A stretch of 64,000 bases of DNA from contig JADGPG010000056.1 of NCBI GenBank assembly GCA_017882545.1, forward strand, positions 1 to 64,000, read 5' to 3'. Source of the DNA: Thermoleophilia bacterium (GTDB taxonomy: Bacteria > Actinomycetota > Thermoleophilia > Miltoncostaeales > Miltoncostaeaceae). The stretch's first letter is position 1. The number at the start of each line of letters is the position of its first letter. The notes beneath the pieces are model-generated. The model ran no database searches and had not been told where the DNA came from. It was given only the letters and a program-made list of their open reading frames with translations. This document shows positions 1 through 64,000 of the stretch, in pieces. The position numbers and the translations under genes were made by a program.

Positions 1-1
1 C

Positions 2-82
2 GTCGTTGTCGACGAGGCCGAGACCGTCGATCAGGCTGACGTCGTCGTTGTCGACGAGGCGGAGACCGTCGACGAGGTCGAC
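2..82 (+). repeat. Imperfect tandem repeat in the acidic tail
   Basis: Two adjacent units (2-40 and 41-82; 39 and 42 bases) encode nearly the same peptide, VVVDEAETVD followed by two variable residues and Asp-Val. The second unit has one extra GTC codon. The pattern suggests in-frame growth of a disordered acidic tail. Confidence 0.7.
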
Positions 83-235
83 GTTGTCGAGGCGGCAGTC
101 GTTGTGGACGAGGCCGACATCACCGAGGAGGTCGCCGAGACTGTCGTCGACGCCCCAGAGCCGGCGGCAGACCCCGAGGCCGCCGACGAGCCCGGTGACG
201 CCGTCGCCAATCCGGCCGAAGGCACCGAGGCCTAG
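2..235 (+). CDS. rpsA: C-terminal tail of probable 30S ribosomal protein S1 (partial)
   Basis: The window opens inside a reading frame that runs to a TAG at 233-235. The 77 visible residues are a very acidic Val/Asp/Glu/Ala tail ending in NPAEGTEA, with no folded domain. Its first part is an imperfect tandem repeat (VVVDEAETVD, then a second copy). Identification as S1 is by context: in Actinobacteria rpsA lies directly upstream of coaE and carries an acidic C-terminal extension after its S1 domains. The S1 domains themselves lie outside the window, so this is inference. A strong hairpin follows the stop at once. Confidence 0.6.
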   Translation, partial: VVVDEAETVDQADVVVVDEAETVDEVDVVEAAVVVDEADITEEVAETVVDAPEPAADPEAADEPGDAVANPAEGTEA

Positions 236-257
236 CACGGCCACGGGTTCGACTTCC

Positions 258-302
258 GCACTTGGCGCCGGCGGGTCCTGCGACCCGCCGGCGCCAAAGT
301 GC
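258..302 (+). terminator. Strong hairpin after the probable rpsA gene
   Basis: Bases 258-277 and 282-302 form a near-perfect stem of about 20 pairs with a CTGC loop and one bulged base. No U-tract follows, as is common for GC-rich actinobacterial terminators. The right arm ends directly before the first conserved codon of coaE (Val at 303), so the structure should affect coaE expression as well as rpsA termination. Confidence 0.7.
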
Positions 303-887
303 GTTGGCCTAACCGGCGGTATCGGGTCGGGTAAGACCGCTGCACTTGCTGCATTCGCCGACTGTGGCGCGGCAACCCTCTCAAGCGATGATGTCGTGCA
401 CGCGCTCTACGCTGAGCCCGATGTCATCGCCCTCATCCAGGACCGGTTCGGAGCGTCCGTGCGCTCGCCCGACGGGTCCATCGATCGCGCCGCGCTCGGC
501 GCAATCGCCTTCGCCGACTCCGACGGGATCCCGTTCCTTGAGCGTGTCGTCTTCCCGCGGATCGCATCCGCGCGGGAGCGCTGGATCGGCGATCGCCGGG
601 CCGAGCGGCGCTGGCCCCTGCTGGTCGTGGAAGTTCCACTCTTGTTCGAGGCGGGCCTGGCCGACCGGTTCGATGCGGTGGTGGTCGTGACCTCCGGCGA
701 GGACATGCGACGGGCGCGCGTCGAGGCACGCGGTCAGGACTTCGCCGAACGGTCGCGGAGGCAGTGGCCGGAGGAGCGGAAAGTCGCTGCGGCGGACTGC
801 GTATTCCACAACGACGGCGATCTCGCCGCCCTGCGCGCCTGGGCGGGGAGGGTGTACACGGAGTTCGCCACACCGGCGCTCGCGTGA
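300..887 (+). CDS. coaE: Dephospho-CoA kinase, start codon unresolved
   Basis: CoaE phosphorylates the ribose 3'-hydroxyl of dephospho-CoA, the last step of coenzyme A synthesis. The P-loop VGLTGGIGSGKT begins at base 303, exactly where family members begin. Also visible are LSSDDVVHALY (substrate-binding Asp) and VEVPLLFEAGL. About 195 residues is normal for a single-domain CoaE. The start is a problem: between the upstream stop (235) and the P-loop there is no in-frame ATG, GTG, TTG or CTG. A GTG at 299-301 is out of frame. The frame is open further upstream, but only as a Ser/Arg/Pro-rich shadow of the rpsA tail. Position 300 is therefore only an approximate start. Confidence 0.88.
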   Translation, partial: CVGLTGGIGSGKTAALAAFADCGAATLSSDDVVHALYAEPDVIALIQDRFGASVRSPDGSIDRAALGAIAFADSDGIPFLERVVFPRIASARERWIGDRRAERRWPLLVVEVPLLFEAGLADRFDAVVVVTSGEDMRRARVEARGQDFAERSRRQWPEERKVAAADCVFHNDGDLAALRAWAGRVYTEFATPALA

Positions 888-1510
888 CCCGCGGCCGCCG
901 GTGGCTCATCGGCATCATCGGGGTGTTGGCCGCGCTGGCGGTCGCATGGGCGATCATCAACGAGATCATGCCGGGCTGGTACGCGCGGCTGCTCTATCCG
1001 CTCAACAACGTGTCGACGCTTCAGGGTGCGGCACGCCGGGAGCGGTTGGATCCCGCGCTGATCGCGGCTGTCATCCAGGTCGAGAGTAAGTGGGACCCGG
1101 GCGCGGTGTCGCACGCCGACGCGGTCGGTCTCATGCAGCTCGAGCCCGAGACCGCCCGATTCATCGCAGGCCGGCCCACCGCGCCGGCCGGCGACCCGAA
1201 CCGGCTGCAGGATCCGGTCGTCAGCATCGGCTACGGGGCATGGTACCTGCGGTATCTGATCGACCAGACTGGCAGCGTGCCGGCCGCCTTGGTTGCGTAC
1301 AACGCCGGCCTCGAGAACCTGTCCGCGTGGCGCCGACGGGCGACAGCCGGCGGACACGCATTCCGGATACCCGAAGATGTGCCGTTTCCCGAGACCCGCG
1401 CGTTCGTGCACAACGTCCTCAACGACGCCGGCATCTACCGGCGGGCGTACGCCGACGAGATGAAACCCCGGATTCCCGGCTATGCGGTGACCACGACGAC
1501 CAGTGGCTAG
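884..1510 (+). CDS. Membrane-anchored lytic transglycosylase (SLT domain)
   Basis: A peptidoglycan-cleaving lytic transglycosylase of about 208 residues. The N-terminus has a basic start and one membrane segment (about residues 8-26), fitting a signal anchor. The SLT fold follows: VIQVESKWDP with the catalytic Glu at about 67, GLMQLEPETA, and YNAGLENLSAW near the end. The GTG start at 884 overlaps the coaE stop (GTGA), which suggests translational coupling. The family cuts the MurNAc-GlcNAc bond to give 1,6-anhydro products; a role in wall remodelling is inferred. Confidence 0.85.
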   Translation: MTRGRRWLIGIIGVLAALAVAWAIINEIMPGWYARLLYPLNNVSTLQGAARRERLDPALIAAVIQVESKWDPGAVSHADAVGLMQLEPETARFIAGRPTAPAGDPNRLQDPVVSIGYGAWYLRYLIDQTGSVPAALVAYNAGLENLSAWRRRATAGGHAFRIPEDVPFPETRAFVHNVLNDAGIYRRAYADEMKPRIPGYAVTTTTSG

Positions 1511-1903
1511 CTAGCGGTCGCCCGTTTGGATCAGTTCGATCCGGTATCCGTCGGGGTCACCGACGAAGCAGATCATCGACCCGCCGGGGCCGCTCACGTA
1601 GGGGGGCCGCTCCGGCTGGATGCCGAACTCCGCCAGCCGGGCGAGCTCCGTGTGAAGGTCGGCAACGGCCAACGCAATGTGCCCGTACCCGGTTCCGACG
1701 TCGTACGGCTCCGCCCGGCCGTCGTTGAGCGTCAGCTCGAGCCGGTTCCCGTCCCCGGGGAGACCAAGGAAGATAACCGTCGCGGTGTCCCCGCCGACGC
1801 GCTTGCGGTCCCGCTCCTCGAACCCAAGGGAACGGTAGAAGGCCAGCGAGCGATCCTCGTCGACGACGCGGATGCACGTGTGCAGAATCTCGGTCGCGGT
1901 CAT
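1511..1903 (-). CDS. Glyoxalase I-like VOC family protein
   Basis: A 130-residue vicinal-oxygen-chelate protein with the paired beta-alpha-beta-beta-beta layout of glyoxalase I. The four expected metal ligands can be placed at His8, Glu56, His75 and Glu123, matching lactoylglutathione lyase. Actinobacteria mostly use mycothiol or other thiols, so the true thiol partner is uncertain. The ATG at 1903 is chosen over an upstream extension because AAGGAGG lies 6 bases before it. The gene is convergent with the transglycosylase gene, with the stops directly adjoining, and divergent from uvrB. Confidence 0.75.
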   Translation of the reverse strand: MTATEILHTCIRVVDEDRSLAFYRSLGFEERDRKRVGGDTATVIFLGLPGDGNRLELTLNDGRAEPYDVGTGYGHIALAVADLHTELARLAEFGIQPERPPYVSGPGGSMICFVGDPDGYRIELIQTGDR

Positions 1904-1952
1904 TGCGCCTCCTTCGGGGCCGGTAGCGGTGGGTGCCAACCGCAATCAACGA

Positions 1953-1958
1953 TACCCT
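1953..1958 (+). promoter_or_regulatory. -10 box of uvrB (leaderless)
   Basis: TACCCT lies 7 bases before the ATG at 1966, fitting the leaderless signature seen elsewhere in the window and supporting this start over the ORF's upstream codons. Confidence 0.5.
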
Positions 1959-1965
1959 GCATGCC

Positions 1966-4002
1966 ATGGCCAGGCCGACATTCGAAGTCTCCAGTGCGTA
2001 CGCGCCGACCGGCGACCAGCCGCAGGCGATCGCCGAACTGACCGCCGGCATCGCTCGCGAGGAGCGGTACCAAACGCTGCTTGGCGTCACCGGATCCGGG
2101 AAGACCTTCACGATGGCGAACATCATCGCCCGGACGGGCCGTCCAGCCCTCATCATTGCCCACAACAAGACGCTTGCCGCGCAGCTGTGCAACGAGTTTC
2201 GCGAGTTCCTGCCGGGGGCTGCTGTCGAGTACTTCGTCAGCTACTACGACTACTACCAGCCAGAGGCGTACATCGCGTCGTCGGACACCTACATTGAGAA
2301 GGACAGCTCGATCAACGACGAGATCGACCGTCTGCGGCACGCGGCGACCGCGTCGCTGCTGGCGCGACGTGACGTCGTGATCGTGGCGTCCGTCAGCTGC
2401 ATCTACGGAATCGGCTCGCCGGAGGTGTACCGGAACCGGATCGTGACCCTCACCGTCGGGGCCGAATACCCGCGGGAGGCCCTGTTCCGCCGGCTCGTGG
2501 AGGTGCAATATCAGCGCAACGACACGGTGCTGGAGCGCGGTCGGTTCCGCGTACGGGGGGATGCGATTGAGATCCAGCCCGCCGACGCGCACACGGCGTA
2601 CCGCATCTCGATGTTCGGCGACGAGGTCGAACAGATCACGCACTTCGATCCGCTGACCGGGGAGGTGCTGGCGACGCCAGGGCACGTGGCCGTGTTTCCC
2701 GCGACCCACTACGTCACGCCTCCCGAGGTGATCGACCGGTCCCTCAAGGAGATCCGGGATGAGCTTGAGGGGCAGGTGGCCCTGTTCGAGGCCCAAGGGA
2801 AGGTCGTCGAGGCCCATCGGCTGCGCCAGCGCACCGAGTACGACATGGAGATGATCCGGGAGCTCGGGTTCTGTTCCGGCATCGAGAACTACTCGCGGAT
2901 CCTCGATGGGCGCGCGCCCGGCACGCCGCCGCACACGCTCATCGACTTCTTCCCCGATGACTTCATCTGCTTCATCGATGAATCGCACAATACGATGGGG
3001 CAGCTGCGCGGCATGTACGAGGGTGACCGCTCACGCAAACTGAACCTCATCGATTACGGGTTCCGGATCCCGGCGGCGCTCGACAACCGCCCGCTCCAGC
3101 TGGACGAGTTTCTGGAACGGGTGCCGCGCATCGTGTTCGTGTCCGCGACCCCCGGTGCCTTCGAGCAGCGAGTATCCGGACACGTTGTCGAGCAGATCAT
3201 CCGGCCCACCGGGCTAATCGACCCGGCGATCGATGTCCGCCCGACCACCGGGCAGATCGACGATCTCATCGGCGAGGTGAAGGCCCGGGCCGGACGGGGA
3301 GAGCGGGCGCTGGTGACGACCCTGACCAAGCGCATGGCCGAGGACCTGACCGAATACCTCACAGAAGCGGGATTGCGGGCGCGGTACCTGCACTCGGAGA
3401 TCGACACACTCGAGCGAATCCGGATCGTGCGCGAACTACGCCTGGGCCAATTCGATGTGCTGGTCGGGGTCAACCTTCTGCGCGAGGGGCTCGACCTGCC
3501 CGAGGTCACGCTCGTGGCCATTCTCGATGCCGACAAGGAAGGGTTCCTGCGCGGAACGACATCGCTGATTCAGACGATCGGCCGTGCTGCCCGCAACGTC
3601 GATGGCCGGGTCGTGATGTACGCCGACAAGCGCACGGACGCCATGACCACCGCGATCGCCGAAACCGAACGGCGTCGCGAGATCCAGGTGGCCTACAACG
3701 TCGAGCACGGAATCACACCGATGTCGATCGTCAAGGGCGTCTCGGATATCGTGGAGCTTCTGGGCCTGGGCGAGGACCGGCCCGGGCGGGGCGGGAAGCG
3801 GGCCGCCCGCAACCTCCGGTCCACCGTCGGCGACCGCTCCTTAGCGGATCTCGAGCAGGCACTGATCGATCTCGAGACCGAGATGTTCGCCGCCGCCGAA
3901 GAGCTGCGCTTCGAGCAAGCGGCGAGTCTGCGCGACCAGATCGCCGAGGTCCGGCGCGAGCTCGACGCGCGCATCGCCCGCGAGAGTGCACCGGTCCGCT
4001 AG
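1966..4002 (+). CDS. uvrB: Excinuclease ABC subunit B
   Basis: UvrB is the damage-verifying helicase-like subunit of nucleotide excision repair; it is loaded by UvrA and recruits UvrC. The 678 residues have the usual length. Visible are Walker A GVTGSGKT (40-47), the DNA-wedging beta-hairpin [11 protein letters not shown] (from 93), the DESH Walker B (338-341), helicase motifs such as SATPG and QTIGRAARN, and a C-terminal UVR domain ([13 protein letters not shown]) that binds UvrC. The ATG at 1966 gives the typical MARPTFEV start. uvrA follows after a 49-base gap with its own promoter. Confidence 0.97.
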
Positions 4003-4038
4003 CCCCGGTTGGCAACGGCGTCCGCCACCTCCTCGGAC

Positions 4039-4044
4039 TAGACT
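4039..4044 (+). promoter_or_regulatory. -10 box of uvrA (leaderless)
   Basis: TAGACT lies 7 bases before the GTG at 4052. No Shine-Dalgarno sequence is visible, fitting a leaderless uvrA mRNA. Confidence 0.55.
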
Positions 4045-4051
4045 CGATGAC

Positions 4052-6946
<2,895 letters not shown>

Positions 6947-6977
6947 CCCGAACCGCGTCCACCGGAGGACGGTCCGC

Positions 6978-8300
6978 GTGACTCCCGACGAGCGGGAGCG
7001 CCTGTTCGCGCTCCTGCGCATTCCCAGCGTCAGTGCGCTCCCGGAACACGCCCCCGACATGGAGCGGGCGGTCGACCTTCTGGCGATTGAGATCGCCCGA
7101 TGCGGCGGGTCCAGCGACGTCGTGCGCAACGGAGGGCATCCGCTGCTGGTCGGCAACGTGCCCGCCTCGACGGACGACGCCCCGCACGTGCTCGTCTACG
7201 GGCACTACGACGTTCAGCCCGTCGGTGACCTGGGCGACTGGGAGTCCGACCCCTTCACGCCGGAAGTGCGGAACGGAAACCTCTACGGGCGCGGCACCAG
7301 TGACGACAAGGGCAACCTGTTCATGCTGATCGTCGCGGTGCAGCGACTGCGGGCCGCGAACACCCTCCCGGTTCATATTCGCTTCGTGATCGACGGGGAG
7401 GAGGAGTCCGGCGGAGAGAGCGCGGTTCGCTACGTGGCCGGCGACACCGTCCCTGCCGACGCTGCCGTGATCTTCGACGCACCGATGATCGGTCCCGCAC
7501 GAGCGATGGTCTGCGCGGGGCTGCGCGGCCTGGTGTACCGGCGGATCCGGGTCCGCACGGCGCCGCGGGACGCCCACAGCGGCCTGTACGGCGGTGCCGG
7601 ACTGAGCGCCGCACACACCCTCGTGCGGATCCTTGACCAGCTCATCGCGCGCAACGGCGTGCTGCACCCGGACCTGTGCGTCGGCATCGCCGCCCCGGCT
7701 CCGGACGAGCGGGCTGCCTGGGCCGACCTGCCCGACGGCGCCTCCATGTTGTCGGATGCCGGCCTGCGGCCGGCCGACGACCGTGCCGCGTCCGATTTCT
7801 ATCGCCGCACCGTGGCCGCGCCATCGCTTGAGATCCACGGCATCACGTGCGGCGAACCGGACGCGGTAAAGACCAACCTGGTCAGCGAGGCCACCGCGAC
7901 GCTGTCACTGCGGATCGCGCCGGGTCAGGATGCCGATGCCGTGGCGGCGACACTCGACCGGCTCATCGCCGCGTCGGCGCCCGAGGGGGCGGACGTGGAC
8001 ATCACGAGGCTCGGGACGGCGGCGCCGGCGCTGTGCGATCCCAGAGATCCCGTCATCGCCGCCGCCGCCGGAGCAATCACCGCGTCAACCGGCTGGCCGT
8101 GCGTGCCCGTACGCAGCGGGGGGAGCATCCCGATCGTGGCGACGCTTGCCGGGCGGGGGATCCCGACCGTGCTGTCGGGTTTCGCCCTGCCAGACGACGG
8201 CATCCACGGGCCGAACGAGCACTTGCGCGAATCGCACCTGGAGATCGGAACGCGAGCCGCGATGGCCATCTTTGCCGCCATCGGGAGCCTTGGCCGCTAG
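6978..8300 (+). CDS. M20 family metallopeptidase (dipeptidase-like)
   Basis: A zinc-dependent amidohydrolase/peptidase of 440 residues in the M20 dipeptidase subgroup. Metal ligands and the catalytic residues are visible: GHYDVQPV (His76, Asp78), the bridging Asp in GRGTSDDKG, and GEEESGGES. A lid/dimerisation domain sits in the middle with RDAHSGLYGG. The GTG at 6978 has GGAGG 8 bases upstream. It lies 31 bases behind uvrA and is probably co-transcribed with it. The substrate cannot be told from sequence; dipeptides or N-acyl amino acids are the family's usual targets. Confidence 0.85.
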   Translation: MTPDERERLFALLRIPSVSALPEHAPDMERAVDLLAIEIARCGGSSDVVRNGGHPLLVGNVPASTDDAPHVLVYGHYDVQPVGDLGDWESDPFTPEVRNGNLYGRGTSDDKGNLFMLIVAVQRLRAANTLPVHIRFVIDGEEESGGESAVRYVAGDTVPADAAVIFDAPMIGPARAMVCAGLRGLVYRRIRVRTAPRDAHSGLYGGAGLSAAHTLVRILDQLIARNGVLHPDLCVGIAAPAPDERAAWADLPDGASMLSDAGLRPADDRAASDFYRRTVAAPSLEIHGITCGEPDAVKTNLVSEATATLSLRIAPGQDADAVAATLDRLIAASAPEGADVDITRLGTAAPALCDPRDPVIAAAAGAITASTGWPCVPVRSGGSIPIVATLAGRGIPTVLSGFALPDDGIHGPNEHLRESHLEIGTRAAMAIFAAIGSLGR

Positions 8301-8303
8301 TCT
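8298..8303 (+). promoter_or_regulatory. Candidate -10 box of fumC
   Basis: TAGTCT overlaps the stop codon of the M20 gene. A start of transcription near 8310 would place the 8312-8340 hairpin at the extreme 5' end of the fumC message. Confidence 0.4.
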
Positions 8304-8311
8304 GCGGTGCT

Positions 8312-8340
8312 GACCCTGTATGAGTGAAGTGTTCAGGGTC
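8312..8340 (+). other. Hairpin in the fumC leader
   Basis: GACCCTG (8312-8318) pairs with CAGGGTC (8334-8340) around a 15-base loop. It could be a weak terminator for the uvrA-M20 transcript, a 5' stabilising stem of fumC mRNA, or a protein-binding palindrome. The sequence does not decide between these. Confidence 0.4.
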
Positions 8341-8363
8341 GCTCAACATACGAAGGGAGCCTA

Positions 8364-9677
8364 ATGGCGGAGCTGTGGGGTGCTGAGACCAGCAAGGCAG
8401 TCGACAATTTTCCGGTGTCCGGTGAGCGGGTTCCGCTTCCGGTCGTGCGCTGGCTGGGCCGGATCAAGGGCGCTGCCGCACGCGTGAACGCCGATTTGGG
8501 ACTGCTCGATGCGGATCTCGCCGGCAAGATCGCCGCCGCCGCCGACGAGGTGGCTCAGGGCAAGCACGACGACCAGTTCCCGATCGACGTCTTCCAGACG
8601 GGTTCCGGAACCTCTTCCAACATGAACGCCAACGAGGTCCTGGCAAGCCTGTCCGGGGCGCACCCGAACGACCATGTCAACATGGGCCAGAGCTCCAACG
8701 ACGTATTTCCCTCCGCCGTGCACCTGGCGGCGTTGGAGGAGACGACCAAGCAGCTGCTGCCCGCGCTCACCCATCTCGCTGATGCGTTCGGCGCGAAGGC
8801 CGTAGCATTCAAGGATCTCGTCAAGTCGGGCCGCACCCACCTGATGGACGCGGTACCCGTGACCCTCGGCCAGGAGTTCGCCGGCTATGAGGCACAGATT
8901 CGTCAGGCGGTTGCCCGCGTGGAGGACGCCGTTCCGCGCCTTGCGCAGATCCCGCTCGGCGGCACCGCCGCCGGCACCGGGCTCAACACCCACGCGGAGT
9001 TCGCCGGTCGCGTGCGTGAGCTGCTCGCGAAAGACACCGGTCTGACCATCAACCCGCCCGCGCACCCGTTCGAAGCGCAGGGCAACCGGGACGGCCTCGT
9101 CGAGCTCTCCGGAGTGCTCAAGGTGATCGCGGTCTCGCTGACCAAGATCGCCACCGATCTGGCCTGGATGGGGTCCGGCCCGCGGTGCGGGCTCGGCGAG
9201 ATCTACCTCCCCGAGCTCCAGAAGGGCTCGTCGATCATGCCGGGCAAGGTAAACCCGGTCATTCCCGAGGTGGTCACCCAGGTCGCCGCCCAGGTGATCG
9301 GCAACGACGCTGCGATCACGATCGGCGGCATGCAGGGCAACTTCGAGCTGAACGTCCGCATTCCGCTGATGGCCCGCAACCTGCTCCAGTCGATCCACCT
9401 GCTGACCAGCGCATCAACGCTTCTGGCCGACAAATGCGTGTCGGGAATCGAGCCCAATCTCGAAGGACTCGAGCGCAGCGCGGAGGGCACGCTCGCCGTG
9501 GCCACCGCCCTGAACCCCTATATCGGGTACGACAAAGCGACCGACATCGTCAAGGACGCGACAAAGTCCGGGCGTTCGCTGCGGGACGTCGCGCGCGAGC
9601 ACGGCGTCGACGAGAAGACGCTCAACACCGCACTGAACCTCCGTGAGATCGCGGCGGGTTCCGGCGTGGCCGAGTAG
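8364..9677 (+). CDS. fumC: Class II fumarate hydratase
   Basis: Fumarase interconverts fumarate and L-malate in the citric acid cycle. The 437-residue protein has TGSGTSSNMNANEV, KSGRTHLMDAVPVTLGQEF and the superfamily signature GSSIMPGKVNPV (288-299) with the catalytic Ser loop. The sequence after the signature (PEVVTQVAAQVIGNDAAI) matches actinobacterial FumC as I remember it; aspartase is a close relative but less likely given these blocks. The ATG at 8364 has AAGGAG at a good distance. The gene ends at a bidirectional hairpin shared with the metal-transport operon. Confidence 0.92.
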   Translation: MAELWGAETSKAVDNFPVSGERVPLPVVRWLGRIKGAAARVNADLGLLDADLAGKIAAAADEVAQGKHDDQFPIDVFQTGSGTSSNMNANEVLASLSGAHPNDHVNMGQSSNDVFPSAVHLAALEETTKQLLPALTHLADAFGAKAVAFKDLVKSGRTHLMDAVPVTLGQEFAGYEAQIRQAVARVEDAVPRLAQIPLGGTAAGTGLNTHAEFAGRVRELLAKDTGLTINPPAHPFEAQGNRDGLVELSGVLKVIAVSLTKIATDLAWMGSGPRCGLGEIYLPELQKGSSIMPGKVNPVIPEVVTQVAAQVIGNDAAITIGGMQGNFELNVRIPLMARNLLQSIHLLTSASTLLADKCVSGIEPNLEGLERSAEGTLAVATALNPYIGYDKATDIVKDATKSGRSLRDVAREHGVDEKTLNTALNLREIAAGSGVAE

Positions 9678-9686
9678 TTCCCGCGC

Positions 9687-9717
9687 AACGGGCGGCGTGC
9701 CTCGCACGCCGCCCGTT
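9687..9717. terminator. Bidirectional terminator between fumC and the metal ABC operon
   Basis: A perfect 14-base-pair stem (9687-9700 with 9704-9717) closes a CTC loop. It lies between the stops of two convergent transcripts, as expected of a shared terminator, and has no U-tract. Confidence 0.8.
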
Positions 9718-9725
9718 CGCAGTTC

Positions 9726-10577
9726 CTAGCGCGGGCCCGGCACCGCACTGCCCATCACGCCACGACGGCGTCCTCGCAATCGCTCGGGCAGAACCGCTGC
9801 GGCAAATGCAAGCGCAGCAACACCGACGATCGCGCTGCTGGGCGCCACCGACGGGATCTCGGCACTGACCCACAGCCCCAGCCATGCCGACCCCACGGCG
9901 ATCCCCACTGCGAGGGACATTCCCCGGTAGGGGCGGCCGGACAGACGATGCGCAGCACCGGCCGGGGCCGACACCAGCCCGATCAGGAGCAACGCCCCGA
10001 CCGCCTGGGTCGCCTCTGCGGCCACGCCACCGAGGACCACGAAGTACATCAGCCCGAGCATCGCCACCGGCAGACCGCGGGACCGGGCGACCCCGGGATC
10101 AATGCTTGCGAACACCAGTGGCCTGGCGATCGCCACCAACACCACCGCAACGGCGCCCGCAATCAGGATGGCGGTCACCGCGTGGGCGGTATCGATGCCG
10201 GAGATATCGCCGAACAGCGCAACGGCAGCGGTTGCACCCTCACCAGCCGCGCCCCCGCGAGCCACGACCGCCAGTGCCAGCACACCAAGCCCGAGCACCC
10301 ACGTCACGGCGATCCCGATCGTCACATCGTCGACGCGTCCGCGTCCCCCGAGCGCGACGAGCAAGAGCGCGCAACACAGCGTCAGGCCGAACAGCCCGAC
10401 CCGCGGGTCAATCGAAAAGGCCACGGCGGCGACAGCTCCGGTGAACGCGAAATGGCTCATGGCGTCGACCGCAAACACTTGGGCGCGCAACACCGCGAAC
10501 CACCCCACAAGTCCGCAGACCGCCGCGATCGCGGTCAGCGCCAGAAAGGTCGGGATCGATACGAGCAGGATCGTCAT
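9726..10577 (-). CDS. Metal ABC transporter permease (ZnuB/MntB family), second copy
   Basis: An ABC-3 family inner-membrane permease of 283 residues with about eight hydrophobic segments and the family's cytoplasmic coupling region (LVFASIDPGVARSRGLP). It is the last gene of a four-gene importer operon. Its ATG at 10577 overlaps the stop of the preceding permease gene (ATGA). Two adjacent, different permeases suggest a heterodimeric channel, as in some Mn/Zn importers. The C-terminus is short and basic. Confidence 0.85.
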   Translation of the reverse strand: MTILLVSIPTFLALTAIAAVCGLVGWFAVLRAQVFAVDAMSHFAFTGAVAAVAFSIDPRVGLFGLTLCCALLLVALGGRGRVDDVTIGIAVTWVLGLGVLALAVVARGGAAGEGATAAVALFGDISGIDTAHAVTAILIAGAVAVVLVAIARPLVFASIDPGVARSRGLPVAMLGLMYFVVLGGVAAEATQAVGALLLIGLVSAPAGAAHRLSGRPYRGMSLAVGIAVGSAWLGLWVSAEIPSVAPSSAIVGVAALAFAAAVLPERLRGRRRGVMGSAVPGPR

Positions 10578-11449
10578 GCCACGACCGCGGCCCCGGCACG
10601 CCGTCGCGGCAGGCGACCCCAACGCGCCGCCGCGTACGCGAGGAACGCAAACGTGGTGGTGAAGAAGCCGAGGGGAAAGGGGGAAAAGTACGCGCACGCC
10701 AAGGACAGCCAGACGATCATCACCGCGCAGGCGACGCTTAGGACCATGCTCGCGATCGGCCGACCCGCCACGCGCTGGGCCGTGGCCGCGGGGCTCACCA
10801 GCACCGCAAACACCAGCAGCGCGCCGGTGATCTGCGTGGCCGCCGCCACGGTGACACCGAGCACGAGCATGAACCCGATCTCCAGCGTCCGCACGGGCAC
10901 ACCACGCGCGGCGGCTGCCTCGGGGTCGAGTGATGCGAACAACAACGGGCGGCCGACCACGACGAGTATCCCGAGGATCGCCGCTGCGGCGGCCGCCAGC
11001 ACCCAGACCTGAGTGTCGGTCACCCCGAGAAACGACCCAAACAACAGCCCGTCCAGGCCCCCGAGCACCCCATGCGACATCGCCAGCAGGACGAACCCGA
11101 CGGCCAATCCGACAGCCTGTACGGTCCCGATCCGGGCGGACTGGATGCCGCCTTGGGAATCATGGGCGTCTGGTCGGCGCGCCAACACGACCGCCGCGAC
11201 TCCACACGCGAGGTAGTAACCGAGCGCGCCGGGAAGCGCGAACAGGAGCCCGGCCGCAGCGCCCGGGAATGCCATCGTCGAGAGAGTGTGCCCGGCAAAC
11301 GTCTGCCGACGGAGCACCATGTACCAGCCCACCGCACCGGCCAGGACGGCCACGATCGTTCCCGCCGCGAACGCCTGGACCATAAACGGGTACGCCAACA
11401 GCTGTCGCAGGTCCCAGACCGGATTCCATGATGCGGACGGGGACGTCAT
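10574..11449 (-). CDS. Metal ABC transporter permease (ZnuB/MntB family), first copy
   Basis: A 291-residue ABC-3 permease with about eight membrane segments. The coupling segment LLFASLDPEAAAARGVP closely parallels that of the next permease, so the two arose by duplication. GHTLSTMAFPGAAAG near residue 55 is the family's substrate-path region. The ATG at 11449 overlaps the ATPase stop. It probably pairs with the downstream permease to form the transmembrane channel for zinc or manganese. Confidence 0.87.
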   Translation of the reverse strand: MTSPSASWNPVWDLRQLLAYPFMVQAFAAGTIVAVLAGAVGWYMVLRRQTFAGHTLSTMAFPGAAAGLLFALPGALGYYLACGVAAVVLARRPDAHDSQGGIQSARIGTVQAVGLAVGFVLLAMSHGVLGGLDGLLFGSFLGVTDTQVWVLAAAAAAILGILVVVGRPLLFASLDPEAAAARGVPVRTLEIGFMLVLGVTVAAATQITGALLVFAVLVSPAATAQRVAGRPIASMVLSVACAVMIVWLSLACAYFSPFPLGFFTTTFAFLAYAAARWGRLPRRRAGAAVVA

Positions 11450-12306
11450 TCGCGCCCCTGGTATTCGTGCCGGTGCCCGTGGTGGTGAGGAGCCTCCGGC
11501 TGACCGACCACAACCAACCGTCCGTCGCTGGTGGACAGGACCTCGATCGGCACTCCGAAGAGGTCCGACAGATTCGCGGTGGTGATGACCTCGCGCACCG
11601 GACCCTGCGAGGCTCGGCCATTGGCCACGTACACGACATGGTCGAGAGCCGGCAACAGCGGGTTGACATCGTGGGCCACGAGCAGGGCAGCGACATTCTG
11701 GGCCGAGCAGACCTCGCGAATCAGGCGCACGACCGCGGCTTGATTGGGGAGATCGAGGCTGTCGAGCGGCTCGTCGAGGATCAGGAGGGCAGGGTGCCGG
11801 ACGACCGCCTGGGCGATCAGCAGTCGCTGCTGCTCTCCGCCCGACAATTCCCCGAAGGGCCGGTCGGCGTACGCGCGGGCGTCGACAAGATCGAGCACCT
11901 CGTCGATTCGGCCGGACTCGTCGCGGCGGCGGCGGCGGCCCACAATGGGGACGGGAATCCCCCAGTGTGCGCCGGTGAGACCGAGGCGCACGATCTCTCG
12001 CCCTTGGATCCGGCCCGCCGCCGCCAGGTCGCGGTGTTGTGGCAGGTAGCCGATCGCGTCGCGGTGAACCCCCGGCGCGGCCCCCAACACACGGGCGGAA
12101 CCTGACTCCAGGGCGAGCATTCCGAGCAGGACCTTGAGCAAAGTCGACTTTCCGGCGCCGTTGGGCCCGAGGATTGCGGTGAACTCGCCCGGCGCGATCG
12201 CAACCGAGACGTCCGACCAGATCACCCGGCGCCCGACACGCACCGTCGCGTCACGGAGCTCGACGACCGGCGCCCCCGGCGGGACGCGCCCGGACTCGGC
12301 AGTCAT
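11446..12306 (-). CDS. Metal ABC transporter ATPase with His-rich C-terminus
   Basis: The 286-residue ATPase of the importer. Walker A GPNGAGKST, Q-loop LPQHRD, signature LSGGEQQRL, Walker B LLILDEPLDSLD and the switch His in VAHDVNP are all present. Its last residues, PHHHGHRHEYQGRE, form a histidine cluster that could sense or hold metal. The ATG at 12306 overlaps the stop of the binding-protein gene (ATGA). The open frame continues upstream to 13257, but that part is a shadow of the binding-protein gene. Confidence 0.9.
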   Translation of the reverse strand: MTAESGRVPPGAPVVELRDATVRVGRRVIWSDVSVAIAPGEFTAILGPNGAGKSTLLKVLLGMLALESGSARVLGAAPGVHRDAIGYLPQHRDLAAAGRIQGREIVRLGLTGAHWGIPVPIVGRRRRRDESGRIDEVLDLVDARAYADRPFGELSGGEQQRLLIAQAVVRHPALLILDEPLDSLDLPNQAAVVRLIREVCSAQNVAALLVAHDVNPLLPALDHVVYVANGRASQGPVREVITTANLSDLFGVPIEVLSTSDGRLVVVGQPEAPHHHGHRHEYQGRE

Positions 12307-13238
12307 CGTTCTTCGCCCTGGTCGAGCGCGACGGCGAGGGCCCGCAGCTGCCGTGTCTGCCACGCCCCGAAGGTTGCGCTGCCGGGGTCCGGGGTTTCGG
12401 TCATGGGCACCACCGGTATCCCGGTCGAGCGAGCCAGATCGGTCAGGATCTGGACGTTTGGCGTGGTGTTCTGGGTGTTGACGACCCAGACCCGGATCTC
12501 CCGGTGCGTGATCTGGCGCTCGGCAGTGGCCATGTCGAGCGACGACACGTCGGTGCCGTCGCTCACGGCGCGCAGCATTGCCGCGGGGGTGAGGACATCG
12601 AGCCCGAGCGATGCGGCGAGCGGGACAGCGATGCTCTCCGAGGCCCCGATCGGCGCGCCGGCGTGGCGGTCGCGGATTTGCGCAATCGCCCGAAAGTAGG
12701 CACCGAGCTCCCCACGGAGGAACTGGGCATGCCGGGCGCGCAGATAGGCGGCGTCCTGCGGGGCAGCACGGACCAGTGCGTCGGTGATCACCGACGCGAC
12801 CCGGACAACGTCGGTCGGCGCGTACCATCGATGGGGGTTGGCGCCGTCCGGAAGCCCGAGTGCCGCGCCGACGTCGACGGTGACCCGCTCGGGAGGGGAA
12901 TCGGCGGCCAGTAGCTGCGACGCCCACGTGTCGTACCCCAGCCCGTTGACGATCGCCACCCGCGCGTCGGCGAATGCGCGCGCGTCGGCAGCCACGGGCT
13001 CGTAGCTGTGCGGATCCACGCCGGGGCTCTGCACGATGCTCGTGACCGTGGCCACGGATCCACCGAGACTGGAGGCCACCGCGCCCCACGTCCGCTCCGC
13101 CGCCACCACCTGGACCCCGGGCACGCGTGACGTCGGGCCCAGGGATGCGCACCCCGCCACGGACGCCATGACGATGAGGATCCCGAGGGCAACGGCGATG
13201 GCCAGACACGGAGGCCGGCTGTGACGATCCAGGTCCAT
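12303..13238 (-). CDS. Zinc/manganese-binding lipoprotein (ZnuA/TroA family)
   Basis: The extracytoplasmic solute-binding protein of the importer, 311 residues. A hydrophobic signal ends in the lipobox VAGC with Cys30, so it is a lipoprotein. Cluster A-I metal ligands fit His77 (DPHSYEP), His136 (NPHRW) and Glu201 (GASESI), with an Asp near the C-terminus. The His-rich loop typical of many ZnuA proteins is missing, so manganese is also possible. Translation probably starts at the very 5' end of the mRNA: TATAAT lies 8 bases before the ATG. Confidence 0.88.
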   Translation of the reverse strand: MDLDRHSRPPCLAIAVALGILIVMASVAGCASLGPTSRVPGVQVVAAERTWGAVASSLGGSVATVTSIVQSPGVDPHSYEPVAADARAFADARVAIVNGLGYDTWASQLLAADSPPERVTVDVGAALGLPDGANPHRWYAPTDVVRVASVITDALVRAAPQDAAYLRARHAQFLRGELGAYFRAIAQIRDRHAGAPIGASESIAVPLAASLGLDVLTPAAMLRAVSDGTDVSSLDMATAERQITHREIRVWVVNTQNTTPNVQILTDLARSTGIPVVPMTETPDPGSATFGAWQTRQLRALAVALDQGEER

Positions 13239-13246
13239 GACCGGCG

Positions 13247-13252
13247 ATTATA
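13247..13252 (-). promoter_or_regulatory. -10 box of the metal-importer operon
   Basis: On the minus strand this reads TATAAT, a perfect consensus, 8 bases before the ATG at 13238. No Shine-Dalgarno sequence is present, so the operon is probably leaderless at its first gene. Confidence 0.7.
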
Positions 13253-13260
13253 CGCAAGAC

Positions 13261-13275
13261 TAAGACTCAGTCTCA
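13261..13275. promoter_or_regulatory. Candidate Zur/Fur-family operator
   Basis: A 15-base near-palindrome, TAAGACTCAGTCTCA, with arms AGACT and AGTCT around a central C. It sits just upstream of the -10 box, where a bound repressor would block RNA polymerase. The adjacent fur-family gene is the obvious candidate regulator. The match to a defined Zur box was not tested. Confidence 0.55.
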
Positions 13276-13317
13276 TTACGCCCGCCGACGTCCGCACACC
13301 GGGCCACGTCCTGAGGC

Positions 13318-13773
13318 TCACCGTGGTCCCGGACCGCCGCAGTTCCGGCAGACTCCGCGGAGCAGGACGTCGTGATCGTCGATCCGCATTCCCAGACGGT
13401 CCCCGAGCCGGTCGATTGCATCTTCGAGATCGGGATCGTCGAAGGCCGTCAGCGTGCCGCACATCTCGCACACGACGTGATGATGATGGTGACCGTCGGA
13501 CCGGGCAGGCTCGTAACAGGCCTCGGACCGCCCAAGATCAAGGCGCTTGACCAGCCCGTGTTCGGCGAGCGTATCGAGCGCGCGGTAGATGCTGGCGCGC
13601 CCGATCGGCCGTCCGCGCTGGCGCAGCGCACCCTCGATGTCATGTGCACTGACCGCACACGGCTGGGCCGCGAGGAGGTCGATGACCTCGTCGCGGGCGC
13701 CGCCACGGCGGTGGCCCGCGTCCTCGAGCACCGCGTGCGCATACGCGCTCCAACTGGGATCGTGGATCGGCAT
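13318..13773 (-). CDS. Fur/Zur-family metal-responsive repressor
   Basis: A 151-residue Fur-superfamily repressor. The winged helix covers about residues 25-85 (SIYRALDTLAEHGLV as recognition region). The regulatory part has the HHHHH-VVCEMCG motif and a second pair CRNCGG, together forming the structural zinc site. It lies directly upstream of, and on the same strand as, the zinc/manganese importer, so a Zur-like or Mn-responsive role is inferred. TAGGGT lies 8 bases before the ATG, fitting a leaderless mRNA. Iron cannot be excluded from sequence alone. Confidence 0.85.
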   Translation of the reverse strand: MPIHDPSWSAYAHAVLEDAGHRRGGARDEVIDLLAAQPCAVSAHDIEGALRQRGRPIGRASIYRALDTLAEHGLVKRLDLGRSEACYEPARSDGHHHHHVVCEMCGTLTAFDDPDLEDAIDRLGDRLGMRIDDHDVLLRGVCRNCGGPGPR

Positions 13774-13781
13774 ATTGGGAA

Positions 13782-13787
13782 ACCCTA
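13782..13787 (-). promoter_or_regulatory. -10 box of the fur-family gene (leaderless)
   Basis: The minus strand reads TAGGGT, 8 bases before the ATG at 13773, with no ribosome binding site between. Confidence 0.45.
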
Positions 13788-13817
13788 GCGCCGGAGCGGC
13801 CAGGGCCGACGACGACC

Positions 13818-14618
13818 CTAGCGCGGAAGCGCCGGGGACCCGTCGGCGGTCCGGACTTCCCGGGCGAACTCGCGCCCGGCGTCGATCACCATCTCGAACA
13901 TGTTCGCTTTCGGCGTCACGAACCGGGGCGGCTCCGGAAGCTGGCCCATCAGATCCGTGATCACGAGCACCTGGCCGTCTGTGCCGGTGCCCGCGGCAAT
14001 GCCGATCGTGGGCGCCGCAACCGCGGCCGTCACGGCGGCGGCGGCCTCAGCGTCGACGGCCTCGATGACGATCGCAAAGCATCCGGCCCGGTCGAGCGCC
14101 ATTGCATCCTCGAGAATCTGCCGGGCCTCGTCGGCGGTCTTGCCGAGGCGGCGGCGCTCGGTGTGCGTCTGCGGAAGCAAGCCGACATGACCCATGACCG
14201 GGATGCCATCGGCAATGATCGCCTCGACCTGAGCCAACAAGGCGCCCTCGAGCTTAACGCTCATCGCTCCGGCGCTGATCAGGGCGCGCGCGCTCGCCAC
14301 GGCCTCGTGCGGCGTGCGATAGGTGTCGTGGGGGAGGTCCCCCACGAGGTGCGTCCGCGTCACGCCCCGATGTACGGCGCGGAGGTGATGACACATCATC
14401 GCCAGCGACACGTCCCGGGTGGACGGCAACCCCAACTCAACCTCGCCCAGGCTGTCGCCCACCAGGATCAGATCCAGACCGCTGGCATCGAGCGCGAGGG
14501 CGGTCGGGTAGTCATAGGCGGTGAGCATCGCAATGCGGCGATGCCCTTTGCTGGCACGGATCTCCGACGCGGACTGCCCGGACGGACCGTCGGCGACGAG
14601 GTGGGGGACGCCGTACAT
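13818..14618 (-). CDS. panB: 3-methyl-2-oxobutanoate hydroxymethyltransferase
   Basis: PanB adds a hydroxymethyl group from 5,10-methylene-THF to alpha-ketoisovalerate, giving ketopantoate, the first committed step of pantothenate synthesis. The 266-residue barrel shows MLTAYDYPTA, LILVGDSLGEVELG (metal-binding Asp), VKLEGA, VMGHVGLLPQ and IGIAAGTGTDGQ. The ATG at 14618 has GGGGGAG upstream and follows the panD stop by 2 bases. It is the last gene of panC-panD-panB. Confidence 0.95.
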   Translation of the reverse strand: MYGVPHLVADGPSGQSASEIRASKGHRRIAMLTAYDYPTALALDASGLDLILVGDSLGEVELGLPSTRDVSLAMMCHHLRAVHRGVTRTHLVGDLPHDTYRTPHEAVASARALISAGAMSVKLEGALLAQVEAIIADGIPVMGHVGLLPQTHTERRRLGKTADEARQILEDAMALDRAGCFAIVIEAVDAEAAAAVTAAVAAPTIGIAAGTGTDGQVLVITDLMGQLPEPPRFVTPKANMFEMVIDAGREFAREVRTADGSPALPR

Positions 14619-14620
14619 CG

Positions 14621-15019
14621 CTACTCCCCCTGCCAACCGGCCGGCACGGACGCGGGCAGCAGTTCAATCGCGCGGTTTCCCTCATCGACGTGGACGACGA
14701 TCGGTTCGAAGCCCTCCGTGTCCGCTTCGGCGTACTGGGCGTACGAAAGCACGATCACCAGGTCGCCCGGCTGGGCGAGGCGTGCGGCCGCCCCGTTCAG
14801 ACAGATGACCCCACTGCCGCGTGCACCTTCAATCGCATACGTCTCGAAGCGAGCCCCGTTGTTGATGTTCACGATGGCCACGTGCTCATACGGGCGGATG
14901 TCCGCCGCGTCGAGCAGATCGCTGTCCACCGTGATGCTGCCGACGTAGTTGAGATTCGCGTCGGTAACGGTGGCGCGGTGGATCTTGCTCTTGAGCATTG
15001 TGCGGGTGACAGGCGGCAC
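14621..15019 (-). CDS. panD: Aspartate 1-decarboxylase proenzyme
   Basis: PanD makes beta-alanine from aspartate using a pyruvoyl group formed by self-cleavage. The processing site is YVGSITVD, between Gly27 and Ser28; KIHRATVT before it and [10 protein letters not shown] after it are family hallmarks. The GTG at 15019 is chosen because GGAGG lies 5 bases upstream; an internal ATG at 14998 lacks a ribosome binding site. The chain is 132 residues. Actinobacterial PanD may need the PanM/PanZ factor or mature on its own; no partner is visible here. Confidence 0.95.
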
Positions 15020-15037
15020 GGTGCCTCCGGGTCGTGG

Positions 15038-15925
15038 TTAGGTCGGAATCAGGACGATGTTGTCCAGCAGACGCGTCGTGCCCACCCGGGCGGCGACGCA
15101 GAGAACCGCGGTGCGGTCGAAGCGGGCGAGGGGGGTGAAGCTCTCCGGGTCGACGAGGGCCACGTAATCGGTGGCCACGCCGTCGGCATCCGCGAGAAGT
15201 GATGTCGCCGCGCGGGTGATCGCCGCGACGTCGTCGGTGGCCGCCGCTGCTGCTGCTGCTGCCGCCACGCTTGCCGGCAGCGCGAGCGCGGCGATCCGCT
15301 CGGGCGCGGTGAGGTACCGGTTGCGGCTGCTCATGGCGAGCCCGTCGGTTTCGCGGATGATCGGATGGACGACCAGCGTGGTGTCGTCGAGATTGAGGTC
15401 ACGCATCATGCGCCGCACGACCGCCACCTGCTGTGCGTCCTTCTGCCCGAGCACGAGCGAGTCCGGCCGCACCATGCCCAGCAGCTTGGCCACGACGGTG
15501 GCCACGCCCGCGAAGTGGGTGGGGCGCAGCGCGCCCTCCAGACCGAGAGCCGGCCCGGCGACGGTGATCGTGGTCGCAAATCCGTCGGGGTAGACCTCGT
15601 CGGGCGACGGTGCAAACACGACCTCTGCACCCGCCTCGGCGGCCAGGGCGACGTCGGTACGTTCCTGGCGCGGGTAGCGCTGGAGATCTTCGTCCGCCGC
15701 GAACTGGGTCGGGTTGACGAAGACGCTCACGATGACGCGCTCGCCGCGGGCCGCGCTCGAGCGGATGAGGGCGAGATGCCCGTCGTGGAGCGCCCCCATT
15801 GTCGGCACCAACGTCACGTGGCCCCCGTGTGCGCGAAGCTCGCGGACGCGGCGGCGGATCTCCGGTACCGACCTCAGAACCGTCACGGGTACCGTGACGT
15901 CAGTCTGTGCTGAAGCGTTCGACAT
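15038..15925 (-). CDS. panC: Pantothenate synthetase
   Basis: PanC joins pantoate and beta-alanine using ATP. The 295-residue chain has the HIGH-like motif PTMGALHDGHLAL, VFVNPTQF, and the KMSKS-like MSSRNRYL. It is the first gene of panC-panD-panB, so one transcript carries both branches of the pathway. An alanine run near residue 225, encoded partly by repeated GCT-type codons around 15241-15270, is a possible slippage site. The start ATG at 15925 has GGTGAG close upstream. The pathway complements coaE at the window start. Confidence 0.95.
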   Translation of the reverse strand: MSNASAQTDVTVPVTVLRSVPEIRRRVRELRAHGGHVTLVPTMGALHDGHLALIRSSAARGERVIVSVFVNPTQFAADEDLQRYPRQERTDVALAAEAGAEVVFAPSPDEVYPDGFATTITVAGPALGLEGALRPTHFAGVATVVAKLLGMVRPDSLVLGQKDAQQVAVVRRMMRDLNLDDTTLVVHPIIRETDGLAMSSRNRYLTAPERIAALALPASVAAAAAAAAATDDVAAITRAATSLLADADGVATDYVALVDPESFTPLARFDRTAVLCVAARVGTTRLLDNIVLIPT

Positions 15926-16109
15926 CTCACCGATGTAGGGCTACCCGGCCATGCGACCGCGGCAATCCGTTGGACGGGCCAATCCCGCAACACCTCGGTG
16001 GACTCCAACTCCGCGATTGCGACGCGGATGCCGGGTTCCGAGATTCAGGGGAGTGTAGACCCCGCCCGGAACCATGCGCAAGGGTCGTCGACCCATCCGG
16101 CCGAGCGGC

Positions 16110-16115
16110 TACGCT
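16110..16115 (+). promoter_or_regulatory. -10 box of the udg-tsa operon (leaderless)
   Basis: TACGCT lies 8 bases before the ATG at 16124, with no ribosome binding site between. The 15926-16109 stretch upstream holds nothing else I can recognise. Confidence 0.5.
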
Positions 16116-16123
16116 GCCTTCGG

Positions 16124-16852
16124 ATGCCTGCGAACCACCCGGATCGCTCCGCCGTGCTCGGCGCCTACCACCACGACCAGATCATGTCGTGCACGCGCTG
16201 TCCGCTGCACGCCACCCGAACACAGGCCGTCCCGGGGAGCGGGAACCCGAATGCAGAGGTCATGTTCGTGGGAGAGGCCCCCGGATACCACGAAGACCGT
16301 GTCGGCGTCCCGTTCGTCGGACAAGCGGGCAAGCTGCTCGACGAGTTGCTGGAGGGGATCGGCTTGGCTCGCGACGACGTGTTCATCGCCAACGTGCTCA
16401 AGTGCCGGCCGCCCGAGAACCGCGATCCACTTCCGGCCGAGATCGCGGCGTGCCAGGAGCATCTGTTCCGGCAGGTGGAGATCATTCGACCGCGCCTCAT
16501 CTGCACGCTGGGGAACTTCGCGACCAAACTCCTCTCGGGCCGCTCCGACGGTATCTCGCGGGTCCACGGCTGCGAGCTGGAGATCTCCCTGGGCGGGACG
16601 CCCGCCGTGCTCTACCCGCTCTACCATCCGGCCGCCGCGCTCTACATGCCGACGATGCGCTCGGTGCTGCAAGAGGACTTCGCGCGCATTCCTGCGCTGA
16701 TCGCCCACGCGGGAAAGCCCGGGTCGGTCCCGGATGCCGCGCCGAACCCACGTGGCGCATCCGTCGAGGCCACCTCCGACGCCGATCCGAGCGTGCGTCC
16801 CGACGCACCCCCGGCCGCGGCCGGGCCGGTAACCCAGCTGGACCTCTTTTGA
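16124..16852 (+). CDS. Family 4 uracil-DNA glycosylase with a C-terminal clamp-binding motif
   Basis: It excises uracil from DNA to begin base-excision repair. The 242-residue protein has the four iron-sulfur cysteines of family 4 (Cys23, Cys26, Cys94, Cys110), motif [10 protein letters not shown] (50-58) and the C-terminal HPAA motif in LYHPAAAL. A disordered Pro/Ala/Asp tail of about 45 residues follows and ends exactly in QLDLF (238-242), matching the bacterial sliding-clamp consensus QL(S/D)LF. It heads an overlapping operon with the tsa genes. Confidence 0.92.
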
Positions 16853-17361
16853 CCCGCAAGCCCGTAGCGGCCGCGGTCCAGGAGTGGGAGTCGTGGTCCC
16901 CCGCAGACACGTCGGCGCTCGCAGACGCCGTCGCCGGCATCCTCGGCCCGGGAGACCTCGTGACCCTCCGCGGCGATCTCGGGGCCGGCAAGACCACCTT
17001 CACCCGCGCGCTCGCCCGGTCGCTCGGCATAGCTGATCGGGTCACGAGCCCTACCTTTGCGCTCGCGCAGCGCTACGGCGGGGCCGTCGCGCTGGTACAC
17101 ATCGACGCCTACCGCCTCGACGGTGCCGACGCGGAGGAGATCGGATTGCTGTTCGACGACACCACCGACGCCGTTACGGTGGTGGAGTGGCCCGACCGGC
17201 TCGGCGGGGGTCTCCCGGCCCCGCGGGTCGCGATCACGCTCGCCCACGCGGGGGGCGACCGCCGCTTGGTAGCGTTGGCAGGCGCCGATGCCGCCACGCG
17301 GAGCCGGCTCGCCGACATCGTTGCTGACCTTCGCTCTCGACACCTCGACTCCGAGCCCTAG
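16849..17361 (+). CDS. tsaE: tRNA t6A synthesis ATPase TsaE
   Basis: TsaE is the ATPase that assists TsaB-TsaD in making N6-threonylcarbamoyladenosine at position 37 of ANN-decoding tRNAs. The 170 residues contain the P-loop GDLGAGKTTF (from about 42), VTSPTFALAQRY and the conserved VVEWPDRL near the end. The start is a TTG at 16849 that overlaps the preceding stop (TTGA); no better in-frame start lies nearby. It is followed by an overlapping tsaB, as is common. Confidence 0.9.
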   Translation: MTRKPVAAAVQEWESWSPADTSALADAVAGILGPGDLVTLRGDLGAGKTTFTRALARSLGIADRVTSPTFALAQRYGGAVALVHIDAYRLDGADAEEIGLLFDDTTDAVTVVEWPDRLGGGLPAPRVAITLAHAGGDRRLVALAGADAATRSRLADIVADLRSRHLDSEP

Positions 17362-18028
17362 CCTCGCGATTACCCGCGGAGATGCCCTCCTCGGGGAGTT
17401 GTGGTTGGGCCCGGAGCCGGGCGCGGGGCGACGGGTCCTGGAAGGCGCCCACCACCTGCTGGCGGCGCTGGACGTAGATTTTCGCGCGCTTGAGCGCATC
17501 GTGGTCGGCGTCGGCCCGGGCGGATTCACCGGACTGCGCATCGGCCTCGCGACGGCGGATGCGCTTGGGCAGTCAATCGGGTGCGCCGTCATCGGCGTCG
17601 TCTCGCTCGAGGCGCTCGCAGTCGGGCTGGCTGAGACCGTCGCCGTGGGCACGCTTGTGGTGCCCGCACACGACGCGCGCCGTCGCGAGCTGTTCGCGGC
17701 CGCCTATCGTGTCGGCCCCGGGGCGGAACTCACCGAGGTCGTGCCGCCCCTCGCCCTCGGCCCGGCGCCGCTCGCCGACCGTCTCCGGATCCTGGCGGGC
17801 GCCGACGCACCGATCATCGCCGTCGGCTCGGGAGCAATCGTCGGCGGGGAGGCGTTCCGCGCCGCCGGAATCGAGGTGCCCCCGGCCGGCTACGCCGTCC
17901 ACCGCTTGCGCGCGGCGGCGCTCATCGCCAGGATTCGCGCCGGCGCTGGGCGTTCGACCGAACCGATCTACGCCCGCCTCCCCGACGCCGAGGTCAACCG
18001 GCGACACGCGGCGGGGGAGGGCGCATGA
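17288..18028 (+). CDS. tsaB: tRNA t6A synthesis protein TsaB
   Basis: TsaB is an ASKHA-fold scaffold that pairs with TsaD. Visible motifs are FALDTSTPSPSLAI near the N-terminus and the family's VVGVGPGGFTGLRIGLATAD. The 246 residues count from the ATG at 17288; family members usually begin two residues before the FALDTST-type strand, so the TTG at 17321 may be the true start, giving 235 residues. Either way it overlaps tsaE by 41-74 bases. Its stop overlaps the rimI start. Confidence 0.9.
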   Translation: MPPRGAGSPTSLLTFALDTSTPSPSLAITRGDALLGELWLGPEPGAGRRVLEGAHHLLAALDVDFRALERIVVGVGPGGFTGLRIGLATADALGQSIGCAVIGVVSLEALAVGLAETVAVGTLVVPAHDARRRELFAAAYRVGPGAELTEVVPPLALGPAPLADRLRILAGADAPIIAVGSGAIVGGEAFRAAGIEVPPAGYAVHRLRAAALIARIRAGAGRSTEPIYARLPDAEVNRRHAAGEGA

Positions 18029-18543
18029 TGGCCCGGGTGACCGGACATGGTGGGCGCGGGAAGGCCCCGGTGGAACACCGCCCGCGGATCCGGGCGATGC
18101 GCATGACCGACGTTGCCCACGTCCACGCCATCGACAGTGCCGTCTCGGCAATCCCTTGGCCGCGCCACATGCTGCACGCAGAACTCGGAAAGTCGGGAAC
18201 GATCGACATCGTCTGCGTGATCGGCAACGAGGTGGTCGGATTCGTCCTGGCCTCGCGCTATGCAGATGTCTGGCACGTGCTCAACGTGGGGGTCCGACCT
18301 GACCACTGGCGCAGGGGGATCGGACGGTTGCTGATGGCGGAGGCGATCACACGCGGCGACACTGTCGCCAACCTCGGGTACACCCTCGAGGTGCGCGTGT
18401 CGAATACCCCGGCGATCGCCCTCTACCGGACGTTCGGCTTCATCGACCGCGGTGTGCGACCGGGCTACTACAGCGACAACAATGAGGACGCCCTGATCAT
18501 GTGGCGGGGCGGGGATCCAGACGATGTCGGGGACGGGCGATGA
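18025..18543 (+). CDS. rimI: Ribosomal protein S18 alanine N-acetyltransferase RimI
   Basis: A GNAT acetyltransferase of 172 residues. The acetyl-CoA motif RPDHWRRGIGRLLM (Q/RxxGxG/A type) and the C-terminal NTPAIALYRTFGF region are clear, as is YYSDNNEDALIM, typical of RimI. Its place between tsaB and tsaD supports the assignment, since tsaB-rimI-tsaD clusters are common. The ATG at 18025 overlaps the tsaB stop and its own stop overlaps tsaD. In vivo substrates of RimI outside enterobacteria are less certain. Confidence 0.88.
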   Translation: MMARVTGHGGRGKAPVEHRPRIRAMRMTDVAHVHAIDSAVSAIPWPRHMLHAELGKSGTIDIVCVIGNEVVGFVLASRYADVWHVLNVGVRPDHWRRGIGRLLMAEAITRGDTVANLGYTLEVRVSNTPAIALYRTFGFIDRGVRPGYYSDNNEDALIMWRGGDPDDVGDGR

Positions 18544-19559
18544 TCGACGGACCGTTGCTCGCGATCGAGACCTCCTGCGACGAGACCGCGGCCGCCATCG
18601 TGGACGGGCGCCGGGTGCGGTCCTCGATCATCGCCTCGCAGGCCGCGCTCCACGCGCCCTACGGGGGGGTCGTTCCAGAGGTGGCCGCGCGGCATCATCT
18701 CGGGACGATCAACCGCGTCATCGACGCGGCCCTCGCGGCGGGCGGCGTCGGGCTCGACGACCTCCAAGCGATCGCGGTCACCCAGCGCCCTGGGCTCATC
18801 GGGGCGCTCCTGGTCGGCGTGTCGACCGCCAAGGCCCTCGCCTGCGTGCGCCGGCTGCCGCTGATCAGCGTCGACCACCTGCTCGGGCACGTGTGTGCCT
18901 CGTGGCTGGAGCCGGTCGCCCTCGATCCGCCGTTCGTGTGCCTGATTGCCTCCGGCGGACACACCCGTCTGGATCTGGTGCACGATCTTGCCGCGCCCGA
19001 GACGCTCGGCCAAACCATTGACGACGCCGCCGGTGAGGCCATCGACAAGGGCGCCCGTCTGCTGGGCCTCGGGTATCCGGGTGGACCCGCGCTCGAGCAG
19101 CTGGCCCGAAGCGGCGATCGCACCGCACATCGTTTCCCGATCGCGCTCGGCGGAAAGCGCGTGCGCGATTTCTCGTTCGCGGGCGTGAAGACCTCTCTGC
19201 TGTATGTGATCCGTGACGAGGGTCCGTTGTCGGCGAGGCGGCGTGCAGATCTGGCCGCCAGCTACCAGGAGGCAATCGTCGGGCCCTTGGCCGCGAGGCT
19301 GCTGGACGCGGCCCGGGAGCATCGGGTCCCCGCGGTCGCTCTCGGCGGCGGAGTGGCGGCGAACGGCCGGCTGCGGGAGTTGGTAACCGAGGGCGCCGCT
19401 CGGCAGGGCCTGCGTGTGGCCATGCCCGAGATCGCGTTGTGTACCGACAATGCCGCGATGATCGGCGCCGCCGCCCAGTTCACTGCGGTGGTGCCGTGGC
19501 CCGACTACCTTCGCGTCGACGCCATACCCACCGCCCCGCCGGGGGGAATCGCCGCGTAG
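18540..19559 (+). CDS. tsaD: tRNA threonylcarbamoyltransferase TsaD
   Basis: TsaD transfers the threonylcarbamoyl group onto A37 of tRNA. The 339 residues show IETSCDETAAA, the metal-binding HLLGH (His113, His117), LIASGGHTRL, GEAIDKGARLLGLGYPGGP and the ATP-binding VALGGGVAANGRLR. The ATG at 18540 overlaps the rimI stop (ATGA), closing a four-gene overlap chain in which stops and starts share bases. Confidence 0.96.
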   Translation: MIDGPLLAIETSCDETAAAIVDGRRVRSSIIASQAALHAPYGGVVPEVAARHHLGTINRVIDAALAAGGVGLDDLQAIAVTQRPGLIGALLVGVSTAKALACVRRLPLISVDHLLGHVCASWLEPVALDPPFVCLIASGGHTRLDLVHDLAAPETLGQTIDDAAGEAIDKGARLLGLGYPGGPALEQLARSGDRTAHRFPIALGGKRVRDFSFAGVKTSLLYVIRDEGPLSARRRADLAASYQEAIVGPLAARLLDAAREHRVPAVALGGGVAANGRLRELVTEGAARQGLRVAMPEIALCTDNAAMIGAAAQFTAVVPWPDYLRVDAIPTAPPGGIAA

Positions 19560-19637
19560 CGCGGTGTCCGCCCGAGTTGCACGGGTGGGGTAGGCGGCGT
19601 AGCTTGCTACTCATCGTTACAAAGTCCCGGAGGGCGA

Positions 19638-20261
19638 ATGGCGTCGGACCGTTTGACGCTGGGTGTCGCAGCCCGGCTGTCGCGATACCTGCAGGTACTG
19701 ACCCAGGCCCGCAAGATGGGCAAGACGAGTATCTCCTCGCAGGCGATCTCCGAGTACACCGGGGTCAATCCGACCCAGATCCGCCGCGATCTGTCGGGGT
19801 TCGGGAAGTTCGGCAAGCGCGGCGTCGGTTACGACATCGACAGCCTGATCGAGCAGATCCGCAAGATCCTGCGGACCTCGGGGACGCACAACATCGCCCT
19901 GTTCGGTGCCGGCAACCTCGGCCAGGCGATCGCGAGTTCGAGCGTGTTCGGCGACCACGGCTTCCAGATCTCGGCGATCTTCGACGTGTCGCCGGAGCGG
20001 GTCGGGCAGAAGGTCGGCGACCTCACGATTCGGCATTACGACGCGTTCGCCGAGATTGCGGCGCGCGAGGGCATCATGGTCGGCGTCCTCGCCGTCCCGG
20101 GTGACGTCGCCCAGCACGTCGCCGACGACCTCGTCGCCGCCGGGGTGAAGATCATCTTCAACTATTCGGACGCGCTGCTGTCAGTGCCGTCGGACGTGAC
20201 GGTCCACACCTCCAGCCCGGCCGTCGAGCTCCTCTACGCGCTCTACTTCTATCTGAGCTAA
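19638..20261 (+). CDS. rex: Redox-sensing repressor Rex
   Basis: Rex senses the NADH/NAD+ ratio and represses respiratory or fermentative genes when NADH is low. The 207-residue protein has an N-terminal winged helix (SSQAISEYTGVNPTQIRRDL) and a Rossmann domain with FGAGNLGQA near 89-97 and the domain-swapped C-terminal helix VELLYALYFYLS. GGAGG lies 5 bases before the ATG at 19638. It stands alone between the tsa operon and the ybdK-like gene. I saw no convincing Rex operator nearby. Confidence 0.95.
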   Translation: MASDRLTLGVAARLSRYLQVLTQARKMGKTSISSQAISEYTGVNPTQIRRDLSGFGKFGKRGVGYDIDSLIEQIRKILRTSGTHNIALFGAGNLGQAIASSSVFGDHGFQISAIFDVSPERVGQKVGDLTIRHYDAFAEIAAREGIMVGVLAVPGDVAQHVADDLVAAGVKIIFNYSDALLSVPSDVTVHTSSPAVELLYALYFYLS

Positions 20262-20304
20262 TCCGGGCGGAGCCGGTTGCCGCGGCGGGCGCCACACGGG
20301 TCGC

Positions 20305-20310
20305 TAGAGT
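20305..20310 (+). promoter_or_regulatory. -10 box of the ybdK-mtnP operon
   Basis: TAGAGT lies 12 bases before the ATG at 20323. The mRNA would have at most a few untranslated bases and no ribosome binding site is visible. Confidence 0.4.
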
Positions 20311-20322
20311 TCGCTCTCGTTA

Positions 20323-21525
20323 ATGGCCGATCCCCACCACAACTCCGCGATACTTGCCGGCGTCCGCGAGCGGTTCGCGGAGTCCACCGACTTCACCGTC
20401 GGCCTCGAGGAGGAGTTCCAGATCCTCGATCCCGTGACGCTCGGGCTGGTCAACAGGTTCGAGGACCTCGTCGCCGCCGCGCCCGCGGACCTGCGACCGC
20501 ACCTGGCAGGTGAGTTGATCGCCAGCGAGGTCGAGCTCAAGACCTCCGCCCACGCCCGCCTTGGTGACGCCGCGCTCGAGCTCGCGCGTGGGCGGATCGC
20601 GCTGTGCGAGGTCGCCGACGAGCTCGGGTTGGCACTGGGGGCAACCGGCGTTCACCCATTCAGCCCGTGGACCCAGCAGCGCATCATCGACACGCCCCAC
20701 TACCGCCTGGTCGAGAACGAACTCGGATATGTCGCTTGGACCAACAACACCTGGGCGATGCACCTGCACTGCGGCATCCGCGGCGCGGACCGGGCCATCC
20801 AGGTCGCCACCCGGATGCGGAGCGTCCTCCCCGAGCTCCTCGCGCTGTCGGCAAACAGCCCGATCTTCGGCGGACGGGATACCCGGCTCGCCTCCACCCG
20901 CACCCAGACGTTCATCAAGAGCTTCCCCCGCTGCGGGATCCCGGACGCGTTTGCCGACTGGTCCGAGTATGCGGACCATGTCTGGTGGCTGGAACGGGCC
21001 GGGTCGATCACCGAGTCCACGCAGATCTGGTGGAGCGTCCGCCCGCATCATGCGTTCGGCACGATCGAGATCCGCATCTGCGACGCTCAGACAGAGCTCA
21101 GCGACACGCTGGGCATTGCGGCCCTCGCCTTGGGCCTGATTGCCGAATACTGCCGCCGCATCGACGACGGCGAGACGCTCACGACCCATCCGCGGTCGTT
21201 GATCGAGGAGAATCTGTGGCGATCCGAGCGCTACGGCCTCGACGGAGATCTGATCGACCTCGACACCGGCCGGACGCGTCCGACGCGCACCGCGATCGAG
21301 GATCTACTCGGCGCGGCGGACACCCACCGTGACACCGTCGGCCTCGGCCCGTGGCTCGATCGCGTCCCGGATATTCTCGTCCACGGCAACGGCGCGATCC
21401 GGCAGCGCGCCCTGCTCGACGCCCTCGGCGGCGACGTCCGCGCGATGCACGCCCACGTGGTCGAGCGCACGCGCGCGTCCGCGCACGAAGTCCTCACCCA
21501 CCATGCAACGGGAGTACAACGATGA
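20323..21525 (+). CDS. YbdK-type carboxylate-amine ligase (GCS2 family)
   Basis: A 400-residue member of the glutamate-cysteine ligase 2 family. The N-terminal GLEEEFQILD (metal and substrate glutamates), ELKTSAHARLG, TGVHPFSPW and the C-terminal FGTIEIRICDAQT are typical. E. coli YbdK has weak glutamate-cysteine ligase activity; actinobacterial relatives include EgtA-like and pupylation-related ligases, but no ergothioneine or pup genes lie nearby. The true amine substrate is unknown. The downstream DUF1844-like gene overlaps its stop (ATGA). Confidence 0.8.
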   Translation: MADPHHNSAILAGVRERFAESTDFTVGLEEEFQILDPVTLGLVNRFEDLVAAAPADLRPHLAGELIASEVELKTSAHARLGDAALELARGRIALCEVADELGLALGATGVHPFSPWTQQRIIDTPHYRLVENELGYVAWTNNTWAMHLHCGIRGADRAIQVATRMRSVLPELLALSANSPIFGGRDTRLASTRTQTFIKSFPRCGIPDAFADWSEYADHVWWLERAGSITESTQIWWSVRPHHAFGTIEIRICDAQTELSDTLGIAALALGLIAEYCRRIDDGETLTTHPRSLIEENLWRSERYGLDGDLIDLDTGRTRPTRTAIEDLLGAADTHRDTVGLGPWLDRVPDILVHGNGAIRQRALLDALGGDVRAMHAHVVERTRASAHEVLTHHATGVQR

Positions 21526-21935
21526 CCGACGACGCGCAGATCGAGCCGGACGCCCAGACTGACCCCCAGACGGCGTCGGAGGAGTTCGCCGCAGCCTTCG
21601 TCCATCACCTCGGCCGCACTCCGGTCCGCGATCTCGCGATCCAAGCCATGGCCACCCTCGCCGATGCCGCCGGGATCCGTATGGGGCTCGGTCCGGAAGG
21701 CGCCGCAGTCGCCGACCTGGCCCAGGCGCGTACCGCCATCGAGATCCTGCGCGCCCTCGTCGCCGCCGCCGATCAGGAGCTGGGCGCTGCCGCCACCCGG
21801 CCGTTCCGTGAGCCGTTGGCGCAGCTGCAGCTGGCCTACGCGAAGCTCACCGAGGCCAACGCCGCACCGGGCGCAAGCCCGGGGCCAGACACCTCAGGCC
21901 GCCTGTGGGTGCCCCCGAGCGGCCGTACCGAGTGA
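21522..21935 (+). CDS. DUF1844-like helical protein
   Basis: A 137-residue, mostly helical protein. After a disordered acidic start, the stretch from FAAAFVHHLG to LAYAKLTE resembles DUF1844: Gly-rich turn GLGPEGAAVADL, then a long helix with Ala-Arg-x-Ala-Ile-x-x-Leu. No catalytic residues stand out and I cannot give it a function. It overlaps the ybdK-like gene upstream and mtnP downstream by 4 bases each, so all three are translationally coupled. Confidence 0.7.
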   Translation: MTDDAQIEPDAQTDPQTASEEFAAAFVHHLGRTPVRDLAIQAMATLADAAGIRMGLGPEGAAVADLAQARTAIEILRALVAAADQELGAAATRPFREPLAQLQLAYAKLTEANAAPGASPGPDTSGRLWVPPSGRTE

Positions 21936-22729
21936 CCCGTCCGATGGTCGGGATCATCGGTGGCTCCGGCTTCTACCGGCTCCTCGACGACGCCGAGATG
22001 CGCACCATGCACACCCCCTACGGCGACCCGTCTGCTCCGCTGGCCCTCGGCACGGTGGCCGAGGTTCCGGTGGCATTCCTGCCCCGCCACGGCGTCGATC
22101 ACGAGTTTCCGCCCCACGCGATCAATTCCCGGGCGAACCTGTGGGCACTGCGTGAGGCGGGGGCGAGCTGGGTGATCGCGCCGTGCGCGTCGGGGAGCCT
22201 GCAACCGCACGTCCGCGTCGGAGATTTCGTGGTCTGCGACCAGTACATCGACCGCACACATGCCCGCCGCGACACCTACTTCGACGGACCCGAGGCGGTC
22301 CACGTGTCCGCCGCGGACCCGTTCTCGCCCCTGCTGCGCACGCACCTGATCGACGGCTGCCGCCACCTCGGCATCCCGGTGCACGACCGCGGCACCGTCG
22401 TGGTGATCCAGGGGCCCCGCTTCTCGACCCGCGCCGAGAGCCGGTGGTACAGCGCGATGGGCTGGGATGTCATCAACATGACCGCCTATCCCGAAGCCCA
22501 CCTCGCGCGGGAGCTCTGCCTGAGCTACGCCAACGTCAGCCTGGTGACCGACTACGACGTGGGTCTCGAGGGGATGGCCGACGTCCCGGCCGTGTCGGCG
22601 CAAGAGGTCGCCGCAGTCGTCGCCCGCAACAACGAGCGGGTTCGCGACTTACTCTTCTCGGTGATTCCGCGCCTGCCGGCAGATCCGGATCCGCATTGCA
22701 CGACCGCACTGGATGGCGCACGGATCTAG
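21932..22729 (+). CDS. mtnP: S-methyl-5'-thioadenosine phosphorylase (MTAP/PNP family)
   Basis: It splits methylthioadenosine with phosphate into adenine and methylthioribose-1-phosphate, the first step of methionine salvage. The 265-residue protein has VGIIGGSGFY, the phosphate-binding PRHGVDHEFPPHAINSRAN, GTVVVIQGPRFSTRAES, NMTAYPEAHLARE and VTDYDVG. An Asp after TDYD supports a 6-aminopurine nucleoside over guanosine, though hypoxanthine-type activity is possible. The GTG at 21932 overlaps the previous stop; an ATG at 21944 is an alternative start. The adenine made could feed the adenosine kinase branch. Confidence 0.85.
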   Translation: MTRPMVGIIGGSGFYRLLDDAEMRTMHTPYGDPSAPLALGTVAEVPVAFLPRHGVDHEFPPHAINSRANLWALREAGASWVIAPCASGSLQPHVRVGDFVVCDQYIDRTHARRDTYFDGPEAVHVSAADPFSPLLRTHLIDGCRHLGIPVHDRGTVVVIQGPRFSTRAESRWYSAMGWDVINMTAYPEAHLARELCLSYANVSLVTDYDVGLEGMADVPAVSAQEVAAVVARNNERVRDLLFSVIPRLPADPDPHCTTALDGARI

Positions 22730-22959
22730 GCCGTTGGCGGTCACTGCCGTCCTGGTGGGGGCAAGCTCAGCGACTTTGCCCGCTAGACGCGAGCTTTCAC
22801 GACGCATCATCCGGTGCGGTGTGGTAGAAACGTCCGGGTTTTTTTGGATCCGCTGCGTGCACTGCACCGTCCCTAGTGCGGGTGCCCGCGCTGCGCGCTT
22901 CGTTCACGCAGATCACGCGATTCGGTCGTGGCTGCGCACATATACCTCGGAGGACACTC
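22730..22959 (+). promoter_or_regulatory. Leader region of the pyrophosphatase gene
   Basis: This is the longest gene-free stretch in the window, 230 bases. It holds a small stem, GGGCAA with TTGCCC (about 22758-22781), a TGTGGTAGAAA segment near 22820 that could be an extended -10 region, and a run of seven T near 22840. TATACC (22941-22946) is a weaker -10 candidate close to the GGAGG that serves the gene. The exact start of transcription cannot be fixed by eye. Confidence 0.4.
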
Positions 22960-25083
<2,124 letters not shown>

Positions 25084-25097
25084 CGCACCGCGCACCC

Positions 25098-25128
25098 CCC
25101 GCGGCGTTCCTTCCGGGCGCGCCGCGGG
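25098..25128 (+). terminator. Terminator of the pyrophosphatase gene
   Basis: CCCGCGGCG (25098-25106) pairs with CGCCGCGGG (25120-25128) around a 13-base loop, 15 bases after the stop codon. No U-tract is present. Confidence 0.6.
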
Positions 25129-25151
25129 TCCGTGCACGCCCCCAGGCTTGG

Positions 25152-25157
25152 TAGTCT
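25152..25157 (+). promoter_or_regulatory. -10 box of the GRAM-like gene (leaderless)
   Basis: TAGTCT lies 6 bases before the ATG at 25164, a clear case of the leaderless arrangement. Confidence 0.55.
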
Positions 25158-25163
25158 CGCCGC

Positions 25164-25619
25164 ATGGCCAAGACTGCCGACCACACATCCAAGCTCCCGC
25201 GCAAGCCGCACGCACCGAAGCCGCGCCCGGACGAGCACGTTCGCAAGCGCTCGGGCGCCGATCTCCAGAACGGCTGGCTCGCGCGCCACGGCACGCTGAC
25301 GCTGACCGACGAGCGCCTGGTGTTCGTGCCGACCCCGCTCGATACCGGGCTCGGAGCGAAACGCCGCGAGATGTTGCTCGGCGACATCGACACGCTCGAG
25401 CGGTTCCCGCGCGACCCGAACAGCATGTCCCAGGGGGGCAAGCGTGCCCGCATGCTGGTCCACACCGACGAGTGCATCTACGAGTTCATGGTCCCGGACC
25501 TGGACTCCTGGATCGACACCATGGAAAAGATGTTCGTGCTTCGCGAACAGCGCGGCGACGGCCCCCGGCCGCCCGTGCTGCGCGAGGGCATTGAGAACTT
25601 CATGCTCCTGGACGAATAG
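25164..25619 (+). CDS. GRAM/PH-like domain protein
   Basis: A 151-residue soluble protein. After a basic, Pro/Lys-rich tail of about 30 residues, a compact beta-rich region (GWLARHGTLTLTDERLVFVP, then a helix with DSWIDTMEKMF) resembles GRAM or bacterial PH domains, which bind lipids or other proteins. This is a pattern match by eye, not a confirmed family. It is a single gene with its own promoter between hppA and the cysteine-related cluster. No function is known. Confidence 0.65.
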   Translation: MAKTADHTSKLPRKPHAPKPRPDEHVRKRSGADLQNGWLARHGTLTLTDERLVFVPTPLDTGLGAKRREMLLGDIDTLERFPRDPNSMSQGGKRARMLVHTDECIYEFMVPDLDSWIDTMEKMFVLREQRGDGPRPPVLREGIENFMLLDE

Positions 25620-25651
25620 GCCGATCGCGCGCGGAATGGCCGCGCGTCGGG

Positions 25652-25657
25652 TAAACT
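25652..25657 (+). promoter_or_regulatory. -10 box of the Rrf2-adenosine kinase-cysK operon
   Basis: TAAACT lies about 30 bases before the ATG at 25688, giving a short leader with a GGAAGA sequence. A start codon at 25665 next to the box is out of frame with the regulator. Confidence 0.5.
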
Positions 25658-25687
25658 TCCAGAAATGCCCGGAAGATTCCCTGGTTT

Positions 25688-26107
25688 ATGTCCTCGATAA
25701 TTGCCATTAGCGACAAGAGCCGATCGGCCATCGTCGCCCTCACCGAGCTTGCCCGGCATGGGGAGTCCGGCCCCGTGCCGATTGTCGAGATCAGCGAAGC
25801 CCGGGATATTCCGCTCCACGTCTTGGAGCAGCTATTCGCCTCGCTGCGGCGCGCGGGCATCCTTGCCAGCCAACGGGGAGTCAAGGGCGGGTACTCATTT
25901 CTACGGCCGCCCGCCGACGTCACGCTGCTCGCCGTCGTTGAAACCGTCGACGGACGCCTGGGATCGATCGACGCCGACCGCGCCGGCGTCGACATCGTGT
26001 GGCAGCAGGCTCGGGATCTGCTTGTCGGACTTCTCGGAGAGCGCTCCATCGCCGACATGGTCGACGAGGAAGAGCGAGTGTCCGAGACCCCAATGTTCTA
26101 CATCTGA
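25688..26107 (+). CDS. Rrf2-family regulator lacking cysteines (CymR-like)
   Basis: A 139-residue Rrf2-family winged-helix regulator. HTH region VEISEARDIPLHVLEQLFASLRR is followed by the wing GVKGGYSF. It has no cysteine at all, so it cannot bind the iron-sulfur cluster of IscR or NsrR. That matches CymR, the cysteine-metabolism repressor that works through CysK. Two genes downstream is cysK, with cysE beyond, which supports a role in sulfur control. This functional link is inferred from context. Confidence 0.82.
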   Translation: MSSIIAISDKSRSAIVALTELARHGESGPVPIVEISEARDIPLHVLEQLFASLRRAGILASQRGVKGGYSFLRPPADVTLLAVVETVDGRLGSIDADRAGVDIVWQQARDLLVGLLGERSIADMVDEEERVSETPMFYI

Positions 26108-26118
26108 GCCGGAGCGCC

Positions 26119-27144
26119 GTGCCGCCGAGTCCTGCTCCGACCGACCCCCGGTTCGACATCGTCGGGATCGGCAATGCGATTGTCGACGTGGTCGCCCAAT
26201 CGGATGTCCGCTTTCTCGAACATCACGACCTCCACATGGGGTCGATGGTGCTGGTCGACGAACCGCAGGCAAATGATCTCTATGCGCAGATGGGCCCGGC
26301 AATCGAGGTATCCGGGGGAAGCTGCGCAAATACCGTCGCGGGGGCCTCTGCGCTCGGAAGTAGGGTCGCGTTCATCGGCAAGGTGGCTGACGACGAGCTT
26401 GGCGTGATCTTCCGCCATGACCTGACGAGCCTGGGCGTGCACTTCGACACGCCGGCGGCGGCGGACGGCCCGTCGACCGCACGCTGCCTGATCTTCGTGA
26501 CCCCAGACGCCCAGCGGACGATGGCGACCTATCTCGGTGCGTGCACCGAGCTCGGCCCCGAGGACATCGACACCGACCTCATCGCCGCCGGACGGTTCGT
26601 CTACCTGGAGGGCTATCTCTGGGACCCACCGCAGGCCAAGGCGGCACTGCGTGCGGCGATCGACATCGCACACGACGCCGGCCGTAAGGTCGCCATGACG
26701 CTGTCGGATCCCTTCTGTGTCGCCCGGCACCGCGATGAGTTTCGCGCGCTGGTCGACGGTCCCATCGACATCCTGTTCGCCAACCAGATCGAAGCGGAAT
26801 CCCTCGTCGGGGTAACCGACGTCTGGGACGCCGTCAATGCGCTCCAGGGCACCTGCGAGGTCGTCGTGATCACGCGGGGCGACCAGGGTTCAATCGTCGT
26901 CACCGCAGACCAGGTCCACGAGGTCGCCCCGGTGCACGTGCCCGACGTGATCGACAGCACCGGCGCCGGCGACCTCTATGCCGCGGGCTTCCTCCACGGA
27001 CTTGCGTCCGGGTGGGACCTTGTGCGGTGTGCCAAGGCCGGATCAGCAGCCGCAGCGGAAGTGATCGGACATTTCGGTGCGCGTCCCGCACGGGACCTCA
27101 ATGAGGTCGTGCGCACCGCAACTCGCCAGGAGGGAACGGCATGA
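26119..27144 (+). CDS. Adenosine kinase (PfkB family)
   Basis: A PfkB-family kinase of 341 residues, probably adenosine kinase. The N-terminal [30 protein letters not shown], the long GLYL-type block [14 protein letters not shown], and ALTLSD-like MTLSDPFCV match bacterial adenosine kinases. The C-terminal [16 protein letters not shown] holds the catalytic Asp. Other sugar kinases share the fold, so substrate is inferred. The GTG at 26119 is chosen because the reading frame before it overlaps the regulator gene. It overlaps cysK by 4 bases. Confidence 0.82.
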
Positions 27145-28094
27145 GCACCACCAGCGTGGCAGGGCCCCCGAAGATTGCGAATTCGATCACGGAGCTGATT
27201 GGGCGGACGCCGCTTGTCCGACTCAAGATTGCTGAGGACACCGGGGCCACCGTGCTCGGCAAGCTTGAGTCGTTCAACCCCGCCGGGAGTGTCAAGGACC
27301 GGATCGGGCTGGCCATGATCGAGGCCGCCGAACGGGACGGGCTGATCTCCCCCGGCGCGAGCGTGATCATCGAGCCCACGTCCGGGAATACCGGGATCGC
27401 GCTCTCATTCGTCGCCGCCGCAAAGGGGTACCGCTGCATTCTGACGATGCCCGAAACGATGAGCTTGGAGCGACGCGCGCTCTTGGCCGCCTACGGTGCT
27501 GAGCTAGTACTCACCCCGGGACCCGAAGGCATGCGAGGCGCCATCGCCCGCGCCGAAGAGCTGGCCCGGACCACTCCCGGAAGCTTTCTGCCGCAGCAGT
27601 TCCTGAACGCTGCCAACCCCGAGATCCACCGCAGGACGACCGCGGAGGAGATCTGGCAGGACACCGGCGGGGAGGTCGACTTCCTGGTCGCCGGCGTGGG
27701 TACCGGCGGGAGCATCACCGGGATCGCCGAGATCCTGCGCGAGCGGCGTCCGGGCTTTCACGGGATCGCCGTCGAGCCCACCGACTCGCCGGTGCTGTCC
27801 GGGGGGCAGCCGGGTCCGCACAAGATCCAGGGCATCGGTGCCGGATTCATTCCGGGCGTCCTCAACACGGACGCCTATGACGAGGTCATCACCTGCCGCG
27901 TCGAGGATGCATACGAGACGTCACGGCGTCTTGCCCGGGGCGAGGGCATCCTCGTCGGCATCTCGTCCGGCGCGAACGTCTGGGCGGCGCTCGAGGTTGC
28001 GCGCCGACCGGAGAACGCCGGCAAGACCATCGTGACGATTCTGTGCGACACCGGCGAGCGCTACCTGTCGACGCCCCTGTTCAGCGACGGCTGA
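27141..28094 (+). CDS. cysK: O-acetylserine sulfhydrylase (cysteine synthase A)
   Basis: CysK makes cysteine from O-acetylserine and sulfide with PLP. The 317 residues include [11 protein letters not shown] with the PLP Lys52, [20 protein letters not shown] for the PLP phosphate and [12 protein letters not shown] at the C-terminus. The ATG at 27141 overlaps the kinase stop and is preceded by GGAGGG. CysE, its pathway and complex partner, lies 750 bases on. If the Rrf2 protein acts like CymR, CysK could also be its partner. Confidence 0.96.
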
Positions 28095-28106
28095 GCCGGA
28101 GGATTC

Positions 28107-28137
28107 CTACCGCGCCGCCGCAGGCGCGGCGCGGTAG
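28107..28137. terminator. Shared hairpin between cysK and the GNAT gene
   Basis: A 12-base-pair perfect stem (28107-28118 with 28126-28137) begins on the stop codon of the minus-strand GNAT gene and lies 13 bases after the cysK stop. It can act on both converging transcripts, and its bases also encode the GNAT C-terminus. Confidence 0.65.
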
Positions 28138-28820
28138 ATCATCAGCACGCGGCGCCCGCGGGCGCGGAAGCCGAGTCGCCCGAGAAACGTGCCCGCACCG
28201 GTGCCGTCTTCGCCAAATGCCAGCAGATGCGTGCCGCGGACCGCACGCACGTCGCGAGCTGCATGGGCCACCAGTTGCCGGGCGATCCCGGCGCGGCGGG
28301 AGCCCGGTACAACCCCGAGCCAGTCGATCAGGCCGTCCGGCAGGTTGGCATGCGCGAATCCGACGACACGGCCCTCAGTCGTTCGGGCGATCCGGAACGA
28401 CCCCTGGCCGGCGCCCCACTCGTACCCGGACGGCGAGCCGAGCTCTCGGAACGCCGCGAGCCCGTCCATCGCCTCGGCCTCGGCGGCCGTAAACGCCGGC
28501 GCCCATTGGTTCTCGTAGGGCACGACCTCGATGCCCGACACCCGCGGGGCATCAAGCCCTTCGGCAGATCGCGCAAACAACGACCCGCGGGCGTACTCGA
28601 CAAAGCCCCGGGACTCGAGCAGCTGGCGCAGGGCGTCGTCGTCCCCGTCGATCTCGACATCCCAGGGCGGCTCGGACAACTGATCGAGCAACGCGTCGAG
28701 TGCGGCACCGTCGCGGGCCTGGAGGCCCTCCAAACGGATGGCGAGCGCCGTCGGCGATGGCCCGAGGCGACAGGTCGCCCCCGGCGCATTGACGGCAGGC
28801 CCGACGGGAGGAGTTTCCAT
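28107..28820 (-). CDS. GNAT-family acetyltransferase
   Basis: A 237-residue protein with a C-terminal GNAT domain. Acetyl-CoA motif A is GVVPGSRRAGIARQLVAHA, and LGRLGFRARGRRVLMIYRAA closes the fold. An N-terminal region of about 100 residues (GLQARDGAALDALLDQLSE) looks like a degenerate second GNAT half, so this may be a tandem-GNAT protein. Substrate is unknown. It is transcribed away from cysE from an overlapping promoter and is convergent with cysK. Confidence 0.78.
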   Translation of the reverse strand: METPPVGPAVNAPGATCRLGPSPTALAIRLEGLQARDGAALDALLDQLSEPPWDVEIDGDDDALRQLLESRGFVEYARGSLFARSAEGLDAPRVSGIEVVPYENQWAPAFTAAEAEAMDGLAAFRELGSPSGYEWGAGQGSFRIARTTEGRVVGFAHANLPDGLIDWLGVVPGSRRAGIARQLVAHAARDVRAVRGTHLLAFGEDGTGAGTFLGRLGFRARGRRVLMIYRAAPAAAR

Positions 28821-28826
28821 ACAAAG

Positions 28827-28836
28827 AGCCTATACT
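28827..28836. promoter_or_regulatory. Overlapping divergent -10 boxes of the GNAT gene and cysE
   Basis: Minus-strand TAGGCT (28827-28832) lies 6 bases before the GNAT ATG; plus-strand TATACT (28831-28836) lies 7 bases before the cysE ATG. The two boxes share two base pairs, so the promoters should exclude one another. Both mRNAs would be leaderless. Confidence 0.6.
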
Positions 28837-28843
28837 CAGGATC

Positions 28844-29602
28844 ATGGTCGCCAACAGGCGCGGCAGGTCCGCCCACGCCAAACGACGTCTTTCGGCCGTG
28901 CTGAACACGGTGCGCGACGACCTCAGGGCGGCGCGCGATCGGGACCCCGCCGCACACTCAACCAGTGAGATCCTGCTCTACCAGGGCCTACACGCCGTCT
29001 GGATGCATCGTGCGGCCCACGCACTCTACGTTCGGGGGCACCGCTTCTCGGCGCGGCTCGTCTCACAGGTGTCGCGCTTCCTGACCGGCATCGAGATTCA
29101 TCCCGGGGCCCGCATCGGCCGCGGGCTGTTCATCGATCACGGCATGGGCGTCGTGATCGGCGAAACGACCGAGATCGGCGATGACGTCACCCTGTACCAG
29201 GGAGTCACCTTGGGCGGCACCGGCAAGCAGGGCGGCAAGCGGCACCCGACCGTCGGCGACCGCGTGATCGTTGGTACCGGTGCCCAAGTCTTGGGGCCCC
29301 TGGTCATCGGCGAGGATGCCAAGATCGGCGCCGGCGCCATCGTCATCAAGGACGTGCCCGCCGAGACGACGGTCGTCGGGAACCCGGGACGCCCGGTGGC
29401 GATCTCGGGACGGCGCGTGTCGGGACCCGAGCTCGAGCACACCCGCCTGCCCGACCCGGTCGCGGAGTCGCTGGAGAGCCTGACGCGCCGCATCACCGAA
29501 CTCGAGCACCAACTGGGGAGCACCCAAGGCGGGCCCGAGGCACCGCCGGCCCCCCGACCACCCACGCCGGGTCCCGAGGTCCGCACCCCGCGCAAGGGCT
29601 GA
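28844..29602 (+). CDS. cysE: Serine O-acetyltransferase
   Basis: CysE makes O-acetylserine, the CysK substrate. The 252-residue protein has the N-terminal helical part and a left-handed beta-helix with hexapeptide repeats (GIEIHPGARIGRGLFIDHG, IGDDVTLYQGVTLGGTGK with the catalytic His region, VIGEDAKIGAGAIVIKDVP). It lacks the long N-terminal extension of E. coli CysE, like EpsC/CysE of Gram-positives. The C-terminus is a Pro-rich tail ending RTPRKG rather than the usual short Ile-ended tail that inserts into CysK. Confidence 0.93.
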   Translation: MVANRRGRSAHAKRRLSAVLNTVRDDLRAARDRDPAAHSTSEILLYQGLHAVWMHRAAHALYVRGHRFSARLVSQVSRFLTGIEIHPGARIGRGLFIDHGMGVVIGETTEIGDDVTLYQGVTLGGTGKQGGKRHPTVGDRVIVGTGAQVLGPLVIGEDAKIGAGAIVIKDVPAETTVVGNPGRPVAISGRRVSGPELEHTRLPDPVAESLESLTRRITELEHQLGSTQGGPEAPPAPRPPTPGPEVRTPRKG

Positions 29603-29647
29603 CCGCGGCGCTGAACGACCGGGGTCCGCTCACGATGGACGGACCGG

Positions 29648-29653
29648 TACAAT
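29648..29653 (+). promoter_or_regulatory. -10 box of the pcrA-folD-fno operon
   Basis: TACAAT lies 9 bases before the GTG at 29663, with no ribosome binding site between. Probably leaderless. Confidence 0.5.
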
Positions 29654-29662
29654 CCGGGTGCG

Positions 29663-31798
29663 GTGGCTGACCTCCTCGACGACCTGAACCCGCCGCAACG
29701 CGATGCGGTTCTCCATACCGACGGGCCGTTGCTGGTCCTGGCGGGCGCCGGAAGCGGCAAGACCCGGGTATTGACATATCGGATCGCCCACCTGATCCGG
29801 AACCACGACGTCGCGCCCTGGTCCATCATCGCGATCACGTTCACCAACAAGGCCGCAGCCGAGATGCGCGAGCGTATCGCCGTCCTGGTCGGACCCGCCG
29901 CCCGAGACATTTGGGCCAGCACCTTTCACTCGGCGTGCGTGCGCATCCTCCGGCGTGAGTCCGATGCCGCGGGCTATCGGCGCGACTTTGCCATCTACGA
30001 CGCCGACGATCAGTTGCGTCTGATGCGTGCCTGCTACGCCGACGAGGAGATTGATCCCAAACGCTTCTCGCCGCGAAACGTGCTCGCCCGGATCTCGGAC
30101 GCCAAGAACCGCCTGGTCGACGCCGAGGGCTTCCTCGAGGAAGCCACGGGGTTCGGCGACGAGGTCCTCGCGCGTTTGTATCGCCGCTACAGCGCTCGGC
30201 TCCTTGCGGCCGGCGCCATGGACTTCGACGATCTGCTGATGGTGGCGACTCGGCTGCTGGAGTCCGACGCCGGGATCCGGGAGCGATATCAGGCGCGATT
30301 TGCGTACGTCATGGTCGATGAGTATCAGGACACCAACCACGCCCAATACCGGCTCGTGCGGCTCCTGGCCGAGCCCCAACGCAACATCTGCGCCGTGGGC
30401 GACGACGATCAGGGCATCTACTCCTGGCGGGGCGCCGATGTCCGGAACATCCTCGATTTCGAGCGGGACTACCCAGACGCCCACGTCGTCGCGCTGGAGC
30501 AGAACTACCGGTCGTACGGGACCATCCTGCGGGCCGCGAACGCCGTCGTCGCGCGGAACCGCGGCCGGCGCCCGAAGGAGTTGTGGACCGACCGCGGCGA
30601 CGGTGAGCCGCTGCGCGTCCTCGGATGTCGCGACGAGCACGACGAGGCCCGCCACGTTCTGGCCGAAATCGAGCGGGCGCAGGCGTCGGGGACCTCGCTC
30701 GATCAGATCGCCGTCTTCTATCGCACCAATGCGCAAAGCCGCTCGATCGAGGACCAGCTGGTCCGCGGACGCGTGGCCTACACGGTGGTCGGCGGCCCCC
30801 GCTTTTACGAGCGTGCCGAGGTGCGCGATGCACTCGCGTACCTTCGCGCCGCCGCCAATCCGGCGGACGAAATCGCCGTCGCCCGCCTGCTGGGCGTACC
30901 CAAACGCGGCCTCGGCCCGGGGAGCCTGCTCAAGCTTGCCGGATACGCCTCAACCCACGGGTTCGCGGTCGGTGACGCCATCGCCGAGGCGGACGCGATC
31001 CCCGGACTCACGACGGCACAGCGGATCGCCCTTGCGCGGACGGGCTCCCTGCTGGCCGAGCTGGCGTCCGCGGAGGCCGCAGGTATGCCACTCAGCGGGC
31101 TCGTCGCCATGGCCATCGACCGCTCAGGGCTCCGCGCAGCGCTGATGGCCGACGGCACGCTCGACGCCCAGGCGCGGATCGAAAACCTCGACGAGCTGGA
31201 GAATGTGGCAGCCGAGTATGAGTCGATCGACGGGGAGCCGACCCTGCTTGGGTTCCTCGAGGAGGTGGCGCTGCAGTCCGACGCTGATCTCGTCGACCAG
31301 TCCCACGGGCAGGTCACGCTGATGACCGTGCACAACGCCAAGGGCCTCGAATTCGATGTCGTGCTCATGACCGGGATGGAGGAGGGAATCTTTCCGCACG
31401 CCCGTGCAGACGAGCCCGAGACGCTCGAGGAAGAGCGGCGCCTGTGTTATGTAGGCATGACCCGGGCACGCCAGCGTCTTGTGCTGACCCATGCCGAAAC
31501 CCGGGCCATCCACGGCGGGCGAGAATACCGTCTGCCGTCACGGTTTCTGACGGAGATCCCGCAGGATGCCGTGTCGGTGCGCGAGGGCGCCCCCGTCCGG
31601 GCAGCGTTCGCTGGCGCCAGCCAGGTGCGCGCGGCCGTCCCGCTGGAGGCGGGGGATACGGTGCTGCACGCGACCTTCGGGGAAGGGGTCGTCACCGGGG
31701 TCGAGAGCCGTGGGAGCCTCGTGCGCGTGCGCTTCACCCGCGACGGAACCGAGCGGCGCCTGATGGCGGGTGCCGCGCCAATGCGAAAGGTGGGGTGA
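29663..31798 (+). CDS. pcrA: ATP-dependent 3'-5' DNA helicase PcrA/UvrD
   Basis: A superfamily 1A helicase of 711 residues that acts in excision repair, fork processing and anti-recombination. The seven motifs are visible: LAGAGSGKTRVLTYR (I), ITFTNKAAAEMRER (Ia), VDEYQDTN (II), GDDDQGIYSWRGA (III), EQNYRS (IV), VTLMTVHNAKGLEF (V) and LCYVGMTRARQRLVL (VI). A Tudor-like C-terminal end (GDTVLHATFGEGVVTGVES) binds RNA polymerase in PcrA. The GTG at 29663 gives the normal start. folD follows with a 2-base gap. Confidence 0.95.
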   Translation: MADLLDDLNPPQRDAVLHTDGPLLVLAGAGSGKTRVLTYRIAHLIRNHDVAPWSIIAITFTNKAAAEMRERIAVLVGPAARDIWASTFHSACVRILRRESDAAGYRRDFAIYDADDQLRLMRACYADEEIDPKRFSPRNVLARISDAKNRLVDAEGFLEEATGFGDEVLARLYRRYSARLLAAGAMDFDDLLMVATRLLESDAGIRERYQARFAYVMVDEYQDTNHAQYRLVRLLAEPQRNICAVGDDDQGIYSWRGADVRNILDFERDYPDAHVVALEQNYRSYGTILRAANAVVARNRGRRPKELWTDRGDGEPLRVLGCRDEHDEARHVLAEIERAQASGTSLDQIAVFYRTNAQSRSIEDQLVRGRVAYTVVGGPRFYERAEVRDALAYLRAAANPADEIAVARLLGVPKRGLGPGSLLKLAGYASTHGFAVGDAIAEADAIPGLTTAQRIALARTGSLLAELASAEAAGMPLSGLVAMAIDRSGLRAALMADGTLDAQARIENLDELENVAAEYESIDGEPTLLGFLEEVALQSDADLVDQSHGQVTLMTVHNAKGLEFDVVLMTGMEEGIFPHARADEPETLEEERRLCYVGMTRARQRLVLTHAETRAIHGGREYRLPSRFLTEIPQDAVSVREGAPVRAAFAGASQVRAAVPLEAGDTVLHATFGEGVVTGVESRGSLVRVRFTRDGTERRLMAGAAPMRKVG

Positions 31799-31800
31799 CA

Positions 31801-32679
31801 GTGGCAGCGACCATCATCGACGGCAAGGCCGTCGCCGCACGCGTCCGCGCCGAAGTGGCCGACGGCGTGGCGGCCTTCATCGCCGCCCACGGGCGCGCGC
31901 CGGGGCTCGTCGGGATCCAGGTCGGCGATGATCCCGCGTCGGAGCTCTACCAGGCGGGAAAGGCGCGGGCCGCCGACGAGGTCGGCATGATCTCCCGTCG
32001 CGTGACGCTGCCGGGCGCCACCACGCAGGCTGAGCTCGACGCAATCATCGACGACCTCAACGCGGACCCCGGCGTCGACGGGATGCTCGTCCAGCTGCCC
32101 GTTCCGGACCAGCTGTCTGAGCCGCTGATCGCAAACCGCATCCACCCGGACAAGGACGTCGACGGCTTTTCACCGATCAGCCTTGGACGCCTGATGCGGG
32201 GGGAGCCCGGCAGCGTGCCGTGCACTCCGCAGGGGGTCATGCGGCTGTTGCGGGAAGGCGGTGTGCCCCTTGAGGGTGCGCATGCGGTCGTCGTCGGGCG
32301 GAGCCTGATCGTCGGCAAGCCCCAGTCCATGCTGCTGTTGGCCGCGCATTGCACGGTCACCATCGCCCACTCGCGCACGCGGGATCTCCCCGCATTGTGC
32401 CGTCAGGCCGATATTCTGGTCGCCGCCGTCGGTCGTCCCGAAATGGTGCGTGCCGACTGGGTCCGTCCCGGCGCCGCGGTGATCGACGTCGGCATCAACC
32501 GGACCGACGACGGCTTGCGCGGCGACGTCGCCTTCGACGACGTCGCCGCGGTGGCGGGGTGGCTCACCCCGGTTCCCGGTGGCGTCGGCCCTACCACGAT
32601 TGCCTATCTGCTCGTCAACACCCTCGAGGCCGCCTGGCGGCGCTCCGGGTCGGACTCATATCAGGGAGTGCATCTATGA
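31801..32679 (+). CDS. folD: Bifunctional methylene-THF dehydrogenase/cyclohydrolase
   Basis: FolD interconverts 5,10-methylene-THF, methenyl-THF and 10-formyl-THF. The 292 residues show PASELYQAGKARAADEVGM with the catalytic Tyr and Lys, VQLPVPDQL, DKDVDGFSPISLGRL, the nucleotide-binding VVGRSLIVGKP and the signature PGGVGPTTIA. GTG 31801 is chosen because AAGGTGGGG sits about 6 bases upstream; a GTG at 31795 is the alternative. The fno gene overlaps its stop, and FolD's NADPH and the F420 enzyme share reducing equivalents, so the pairing has sense. Confidence 0.95.
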   Translation: MAATIIDGKAVAARVRAEVADGVAAFIAAHGRAPGLVGIQVGDDPASELYQAGKARAADEVGMISRRVTLPGATTQAELDAIIDDLNADPGVDGMLVQLPVPDQLSEPLIANRIHPDKDVDGFSPISLGRLMRGEPGSVPCTPQGVMRLLREGGVPLEGAHAVVVGRSLIVGKPQSMLLLAAHCTVTIAHSRTRDLPALCRQADILVAAVGRPEMVRADWVRPGAAVIDVGINRTDDGLRGDVAFDDVAAVAGWLTPVPGGVGPTTIAYLLVNTLEAAWRRSGSDSYQGVHL

Positions 32680-33368
32680 AGATCGCCATCTTCGGCGGTA
32701 CCGGAGACCTCGGTCGCGGACTCGCCATCTGCTTCGCGGCGGCCGGCCACGACATCGTCGTCGGATCGCGCAGCCAGGAGCGCGCCGACCAGGCCGCCGA
32801 CGGCCTGCGCAATGCCCTGCCGACCGGCAACTTTGTGCCCATGGAAAATGTGGCCGCCGCCGATGCGGCCGAGCTCGCCATCGTCTCGATTCCGTGGGAG
32901 GGCATCGAGCAGACGATTCCGCCGATGGCGGGCGCGCTGGCGGGCAAGATCGTCATCACGGTCGCAAATGCCCTGAAGTTCGGCAAGAGCGGTGCCATGG
33001 CCGTCCAGGGCGCCGACCTTCCGGGTGGGGCCCAGTCGTGCGCCCACGCCATCCAGGACCTGGCCCCGGAGGCGAAGGTTGTCGTTGCCTACAACAACCT
33101 CCCGGCGGCTGCGTTGCAGGCCCGTCACGACCTCCGCGCCGACGTCCTCGTCTGCGGCAAGAGCCGCGACGCGAGGGAGGCCGTGATCGAGCTCACCAAG
33201 GATCTCCCCGGGGCCCGCGGCCTCGACGCCGGCCCGCTGGCAAACGCACTCATCATTGAGGGTATGACCGCACTCGTGATCAACATGAACAAGCGCTACG
33301 GCGGCGAGGCCAGCCTTCAGATCACCGGCCTCGAGCAGGCTCCGGAGCGGTCGGCTGCCGGCCACTGA
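32676..33368 (+). CDS. fno: F420-dependent NADP reductase
   Basis: This enzyme moves hydride between NADPH and the deazaflavin F420, linking central metabolism to F420-dependent enzymes. The 230-residue Rossmann protein has the NADP motif IFGGTGDLGRGL, VVGSRSQERADQAADGL, VSIPWEGIEQTIPPM, TVANALKFGK and the C-terminal LNALIIEGMTAL-type helix. Its presence implies F420 in this organism, a trait of Actinobacteria, methanogens and some Chloroflexi. It is the last gene of the pcrA-folD-fno run, ending at a hairpin. Confidence 0.88.
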   Translation: MKIAIFGGTGDLGRGLAICFAAAGHDIVVGSRSQERADQAADGLRNALPTGNFVPMENVAAADAAELAIVSIPWEGIEQTIPPMAGALAGKIVITVANALKFGKSGAMAVQGADLPGGAQSCAHAIQDLAPEAKVVVAYNNLPAAALQARHDLRADVLVCGKSRDAREAVIELTKDLPGARGLDAGPLANALIIEGMTALVINMNKRYGGEASLQITGLEQAPERSAAGH

Positions 33369-33381
33369 CCGCCCGGACCGG

Positions 33382-33411
33382 GCACGGCGCCGCATCCCTG
33401 CGGCGTCGTGC
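33382..33411. terminator. Terminator between fno and the zinicin-like gene
   Basis: A 12-base-pair stem with one G-T wobble (33382-33393 with 33400-33411) and a 6-base loop, between two convergent genes. Confidence 0.65.
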
Positions 33412-33413
33412 AC

Positions 33414-33755
33414 CTAGGCATATCCGAGCTGACGAAGCTGATCTTCATCCATGCCGAGGTGATGCCCGAGTTCGTGCAGGACGGTCACGCAGATCTGACC
33501 GATGAGCTGTTGGCGATCCGGGAAGTCCTGCTCGAGGGGGCGCCGATAGATGGTGATCCGCGGCGGCAGCTGGCCGAACCCGAAGGCGTCGGGGCGCGTG
33601 CGCGGGACGCCCTGGTAGAGCCCGTATAGGCGCCCCAGCTCCGGCGGGGCGTCCTCGTCGATCAGCACCGCAACGTCCGAAAGCGCAGCCTGAAACGGCG
33701 CCGGAACCAGCTCGAGCGCATATTCGACGACATCGGCAAACTCGTCGGGATGCAT
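33414..33755 (-). CDS. Zinicin-like metallopeptidase family protein
   Basis: A 113-residue protein with the zinc-binding HELGHHLGM (HExxHxxG) near its C-terminus. LIDEDAPPELGRLYGLYQG and ITIYRRPLEQ match the small bacterial metallopeptidase family once called DUF1025. It is a soluble protein with no signal peptide. Its protease activity is not established. The ATG at 33755 is supported by a TAGCCT box 7 bases upstream; the ORF's earlier start would reach into the FtsH-like gene's upstream region without support. Confidence 0.82.
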   Translation of the reverse strand: MHPDEFADVVEYALELVPAPFQAALSDVAVLIDEDAPPELGRLYGLYQGVPRTRPDAFGFGQLPPRITIYRRPLEQDFPDRQQLIGQICVTVLHELGHHLGMDEDQLRQLGYA

Positions 33756-33762
33756 TCCGTGC

Positions 33763-33768
33763 AGGCTA
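33763..33768 (-). promoter_or_regulatory. -10 box of the zinicin-like gene (leaderless)
   Basis: The minus strand reads TAGCCT, 7 bases before the ATG at 33755. Confidence 0.5.
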
Positions 33769-33865
33769 CTCCGGCGTTCCCGACGGCAGAAACGTCCAAC
33801 CGGGTGGGGCCCGTCTGGTCGTACGGGTGGTGCCCGGGCGTGCGGTAACCGGTTTAGTGAGGCGC

Positions 33866-35686
33866 ATGAAGCGAGTCCGCCTGGCCACCGCACTCGCGAT
33901 CCTCGTCGTTCTGGCAACGATGGTGATCGCGGCGGCCGCACCGGCGCCCTCCGCGACCCCGGTGCCACTCTCGGTGCTGATCGCTCGTCTGGCCCACGGG
34001 GACGCCTCGTCTGCGGTGCTCTCCGGCCAACCGGGCGACCTCACCCTCCGTGTCATCAACGGCGGGCACACCTCGACCGCGCCCGTCCTGTCGGAACTCA
34101 GCGCAAACGTCCTCGCCGCCGCCGAAGCCGGCGGTGTGCCGCTCAGCGTTGCCCGCCCCGCGCCGACGCCGGTGGTCGCGGCGGCCAGCTCCGGTGGCGG
34201 CTTTTCTATCGGCGCGTGGATGCAGACTTGGGGGCCGCTGATCCTGCTGGCGGGCCTCGTGGCCGTCTCGGGCCTTGCGCTCCGGGCCGCCGGCGGTGGA
34301 GGACGCTTTCGCCACCGCATCCGCCCGGTGCACTCGACCACGCGCTTCAGGGACGTGGCCGGAATTGACGAGCTCCGCGACGACGTCGCCGAAATTGCCC
34401 ACGTCCTCGCCAGTCCGGCGACCTATGAGGCCCTGGGCGCCACACTTCCACGCGGGATCATTCTGCACGGACCGCCCGGCACGGGGAAGACGCTTCTGGC
34501 GCGCGCGGTCGCCGGCGAGGCGGGGGTCCCGTTCTTTTCGGCATCGGGCTCGGAATTTGTCGAAATCTACGCGGGGCTCGGATCCCGGCGAATCCGCGCA
34601 CTCTTCGCCGCTGCCCGCAAGGCCGCGCCTGCGGTGCTCTACATCGATGAAATCGACGCGATCGGCGGCAAGCGCACCGGTCACGCCGCCAACGGCGAGC
34701 GCGAGCAGACGCTCGATCAACTGCTGTCGGAGATCGACGGCTTCCGCACCGATCCCGCCAAGCCCGTCATCGTCCTCGCCTCGACCAACCGCATCGACGA
34801 CCTCGATCCGGCGCTCGTTCGGTCGGGGCGCTTTGACCGCAAGATCGCCGTGGGTCTGCCGGATCGCCGGGCCCGCCGGGAAATCCTCGATGTCCACCTC
34901 CGCACTCGTCCGGTTGCGACCGGTACCGATCCCGACCGTGTGGCGGCGATGACTGCCGGGCTCGCCGGCGCCGATCTCGCGGCCCTCTGCAACGAGGCCA
35001 GCTTCGAAGCCGCCCGTGCGGGAGACGACGCGATCGATCTCTCACACTTCCGGCGCGCGTTGATGCGCCTCGCCGGCGGACCCGAACGACGCAGTCGCGT
35101 CATGAGCTACGAGGAGCGGCGACTCGTCGCCTACCACGAGATGGGACACGCCCTGGTCGGCTATCTGTCGGCCACCTGCGATCCCGTCGAGCGCGTCACG
35201 GTGATCCCGCAAGGACATGCCCTCGGTGTCACGGTCGCACTGCCCACCGAGGATCGGTTCCTGGCTACCCGCACCGAATGCATGGAGCGGCTGCGGATGC
35301 TGCTCGCCGGGCGGGCGGCCGAGGAGTTGGTCTTCGGGGAATGCACCAGCGGGGCGGGCGACGATCTCGCACGGGCCGCCGTGCTTGCACGCCAGATGGC
35401 CGGCGATCTCGCCATGGCCGAGCCCCGGACCGATGAGAGTCTGCTCGTCGCGTTGCCCGCCGCCCCGGGTGAGCGCAGTGCCCACGACGTCGAAATCGCG
35501 GCCCAGATACTCGTGCGCATCGCCTTCGAGCGCGCGATGCAGATGCTAATCGCCCATCGGGACCTGCTCGAGCAGGGCGCCGTCCTGCTCCTCACGCGCG
35601 AAGCGCTGGAGAGCGAGGACCTCGCCCGGCTGTTCGGACCCCGTCCGGGAATGTCGCGCCTCGCGCCGGTGACCGAGACGGCCTAG
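33866..35686 (+). CDS. FtsH-like membrane AAA protease (divergent paralogue)
   Basis: A 606-residue membrane AAA+ zinc protease. An N-terminal membrane helix, a roughly 90-residue external region and a second helix ([17 protein letters not shown]) precede the AAA domain. Walker A GPPGTGKT is at 202-209 and Walker B IDEID near 261. The protease motif HEMGH (424-428) and [20 protein letters not shown] are intact. The pore loop reads FVEIYAGLG (231-239), where FtsH usually has FVEMFVGVG, and the second-region arginine motif is present. It looks like a second FtsH, not the main housekeeping copy. It is convergent with thiL. Confidence 0.85.
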
Positions 35687-36645
35687 CCCTCGAGGTGGTC
35701 CCAGCCGAGGTGTGCGAGCGCGACCGGTCGGCCACCGCGGAGGACATCGACCCCCGGTGCCCCCGCCACCAGGCGCCCGACGCAGACGATCCCGGGATCA
35801 TCGACAGTCACCGTCGAACCGGCGGCCGCCAGCAGCTCGTAGTCCTCGCCACCGGTCGCCGCGAACACCACCGGGTCCTCGCCGAGGTCGCGGGCCACCG
35901 CAGCTGCCGCCGGGTCCACCGGCACCGCATCGAGCTCGATGATGGCACGACAGCCCGAGGCCGTCGCCAGCCGGCCCGCGTCGATGACGAGCCCGTCCGA
36001 GATGTCCATCATCGCCGCCACGCCGGCACGGGCCAGCTCCCGCCCGAGCGACAGCCGCGGCACCGGCCGGCGATGGCGGCCGACGAGCCGCGTTGCGTCG
36101 TCGTCGTCGCGTGACCCGACCCGACCGTCGAGGATGGCCAGGCCGGCCGCCGACCCGCCGAGGGCGCCCGTCACTAGGAGGCGGTCGCCGGGGCCCGCGC
36201 CGGCACGCCGGACCGGATCGAGCCCTGGCGGCATCGCGCCCACAACGGTCACCCCGACGATCACCTCTGCCGCCCGCGAGATATCGCCGCCGACGATGGG
36301 ACAGCCGGCCGTGGCGGCGAGCGCGTCCATCGCCCGGTAGATCTGCCGCACGACGTCCACGGAAAGGCGTCCCGGCGGGCCCGCCAGACCGACGACCGCC
36401 GCGCGCGGCGTGCCGCCCATGGCGGCGATGTCGGACAGGTTGACCGCGAGCGCAAGATGGCCGATATCCGCCGGGCTGTGGGTCGTCCAGCGGAAGTGGA
36501 CGTCCTCGACGACCATGTCGTGCACGATCAGCAGGTCCGGGGGAGGACCAACGACGGCCGCGTCGTCCCCGATGCCGACCGTCACGTCTCCGCGTGCGCC
36601 CAGCACGTCGAGGATCGCCCGGATCGCCCTGTCCTCGGAACCCAT
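35683..36645 (-). CDS. thiL: Thiamine-monophosphate kinase
   Basis: ThiL makes thiamine diphosphate from thiamine monophosphate and ATP. The 320-residue protein has the metal-binding GIGDDAAVV, LIVHDMVVEDVHFRW, LAVNLSDIAAMGGTPRA, GGDISRA, DISDGLVIDAGRL and a GGEDYELL motif near the end, in family order. The ATG at 36645 has a TAGCCT box 6 bases upstream. Its stop overlaps that of the FtsH-like gene by 4 bases on the other strand. No other thi gene is nearby. Confidence 0.95.
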   Translation of the reverse strand: MGSEDRAIRAILDVLGARGDVTVGIGDDAAVVGPPPDLLIVHDMVVEDVHFRWTTHSPADIGHLALAVNLSDIAAMGGTPRAAVVGLAGPPGRLSVDVVRQIYRAMDALAATAGCPIVGGDISRAAEVIVGVTVVGAMPPGLDPVRRAGAGPGDRLLVTGALGGSAAGLAILDGRVGSRDDDDATRLVGRHRRPVPRLSLGRELARAGVAAMMDISDGLVIDAGRLATASGCRAIIELDAVPVDPAAAAVARDLGEDPVVFAATGGEDYELLAAAGSTVTVDDPGIVCVGRLVAGAPGVDVLRGGRPVALAHLGWDHLEG

Positions 36646-36651
36646 GCGGCG

Positions 36652-36657
36652 AGGCTA
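36652..36657 (-). promoter_or_regulatory. -10 box of thiL (leaderless)
   Basis: The minus strand reads TAGCCT, 6 bases before the ATG at 36645. No TPP riboswitch is possible in so short a leader. Confidence 0.55.
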
Positions 36658-36723
36658 CACGACCCCTCGCTCCGGCCCGCGCCGTCCAGAACCGGGCCCC
36701 GGGCATCCCGTCGGCGCGTCCCG

Positions 36724-36729
36724 TACGCT
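36724..36729 (+). promoter_or_regulatory. -10 box of the adhesin-like gene (leaderless)
   Basis: TACGCT lies 7 bases before the GTG at 36737. Confidence 0.5.
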
Positions 36730-36736
36730 CGCCGTC

Positions 36737-37432
36737 GTGCGCAATTGGCGAATCTTCGCGTGGCTCGGGGCCGCGATCGTGGTGGTGTTCGTGCTGGGTG
36801 CGCTGACGGTCGTCGCGTTCACCCGCACGAGCACCACCACGCAGACGTTCAGCGGCCCGATCCGAAAGGTCATGGTGACCTCCGAGCGTGGCGCCATCAC
36901 GATCCGGCGCGGACCCGCAGGCGGCACAACGGTGGTCGACCAGAAGCGCTACGTGTTCTCCGCGCCCCACGTGTCGGCCACTCTCGACGCCGGGGTGCTG
37001 ACCATCACCTCCAGCTGCCCCATGATGGCGTTCATCTCGTGCAGCGCGAACTTCACGATCACGGCCCCGCCGGGTGTCGCTGTCAACGCGACCGCCCAGC
37101 GCGGCCTGCTGACCGTGGCGGGCATCACCGGGACGGTGTACTCCAACAGCGAGAACGGCGACTTCATCTACAGCGGTTCGTCACCGGCGGTCACCGGCTA
37201 CAGCCTCAACGGTGATATCACGATCAGGTTCGCGGCGCCGCCGCGCCACGTGCACGCGCGCACCGAGACCGGAAATGTCCTCGTGGCACTGCCGCGGGCG
37301 GCCTATGCCATCGACGCGAACTCCGGGATCGGAACCCATGAGGTGATCGGCCTGACATCGGTCAGGGGGGCATCCCGGGGCATCTATGCCAGCTCGGGCG
37401 ACGGCGACGCGAAGGTGATCCTCGTTCCGTAG
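36737..37432 (+). CDS. Membrane-anchored DUF4097-like beta-helix protein
   Basis: A 231-residue protein with one N-terminal membrane helix (about residues 6-28) and an outside domain rich in short beta strands of the type TVAGITGTVYSNSENGDFIYSG and ARTETGNVLVALP. That alternation resembles the adhesin-like DUF4097/DUF4098 fold. Two cysteines (SSCPMMAFISCSA) may form a disulfide outside the cell. Function is unknown; the GTG at 36737 is fixed by the -10 box. Confidence 0.65.
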   Translation: MRNWRIFAWLGAAIVVVFVLGALTVVAFTRTSTTTQTFSGPIRKVMVTSERGAITIRRGPAGGTTVVDQKRYVFSAPHVSATLDAGVLTITSSCPMMAFISCSANFTITAPPGVAVNATAQRGLLTVAGITGTVYSNSENGDFIYSGSSPAVTGYSLNGDITIRFAAPPRHVHARTETGNVLVALPRAAYAIDANSGIGTHEVIGLTSVRGASRGIYASSGDGDAKVILVP

Positions 37433-37491
37433 CGAATTCTGTCCGGATGGTCCGCTAACCTGGGGAACAGATGTTCGACAGGGAGGCAGCC

Positions 37492-37797
37492 ATGATGCAC
37501 CCGCCCGAGCACCCAGACACGCGGACGACGGAGTCGTCGCACCGCGACGAGCAAATGGCGCTGTTCGCCCACACGACGCGTCCTGCTCCGGACCGCAGAC
37601 GGATGTCGCGTAACGCGCGAATGGCGATCCGACTCGAGGAGCTGGCCGACAGCTGGGACGATGCCGCGGCCGAGGCCCACGCGAGCGGGGATCAACTGTC
37701 CGAGCGACGGCTCCGCGAGCAGGCGCGCGACGCGCGCCGTTCAGCCCAGCTGCTGCGGGCGGGACCGGGTGGTGCGGCGGGCTTGCTCGCGTCCTGA
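37492..37797 (+). CDS. Small charged helical protein, unknown function
   Basis: A 101-residue protein from the ATG at 37492. The first half is polar and His/Thr-rich; the second is a charged helix (ARMAIRLEELADSWDDAAAEA, then many Arg/Gln). No known family is recognised. GGGAGG lies 5 bases before this ATG. An earlier ATG at 37471 sits 9 bases after a TAACCT box and would give 108 residues as a leaderless product, so the start is uncertain. It is convergent with the next gene. Confidence 0.6.
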   Translation: MMHPPEHPDTRTTESSHRDEQMALFAHTTRPAPDRRRMSRNARMAIRLEELADSWDDAAAEAHASGDQLSERRLREQARDARRSAQLLRAGPGGAAGLLAS

Positions 37798-37806
37798 TCC
37801 GACCGG

Positions 37807-38130
37807 CTACTGCTGGTCGATCTCGCCGGCCCAGAACGCCGGGAGCTGGATGTCGAAGAATCCGTCGTCATCCGCGTGGGTCTTGTGCCACTCGGTGAAG
37901 TTGGGGATGGAGAACCCGATGACCTCGTTCGAGGTCGCGTCGAGGCGCACCTGCACCTCCCGCTCGGGATCCCAGATCGCCCGCCCGGGTCGCAATGGGC
38001 CGTAGGAGCAGTGGTAGGCATCCTTGGCCTGGTCGTACTGGGTGAACGTCTCGATCGGCGGCGGGTCGCCGTTCGGGTCGGGCGGCGGTGCGCCGGCGCC
38101 CGGCGGAGGCGGTGGTGGTGTCGTGCTCAC
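37807..38130 (-). CDS. Small protein with a proline-rich start, unknown function
   Basis: A 107-residue protein: a Pro/Gly-rich N-terminus of about 25 residues, then a compact region (YDQAKDAYHCSYGPLRPG, ATSNEVIGFSIPNFTEWH, FDIQLPAFWAGEID). The core, with one strand pair around DATSNEVIGFSIPNF, recalls DUF2283-type folds but the similarity is weak. GTG 38130 is chosen for its GGAG 6 bases upstream; the frame continues further up without support. Confidence 0.6.
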   Translation of the reverse strand: MSTTPPPPPPGAGAPPPDPNGDPPPIETFTQYDQAKDAYHCSYGPLRPGRAIWDPEREVQVRLDATSNEVIGFSIPNFTEWHKTHADDDGFFDIQLPAFWAGEIDQQ

Positions 38131-38308
38131 GGGTGCTCCAAGGTCGTAGCCGAACAGGTGGCCTTGCCGGGGTGCATCGTACTCCACGACCCCTCGGCGC
38201 CGTCCGCACGCGGTCCATTCAGGGGCGTCGCGATCAGGTGATCTGACAGGATCCCGCTCGACCGCGTGAGAGACCCCCGGGTCACGCGCCCCCCCTGAAA
38301 GGCCTCCG

Positions 38309-39772
38309 GTGACTGAACGGTCCACGCCCCACCGTACGGTGGTGCTCGTCTTGCTGAGTTTGACCCAGTTCATCCTGGTCATCGACGTGTCGATCGTGAA
38401 CGTCGCGCTGAGCTCCATCCAGCACGCGCTGTCGTTTTCGCAGTCGAATCTCCAGTGGATCCTGAGCGCCTACACCTTGACGTTCGGGGGTCTGTTGCTG
38501 CTCGGAGGCCGCGCGTCCGACCTGCTCGGACGCAGGCGGGTGTTCATGGCCGGGCTGGTCGTGTTCACATGCGGATCCGCCCTCTGCGGATTCGCCCAGT
38601 CGGAGCTGATGCTGATTCTGTCGCGGGCCTTCCAGGGCGTTGGCGCGGCCATCATCTCGCCCGGGGCACTGTCGATCCTCATGACCACATTCCCGGAGGG
38701 CAGCGAACGCAACCGGGCCCTTGGCGTGTGGGGTGCTATCGCCGGGGTCGGCGGGGCCGTCGGGGTCCTCGTTGGCGGCATTCTCGTCCAGTATGTCTCG
38801 TGGCGCTGGATCTTCCTGGTCAATGTGCCGATCGGCCTCCTCGTCCTGATCCTGACACCCAGGTTCATCAAGGAGTCGCGCAGCGACGGTGGAGGGCGTC
38901 TGGACATCGCCGGCGCGGTCTCGATCACCGGAGGGCTCGCACTGCTGATCTACGGCCTCACCCATGCGGAGACGACCGCCTGGACCGACAGCGTCACGGT
39001 CGCGTCACTGGCGCTCTCTGCAGCCCTGATCGTGGGATTCGTCATCATCGAGGCCCGCGTCGCGGACCCCATCCTGCCGCTGCGCATCTTCCGCATCCGC
39101 AGCGTGACCGGGGCCAACGTGGTCGGCTTCCTGTTGGGTTCCTCGATCTTCGCGACCTTCTTCTTCCTGTCGCTCTACATGCAGCAGGTCTTAGGCGTCG
39201 ACGCGCTCGGGGTCGGGGTTCGGTATCTGCTGTTGGCCGGCGTCATCATCATCGCGGCAGCCTTGTCCCAATCGCTTGTCACCCGGTTCGGCGTGCGCCC
39301 GATCCTTGCGATCGGCATGCTTCTGCTGACCGTCGGGCTGTTGTACTTCACGAACCTGCACGTTGGCGGGACCTTTCTGCACGACCTGGTCCCGGGCTTC
39401 ATCCTGGTCGGATTCGGGCTCGGCTTCGCCTTCGTGCCGGTATCGATTGCGGCCCTTCAGGGAGTCACCGGGACCCTTGCCGGCGCGGCATCCGGTCTGA
39501 TCAACACCTCACAGCAGGTCGGCGGTGCGGTCGGCATCGCCGTGCTGTCCACCGTTGCAGGGACCGTGACCGCCAACAGCCTCACGTCGGCGGTCAAGAC
39601 GGCCACGGCGGCCGGCGGAAACGCGCAGCAGGCGACCGCCGCTGCGACCCCACATGCCCTGGTGGACGGATTCCAGGCAGCGTTCTACGTCGCCGCGATC
39701 ACGTCCCTCGTCGGTCTGGTGTGCACTGTGGTGTTGATCCAGCGCCAGACCCGGGTGGTCGTCAAGGTCTGA
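38309..39772 (+). CDS. MFS drug efflux transporter, 14-helix DHA2 (EmrB/QacA) type
   Basis: A 487-residue proton-driven efflux pump. It has the membrane motif [14 protein letters not shown] (D1 in helix 1), [14 protein letters not shown] (motif A), [20 protein letters not shown] (motif B) and [17 protein letters not shown] (motif C of antiporters), with 14 predicted helices. The GTG at 38309 has AAAGG upstream. No regulator lies beside it. Substrate is unknown. A hairpin separates it from the mutase gene. Confidence 0.88.
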
Positions 39773-39780
39773 CCGGCACG

Positions 39781-39813
39781 ACCCGTCCGGCGGCCGGCGG
39801 GCACCGGACGGGT
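39781..39813 (+). terminator. Terminator of the MFS transporter gene
   Basis: ACCCGTCCGG (39781-39790) pairs with CCGGACGGGT (39804-39813) around a 13-base loop, 8 bases after the stop codon. Confidence 0.65.
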
Positions 39814-39823
39814 TCGATCGGCA

Positions 39824-39829
39824 TATTCT
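39824..39829 (+). promoter_or_regulatory. -10 box of the methylmalonyl-CoA mutase operon
   Basis: TATTCT lies 32 bases before the ATG at 39862; the short leader carries GGAGGA as ribosome binding site. Confidence 0.5.
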
Positions 39830-39861
39830 TCATCAGTACGCCGATCCGCACGGAGGAACAG

Positions 39862-42018
39862 ATGTCGTCCAACGACGCCCCGCAGCACCCAGGCCTCGAG
39901 GAATGGGCCGCCGCCGCACAGGCGGAGCTCCGATCCCGCCCCCTGGACGAGCTGACCCGCGTGACGCCTGAGGACATCCCGATCAAGCCGCTCTATACGG
40001 CTGAGGATCTTGACGGGCTCGAGGACGTCGGATCACTGCCGGGATTTCCGCCATTCGCCCGAGGGGTCCGCGCATCCATGTACGCCAACCGGCCGTGGAC
40101 CATTCGGCAGTATGCCGGCTTCTCGACCGCCGAGGAATCGAACGCCTTCTATCGGCGCAACCTCGAGGCAGGGCAGGTGGGGCTGTCGGTTGCCTTCGAT
40201 CTGGCGACCCATCGGGGCTACGACTCTGACCACCCCCGGGTAGAAGGTGACGTCGGCAAGGCCGGGGTGGCGATCGACTCGGTCGAGGATATGAAGATCC
40301 TGTTCGACGGCATCCCGCTCGACAAGATGTCGGTGTCGATGACCATGAACGGGGCGGTGCTTCCGATCATGGCCTTTTTCATCGTGGCCGCGGAGGAGCA
40401 GGGCGTCGCCACCGACCAGCTGTCGGGCACGGTCCAGAACGACATCCTCAAGGAGTTCATGGTCCGCAACACCTATATCTATCCGCCAGAGCCAAGCATG
40501 CGGATCGTTGCGGACATCATTGAGTTCACCGCACACCGGATGCCGCGGTTCAACTCGATCTCCATCTCCGGGTACCACATGCAGGAGGCCGGGGCGACGG
40601 CCGTGCAAGAGCTCGGCTTCACCCTGGCCGACGGCCTCGAGTACGTCCGCGCCGCCATCTCGAAGGGGCTCGACGTCGACGCGTTCGCCCCGCGCCTGTC
40701 GTTCTTCTTTGCGATCGGCATGGACTTCTTCATGGAGATCGCCAAGCTGCGGGCTGCCCGCATCCTCTGGTCACGTCTCATGAGCGACTTCCAGCCCGCC
40801 AAGGCGGGATCGCTGATGCTCCGTACCCACTGCCAGACATCCGGGGTCTCGCTCACCGAGCAGGATCCCTACAACAACGTGGTCCGGACCGCGTTCGAGG
40901 CGCTCGCCGCCGTCCTCGGCGGCACCCAGAGCCTGCACACCAACGGCTTCGACGAGGCGATCGCCCTGCCGACCGAGGCATCGGCGCGCATCGCCCGCAA
41001 TACGCAGCTCATCCTTGCCGAAGAGACCGGCGTCACCCGCGTGGTGGACCCACTCGGGGGGTCGTACTACGTCGAGGCCCTGACCGACGCGCTCACGACG
41101 CATGCCTGGGAGCTTATCCAGGAGGTGGAGGCGCTCGGCGGGATGACCGCCGCGGTCGAGTCGGGCATGCCGAAGCTCCGCATCGAGGAGGCATCAGCAC
41201 GCCGGCAGGCTCGGGTCGACCGCGGCGAAGACACGATCGTCGGGGTCAACAAGTACCGCCTCAGCAACGAGGCTCCGGTCGAGATTCTCGAGGTCGACAA
41301 CCGCGCGGTCCGTGACCAGCAATTGGCACGCCTTGCCGACGTCCGAGCCGCGCGGGACGCCGCAACTGTGGCGACGGCATTGGATGCGCTGCGGCACGGC
41401 GCCAAAGGGGAGGCCAACCTGTTGGACCTGTGCGTCGATGCCGCGCGCGCCCGCGCGACGCTCGGGGAGATCTCCGACGCCCTCGAGGATGTGTTCGGCC
41501 GTCATCGCGCCGACGTGCGCAGCATCTCCGGAATCTACGGGGCTGCCTACGCCGACGACGCGCGGTTCGGCGCGATCCGCGAGCGGGTCGACGGATTCGC
41601 CGCCGCCCACGGACGCCGACCCCGCATCCTGGTCGCAAAGATGGGCCAGGACGGGCACGATCGCGGCGCGAAGGTGATCGCGACCGCGTTCGCCGACCTG
41701 GGATTCGATGTCGAGGTCGGACCGCTCTTCCAGACCCCGGCTGAGGTTGCCCGCGATGCCATCGACGGCGACGTCCACGTGGTCGGGGTGTCGACCCATG
41801 CCGCCGGCCACAAGACCCTGGTGCCCCAGCTGATTGCCGAGCTGCGCCAGCGGGGTGCCGACGACGTCATGGTCGTCTGCGGCGGCGTCGTTCCGGCGCA
41901 GGACTACCCGTTTCTGCGCGAGGCCGGAGTCGCTGCGGTCTTCGGTCCGGGCACGAACATCCCCGATGCCGCTGCGGAGGTGCTCGACCTGATCGACACG
42001 GTGCGCTCCGGGTCATGA
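39862..42018 (+). CDS. mutB: Methylmalonyl-CoA mutase, catalytic (MutB-type) subunit
   Basis: A B12-dependent mutase that converts methylmalonyl-CoA to succinyl-CoA in propionate, odd-chain fat and branched amino-acid breakdown. The 718-residue chain has the catalytic TIM barrel ([39 protein letters not shown]-like block, [12 protein letters not shown]) and a C-terminal B12 domain with the axial-ligand motif DGHDRG (His599). The ATG at 39862 has GGAGGA. No small MutA subunit is adjacent. An alternative substrate such as ethylmalonyl-CoA is less likely. meaB overlaps its stop. Confidence 0.93.
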
Positions 42019-43007
42019 CCGCAGCGCCGGCCCTCGACGTCCCGGCGCTGGGCGCGGCCATCCGCGCCGGTGACCGCCGCGCCCTGGCGAAAGGCATCAC
42101 CCTCGTCGAGTCCACCCGAGACGATCATCGCGCCCACGCCGAAGCCCTACTCGCGCTCGTCCCGGCCACCGACCCTCCGGCACTGCGGGTCGGCATCTCC
42201 GGCGCTCCGGGTGTGGGGAAGAGCACGCTGATTGAGGCGCTCGGCCAGACCGTCGTCGCCGGGGGGGACCAGCTCGCCGTCCTTGCCGTCGACCCGTCCA
42301 GCTCCGTATCCGGAGGGTCGATCCTCGGCGACAAGACCCGCATGGTCGTACTCTCGCGCGACGACGCGGCGTTCATCCGGCCGTCGCCGGCGGGGCGGAC
42401 GCTCGGCGGCGTGGCCCGACGCACCCGCGAGGCGATCCACCTGTGCGAGGCCGCCGGCTTCACCAGGATCATCGTGGAAACCGTCGGCGTCGGCCAGTCC
42501 GAGACCGCGGTCGCCGGCATGACCGACCTGTTCGTGCTCGTGGTGGCCCCGGCCGGTGGCGACGAGCTGCAGGGGATCAAGCGGGGGATCATGGAGCTCG
42601 CCGACCTGGTCGTCGTCAACAAGGCTGACGGCGAGCTGGTGACGCGCGCGCGACGGGCGGTCGCCGACTACCGAAGTGCCATCGCCCTCATGATTCCGCG
42701 GCACCCCGGCATGCCGGCGGATGCCCGGACCGTCTCGGCGCTGACGGGCGACGGGATCGCCGACCTGTGGCACGATCTGCTCGCGCGCTGGGACGCGCTC
42801 AAACGCGACGGTGCACTGGCGGGGCAGCGGGCCGATCAAGCCCGCCTTTGGCTGTGGGACGAGGTCGACATGGGACTTCGGGCGCACGCCCTGCGCCGGG
42901 CCGGGGCGGGCGAGCGGAGCCTCGAGCGCGCAGTCGAGGCCGGACGGGTGCTGCCGCACATCGCCGCCGCGCAGATCCTCGACCGCCTGCTCGCGGACGA
43001 TCGCTAG
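42015..43007 (+). CDS. meaB: MeaB/ArgK-type GTPase, mutase chaperone
   Basis: MeaB is a G3E-family GTPase that protects and reloads methylmalonyl-CoA mutase with its B12 cofactor. The 330-residue chain shows P-loop GAPGVGKST (63-71), switch motifs [27 protein letters not shown], and NKAD for guanine. The C-terminal dimerisation part follows. The ATG at 42015 overlaps the mutase stop, which fits coupled production. It ends 4 bases into the convergent channel gene. Confidence 0.95.
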
Positions 43008-44011
43008 CGCGCGATCTCCGCGAGCGCGCTGATCGACCCGAGAGCGACTAGGACGTCGCCCACGGCGAGCACCATGTCGGGATCCGGTGCCGCACGGAGC
43101 ATGGCCGACCCCTTCGGACGGACCGCGAGGATGCTGACCCCGCGAAAGCGCCCGGTCACGTCCTGGACCGACTGTTCCGCGAGCACGCTGCCCGCCCGCA
43201 CCTCGAGCTCTTCCAGGCGCAGATCCGGAGTGATCTGGACCAGATCGAGAAAGTCGATCACCGCCGGCTGGACCGACACGGCGGCCAGCATCCGCCCGGA
43301 CACCGCGTACGGCTGGATCACGCGATTGGCCCCGGCCCGATAGAGCCGGTCGATCGACTCGAGGTCCGTCGCCCGCGCCACGATGGTCAGGTCCTCGCGC
43401 ACCGCGCGGGCGCTGAGCGTGATGTAGACGTTGAGCGCGACGGCGTCGACGGCGCACACAAGTCCGCGCGCCCGCGTAATGCCGGCCTGCAACAGGATCG
43501 CCTCCCGCGTGGCGTCGCCGATCAGATGGGGGATGCGGGCATCGGTGAGCTCAGCGCCGATATCGGGCTTGGTGTCGATGATGACCACCGGAAGACCCTG
43601 TTTGCGGAACTCCTCGGTTGCGGCGCGGCCCACGCGCCCGTATCCGCACACGATGAAGTGATCGTAGAGCCCGCCGATCTCACGCTTCACCCGCGTTCTC
43701 CTCACGCTCCGCTCGAGTTCCCCCGAGGCGATCAGCTCCGTGGTGGCCGCCAGCAACGCGAACACCGACACCAAACCCAACACGATCAGCACCGTCGTAA
43801 AGGCATCTCCGCCGGGACCCAGGGGGCGCACCGTCGAGTACCCGATGGTACTCAGGGTGATCACCGTCATGAACGTGGCGTCGCGCACGCTCCATCCCAG
43901 AAACGCCATGTATCCGACGACCCCGAGCAGCCCCACCAGGATCATCAGCGCAACCGGAAGCCTGAACCGCCGGAACAGAATCTCGAGACTGGTGTTCTCC
44001 GGGGGCGCCAC
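43004..44011 (-). CDS. Two-helix potassium channel with RCK (TrkA-N) domain
   Basis: A 335-residue channel-type protein. Two membrane helices flank a pore helix; the filter reads TIGYS (55-59) instead of the usual TVGYG. The cytoplasmic part holds a NAD-type Rossmann fold (FIVCGYGRVGRAATEEF) and a TrkA-C domain, as in MthK-like channels. The start is uncertain: GTG at 44011 gives a 15-residue lead to the first helix; ATG at 44080 would add an Arg-rich segment. Ion selectivity should be checked because of the Ser. Confidence 0.85.
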   Translation of the reverse strand: MAPPENTSLEILFRRFRLPVALMILVGLLGVVGYMAFLGWSVRDATFMTVITLSTIGYSTVRPLGPGGDAFTTVLIVLGLVSVFALLAATTELIASGELERSVRRTRVKREIGGLYDHFIVCGYGRVGRAATEEFRKQGLPVVIIDTKPDIGAELTDARIPHLIGDATREAILLQAGITRARGLVCAVDAVALNVYITLSARAVREDLTIVARATDLESIDRLYRAGANRVIQPYAVSGRMLAAVSVQPAVIDFLDLVQITPDLRLEELEVRAGSVLAEQSVQDVTGRFRGVSILAVRPKGSAMLRAAPDPDMVLAVGDVLVALGSISALAEIAR

Positions 44012-44132
44012 ACAGCGATTCTCCCACCCGCGGGCACGGGCTGCACGACGCCATCCGTGAGGGGCGCGAAACACGGCCATTCTCCAACCGCCAGTAGGGG
44101 AGCGCGCCCCGACGGCGAATGGTGCCGACACG

Positions 44133-44984
44133 ATGACGATGCCCTCAGATATCGACAGCCTCCGTGAGCGCCTGCGGCGCGACTACGAGGGGTTCAGTCC
44201 CGCCCAGCAGGCGTTGGCCCGGTACATCGCCGACCATCTGGCCGACCTACCGCTGATGTCGGCACACGAAGTGGCCCGCGCCGCGCACTGCAGTCCCGCA
44301 ACCGTCGTGCGCTTCGCCCAGGCCCTCGGGTACAACGGGTACCCCGACCTCCAGCAGATCGTGCGACACGATCAGCGACCGTGGCTGCCGTCCCCGTCAC
44401 GGGAGCACAAGTTCGGCGTCGTCGGCGGGTCCGACACCGTGGCGTCATCGCTCGCCGCCGACCGACACGCGCTCGAGAGCACCGCCGACCGCCTGACCCA
44501 ACGTGGCCTCGGTCCGGTCGCCCAGGCCCTCGCCGGACGGCGCCCCGTCGTGGTCGCGGGCGACGGACATGCCCGCGTGATTGTCGGGCTCCTCGTCGAC
44601 CGGCTCGCCCGCGTCGGCGTCCCCGCCGTCGCCGTCACCGGGCTGGATCTGGCCGACCGCGCCTGGCTCGAGACGCTCGCCCCCAGTGGCGCCGTCCTCG
44701 CCGTGAGCGTCGGCCGGGAGGCGCAGGTGGCCCAAGCGGCCATCGACGCCGCACTCACGGCCAAGGTCCCGGCGACCGCGCTCGTTGACTCCACGCTCTC
44801 GAGCCTCGCCCGGTTGCCACTTGCCCGAGTGGTACCCGCCGACACCCGCGCGGGTGCGCCCAGCCTGGTCGCCATGGTCGCCGTTGCGCAGGCCCTCGTT
44901 GTACTGGTCGAATCCTCCGCGCGCCGCGCCAGCAGCCGTGCCGACGACCATGAGGATCACGGGCTCAGCGCCATCGGCGCCTAG
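44133..44984 (+). CDS. RpiR/MurR-family regulator with SIS domain
   Basis: A 283-residue transcription regulator. The N-terminal RpiR helix-turn-helix is clear (FSPAQQALARYIADHLAD, AHCSPATVVRFAQALGYNGYPDLQ). The C-terminal SIS domain usually binds phosphosugars, but its loop residues are not conserved enough here to tell the ligand. It is divergent from the channel gene and just ahead of pdxS, which has its own promoter. Its targets are unknown. Confidence 0.83.
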   Translation: MTMPSDIDSLRERLRRDYEGFSPAQQALARYIADHLADLPLMSAHEVARAAHCSPATVVRFAQALGYNGYPDLQQIVRHDQRPWLPSPSREHKFGVVGGSDTVASSLAADRHALESTADRLTQRGLGPVAQALAGRRPVVVAGDGHARVIVGLLVDRLARVGVPAVAVTGLDLADRAWLETLAPSGAVLAVSVGREAQVAQAAIDAALTAKVPATALVDSTLSSLARLPLARVVPADTRAGAPSLVAMVAVAQALVVLVESSARRASSRADDHEDHGLSAIGA

Positions 44985-45012
44985 GTCGGGGTGGCGGCTC
45001 GTCGAGGTCGGC

Positions 45013-45018
45013 TAGACT
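45013..45018 (+). promoter_or_regulatory. -10 box of the pdxST-yebC-ruvCAB operon
   Basis: TAGACT lies about 40 bases before the GTG of pdxS. The leader carries AAGGGG, so this transcript is not leaderless. No -35 box was clear. Confidence 0.5.
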
Positions 45019-45057
45019 GGCCGGAGCGACCACGATTTCCGAGTCTAAGGGGTAGGT

Positions 45058-45963
45058 GTGGCTGAACAGTCCGGGGCCAACGGGCGCACGGGAACCTCGC
45101 TCGTCAAGAGCGGGCTCGCGCAGATGCTCAAAGGCGGCGTGATCATGGACGTCGTCAACGCCGACCAGGCGCGCATCGCCGAAGAAGCCGGCGCGTGTGC
45201 CGTGATGGCGCTGGAGCGCATTCCCGCTGACATTCGCGCGCACGGCGGCGTCGCCCGGATGAGCGACCCGGACCTGATCATGGGAATCAAGGACGCTGTC
45301 TCGATCCCCGTCATGGCGAAGTGCCGGATCGGGCATTTCGTGGAGGCGCAGATCCTTCAGAGCCTGGAGATCGACTACATCGACGAGTCCGAAGTGCTCA
45401 CGCCCGCCGACGATGCCCATCACGTCGACAAGCACGGGTTCACCGTACCGTTCGTCTGCGGGGCCACGGACCTCGGCGAGGCGCTGCGACGCATCAACGA
45501 GGGCGCCGCGATGATCCGCACCAAGGGCGAGGCCGGGACGGGCAACGTCGTGGAGGCCGTCCGCCACATGCGGGCCATCCACGGCGGCATTGCGCGTCTG
45601 CGCGCCGCGCGACCGGACGAGCTGTACGCCGCCGCGAAGGATCTGCGGGCCCCGTTCGAACTCGTGGTTGCGGTCGCCGAATCCGGGGAGCTCCCGGTCG
45701 TCAACTTCTCCGCCGGCGGCATCGCCACACCCGCCGACGCCGCATTGATGATGCAGCTCGGTGCCGACGGCGTGTTCGTGGGCAGCGGTATCTTCAAGAG
45801 CGAAGCGCCCGCCGCCCGCGCCCGCGCAATCGTCGAAGCGGTGACCCACTTCAGCGACCCGGATGTGCTGGCCCGTGTGTCGGCCGGTTTGAAGGACGCG
45901 ATGCCGGGAATCGAGATCGGCTCGCTCGCCGAGGGCGAGCTTCTCCAGACGCGGGGCTGGTGA
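45058..45963 (+). CDS. pdxS: Pyridoxal 5'-phosphate synthase subunit PdxS
   Basis: PdxS makes PLP directly from ribose-5-phosphate, glyceraldehyde-3-phosphate and ammonia delivered by PdxT. The 301-residue barrel has [20 protein letters not shown] (catalytic Asp31), [11 protein letters not shown] (Lys88, first imine) and [10 protein letters not shown] (Lys156). The GTG at 45058 has AAGGGG upstream. pdxT follows after 10 bases. PLP would serve cysK here. Confidence 0.97.
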
Positions 45964-45973
45964 GAACCCCCCG

Positions 45974-46606
45974 GTGACCCACCCGTTGCGCATCGGCGTC
46001 CTGGCTATCCAAGGCGCGGTGTCCGAGCACGAGCGCGCCCTGCGCGCCGTCGGCGCCGACCCGGTGCGTGTCCGCGACGAGCGGGGCTTGGACCTGCTCG
46101 ACGGACTGGTAGTGCCGGGCGGGGAGACGACGACGCTCCGACGGGTAGCCGGCGATTCGGGACTCATCGATGCACTGCGAGCCCGGCGCCGCGATGGGCT
46201 TCCGATCCTCGGCACCTGCGCCGGAATGATCGCCCTGGCCGACGAGATCGCCGACGGCGACACGCCGCTGATCGGGGGCCTGGACATTTCGGTCCGGCGC
46301 AACGGCTACGGACGTCAGGTCGCCTCGTGCGAAGCGCAGATCGCCTGCGACGGACTCGGAACCGGTCCGGTCGAGGCGGTGTTCATCCGGGCACCCGTCG
46401 TAGAGCGGGTCGGGGAGGGCGTCACGATCCATGCCCGATACGGCGACACCCCGGTTGCGGTCAGCGACGGTCCGCTGATGGCTGTCGCGTTCCATCCGGA
46501 GCTGACGGCCGACCTGCGCTTTCATCAATGGTTGGCCGACCAGGCGCGGGAGTACGCGGCCCGGTCGGACGTGCACACAAAGGAGGGTCTCGGTGTCGGG
46601 GCATAG
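45974..46606 (+). CDS. pdxT: Pyridoxal 5'-phosphate synthase glutaminase PdxT
   Basis: PdxT hydrolyses glutamine and channels ammonia to PdxS. The 210-residue class-I amidotransferase has GVLAIQGAVSEHE, VVPGGETTTL, the nucleophile in GTCAGM (Cys82) and the His174/Glu176 pair in AFHPEL. Start GTG 45974. Its 3' end overlaps the yebC start by 14 bases. Confidence 0.96.
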   Translation: MTHPLRIGVLAIQGAVSEHERALRAVGADPVRVRDERGLDLLDGLVVPGGETTTLRRVAGDSGLIDALRARRRDGLPILGTCAGMIALADEIADGDTPLIGGLDISVRRNGYGRQVASCEAQIACDGLGTGPVEAVFIRAPVVERVGEGVTIHARYGDTPVAVSDGPLMAVAFHPELTADLRFHQWLADQAREYAARSDVHTKEGLGVGA

Positions 46607-47342
46607 TAAGTGGGCGACCATCAAGCGCAAGAAGGGCGCGGCGGACGCCAAGCGCGGCCAGCTGTTCTCGAAGCTTGCCCGCGCCATCATCGTGGCGGCC
46701 AAGGAAGGCGGGCCCGATCCCGACTCAAACGCGACCCTGGCGAACGCCATCCAGAAGGCGCGCGACAACTCGATGCCAAAGGACAACATCGAGCGCGCGA
46801 TCGCGCGCGGCGCCGGGTCGGGTGACGGCGAGGCATACGAATCGATCGCCTATGAAGGCTACGGCCCTGGAGGTGTGGCGATCCTGTGCATGATCCTCAC
46901 CGACAACCGCAACCGGGCCGCGTCCGACGTCAGGCACATCTTTTCCAAACACGGGGGAGCGCTGGGAACCCCCGGGACGGTCGCGTGGCAGTTCGAGCGA
47001 AAGGGCGTGATCCTGATCGATACCGAGACCGTCGACGAGGACACGCTGATGGAAGCCGCCCTCGATGCCGGTGCGGAGGACATCATCCACGACGGTTCGC
47101 AATGGCAGGTGACGACCGGCCCCTCGGACTTCGGAACAGTCCGCCAGGCCCTTGAGACCGCCGGCATCGCCAACGCATCGGCGGACCTGACCATGATTCC
47201 CAAGAGCACGATCGCCCCGTCCGAGGGCGACGCGCGGCGCCTGCTCAAGCTCATCGACGCGCTCGAGGACAACGACGATGTGCAGGAAGTATTCGCCAAC
47301 TTCGACATCTCCGAAGAGATTCTCGAAGCCGTTGCCGTCTAG
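46593..47342 (+). CDS. yebC: YebC/PmpR family protein
   Basis: A 249-residue YebC-family protein. The N-terminal GHSKWATIKRKKGAADAKRGQLFSK is diagnostic. The family was long treated as a transcription regulator; recent work links YebC to translation of proline-rich stretches by rescuing stalled ribosomes. Here the Pro-rich proteins at 37.8 and 57.3 kb would be candidate clients. GGAGGG precedes the GTG at 46593. It is the usual link between pdxT and ruvC in Actinobacteria. Confidence 0.95.
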   Translation: MSGHSKWATIKRKKGAADAKRGQLFSKLARAIIVAAKEGGPDPDSNATLANAIQKARDNSMPKDNIERAIARGAGSGDGEAYESIAYEGYGPGGVAILCMILTDNRNRAASDVRHIFSKHGGALGTPGTVAWQFERKGVILIDTETVDEDTLMEAALDAGAEDIIHDGSQWQVTTGPSDFGTVRQALETAGIANASADLTMIPKSTIAPSEGDARRLLKLIDALEDNDDVQEVFANFDISEEILEAVAV

Positions 47343-47360
47343 TCCGGCGGGGTCGCGGAC

Positions 47361-47849
47361 GTGATCCTCGGCATCGATCCCGGCCTCGCCTCGACGGGGT
47401 TCGGGGTGATCGAGCGTCGGGATGGGCGCCTGCGGGCCGTCGAGTGGGGCGTGATTCGCACCCGTCCGGCGACGTCGCACCCGCAGCGCCTGGTCGAGAT
47501 CCACCAGACCGTCGGTGCACTCCTGACGCGCTATCCCATCGACGCCGCGGCCATCGAGTCCTGGTTCATCCACCCGGTCAGCAAGGCCGCCATGGGGATG
47601 GCCGAGTCACGCGGAGCGGTCCTAGTGGCCATCGCATCCGCCAGCGTCGAGGTTGTTGAGTACTCCCCGAACACGATCAAGCAGTCGGTCACGGGGAACG
47701 GGAGCGCCGGCAAGGAGCAGGTTCGGGCAATGGTGGAGCGCCTTGTCGGTGTCGATCCGGGTTCCGACCACGCCAGCGATGCCATCGCCGCGGCGCTGTG
47801 CCATCTGTCCTCGTCGCCGCTTGCCGACGCCATCCGGCGCGCACGCTAG
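47361..47849 (+). CDS. ruvC: Holliday junction resolvase RuvC
   Basis: RuvC cuts Holliday junctions made during recombination, working with RuvAB. The 162-residue RNase H-fold nuclease has acidic active-site residues at Asp6 (GIDPGLASTGFG), Glu66 (AIESWF), and Asp136/His137/Asp140 (GSDHASDA). GTG 47361 gives the family's normal start MILGIDPG. ruvA follows 10 bases later. Confidence 0.96.
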   Translation: MILGIDPGLASTGFGVIERRDGRLRAVEWGVIRTRPATSHPQRLVEIHQTVGALLTRYPIDAAAIESWFIHPVSKAAMGMAESRGAVLVAIASASVEVVEYSPNTIKQSVTGNGSAGKEQVRAMVERLVGVDPGSDHASDAIAAALCHLSSSPLADAIRRAR

Positions 47850-47852
47850 CCT
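47847..47852 (+). promoter_or_regulatory. Internal -10 box before ruvA (leaderless)
   Basis: TAGCCT overlaps the ruvC stop and lies 7 bases before the ruvA ATG. It may allow ruvAB to be made apart from ruvC. Confidence 0.45.
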
Positions 47853-47859
47853 CGCTGCG

Positions 47860-48450
47860 ATGATTCGTTCGGTCCGGGGGACCCTCACGGCGATTGGTGC
47901 CGACGGTGCCGTCGTCGAAGTCGGAGGCGTCGGACTGCTGGTCCATGTCTCCACACAGACGCAGGGGGGCCTTCCGCCGATCGGCGTCGTCGTCGCCCTC
48001 CAGACGCACCTGATCGTCCGGGAAGACGCACTGGAGCTGTTCGGGTTTGCCACCGCCGCCGAGCGCGAGCTGTTCGTGGCGTGTGTCGGGGTGAGCGGCG
48101 TCGGACCAAAGTCGGCGATCGCCATCTGCGGCCTCGCGGACCCTGCGACGCTCCGGCGCACCATCCAATCCGGCGACGTTGCGTCCTTGCAGCGGGCGGC
48201 GGGCGTCGGCAAGCGCACCGCAGAGCGCCTTGTCGTCGAACTCCGGGACCGACTCGGATCCACCGATACCGACGGGGCGGGGGCCGTGAGCGCGATCACC
48301 GTCAGCGGCCCCCTGCACGACGCGCACGCGGCGCTTGCCGCACTTGGATTCGCCAGTGATGAGATCAGTTGGGCCCTTGCCGACATCGATACCGGCGCCG
48401 ACACGGGCGAGCTCGTCCGTACCGCCCTGACCCGCCTGCGCCGCGCCTGA
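47860..48450 (+). CDS. ruvA: Holliday junction helicase subunit RuvA
   Basis: RuvA binds the four-way junction and loads RuvB. The 196-residue protein has the N-terminal OB fold ([25 protein letters not shown]), helix-hairpin-helix motifs ([33 protein letters not shown]) and the C-terminal RuvB-binding domain after a flexible linker. ATG 47860. The ruvB start overlaps its stop (TGATG). Confidence 0.95.
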
Positions 48451-49466
48451 TGTCGGAGGTCCGCCTCACCGGCGCCGACGAGCGGCCCGACGATGTCGAT
48501 TTCGACCGTGCCCTGCGGCCGCAGAGCATCACCACATTCGTCGGCCAGGACTCTGCACGCCAGAAGCTGGACGTATTCCTGACGGCGGCGCGGCAGCGAA
48601 ACGAACCGCTGGATCACGTCCTGCTGGCCGGACCGCCCGGCCTCGGCAAGACCTCACTGGCCCGGATCATCGCCAAGGAGCTCGAGGTCGGATTCCACAC
48701 GACCTCCGGCCCGGTGATCGAACGCAAGGGGGACCTTGCGGCCATTCTGACCGCGGTCAACGAGCACGACGTCCTGTTCATTGACGAGATTCACCGGTTG
48801 GGACGCGCGGTCGAGGAGGTGCTCTATCCGGCCATGGAGGACTTTGAGATCGACATCATCACCGGGCAGGGCCCCTCGGCGACAATCCTGCGACTTCCGC
48901 TGCCCCCGTTCACGCTCGTCGCCGCGACGACCCGCACCGGTCTGTTGTCGGCACCGCTGCTCGGACGTTTCGGGATCGTCGAGCGGCTGAACTACTACAC
49001 CTACCCCCAGCTCGCACTGATCGTCCAACGCTCGGCGTCGTTGTTGGACATCGAGATCGACGAGGAGGGGTCGTTTGCGATCGCATCCCGGGCACGCGGC
49101 ACGCCACGCATTGCCAACCGCCTCGTGCGACGTGTGCGCGACGTCGCCCAGGTGCGGGGGATCCGACAGATCGATGCCGCCCTTGCCCACGAGGCACTCG
49201 ACCTGCTCGAGGTCGACGCACTCGGTCTCGAGGATCTCGATCGGCGGATCCTGCGCGCCCTGGTGCAGGCATTCGAAGGGCGCCCGGTCGGGCTGGGCAC
49301 GCTCGCCGACAGTGTCGGCGAGTCGCCCGACACGATCGAGGACGTCTATGAGCCTTACCTACTGCAGGAGGGGCTGATCGCGCGTACGCCGCGTGGGCGG
49401 GTCGCGATGCCGAAGGCCTACCGCCATCTCGGCATCGAACCGCCGTCCGAGCCGGTCTTGTTCTAG
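48450..49466 (+). CDS. ruvB: Holliday junction branch migration ATPase RuvB
   Basis: RuvB is the hexameric AAA+ motor that drives branch migration. The 338 residues have [19 protein letters not shown], Walker A GPPGLGKT (61-68), Walker [10 protein letters not shown] (Asp112), arginine-finger block [18 protein letters not shown] and the winged-helix C-terminus. The operon ends at the hairpin that follows. Confidence 0.97.
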
Positions 49467-49506
49467 CCGGTCCCCGCCGCACACCACATCCGGCGGCGGG
49501 GACCGG
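49467..49506. terminator. Terminator between ruvB and the acidic/His-rich gene
   Basis: A perfect 13-base-pair stem (49467-49479 with 49494-49506) and 14-base loop, between the stops of convergent transcripts. Confidence 0.75.
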
Positions 49507-49512
49507 ATGGGC

Positions 49513-50499
49513 TCAGCGGCGGCGCTTGCCCTTCGGCAGGCGCCGGTTCGGGACCGGGGCCGGGGCACGATCTAGCGCCTCCGCGATGCGCTGACCGACC
49601 AGGCCGACGGCGACCGACGCCGGCACGTAGGCGAGAGCGGCGGCGTCCTGGTGGGCGGCCTCCTCGGCGGCCGTGAGCCCGTCGGCCGGGGATGAGCCGT
49701 CGCGAAGCGCGGTCATCGCGAGGCGCAGCGCCTGCACCTGGGCGGTGTCCTCGCAGCGCGCAAGACCCAGATGTTGGAGCTGGTGGGCCAGCTCCTTTGC
49801 CGCATCGTCGCCGCCGGGGCCGTGAGTGAAGGCCTCGTGGAGCAGCATCAGGCCCGATCGGGAGGTGAACGTGCCACCGGCCTGCCGGGCGATGCGCCAG
49901 GCGATCTGGGGCTCCCAGGCGTTCAGCTCGTCGGCATGTTCGGCGAACACCACATCCAAGAGCGCCTTCTGGTGACCGTGATCGTGGTCGTCATCGTCAT
50001 CGTGGTCGTCCTCATCATCGTGCGCATGATCATGACCGCCCCCCGACTCCACTGCGGTGCGACAGGCCGTGCACCCGGTCGCCAACCCAAGCGCCTCGTG
50101 GGCGATGTCATACAGGGGCGCGATCTCGTCGTCGTCGGCATCGTCGGCCTCGTCGGCCTCGTCGGGCTCGGGTGACTCGGCCTCGGCACGAAGCAGCTCA
50201 AACGCCTTCTCAAGATCAATGCGGTCATCGTCTCCAACCGCGTCGTCGAGGAGGTCCGCCAGCACGGGTGCGACATCCAGCGGGGTCCCGGCCGAGAGGG
50301 CGACGATCTCGCCGTCGAGGCCGTTCAGGTTGCGCAGGACCAGCGGCGGGGTGTTGTCCAGGCGACGGATGAGATCGCCGCCGGGAGTGACGCCCGTCTG
50401 CTGCGTGAGTGAGCGGAGCAGCCACTCCGCCAAAGACCATTCGTCCAACACGTCCCCCTGCACATCGTGGATTGCAACGCCGTGCGCGGGAGCGCGCAC
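49513..50499 (-). CDS. Acidic protein with a His/Asp-rich metal-binding segment, unknown function
   Basis: A 328-residue protein with no signal peptide or membrane helix. The middle (about 105-180) is extremely acidic and, from GGGHDHAHDDEDDHDD on, alternates His and Asp with two Cys (GCTACRT) just before. This looks like a zinc or nickel store or sensor. The flanks are helical and ordinary; the C-terminus is basic (PNRRLPKGKRRR). No family recognised. The GTG at 50499 lies 7 bases after TAATAC. Convergent with ruvB. Confidence 0.75.
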   Translation of the reverse strand: MRAPAHGVAIHDVQGDVLDEWSLAEWLLRSLTQQTGVTPGGDLIRRLDNTPPLVLRNLNGLDGEIVALSAGTPLDVAPVLADLLDDAVGDDDRIDLEKAFELLRAEAESPEPDEADEADDADDDEIAPLYDIAHEALGLATGCTACRTAVESGGGHDHAHDDEDDHDDDDDHDHGHQKALLDVVFAEHADELNAWEPQIAWRIARQAGGTFTSRSGLMLLHEAFTHGPGGDDAAKELAHQLQHLGLARCEDTAQVQALRLAMTALRDGSSPADGLTAAEEAAHQDAAALAYVPASVAVGLVGQRIAEALDRAPAPVPNRRLPKGKRRR

Positions 50500-50537
50500 C
50501 GGTGCCGTATTACACCATCATCTCGCCGGCGCAGCCG

Positions 50538-51746
50538 CTACGCGGTGCGCCGGGCGGCGGCAGCGTCCATCGACACATCGACGCCCTTGCTCTCGAGCAC
50601 CTCGGCGTAGATCTGCTCGATCTGCCGGGCCACGATCGGCCAGGCATACCGCTCTTGCGCAATCTGGCGCCCTCGGCGTCCCCAATCCTCACGCAGCCCC
50701 GGATCGGCAAGTACCTTGGCTAGGCCGGCTGCGAGCGCCTGCGGATCATCACCCGTGACGAACTCTCCCGGCGCGCCATCGCGCATGACCTGACGGAACC
50801 CGATGTTGTCGGCGCAGACGACAGGAATCCCGCTGGCGAACGCCTCCAACAGCACGACCCCAAACGAGGCCAGCGTGCACGGCGCGGCGAGGACGGTGGC
50901 CTGTCGGTAGAGCTCAGGTCGTTCCTCGTTCAACAGGCCGAGCCAGCGGATGCGATCCCAGACACCGGCCTTCTTGGCGTGGTGTTCGTACAGGGGGCGC
51001 GCCGGCCCGTCGCCGACCACCTGAACCTCGAAGTCGAAGCCCTGATCTTGGAGAATCCGTGCTGCATCGATAAGGGTTCCGAGGCCGTTGCGCGGGTCAA
51101 AGCGTCCGACAAACAGGATCCGCGGCGGACCGGGTACGCGCTGGCCGGGGTCGTCGAGCGGGTGGAAGAAATCCGTGTCGATCCCGTTCGGCACGATGTC
51201 AAAGTGCTCGTCGGGAAAGTACTGCTCGAGCGAGACGACGCACGCACGCGAGACGGCGATCTTGCGGTCCATGTTGCCCAGCGCCGTGCTGATGTAGGGG
51301 TGCAGGACCCGGAAGGCGACATGGCCACCGTCAAAGTAGGTGTGGAAGGTCCCCACCGTGCAGAGCGCCTTCGATGCACGCAGCGCCCAGAGGGGCATGA
51401 ACGGCGCCGCCAGCCCTTGGGCGTGGACGACGTCCATCGGCGCCTGGACCCTCGCGAGACGACGTTTCAGCGCACGACCCACCGAGACGCGGGCGATGGA
51501 TCCGTTCGAGACGACCGGCAAGGATTGCCCGATGCGCACCGTCCGGTAGCCCGCGTCGAGGCGGTGCGCAGCATCGGTACGCTCGGCGTCGGCCCGACTG
51601 CCGCGGGGCGGATTCGAGGTCACGACGGTCACGTCGTGGCCGAGCTCGGCAAGCTCGCGGGACAGAAAGTGCACGTGCTCGGAGATGCCGCCAAGCACGG
51701 GGTAGGCGTACTCGGTCACCATGGCAATCCGCAACGGGCGGATCAT
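50538..51746 (-). CDS. GT4 glycosyltransferase, PimA-like
   Basis: A 402-residue GT-B glycosyltransferase of family 4. The N-terminal YAYPVLGGISEHVHFLSREL and the EX7E motif region SFGVVLLEAFASGIPVV, plus VGRFDPRNGLGTLIDA, resemble phosphatidylinositol mannosyltransferases. PimA homologues often lie near pdxST in Actinobacteria, as here. The sugar and acceptor are inferred. The ATG at 51746 overlaps the stop of the PAP2 gene upstream. Confidence 0.85.
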   Translation of the reverse strand: MIRPLRIAMVTEYAYPVLGGISEHVHFLSRELAELGHDVTVVTSNPPRGSRADAERTDAAHRLDAGYRTVRIGQSLPVVSNGSIARVSVGRALKRRLARVQAPMDVVHAQGLAAPFMPLWALRASKALCTVGTFHTYFDGGHVAFRVLHPYISTALGNMDRKIAVSRACVVSLEQYFPDEHFDIVPNGIDTDFFHPLDDPGQRVPGPPRILFVGRFDPRNGLGTLIDAARILQDQGFDFEVQVVGDGPARPLYEHHAKKAGVWDRIRWLGLLNEERPELYRQATVLAAPCTLASFGVVLLEAFASGIPVVCADNIGFRQVMRDGAPGEFVTGDDPQALAAGLAKVLADPGLREDWGRRGRQIAQERYAWPIVARQIEQIYAEVLESKGVDVSMDAAAARRTA

Positions 51747-52564
51747 GCGCGGCCTCCCGGCTGTCGCAGGTCGGAGCCGAGGGTACTCGTTGCCTCGGCC
51801 GTCTGGTCGGGTTCCCAGGGCCGGCGAATGTCCCCGGCGGAGATCCGGTTCACGATCGCCAGTGCGCCGGCGACCGCAACGACGCCACCGAGCCCGTCGA
51901 ACACGTAGTGGTTGGCGGTGGCAAAGGTCACCCACGCCATCCAGACGGGCAGGATCCACCAGATATTGCGCCACCTGCCCCACGAACGGCACAACCAGTA
52001 CAGGGTGAGGCCGAACAGGAACGACTGGCCGATGTGCAGGGACGGCATCGCGGCGTACTCATTGCGCAGGTGTTGGAACCAGTCGAGTGCTCCGCCGAGG
52101 GTGAGGGCGTGCTTGGTGGTGTCGATCAGCCCGCGGGCGACCAATCGCGGCGGGGCGACCGGATAGGCCCAAAATACGATCAGCGCAAGGCCGTGTGCTG
52201 TCCAAAACCAGTTCCGCACGAACGCGTAGTTCGCCTTGCGCAGGTACCAGAGCCCCACAAAGAAGGCGATGAACAGTGGGGTGTAGGCGAGCGCGTAGTA
52301 CCAGGTCGTCACGAATCGCCCACCGGCGACGGCGTCGGTCACCCGCTGGGACCACGACTCGATGGCGATGCCGACCGCGTGCTCGGTCCGCAGGATGCTG
52401 TGCGCGTGGCGAAACGCGCCGCGCACCCCGCCCGGATCCGGCGCCACGAAAGCCCGCAGGACCTCGTACGCCAAGTCGAGCACGACGAACAGGACGATCT
52501 CGCAGTAGACGGGCCACTGCGCACGCCATGCGCGCGCACCACACCGTCGGATCCGATCCGGCAT
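51743..52564 (-). CDS. PAP2-superfamily membrane phosphatase/transferase
   Basis: A 273-residue membrane protein with about six helices. The PAP2 motifs are MPSLHIGQS (PSxxH) and NHYVFDGLGGV (NHxxxD). The group with this layout includes inositol phosphorylceramide synthase-like and other lipid head-group transferases. Coupled to a PimA-like glycosyltransferase it may act on inositol lipids or lipid-linked sugars. The ATG at 52564 has a TAGGTT box 7 bases upstream. Confidence 0.82.
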   Translation of the reverse strand: MPDRIRRCGARAWRAQWPVYCEIVLFVVLDLAYEVLRAFVAPDPGGVRGAFRHAHSILRTEHAVGIAIESWSQRVTDAVAGGRFVTTWYYALAYTPLFIAFFVGLWYLRKANYAFVRNWFWTAHGLALIVFWAYPVAPPRLVARGLIDTTKHALTLGGALDWFQHLRNEYAAMPSLHIGQSFLFGLTLYWLCRSWGRWRNIWWILPVWMAWVTFATANHYVFDGLGGVVAVAGALAIVNRISAGDIRRPWEPDQTAEATSTLGSDLRQPGGRA

Positions 52565-52571
52565 CGCTGGC

Positions 52572-52577
52572 AACCTA
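52572..52577 (-). promoter_or_regulatory. -10 box of the PAP2-glycosyltransferase operon (leaderless)
   Basis: The minus strand reads TAGGTT, 7 bases before the ATG at 52564. Confidence 0.5.
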
Positions 52578-52680
52578 GCAGGGGTGCCGGGGCGGACCGT
52601 CCGGGCCGCGGTCCGCACCCGCCGATCCCCGGCACGTCGGCGGATGGTAGCCGCGACACGGTGCATGAAACCGGCTCTGC

Positions 52681-52686
52681 TATCTT
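52681..52686 (+). promoter_or_regulatory. -10 box of the yajC-secDF operon
   Basis: TATCTT lies about 40 bases before the yajC start. The leader carries GAGAGG. A GTG at 52705 is an alternative start. Confidence 0.4.
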
Positions 52687-52725
52687 CCGCCGACCATCGT
52701 CTTCGTGCCGAGAGGCCGCCGTTTC

Positions 52726-53055
52726 GTGAGCCCACAACTGCTGTTGTTTGTCGTCGTCCTGTTCGGGGCGATTTACGTCTTCATGATCCTGCCTCAGCGC
52801 AGGGCTCGGCGTTCTCAGCAAGAACTGATCACCAAGCTGGGCCCCGGAGCGGAAGTGATCACCACCGGCGGGCTCTATGGAACCGTCACGGAGATCGAGG
52901 ATGGCGACACCGTCTTGCTTGAGGTTGCCGAAGACACCGAGATCCGCATCTCGAAGGCCGCGATCGTCCGGGTCACGACCGGCACGGGCGTCCCGGAGCA
53001 CGAGGATTCCGGTCCGGACACCGCCGAGGCGGACGCCGACACCGACAACGGGTAG
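52726..53055 (+). CDS. yajC: Preprotein translocase subunit YajC
   Basis: YajC is a small membrane partner of SecDF. The 109-residue protein has one N-terminal membrane helix (QLLLFVVVLFGAIYVFMILPQ), the basic RRARRSQQE that follows, and the family's GAEVITTGGLYGTVTEIED domain, then an acidic tail. GTG 52726 is chosen so the membrane helix starts at once. secDF follows 3 bases later. Confidence 0.92.
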   Translation: MSPQLLLFVVVLFGAIYVFMILPQRRARRSQQELITKLGPGAEVITTGGLYGTVTEIEDGDTVLLEVAEDTEIRISKAAIVRVTTGTGVPEHEDSGPDTAEADADTDNG

Positions 53056-53058
53056 GGC

Positions 53059-55914
53059 ATGACCAGGCGCCGCCGGTCACTGCTGCTGCTGTTGCTGGTC
53101 GCCGGGCTGACGCTCGCGTCGCTGGTGGCCATTGCCGTGCGCCCCGTGGTGCTCGGGCTCGACCTGCGCGGCGGCGTGCAAGTGATTCTCCAGGGCAAGC
53201 CGACCGTCGACTCCCAGGTCAATTCGGCGTCGATTCAACGGTCGGTCGACATCATCAACAACCGGGTCAACGCGTTCGGTGTCGCCTCGCCGTCGATCCA
53301 GACCCTCGGTTCGGACCAGATCTCGGTTCAGCTGCCGGGCGTCAACAACCCGAACGAAGTCGTCACCAACCTGATCAAGCCGGCCCAGCTGGCGTTCTAC
53401 GACTACGAGAACAACGTCGTCGCCGGAACGCCGTCGACGAGCCTCTACAACACCGTCCTGCAGGCCCAGAAGACCCACGTCGCCGACCCCTCCCGAGGGG
53501 CCGAGACGCTCTACGCGTTCAACAAGACGACCCATAGGCTGACCGCCGGCCCCGAACCGATCACCGTCGGCGAGGACCGCGCCCAAGCCGTCCAGGCGCT
53601 GCGCGACAGCGTTGAAGGCGCCGGGCTTAGGTGGTCCGACCAGGTCGTCGAATCGGTGCCCAAAGGCCTGACGATCGCCGGCCAACAGCAGAAGCTGGCC
53701 ACCAACAGCAAGGTCGGCGTCACGACCTACCAGATCTTCCAGGACCGTCCTGCCCTGACGGGATCGGACATCAGTTCGGCATCGGTGCTGGCCAACTTCG
53801 GCAATGGCGGCAGTGGCCAGCCGGTGGTCACGATGTCGTTCACCGGCAAGGGTGCAACGGACTTCCAAAACGTGACGCGGGAGCTCGCCCAGCGCGGCAA
53901 GATCGCCGGCCAGAACCAGAGCTTCGCGATCGTCCTCGACGGCCTGCTGATCAGCAACCCGATTGTCGACTACACCCAGTATCCGCTAGGCATCGATGCC
54001 AGCAACGGCGCGCAGATCCAGGGGAACTTTAGCCAGTCACAAGCACAGACCCTGGCCGACCAGATCAACTCGGGCGCATTGCCGATCCGGCTCGTTCCGA
54101 TCAGCGAAAGTCAGGTGTCGGCAACCCTCGGGGCGCAGTCGCTGCGGCAGGGCCTGATCGCCGGAATCATCGGGCTGATCCTCGTTCTGATCTTCCTGAT
54201 TGCCTACTACCGCCTGCTAGGCATCGTTGCGGCGATGGGGCTCCTCATCTACGCGGCGCTCTTCTACGCGGTGGTCGTACTCTGGCCGATCACCCTGACG
54301 CTCCCGGGCATCGCCGGAGTCATCCTCACGATCGGGATCTCCGCCGACGCCAACGTGATCATTTTTGAACGCGTGCGAGAAGAGGCACGCTCCGGCAAGA
54401 GCGCGGCGGTCGCCCTCTCACAGGGCTACAAGCGGGGCCTCGCCGCGATCGTCGACGCCAACGTCGTAACCCTGGCGACGGCGATCCTGGTGTTCATGTT
54501 CGCCACCGCGGGGCCCAAGGGCTTCGCCTTCACTCTGGGCGTCGGCGTCCTGATCTCGCTGTTTACCGCCGTGGTGGCGACACGGGCAATCTTCGGCGTG
54601 CTCATCGACAGCAAGGTCATCAGCGAAGACCGGTTTATGGGGCTCAAGAAGGGCCGCGTCTTCCACTTCGACTGGGTGGGGCATTGGCGCTGGTGGCTGG
54701 TGATCTCCACGGTTCCGGTCTGCATCGGGCTGATTTGGCTGGCGGTGTTCGGGCTCAATCTCGGCCTCGACTTCACCAGTGGCACCCGTATCACCACCGG
54801 GCTCGAACGCCCGGCGACCGTTGCCCAGGTACGCCAGACCGTCTCCTCGGCCGGGTTTCCGGACGCGACCGTGCAGGGCCTCACGTCGACGACCGGCGGC
54901 AAGAACAGCACCGAGTTCCAGATCGCGACCAAAGCGCTCGACCAAACGCAGATCCGGGCGCTCCGTCAGGCCCTGGACGTGCGCTACGGCGTCAATACGA
55001 AGACCTTCAACCTCGAGGAGGTCGGTCCGACATTCGGGCGCGAGGTGATCCGCAACGCGATCTACGCGATCGTGCTGAGCCTCCTGATCGTGCTGGCCTA
55101 CCTGATCATCCGATTCGAGTACCGGCTGGCGCTGCCCGCCATGCTGTCGGTGGTCCACGACGTCTTGCTCAGCCTCGGCGTCTACTCCATCACCGGGCGC
55201 GAAGTGACCAGCGATACGGTCGCAGCGCTGCTGACGATCCTCGGGTATTCGCTCTACGACGTCGTGATCGTCTTCGACCGGATCCGCGAGAACGTCCCGC
55301 TGATGAGGGGCTCCCGCTACCGCACGATCGTCAATCGCTCGATCAACGAGACGATCACCCGATCGGTGATCACGACGCTGATCACGCTGATTCCGGTCCT
55401 GAGCCTGTTCATCTTCGGCGGACCCACACTCCAGGACTTCTCGTTCGCCCTGCTTGTCGGCATCCTGTCCGGTGGCGTCTCGTCGATCGTGATCGCGGCC
55501 CCGCTGGCATCATGGTGGAAGGAGCACCAACCCGAACAGCGCAAGGCCGTTGGCAAGCGAAGCCGGCGACCGATCGACGATTCTCGCGACTCCGACGTCG
55601 TCGATGTCGCGGCCCTTGAGCGCGCTGAACGCGAGGTGATGGGATTGCCGGACCCCTACAACGAAGTTGAGACGCGCACACCTGAGATCGCCACCGGCGA
55701 CGAGCCCGACGACGAGCACGACGCGGCGCCCTCGATCGTCGAAGCCGTCGAGGCCGAACTCCTCGATGCCCCGCCGCCGCGCGAACCTTCGACGGAGGAG
55801 CTCGACGCGACCCCCGCCGAGGACACAACCGACACGCCGCCGGAGCCTGCCGCTCCCCGCGCTCCGCGCGAGCGGCGCCACCACCGCGCCCAGGACCGGA
55901 GGCGACGATCGTGA
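53059..55914 (+). CDS. secDF: Fused SecD-SecF protein translocase subunit
   Basis: SecDF uses the proton gradient to pull exported proteins through SecYEG. Here SecD (about 1-520) and SecF (about 530-810) form one 951-residue chain: LGLDLRGGVQV, large P1 domain, six-helix core with GISADANVIIFERVREE; then GLDFTSGTRI and LGYSLYDVVIVFDRIREN for SecF. A cytoplasmic tail of about 120 residues, acidic and Pro-rich, ends in a basic patch (RERRHHRAQDRRRRS). Separate secD and secF genes are usual in Actinobacteria, so the fusion is notable. The next gene's GTG overlaps its stop. Confidence 0.95.
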   Translation: MTRRRRSLLLLLLVAGLTLASLVAIAVRPVVLGLDLRGGVQVILQGKPTVDSQVNSASIQRSVDIINNRVNAFGVASPSIQTLGSDQISVQLPGVNNPNEVVTNLIKPAQLAFYDYENNVVAGTPSTSLYNTVLQAQKTHVADPSRGAETLYAFNKTTHRLTAGPEPITVGEDRAQAVQALRDSVEGAGLRWSDQVVESVPKGLTIAGQQQKLATNSKVGVTTYQIFQDRPALTGSDISSASVLANFGNGGSGQPVVTMSFTGKGATDFQNVTRELAQRGKIAGQNQSFAIVLDGLLISNPIVDYTQYPLGIDASNGAQIQGNFSQSQAQTLADQINSGALPIRLVPISESQVSATLGAQSLRQGLIAGIIGLILVLIFLIAYYRLLGIVAAMGLLIYAALFYAVVVLWPITLTLPGIAGVILTIGISADANVIIFERVREEARSGKSAAVALSQGYKRGLAAIVDANVVTLATAILVFMFATAGPKGFAFTLGVGVLISLFTAVVATRAIFGVLIDSKVISEDRFMGLKKGRVFHFDWVGHWRWWLVISTVPVCIGLIWLAVFGLNLGLDFTSGTRITTGLERPATVAQVRQTVSSAGFPDATVQGLTSTTGGKNSTEFQIATKALDQTQIRALRQALDVRYGVNTKTFNLEEVGPTFGREVIRNAIYAIVLSLLIVLAYLIIRFEYRLALPAMLSVVHDVLLSLGVYSITGREVTSDTVAALLTILGYSLYDVVIVFDRIRENVPLMRGSRYRTIVNRSINETITRSVITTLITLIPVLSLFIFGGPTLQDFSFALLVGILSGGVSSIVIAAPLASWWKEHQPEQRKAVGKRSRRPIDDSRDSDVVDVAALERAEREVMGLPDPYNEVETRTPEIATGDEPDDEHDAAPSIVEAVEAELLDAPPPREPSTEELDATPAEDTTDTPPEPAAPRAPRERRHHRAQDRRRRS

Positions 55915-56285
55915 CCCCACCATCGATTCGCGACGCTGTTGAGCAGGCCATCCTCCTGTCCGTCGGCGCCGCCGCACTGACCCGCGACCGGATCGAAGGG
56001 ATCGTGGGCGAGCTCGTGGCGCAAGGGCGGGTGTCCGCGGACGACGGTCGGGTGCTGGCGGAGCGGTTGATTGCTCGCGTCGTCGACCCCCAGCGACCGA
56101 GCCCGAGTGGGTTGGTTGGGCACGTCGAGGACACCCTTCGGGCCGCCCTGGCGGGCGCGGGCGTCGTGACGCGCGCCGAGGTCGACGATTTGCGGGTGCA
56201 TCTGGCCGAAGTTGACCACCGACTCCGCATCGTCGAAGGCAGCCCAATGCCCGCCGACACCGACGACGCCGTCGGCACCGACTAG
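55911..56285 (+). CDS. Small phasin-like helical protein, unknown function
   Basis: A 124-residue helical protein. It starts with an amphipathic Ala-rich helix (SIRDAVEQAILLSVGAAAL), then RDRIEGIVGELVAQGRVSADDGRVLAERLI, and ends with a coiled-coil-like RAEVDDLRVHLAEVDHRLRIVE. The pattern resembles PHA-granule phasin and related poly-Ala helical proteins, a weak match. It overlaps secDF (GTGA). Confidence 0.6.
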   Translation: MTPPSIRDAVEQAILLSVGAAALTRDRIEGIVGELVAQGRVSADDGRVLAERLIARVVDPQRPSPSGLVGHVEDTLRAALAGAGVVTRAEVDDLRVHLAEVDHRLRIVEGSPMPADTDDAVGTD

Positions 56286-56416
56286 CGGACCTTCACCTCG
56301 AGTCACCCCCGGGCGGGACGCGATCGTAAAGCGCCCCCTCGTGCCTGCCGATACCTGACCCGTAGGCGCCCGATCCGGCGCGCCCGAGTCCAGGGAAACG
56401 AGAAGGCCGGCACGCG

Positions 56417-57109
56417 ATGGCCCACTACGTTCGATCAATCACGCCCGCCGTTCCGCCGGGGCGCCCGCCGGGACCTGAACAGCCGTGGACCGGGTGGTGG
56501 CAGCCGTCGACAGACGACGAGGCCGCGATGTCCGGTGTCGGCGTCCTCGATACCGCTGGCCGGGACGTCCCGCATGCTGCGGAGCCCCAACGGCCCGATC
56601 GTCCCAACACGGAGTTTCGCGACGCCTCCATCGACCGCCCGGCAAACCCATCCGCCGGCGTCGAGGCCATGGACCGCGCCGGCTTGCGCCGGGTCGGGGT
56701 ACCGCCATCGGGGGCGCCCATCGACACCGCGGCTGCTGCTGCGGCTGACGGAGCGACCGCGGATCCTGCGCTACCGGGTCACTGGGCCGTGCTCGAGACC
56801 GCCGCCACGCGCGAACTCGATACTCGGTCCGAGGCCGCCAGCGACGCCGACTTTACGATTGAAGGCGTCGCACAACGCACCGGCGATCTTGTGTTCGTGG
56901 GTGTCACCTTCCCCGAACCGCTCGCCGTCGCACCCGACCCGTCGGCAATCCGCCTGACGATTGTCGGGGCCGCCAACGCGGACCTCGAGAGCGTGGCGGT
57001 CGCCCCCTTCGACGGCTTCGCCCCGGACCGGATCGGTTTCACCTTGATTGCCGCAGCGCTCAACCCGGGCGCCATGTGGGTCGATGGGCATTACCACGTG
57101 GGGGTCTGA
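56417..57109 (+). CDS. Unknown protein sharing a C-terminal domain with the gene at 57257
   Basis: A 230-residue protein. The first 130 residues are Pro/Ala-rich and likely disordered. The last 88 (about 56843-57106) form a domain running FTIEGVAQRTGDLVFVGVTF to WVDGHYHVGV; the same order of conserved positions ends the 57257 product. No known family is recognised. It has no signal peptide or membrane helix. GAGAAGG lies 10 bases before the ATG. It heads a tight three-gene run. Confidence 0.6.
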   Translation: MAHYVRSITPAVPPGRPPGPEQPWTGWWQPSTDDEAAMSGVGVLDTAGRDVPHAAEPQRPDRPNTEFRDASIDRPANPSAGVEAMDRAGLRRVGVPPSGAPIDTAAAAAADGATADPALPGHWAVLETAATRELDTRSEAASDADFTIEGVAQRTGDLVFVGVTFPEPLAVAPDPSAIRLTIVGAANADLESVAVAPFDGFAPDRIGFTLIAAALNPGAMWVDGHYHVGV

Positions 57110-57110
57110 C

Positions 57111-57260
57111 GTGTCGCGTCGCCGCCTCCACGCCGCCCGCACCACCGCGGTCGGCATCCCGGAAACGTTCCTCGCACAGCACGGCCCGGCTTCGTCATAC
57201 CCTGAGGATCCGGAGACCCGCAGCGCCGGTCGTGCCGAATGGAAGAAGACTCCCTCATGA
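57111..57260 (+). CDS. Possible 49-residue protein between the two unknown genes
   Basis: An open frame from GTG 57111, one base past the preceding stop, to TGA 57258-57260, which overlaps the ATG of the next gene. It encodes a basic start (SRRRLHAARTTAV), GIPETFLAQHGPASSYPEDP and ends RAEWKKTPS. About three quarters of third codon positions are G or C, somewhat below the neighbours, so coding is plausible but not proven. It fills the gap exactly, as small coupled genes do. Confidence 0.45.
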   Translation: MSRRRLHAARTTAVGIPETFLAQHGPASSYPEDPETRSAGRAEWKKTPS

Positions 57261-59503
57261 TCCCCTTGAACGCAGAACTCATGGTCGGCGCGGCCGCACT
57301 GCTCGTGCTCCTGGTGCTGATGTCGCTGCGCCGCCGCCGTGCCGCAAGCGCCAACGCCCCCGTCGAGACCAACGGCGATGAAGCCGCCACCGAAGCGCGC
57401 TTCCGCCGGTTCATGCGCAAAAGCACCCGCGCCAAAGCGTCCACCGAGGCCGACGACGACGTCGCCGTCGCAACCACTGGAACGCTTCCGGCCGTCGCCG
57501 TCGCGACCGCCGTGCAGGCCGATGCCGATGGCGAGACGCCCGAGGTCGACATCGACGCACCCGACGCCGGCGCCGACGAGGCCGCACATGAGGCTGCGCC
57601 CGTCCTTGATGGCGCGGCAACGAGCGAGGTCGACGCGACGCCCGAACCGGTAACCGCGCCCGAGCCTGTTGCCGACCCCGAAACCGAGCCGTCGCTCACA
57701 GCGGAGGCGGAGACCGCCGACGCGAACCACACGGACCTCGGCGCGCCGGAGCATCCGGAACACGAGGCGGTCGGTGAACCCGTCAACGGGAGCGGCAACG
57801 GCCATGCCAATGGCCGCGACCAGCTCAACGGTCATGACGACCACGACGAGGACGATGCTGATTTGTTCTTCGGACGTCCCTACGACCACGCCGACGACGA
57901 GCCCGACTGGGACGCGATGCGCCACCCCGCACCGGCGATGGCAGCTGCGACGCTGGCGTCGGTCCCGGCTGCCGAGACGACGGCCATGGACACGCTCCCG
58001 GCACCGTCGTCCGCAACGACCGACGATGCCCTGATCACGCGGCCGGGTTGGCCCCTCCCGGGCGACCTCGAAGCATGGGAGAGTGCCGACATGGCTGACA
58101 TGTCGAATCACCCCTCCGATGCAGATCTCGGACACTGGGCCGAGGCGGCCGCTGCGCGCGCCGACAATGGCGCCGGCTTCCCGCCCCACGACGCGGGCGC
58201 CGGACCGGGCGTGAATCTGAGTAGCCCGTCGGCGTACGACGCCCTCCAGCCGCCGGCAAACGACACGCCCCCGGCACCGACCATCGGCACGCCCGATCCG
58301 GTCGCCTTCAGCGCCAGCAACAACCCGTCCGGGCCCGACCCGTCGCACTCCGAGGGCCACATGGACCCCAGCTTCTGGGAGATCGGGCAGCCGTCCGCAG
58401 CGCAGCCGGCCGAGACCTGGCCGCCTGCGGCGCAGCCGTCCGAGACCCAGCAGTGGTCGACCCCGAACAACGTCGCTGCACCGGGCGGCGGAACGCCGGA
58501 ACCCACGCCGGCGCCCGCTGCCGCGACGCCATCTGACCCCGCCCTGAGCGCGGACGACTGGTGGAACGCACCGCCGCCGAACGAGGTCACCGTGACGCCC
58601 GTGGCGGCGCCTGATGCCACCGGCATGCAGCGCCCGACCGTTGGTGACAACGCAGCGGACGCGGAGTGGTGGGGGACCCCCACGGTTCCGGGTGCGCCGG
58701 CAACGCCCGCCGCGGACGAATCCTGGTGGGTCGCGCCCAACTCCCCGCCCGATCCTGCGGCCACGCCCCAAATGGCGCCGCCGGCCGCGCCGCCGGTTCC
58801 GGAGGCCGCCACGCCGGTCCCCGTGCCCGGCATGGTGACGCCCGCCATTCCGGAGGCAAGCATTCCCCCGGTCCCGACGCCGCCGGCCGTGCCCGCGACG
58901 ACGCCTGAGGCAGCAGCCCCGGTCGCGCCGCGTTACGCGATTCCCGAGGCCGCCCCGATGGCAGCCGAACCGCAGGTCGTCGAACAGCCCGTCGCACCCG
59001 TGACACCTCCACCGGTGATCGCGGTGATCCCGGAGCCTGCCGCACCCGCTGCTCCCGCCTCCAAGGTGCCGTCACCGGACTCGGTGGCCGCACCGGTCGC
59101 CGCCACCACGGCCCCCGGCGACGAGACGGCGTTCCCACCCGTCCCGTCGGCTGCCCGGGTGCTGCCACGCCTCGACGCCGGCGCAAAGAATCCGCCTGCC
59201 AACGGACGATTCGCCGTCGGCGGCACGGCCGTCGCCCCCGGTGACGGGGCGTTCACGCGCGTGCGCTTCCGCGCACCGCTGTCGCGCCCGATCATTGGTT
59301 GGGGAATCGGCGACGAGCCCGATTACGCGCCCGGAACGTTGGTCCTCATCGTCGACGCCGTCCTGAACTGCTCGGCCGACGGACTTGCCGTTCTGCAGGA
59401 TGACGGCGACCCGAACCGCCCCGAGGGTTTCACCCTCAGCCTCTCCTCACACGCCCCCGGACCGTTCGCGGTCAGCGGCACGTACCACGTGGTGAGCGGG
59501 TAA
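57257..59503 (+). CDS. Membrane-anchored low-complexity protein with Trp-Trp repeats and a C-terminal domain
   Basis: A 748-residue protein. One N-terminal membrane helix (about 9-24) is followed by RRRR; by the positive-inside rule the rest is probably cytoplasmic. A long disordered tail rich in Ala, Pro, Asp, Glu follows. It carries three D/E-x-Trp-Trp-x-x-Pro motifs (DDWWNAP, AEWWGTP, ESWWVAP) plus single-Trp relatives. The last 100 residues (59201-59500) form a domain like that of the 56417 product, ending GTYHVVSG. ATG 57257 overlaps the small ORF; an ATG at 57239 is the alternative. No family is recognised. Confidence 0.65.
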   Translation: MIPLNAELMVGAAALLVLLVLMSLRRRRAASANAPVETNGDEAATEARFRRFMRKSTRAKASTEADDDVAVATTGTLPAVAVATAVQADADGETPEVDIDAPDAGADEAAHEAAPVLDGAATSEVDATPEPVTAPEPVADPETEPSLTAEAETADANHTDLGAPEHPEHEAVGEPVNGSGNGHANGRDQLNGHDDHDEDDADLFFGRPYDHADDEPDWDAMRHPAPAMAAATLASVPAAETTAMDTLPAPSSATTDDALITRPGWPLPGDLEAWESADMADMSNHPSDADLGHWAEAAAARADNGAGFPPHDAGAGPGVNLSSPSAYDALQPPANDTPPAPTIGTPDPVAFSASNNPSGPDPSHSEGHMDPSFWEIGQPSAAQPAETWPPAAQPSETQQWSTPNNVAAPGGGTPEPTPAPAAATPSDPALSADDWWNAPPPNEVTVTPVAAPDATGMQRPTVGDNAADAEWWGTPTVPGAPATPAADESWWVAPNSPPDPAATPQMAPPAAPPVPEAATPVPVPGMVTPAIPEASIPPVPTPPAVPATTPEAAAPVAPRYAIPEAAPMAAEPQVVEQPVAPVTPPPVIAVIPEPAAPAAPASKVPSPDSVAAPVAATTAPGDETAFPPVPSAARVLPRLDAGAKNPPANGRFAVGGTAVAPGDGAFTRVRFRAPLSRPIIGWGIGDEPDYAPGTLVLIVDAVLNCSADGLAVLQDDGDPNRPEGFTLSLSSHAPGPFAVSGTYHVVSG
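58553..58738 (+). repeat. Three Trp-Trp motifs in the low-complexity tail
   Basis: Paired TGG codons at 58559, 58667 and 58724 encode the Trp-Trp of three acidic-Trp-Trp-x-x-Pro motifs. Spacings are 108 and 57 bases. The intervening sequence is Pro/Ala-rich and not conserved, so the motifs and not the linker are kept. Confidence 0.65.
59201..59500 (+). other. C-terminal domain shared with the 56417 gene product
   Basis: Both domains run F-x-[IV]-x-G-x-A, then G-D, then F-x-x-V-x-F-x-x-P-L, then a variable middle, and end with G-x-Y-H-V. The copy here carries extra residues in the middle. The alternation of short strands suggests a beta-sandwich. Confidence 0.55.
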
Positions 59504-59540
59504 CCCATCGAGACCGAGCGGACCAGGGGACACCCCCTGG

Positions 59541-59546
59541 TACGCT
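59541..59546 (+). promoter_or_regulatory. -10 box of the ubiB-recJ operon
   Basis: TACGCT lies 9 bases before the ATG at 59556. Confidence 0.45.
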
Positions 59547-59555
59547 CGGTGGACG

Positions 59556-61199
59556 ATGACCTCCGAGCGGCGCCAAAACCTCGCCCGCGCACGTGAAATT
59601 ACGCGCGTGGCCGCCCGCTACGGATTCGGCCAGCTGTTCGGTCGCTCTGCCGCAAAGGCTGCCGCCGACGCACCCGAGGTGCCCGGCACACGAGGACGCC
59701 GGCTCCGCGACATGCTCGACGAGCTTGGGCCGACGTTCGTCAAATTCGGACAGCTGCTGTCCACCCGCCCGGACATCGTCCCGGCAGACATCGTCGTCGA
59801 GCTCCGCCAGCTGCAAGACCAGGCGCGGCCCGAGCCGTTCGACAACGTCCGGGCCGTCCTTGAACAGGAGCTCGCGCTTTCCATCGAGCAGGTGTTCACC
59901 GAGTTCGACCCCCAGCCCATCGCATCTGCGTCCATCGGCCAGGTGCACCTCGCCCGACTGCCGACCGGCGACGAGGTCGTCGTCAAGGTCCAACGCCCCG
60001 ACGCGGACAGACAGATCAACGCCGATCTCCAGCTGCTCTACCAGCTGGCCCGCATGCTCAACGATCGGGTCGACCGGCTGTCGTTTATCGACCTCACCGG
60101 CCTCGTCGACGAGTTCTCGCGCTCGATCCGACGGGAGCTCGATTACGGCGTTGAGGCCCGCAACGCCGAGGCGTTCGGGCGGTACTTCGCCCAGGACGTC
60201 CACGTCGACGTTCCGAAGATCTTCTGGCGGTACACGACATCACGGGTCGTGGTGATGGAACGGGTCCAAGGGACATCCCTGGCGCAGGCATCGGTGGACG
60301 ACTGGACCGACGACGAGCGCCGAACGCTGGCCGCCCGACTGGCCGAGACCTGGATGCAGATGGTCTTCGTCCATGGCTTCTTTCACGCCGACCCGCACCA
60401 GGCCAACATCCTGATCCAGGCGCCCGACCACATCGGCCTCGTGGACTTCGGGATGGTCGGTCAGCTGTCCCAGCGGGACCGGGAGGCGATGGTCGGACTG
60501 TTGATCGACGTCCTCGACCTCAACGCCGACGCGCTCCCGCGCAGGCTCCGCGACCTCGGCTTGCGCTACCCGCGCCACCGCGAACAGGAGCTCGCCGACC
60601 AGCTCGGGGTTGTACTCCAACGCTACAGCGGCCAGGCGATGGGGGAGATTGACGCGCGATCGATGCTGTCGGAGATCTTCCAGACCGTCTACCGGCTGCA
60701 GCTCACATTGCCGACCCGCTGGGTCATGCTGGACAAGACGCTGGCGACGTTGGCGGGGGTCACCCTTCAGCTGGCGCCCGACTTCAACGTGTTCGAGTCC
60801 GCGCGCCCCTACGCCCGCCGGCTGATGGCGGACCGCCTGCGACCCGATCGGATCGCCGAGCGCGCCCGACACGACATCGACCGCAGCGTCCGGGTCGCCC
60901 GCGAATTCCCGTACCTGGTTGGCGAACTCCTCAACGATCTCACCGACGGTGATTTCTCGGTGGGGATCCAGGTGCACGACCTTCCCCAAGCCACGGACCG
61001 CGTCGAACGCGCCGCCAACCGCCTCGTGCTTGCGCTGCTCGCATTTGGGATGTTGGTGTCCTCGGCCATCATCGGTGCGCTGCTGCACACCCGCGTGGCC
61101 GTCGGCGGGTTCGCCCTCCTCGCCATCGTCCCGGGGTTTGCCGGTTTCTGTCTGATTGTGCTGCTCATCGTCGGCATCATCAGATCGGGGAAGTGGTAG
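59556..61199 (+). CDS. ABC1/UbiB-family atypical kinase
   Basis: A 547-residue UbiB-family protein. KFGQLLSTRPDIVP (KxGQ), the Ala-rich nucleotide loop PIASASIGQVHLARL, VVVKVQRP, HADPHQANILI and DFGM are all visible. Two membrane helices end the chain (VLALLAFGMLVSSAIIGALL, FALLAIVPGFAGFCLIV). UbiB proteins support quinone synthesis or membrane lipid handling; here the organism may use menaquinone, so the exact role is open. recJ overlaps its stop. Confidence 0.88.
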   Translation: MTSERRQNLARAREITRVAARYGFGQLFGRSAAKAAADAPEVPGTRGRRLRDMLDELGPTFVKFGQLLSTRPDIVPADIVVELRQLQDQARPEPFDNVRAVLEQELALSIEQVFTEFDPQPIASASIGQVHLARLPTGDEVVVKVQRPDADRQINADLQLLYQLARMLNDRVDRLSFIDLTGLVDEFSRSIRRELDYGVEARNAEAFGRYFAQDVHVDVPKIFWRYTTSRVVVMERVQGTSLAQASVDDWTDDERRTLAARLAETWMQMVFVHGFFHADPHQANILIQAPDHIGLVDFGMVGQLSQRDREAMVGLLIDVLDLNADALPRRLRDLGLRYPRHREQELADQLGVVLQRYSGQAMGEIDARSMLSEIFQTVYRLQLTLPTRWVMLDKTLATLAGVTLQLAPDFNVFESARPYARRLMADRLRPDRIAERARHDIDRSVRVAREFPYLVGELLNDLTDGDFSVGIQVHDLPQATDRVERAANRLVLALLAFGMLVSSAIIGALLHTRVAVGGFALLAIVPGFAGFCLIVLLIVGIIRSGKW

Positions 61200-63820
61200 T
61201 GGCCTGGCGTGCCCGTCGCGTCCCGTTTGCGACCGTCCGGACGCTTCGCGACACCCTCGAAATCCCGGAGGCCCTGGCCTGGACCCTCGTCCGACGCGGG
61301 CTCGACACACCGGAATCGGCGTCCGAGTTCATCCGGGCCGACGGACCGCTCGATCCACCCGAATCACTGGACGGCGTCGCCGACATCGCCGACCGGCTGC
61401 TGGCGGCCGTCGCCGCCGGCCGCCGCATTGCCATTCATGGCGACTACGACTGCGACGGGGTGTGTGCGACGGCGGTTCTCACCCGGCCACTGCGGAGCCT
61501 CGGCGCGGATGTCGTCACGTTCCTCCCGAGCCGCTTCACTGACGGCTACGGCGTGCGCGTTGAAACGGTCGAACTCCTGGCGGACGACGGCGCCTCCGTG
61601 CTCGTGTGTGTCGACTGCGGCACCTCGGCAATCGACGCCCTGACCAGGGCCGCCGAACTCGGCATGGAACCGCTCGTGCTCGACCACCACCTGGCCGGGG
61701 GCCAGCGCCCGCCGGGCCTGATAGCCAACCCTGCGCTTGGGATCGCCCCACCCGACGCCCCGGCTGCGGTTGGGGTCGTGTTCGCCGTCGTGCGCGCCCT
61801 TGCCGACCGCACGGGGGGCGGGCTCCTCGGTATCGACGCCGAGGCCGAGCTCGACCTGGTCGCGCTCGCAACGGTCGCGGATGCCGTACCGCTCGTGGGC
61901 CAGAATCGGCGGTTGGTGATGCGGGGTCTTGCGCAGATGCGCCGCGCCCCCCGACCCGGAATCGTCGCCCTGTGCCAGGCTGCCGGCGTCGATCCGCGCA
62001 CGCTCGATGCCCGCGCGCTCGGATACACGATCGCGCCGGTCATCAACGCCGCGGGACGGCTCGAGCATCCCGACCGGGCCCTGGCCCTGCTGCTCGACGA
62101 CGATGTCGGCCGCGCCCGCGTGATCGCCGACGAGCTCTGGAAGGTCAACTCCGACCGCCGCGACGTCGAGCAGCTCATCACCGCCGAGGCGATTGCGCAG
62201 ATCGAGGCATCGCCGCCGGAGATCCGCGACGCCAATGCCATCGTCGCCATCGGCGACGGCTGGCACGAGGGCGTCATCGGCATCGTCGCCTCGCGCCTTG
62301 TCGACCACTTCGACCGCCCGGCGCTGGTGCTTGCGCGAGACGGCGACGTGGCCAAGGGGTCAGGGCGCAGCCTGCCCGACCTCGATCTGCACGACCTGCT
62401 CGCGCGCGCCTCCGGGCGGCTGACGCGGTGGGGTGGCCATGCCGGAGCCGTCGGCCTGCAGCTACCCGCCGACGAGGTGGCCGCCTTCCGCGACGAGCTG
62501 CTCGCCGCTGCCGGGTCGCTGGCGGAGGTCCTCGACCGGGTCCGGGTCCGTCCCGTCGACGCCGTCGTCGGTGCGCGTGAGCTGACCCTCGAAACCGCCG
62601 AGGCCTTCGAGACCCTTGCTCCGTTCGGCCGCGGCAATCCGCAACCGCGCTTGCTGATGCCCGGGTGTACCGCCGAGGCCGCCGGTGTCATGGGCAAGAG
62701 CCGCCAACATCTCAACGTCCGTCTGCACTGCGGCGGCGCGCACCTGCGTGCGGTGGGGTTCGGTCACGGCCACAGGCGCGATTCCCTGTCCGATGGATCC
62801 CGGATCGACGCCCAGGTCCGACTCGGCATCGAGCGATACCAGGGCCTGGTCGGTCCGCGGGTCACCATCGACCGGATCGAACCCGTCGTCACCGGGCGCG
62901 ACGCGATCGCGTGTGCGCCCGCCTGCGATCTGCGGTGCCCCGCACGCCGGGGGCTTGCGGACGTCCGCGCGGGACTCGCGCCGCCGCCACCGCCAGATCA
63001 CCACAAGGCCGAGGGGCCGCCGCTCGGCGTCGAAGACCACCGCGGCGCAGGGGTCGGCCTCGTCCGGATCGCCGCATTGGCCGCTGCCGACGCCGGCGTG
63101 GTCGTGGTCGTCGGCGACGTGGCCCGGCGACGCGCGATGATCGCCGACGTCCTACATCCGGACCGCGTGGGTGTTGAGACCGCAACACTCGTCGGCAGCC
63201 GCTGCTCGGGCCCGGAGGCCGCGACCCGCCTCGCGCTGGCCGCGCGGCGGCCCGGGATCACGCTGGTCGACTACGCCGCACTCCCCGGGATGTCACTCCC
63301 GGAGGCGACCCACGTGGTGGTGCTGGACCCGCCACCGGATCCCTACCGGGCGGCAGATCTCTGCGCCGCGTCGGCCGGGCACTGGGTCCACGTCGTCTGG
63401 ACAGCACACGAGGTCACATTCATGCGCGCCCTCGCCACGGAGCGCTGGGACCTCCGCCCCCTGGCGCAACTGCTGTGGCCGGAGCTCAGTCGCAATCGCT
63501 CGTGGTCGTGGGACGCGGAGTTGGAGTCCGTGCTACTCGGAGATGGGCCGGCGATCCGCCCACTTGAGGCGGTGGCAGACGTGCTGGCAGCGTTTGCCGA
63601 GCTCGGCCTGGTCCACTTTTCGGCCGACGGCCTGAAGGTAGCGACGCCGGAGGCACGGCGTCCGTTCAGCGACGCGCCGCGCGCCGCGAGGGCCGCCGAA
63701 CGGCTGGGTGCGGAACTTGATTACCTCGACCTGGCGGCAACTCTCGAGCTCTTCCCGTCCGTCGGCGACTACCCCGAGATCCCCGTCCCCACGCCGTCGG
63801 AACCCTCTCACGCCGCCTAA
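61199..63820 (+). CDS. recJ: Single-strand-specific exonuclease RecJ with a long C-terminal extension
   Basis: RecJ degrades single-stranded DNA 5' to 3' in recombination and mismatch or base-excision repair. The 873 residues exceed the 550-600 of E. coli RecJ. The DHH core is clear: HGDYDCDGV, VCVDCGTS, VLDHHLAGG, and DHHA1-type GWHEGVIGIVASRL and RWGGHAGAVGLQL. OB fold QHLNVRLHCGGAHLRAVGFG follows. The last 300 residues are an extension resembling the C-terminal part of Gram-positive RecJ. GTG 61199 has GGGGAAG upstream; a GTG at 61193 is possible. Confidence 0.93.
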   Translation: MAWRARRVPFATVRTLRDTLEIPEALAWTLVRRGLDTPESASEFIRADGPLDPPESLDGVADIADRLLAAVAAGRRIAIHGDYDCDGVCATAVLTRPLRSLGADVVTFLPSRFTDGYGVRVETVELLADDGASVLVCVDCGTSAIDALTRAAELGMEPLVLDHHLAGGQRPPGLIANPALGIAPPDAPAAVGVVFAVVRALADRTGGGLLGIDAEAELDLVALATVADAVPLVGQNRRLVMRGLAQMRRAPRPGIVALCQAAGVDPRTLDARALGYTIAPVINAAGRLEHPDRALALLLDDDVGRARVIADELWKVNSDRRDVEQLITAEAIAQIEASPPEIRDANAIVAIGDGWHEGVIGIVASRLVDHFDRPALVLARDGDVAKGSGRSLPDLDLHDLLARASGRLTRWGGHAGAVGLQLPADEVAAFRDELLAAAGSLAEVLDRVRVRPVDAVVGARELTLETAEAFETLAPFGRGNPQPRLLMPGCTAEAAGVMGKSRQHLNVRLHCGGAHLRAVGFGHGHRRDSLSDGSRIDAQVRLGIERYQGLVGPRVTIDRIEPVVTGRDAIACAPACDLRCPARRGLADVRAGLAPPPPPDHHKAEGPPLGVEDHRGAGVGLVRIAALAAADAGVVVVVGDVARRRAMIADVLHPDRVGVETATLVGSRCSGPEAATRLALAARRPGITLVDYAALPGMSLPEATHVVVLDPPPDPYRAADLCAASAGHWVHVVWTAHEVTFMRALATERWDLRPLAQLLWPELSRNRSWSWDAELESVLLGDGPAIRPLEAVADVLAAFAELGLVHFSADGLKVATPEARRPFSDAPRAARAAERLGAELDYLDLAATLELFPSVGDYPEIPVPTPSEPSHAA

Positions 63821-63825
63821 CGGAG

Positions 63826-63831
63826 TACCGT
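63826..63831 (+). promoter_or_regulatory. -10 box of relA (leaderless)
   Basis: TACCGT lies 7 bases before the ATG at 63839. Confidence 0.5.
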
Positions 63832-63838
63832 GTAGAGG

Positions 63839-64000
63839 ATGAACACCCCGATCGACACCGACGCCACGCTCCCGCAGCCGCATCTGGCGCCGCAGTTCGA
63901 TGAACTGCTCGGGGACCTGCGTGAGCGGCACCCCGACGCCGACGTCGAGGCCATCACGCGCGCCATGATCTTCGCCCAGGAGCAGCACGGCGGGCAGGTG
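63839..64000 (+). CDS. relA: Bifunctional (p)ppGpp synthase/hydrolase, N-terminus (partial)
   Basis: The last 54 codons in the window start a protein whose sequence IDTDATLPQPHLAPQFDELL, then ITRAMIFAQEQHGGQV, matches the beginning of the HD hydrolase domain of Rel/SpoT enzymes, which normally reads AxxFAxxxHxGQ. The gene runs off the window, so the synthetase, TGS and ACT domains are not seen. Placement after recJ and secDF is typical for actinobacterial rel. Confidence 0.8.
   Translation, partial: MNTPIDTDATLPQPHLAPQFDELLGDLRERHPDADVEAITRAMIFAQEQHGGQV

Follow-up and report, generated by a model that had tools for sequence, protein, structure and literature searches.

A conserved pair of genes with homologous, predicted lectin-like C-terminal domains between secDF and ubiB in the Miltoncostaeaceae

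Gene organization of the locus

Two genes of very different length in a contig of a Thermoleophilia bacterium (JADGPG010000056.1) end in what appears to be the same kind of domain, and we asked whether they constitute a conserved pair, what the shared domain resembles and which role the products may have. The window, i.e. the whole stretch of DNA analysed, comprises 64,000 nucleotides. A first-pass annotation made from the letters of this stretch had described open reading frames of 230 and 748 residues in a three-gene operon located between the export genes and ubiB. Both frames are present, here named genes A and B, with yajC and secDF upstream and ubiB and recJ downstream. The local order, all on the + strand, is yajC, secDF, p124, A, B, the ubiB-family kinase gene and recJ:

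52705-53055, + strand, yajC
53059-55914, + strand, fused secDF
55911-56285, + strand, p124, a gene of 124 aa
56417-57109, + strand, gene A, open reading frame of 230 aa with orthologues at the same location in 14 genomes
57257-59503, + strand, gene B, open reading frame of 748 aa (start codon ATG at 57257) with orthologues in 18 genomes
59556-61199, + strand, gene of an ABC1/UbiB-family kinase
61193-63820, + strand, recJ

The product of gene A begins with a low-complexity part (MAHYVRS...PWTGWWQP) devoid of a membrane helix and continues into the C-terminal domain. That of gene B consists of an N-terminal membrane helix, a basic segment, a Pro/Ala/acidic linker with Trp motifs and the C-terminal domain. 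Searches of Pfam, NCBIfam and PADLOC gave no convincing family match for A or B; gene B returned zero Pfam families even at E 1, the PADLOC models of anti-phage defence left both unmatched at E 0.1, and a set of 32 domain sequences compared with PHROG and Pfam gave nothing beyond chance-level single matches. No paper on the pair was found in the literature, where the topics Miltoncostaea and H-type lectin yielded nothing relevant. The initial impression that the genes belong to no described system thus agrees with these searches; the role proposed below is a putative one.

The gene p124, where present, stands ahead of A. Its presence in the vicinity of ubiB is conserved at most of the Thermoleophilia loci examined; it was undetected at the A-B locus in several genomes retaining A and B, and it weakly matches the phasin-related model NF047773 (E 0.0016, below the cut-off).

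The region between A and B

Analysis of the intergenic region did not bear out the 49-residue gene that had been placed between A and B (57111-57260). In the two nearest relatives, G002 and G003, A and the start of B are readable on either side of the gap, the frame is interrupted by in-frame stops and no similar product occurs in the same interval. The G+C content of 57111-57260 is flat over the three codon positions (0.67/0.65/0.76) and departs from the pattern of the neighbouring genes, in which position 2 has the lowest G+C (0.41-0.61). The A-B gap measures 15-200 bases in nine other genomes, in several of which a ribosome-binding-like GGAGG was identified. Since the 49-codon frame is broken in relatives, the G+C of the gap is flat and its length varies in this manner, A and B form a two-gene unit and not part of a three-gene operon; of the gene order whose conservation had been suggested as a check, the succession of A and B is kept and the 49-residue gene is not.

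A structured RNA in the gap was also considered. The loci of 15 relatives contained no Rfam match above the gathering score, the window itself gave no convincing one, and the gap sequence is unconserved between genera, so that this candidate was dropped.

The C-terminal domains of A and B are homologous

The domains shared by A and B, and a cysteine that distinguishes them, are located as follows:

56834-57106, + strand, A-type C-terminal H-type-lectin-like domain, 91 aa (AlphaFold2, Foldseek)
59192-59500, + strand, B-type C-terminal H-type-lectin-like domain, 103 aa (AlphaFold2, Foldseek)
59369-59371, + strand, sole cysteine of gene B, in an 'NC' turn, invariant in B-type domains and missing at that column in A-type domains (alignments)

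Comparison of the A-type and B-type profiles with hhalign indicated that they are homologous (probability 99.8, E 4e-29, 89 columns), and in tblastn searches of relatives the A query retrieved B-type domains and the B query A-type domains. The two products therefore do share a C-terminal domain of about 90-100 aa, as had been noticed in the first reading. An alignment was made of 32 C-terminal domains from relatives, 13 of A-type and 19 of B-type, third copies being counted as B-type. Five positions, including one Asn, are invariant across all 32. In the B-type domains an invariant Cys directly follows the invariant Asn, forming the 'NC' turn; the conserved Cys is absent from the A-type domain, relative to which the B-type carries an insertion after strand 2.

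The domain phylogenetic tree placed the A-type domains in one clade and the B-type domains in the other, with support of 100/99 for each, and A and B are, judging by these sequences, an ancient duplicated pair. G005 and G016, which are sister genomes, have a third tandem copy (L044 10211-11104; also in L048, on the reverse strand), with a B-like domain containing NC and a short N-terminal hydrophobic segment, a lineage-specific extra duplication.

Comparison with G003 gave dN 0.14, dS 0.85 and a dN/dS of about 0.16 for the B domain, and dN 0.41 and dS 1.2 for the A domain. Between the B proteins of the two genomes the domain is 76% identical, the linker 44%. These values indicate that A and B are conserved under purifying selection. 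The longest B-type branches are those of G001 and G004 (1.41 and 1.26), two genomes in which A is absent. A faster evolution of B upon loss of A was rejected as a general explanation, since the UbiB branch of G001 is likewise the longest in the family (0.69) and only G004 is suggestive.

Distribution and history of the pair

Both genes were found at the same location in 14 genomes of the Miltoncostaeaceae (Actinomycetota, Thermoleophilia), and the conservation in relatives on which the first-pass annotation had staked its reading is thereby established. Four genomes, one of them with its locus truncated by a contig end, have a B-type gene and no A, whereas A without B was seen in none of the 18; A is absent in G001, G004 and G010. 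A domain-profile search of 299 genomes of the class returned 18 genuine matches, all in family f1. The lone match in the class outside the family, in G213 (E 3e-4), lies over a gene reading as GDP-mannose dehydratase-type and was treated as chance. Across the phylum (397 genomes) matches were likewise confined to f1 members. The domain was not found in viral contigs or plasmids. A profile search of genome contigs with an 8-sequence B-type set matched records named as Miltoncostaeaceae or as Thermoleophilia/actinobacterial MAGs, and may have missed very distant relatives beyond the sampled genomes. The A-B pair is real and conserved, and its range as found here is a single bacterial family.

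At the loci examined, A and B, or B alone, sit between secDF and ubiB. In G010, where an ubiB match was not found, the B-like gene is retained nonetheless, with secDF on one side and recJ on the other. Other orders of the class have either nothing or unrelated genes in this interval (acyltransferase-like and lysyltransferase-like by sequence reading), and the arrangement yajC-secDF-ubiB(-recJ) without the pair is ordinary in the class. The pair is absent from one large genus (g9) and from G007. In the UbiB phylogenetic tree the G009/G018 lineage branches outside the rest of the family; since G009, on this deep branch, carries both A and B, the pair appears to be ancestral in the sampled family and, most simply, to have been lost afterwards in genus g9 and in G007. 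The A-type and B-type clades would accordingly be older than the split of the sampled genera, with the pair lost at least twice and A alone probably lost in G004 and G001.

A correlation of the pair with flagella or cell shape was also examined and rejected: flagellin, present in 10/42 genomes of the family, does not track the pair, and MreB is universal (42/42), with and without it.

The predicted fold resembles that of H-type lectins

The window sequences, aligned with their relatives, were used as input for AlphaFold2. The A-type model had a mean pLDDT of 95.9 and six beta strands, the B-type model a mean pLDDT of 91.4, and both are nearly all beta. Foldseek comparison with the PDB gave 2ccv, Helix pomatia agglutinin, as the best match of the A-type model (prob 1.00), and the same agglutinin occupied the top three places for the B-type model (prob 0.57-0.75); discoidin, SLL-2 and phage tailspikes were also among the matches. 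The two models are thus beta-sandwiches of one kind and share their best-matching solved structure, in agreement with the structural check suggested at the outset. The PDB matches are moderate (E 3e-3 and 4e-2; the best, E 3e-3, has a TM of 0.53). Against viral models, the A-type domain matched entries that carry the annotation 'H-type lectin domain' or tail fibre (E down to 8e-5, TM up to 0.77), one of them superposing to 1.6 A across 90 columns with a TM of 0.77.

Searches with the H_lectin family gave a different picture at the sequence level. No Pfam H_lectin match was obtained for A, B or any of the 32 domain sequences, a PF09458 search of genome G000 found nothing, and hhalign against six H_lectin sequences gave probabilities of 0.7-3%, below significance; the short segment aligned is the corresponding strand, 'VtF..pf...P', in register. 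The confident models do have the six-stranded antiparallel beta-sandwich of H-type lectins, with weak PDB E-values. Because the PDB statistics are moderate and a significant H_lectin profile link was not obtained, we claim a likeness in predicted fold and not membership of the H-type lectins.

The H-type lectins (2ccv/2ce6, the discoidin C-terminal domain, SLL-2; PF09458) are beta-sandwiches and the top Foldseek matches of both domains, whereas the A and B domains have no Pfam match and a predicted cytoplasmic position, and that of B is fused to a membrane helix and a disordered linker. Phage tail fibres and tailspikes (such as Vibrio phage phi 3 A0A0B5HEB6 and phi297 gp61) carry lectin-like domains of the same fold at their C-termini; however, no sequence relation to them was found in PHROGs or viral contigs, and A and B are chromosomal, inside a housekeeping cluster. 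In G379 (L095, frame 1) a galactose-oxidase-like protein, kelch-type by sequence reading, was observed to carry three H_lectin-like repeats at its C-terminus.

Membrane helix, linker and predicted topology of B

Two further features were identified in gene B:

57272-57328, + strand, membrane helix (residues 6-24, AELMVGAAALLVLLVLMSL, then RRRR; mean Kyte-Doolittle 2.39)
58025-58066, + strand, conserved linear motif of the linker (DALITRPGWPLPGD; family pattern D[DE]x[IV][IT][ED]PGWPxPG[DE])

The helix of B is preceded by zero charge and followed by a net charge of +3 in 15 residues. All B proteins with an intact 5' end have a hydrophobic helix with no or few charges before it and several Arg/Lys after it, G001 excepted; in G017 the helix lies in another frame, an apparent frameshift in the assembly. 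According to the positive-inside rule, basic residues after a helix place the C-terminus in the cytoplasm, and on this charge pattern B should be a single-pass protein with its linker and domain in the cytoplasm. The lone unpaired, invariant Cys of B would fit a reducing compartment and is no proof of it. Gene A of the window has no hydrophobic helix, and some other genera have a moderately hydrophobic stretch at the start of A; the description of A as soluble and B as membrane-anchored holds in the window's genus and is less clear-cut for the A proteins of those genera. In G001 (L040 6148-7134) both A and p124 have been lost, and the B protein is the only one seen to lack the helix where the contig includes the 5' end.

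The linker of B is acidic and, as annotated, Pro/Ala-rich, with Pro/Ala making up 36% of the protein. The PGWPxPG(D/E) motif was identified in 11/12 B linkers and is degenerate (AVAEPGWPMADRAW) in the twelfth. An enrichment of acidic-Trp motifs in the linkers was rejected, as 53 were observed and 51 expected from composition; WW pairs (11 against 4.8 expected) were not decisive. In the A protein of G021 (L047, oriented 8934-10121) the linker contains repeated 'LAEWxTxP'-like units, a similar unit being present in G023.

A possible membrane scaffold and its alternatives

From the observed gene structure, domain homology, model fold similarity, conservation and paralogue phylogeny, we tentatively favour a reading, possible but short of probable, in which B is a membrane-tethered cytoplasmic scaffold and A its paralogous partner, the two associating via the lectin-like fold. 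B would span the membrane once, with its N-terminus outside and its C-terminus inside as the charge distribution suggests, and its long, disordered, Pro/Ala-rich and acidic linker would present PGWPxPG(D/E) as a putative docking motif ahead of the small H-type-lectin-fold beta-sandwich. A, anchorless in the window's genus and ending in the same kind of domain, would co-assemble with B through the A-type and B-type domains at the cytoplasmic membrane face, giving a multivalent scaffold whose linkers may recruit other proteins as putative clients; a sugar-binding role of the fold would have been lost or never present. H-type lectin and tail-fibre domains with this fold are known as trimers. Co-assembly is favoured because the fold is typically trimeric, the paralogues are kept side by side and A was not found without B. 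That A and B form a matched pair in one complex, as the first-pass annotation had proposed, is reasonable in view of their co-conservation and shared ancestry. The conserved linear motif within an otherwise fast-evolving linker, and a membrane helix with no charge before it and several Arg/Lys after it, would also count for the scaffold. Against it count the apparent dispensability of A, absent in three genomes, the loss of the pair in one large genus and in G007, and the moderate PDB match together with the missing H_lectin profile link.

Sugar-binding lectins and the receptor-binding tips of phages also have this fold, and A and B might instead be surface lectins, with the linker crossing the cell wall, the domain binding glycans outside and the helix of B serving as anchor. 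Pro/Ala-rich linkers are common in wall-spanning regions, and the genes adjoin secDF. However, the charges around the helix predict C-inside for those B proteins whose 5' end is intact, the A of the window has neither a membrane helix nor an evident signal peptide, the B-type domains hold a single invariant unpaired Cys and a sequence link to true H_lectins was not found; we consider this reading improbable, and the predicted cytoplasmic position would likewise argue against glycan (GalNAc/Gal) binding by either domain. Just as improbable, in our estimate, is that B tethers a cytoskeletal protein through its domain in cell division or cell shape, in the manner of ZipA, with A as a competing soluble copy of the domain. 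ZipA is an N-out/C-in protein with an N-terminal helix, a basic and then Pro-rich disordered linker and a C-terminal globular domain. B has the same order of parts and predicted topology, the likeness in N-out/C-in orientation and linker being one of composition and charge, whereas its C-terminal domain is unrelated: B has no Pfam match and hence no ZipA C-terminal domain, the model shows the fold of H-type lectins, and neither Pfam nor the fold matches point to an FtsZ-binding domain. Moreover, B is accompanied by a paralogous partner, the universal MreB does not track the pair, and a functional link to division was not found.

The position of the genes between secDF and ubiB, or recJ if ubiB is missing, in the loci examined could mean that the two products work together with the Sec accessory complex YajC-SecDF or with the UbiB-family kinase encoded nearby, perhaps as an adaptor at the membrane that serves protein export or lipid/quinone handling. 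Since the cluster occurs class-wide without the pair and unrelated genes fill the same interval in other orders, this position may be inherited history, and G010 keeps a B-like gene with no ubiB match found; we regard such an adaptor as no less improbable than the two preceding readings. The fast divergence of the linkers, and the losses both of the whole pair and of a single gene, would suit fast-evolving, non-essential low-complexity proteins that have no specific role and are kept by chance. The purifying selection on the domains, with the dN/dS found for B, and the persistence of two paralogue clades across the family make this very improbable.

Under the scaffold reading, the novelty would lie in combining a fold that is known but escapes recognition by sequence with an architecture that is new and a compartment that probably is. 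Elsewhere the lectin-type fold is known from lectins secreted by animals and amoebae and from the receptor-binding tips of phages; that it was relocated to the cytoplasmic side of a bacterial membrane, there to serve as a hetero-oligomerising module and to found a lineage-specific two-protein scaffold, is a more specific proposal, which we hold to be rather doubtful. If the scaffold reading is right, the domains of A and B would make up a new family whose fold, though known, is in a part of the cell where it was not expected, and most genera of this little-studied family of actinobacteria would retain a membrane scaffold that is as yet uncharacterised. It would also be an instance of the H-type lectin fold being detectable by structure where sequence profiles fail. 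Two pair-bearing genomes are nearly or fully complete, one a single contig at 99% completeness and the other three contigs at 100%, and a strain for experiments may therefore exist.
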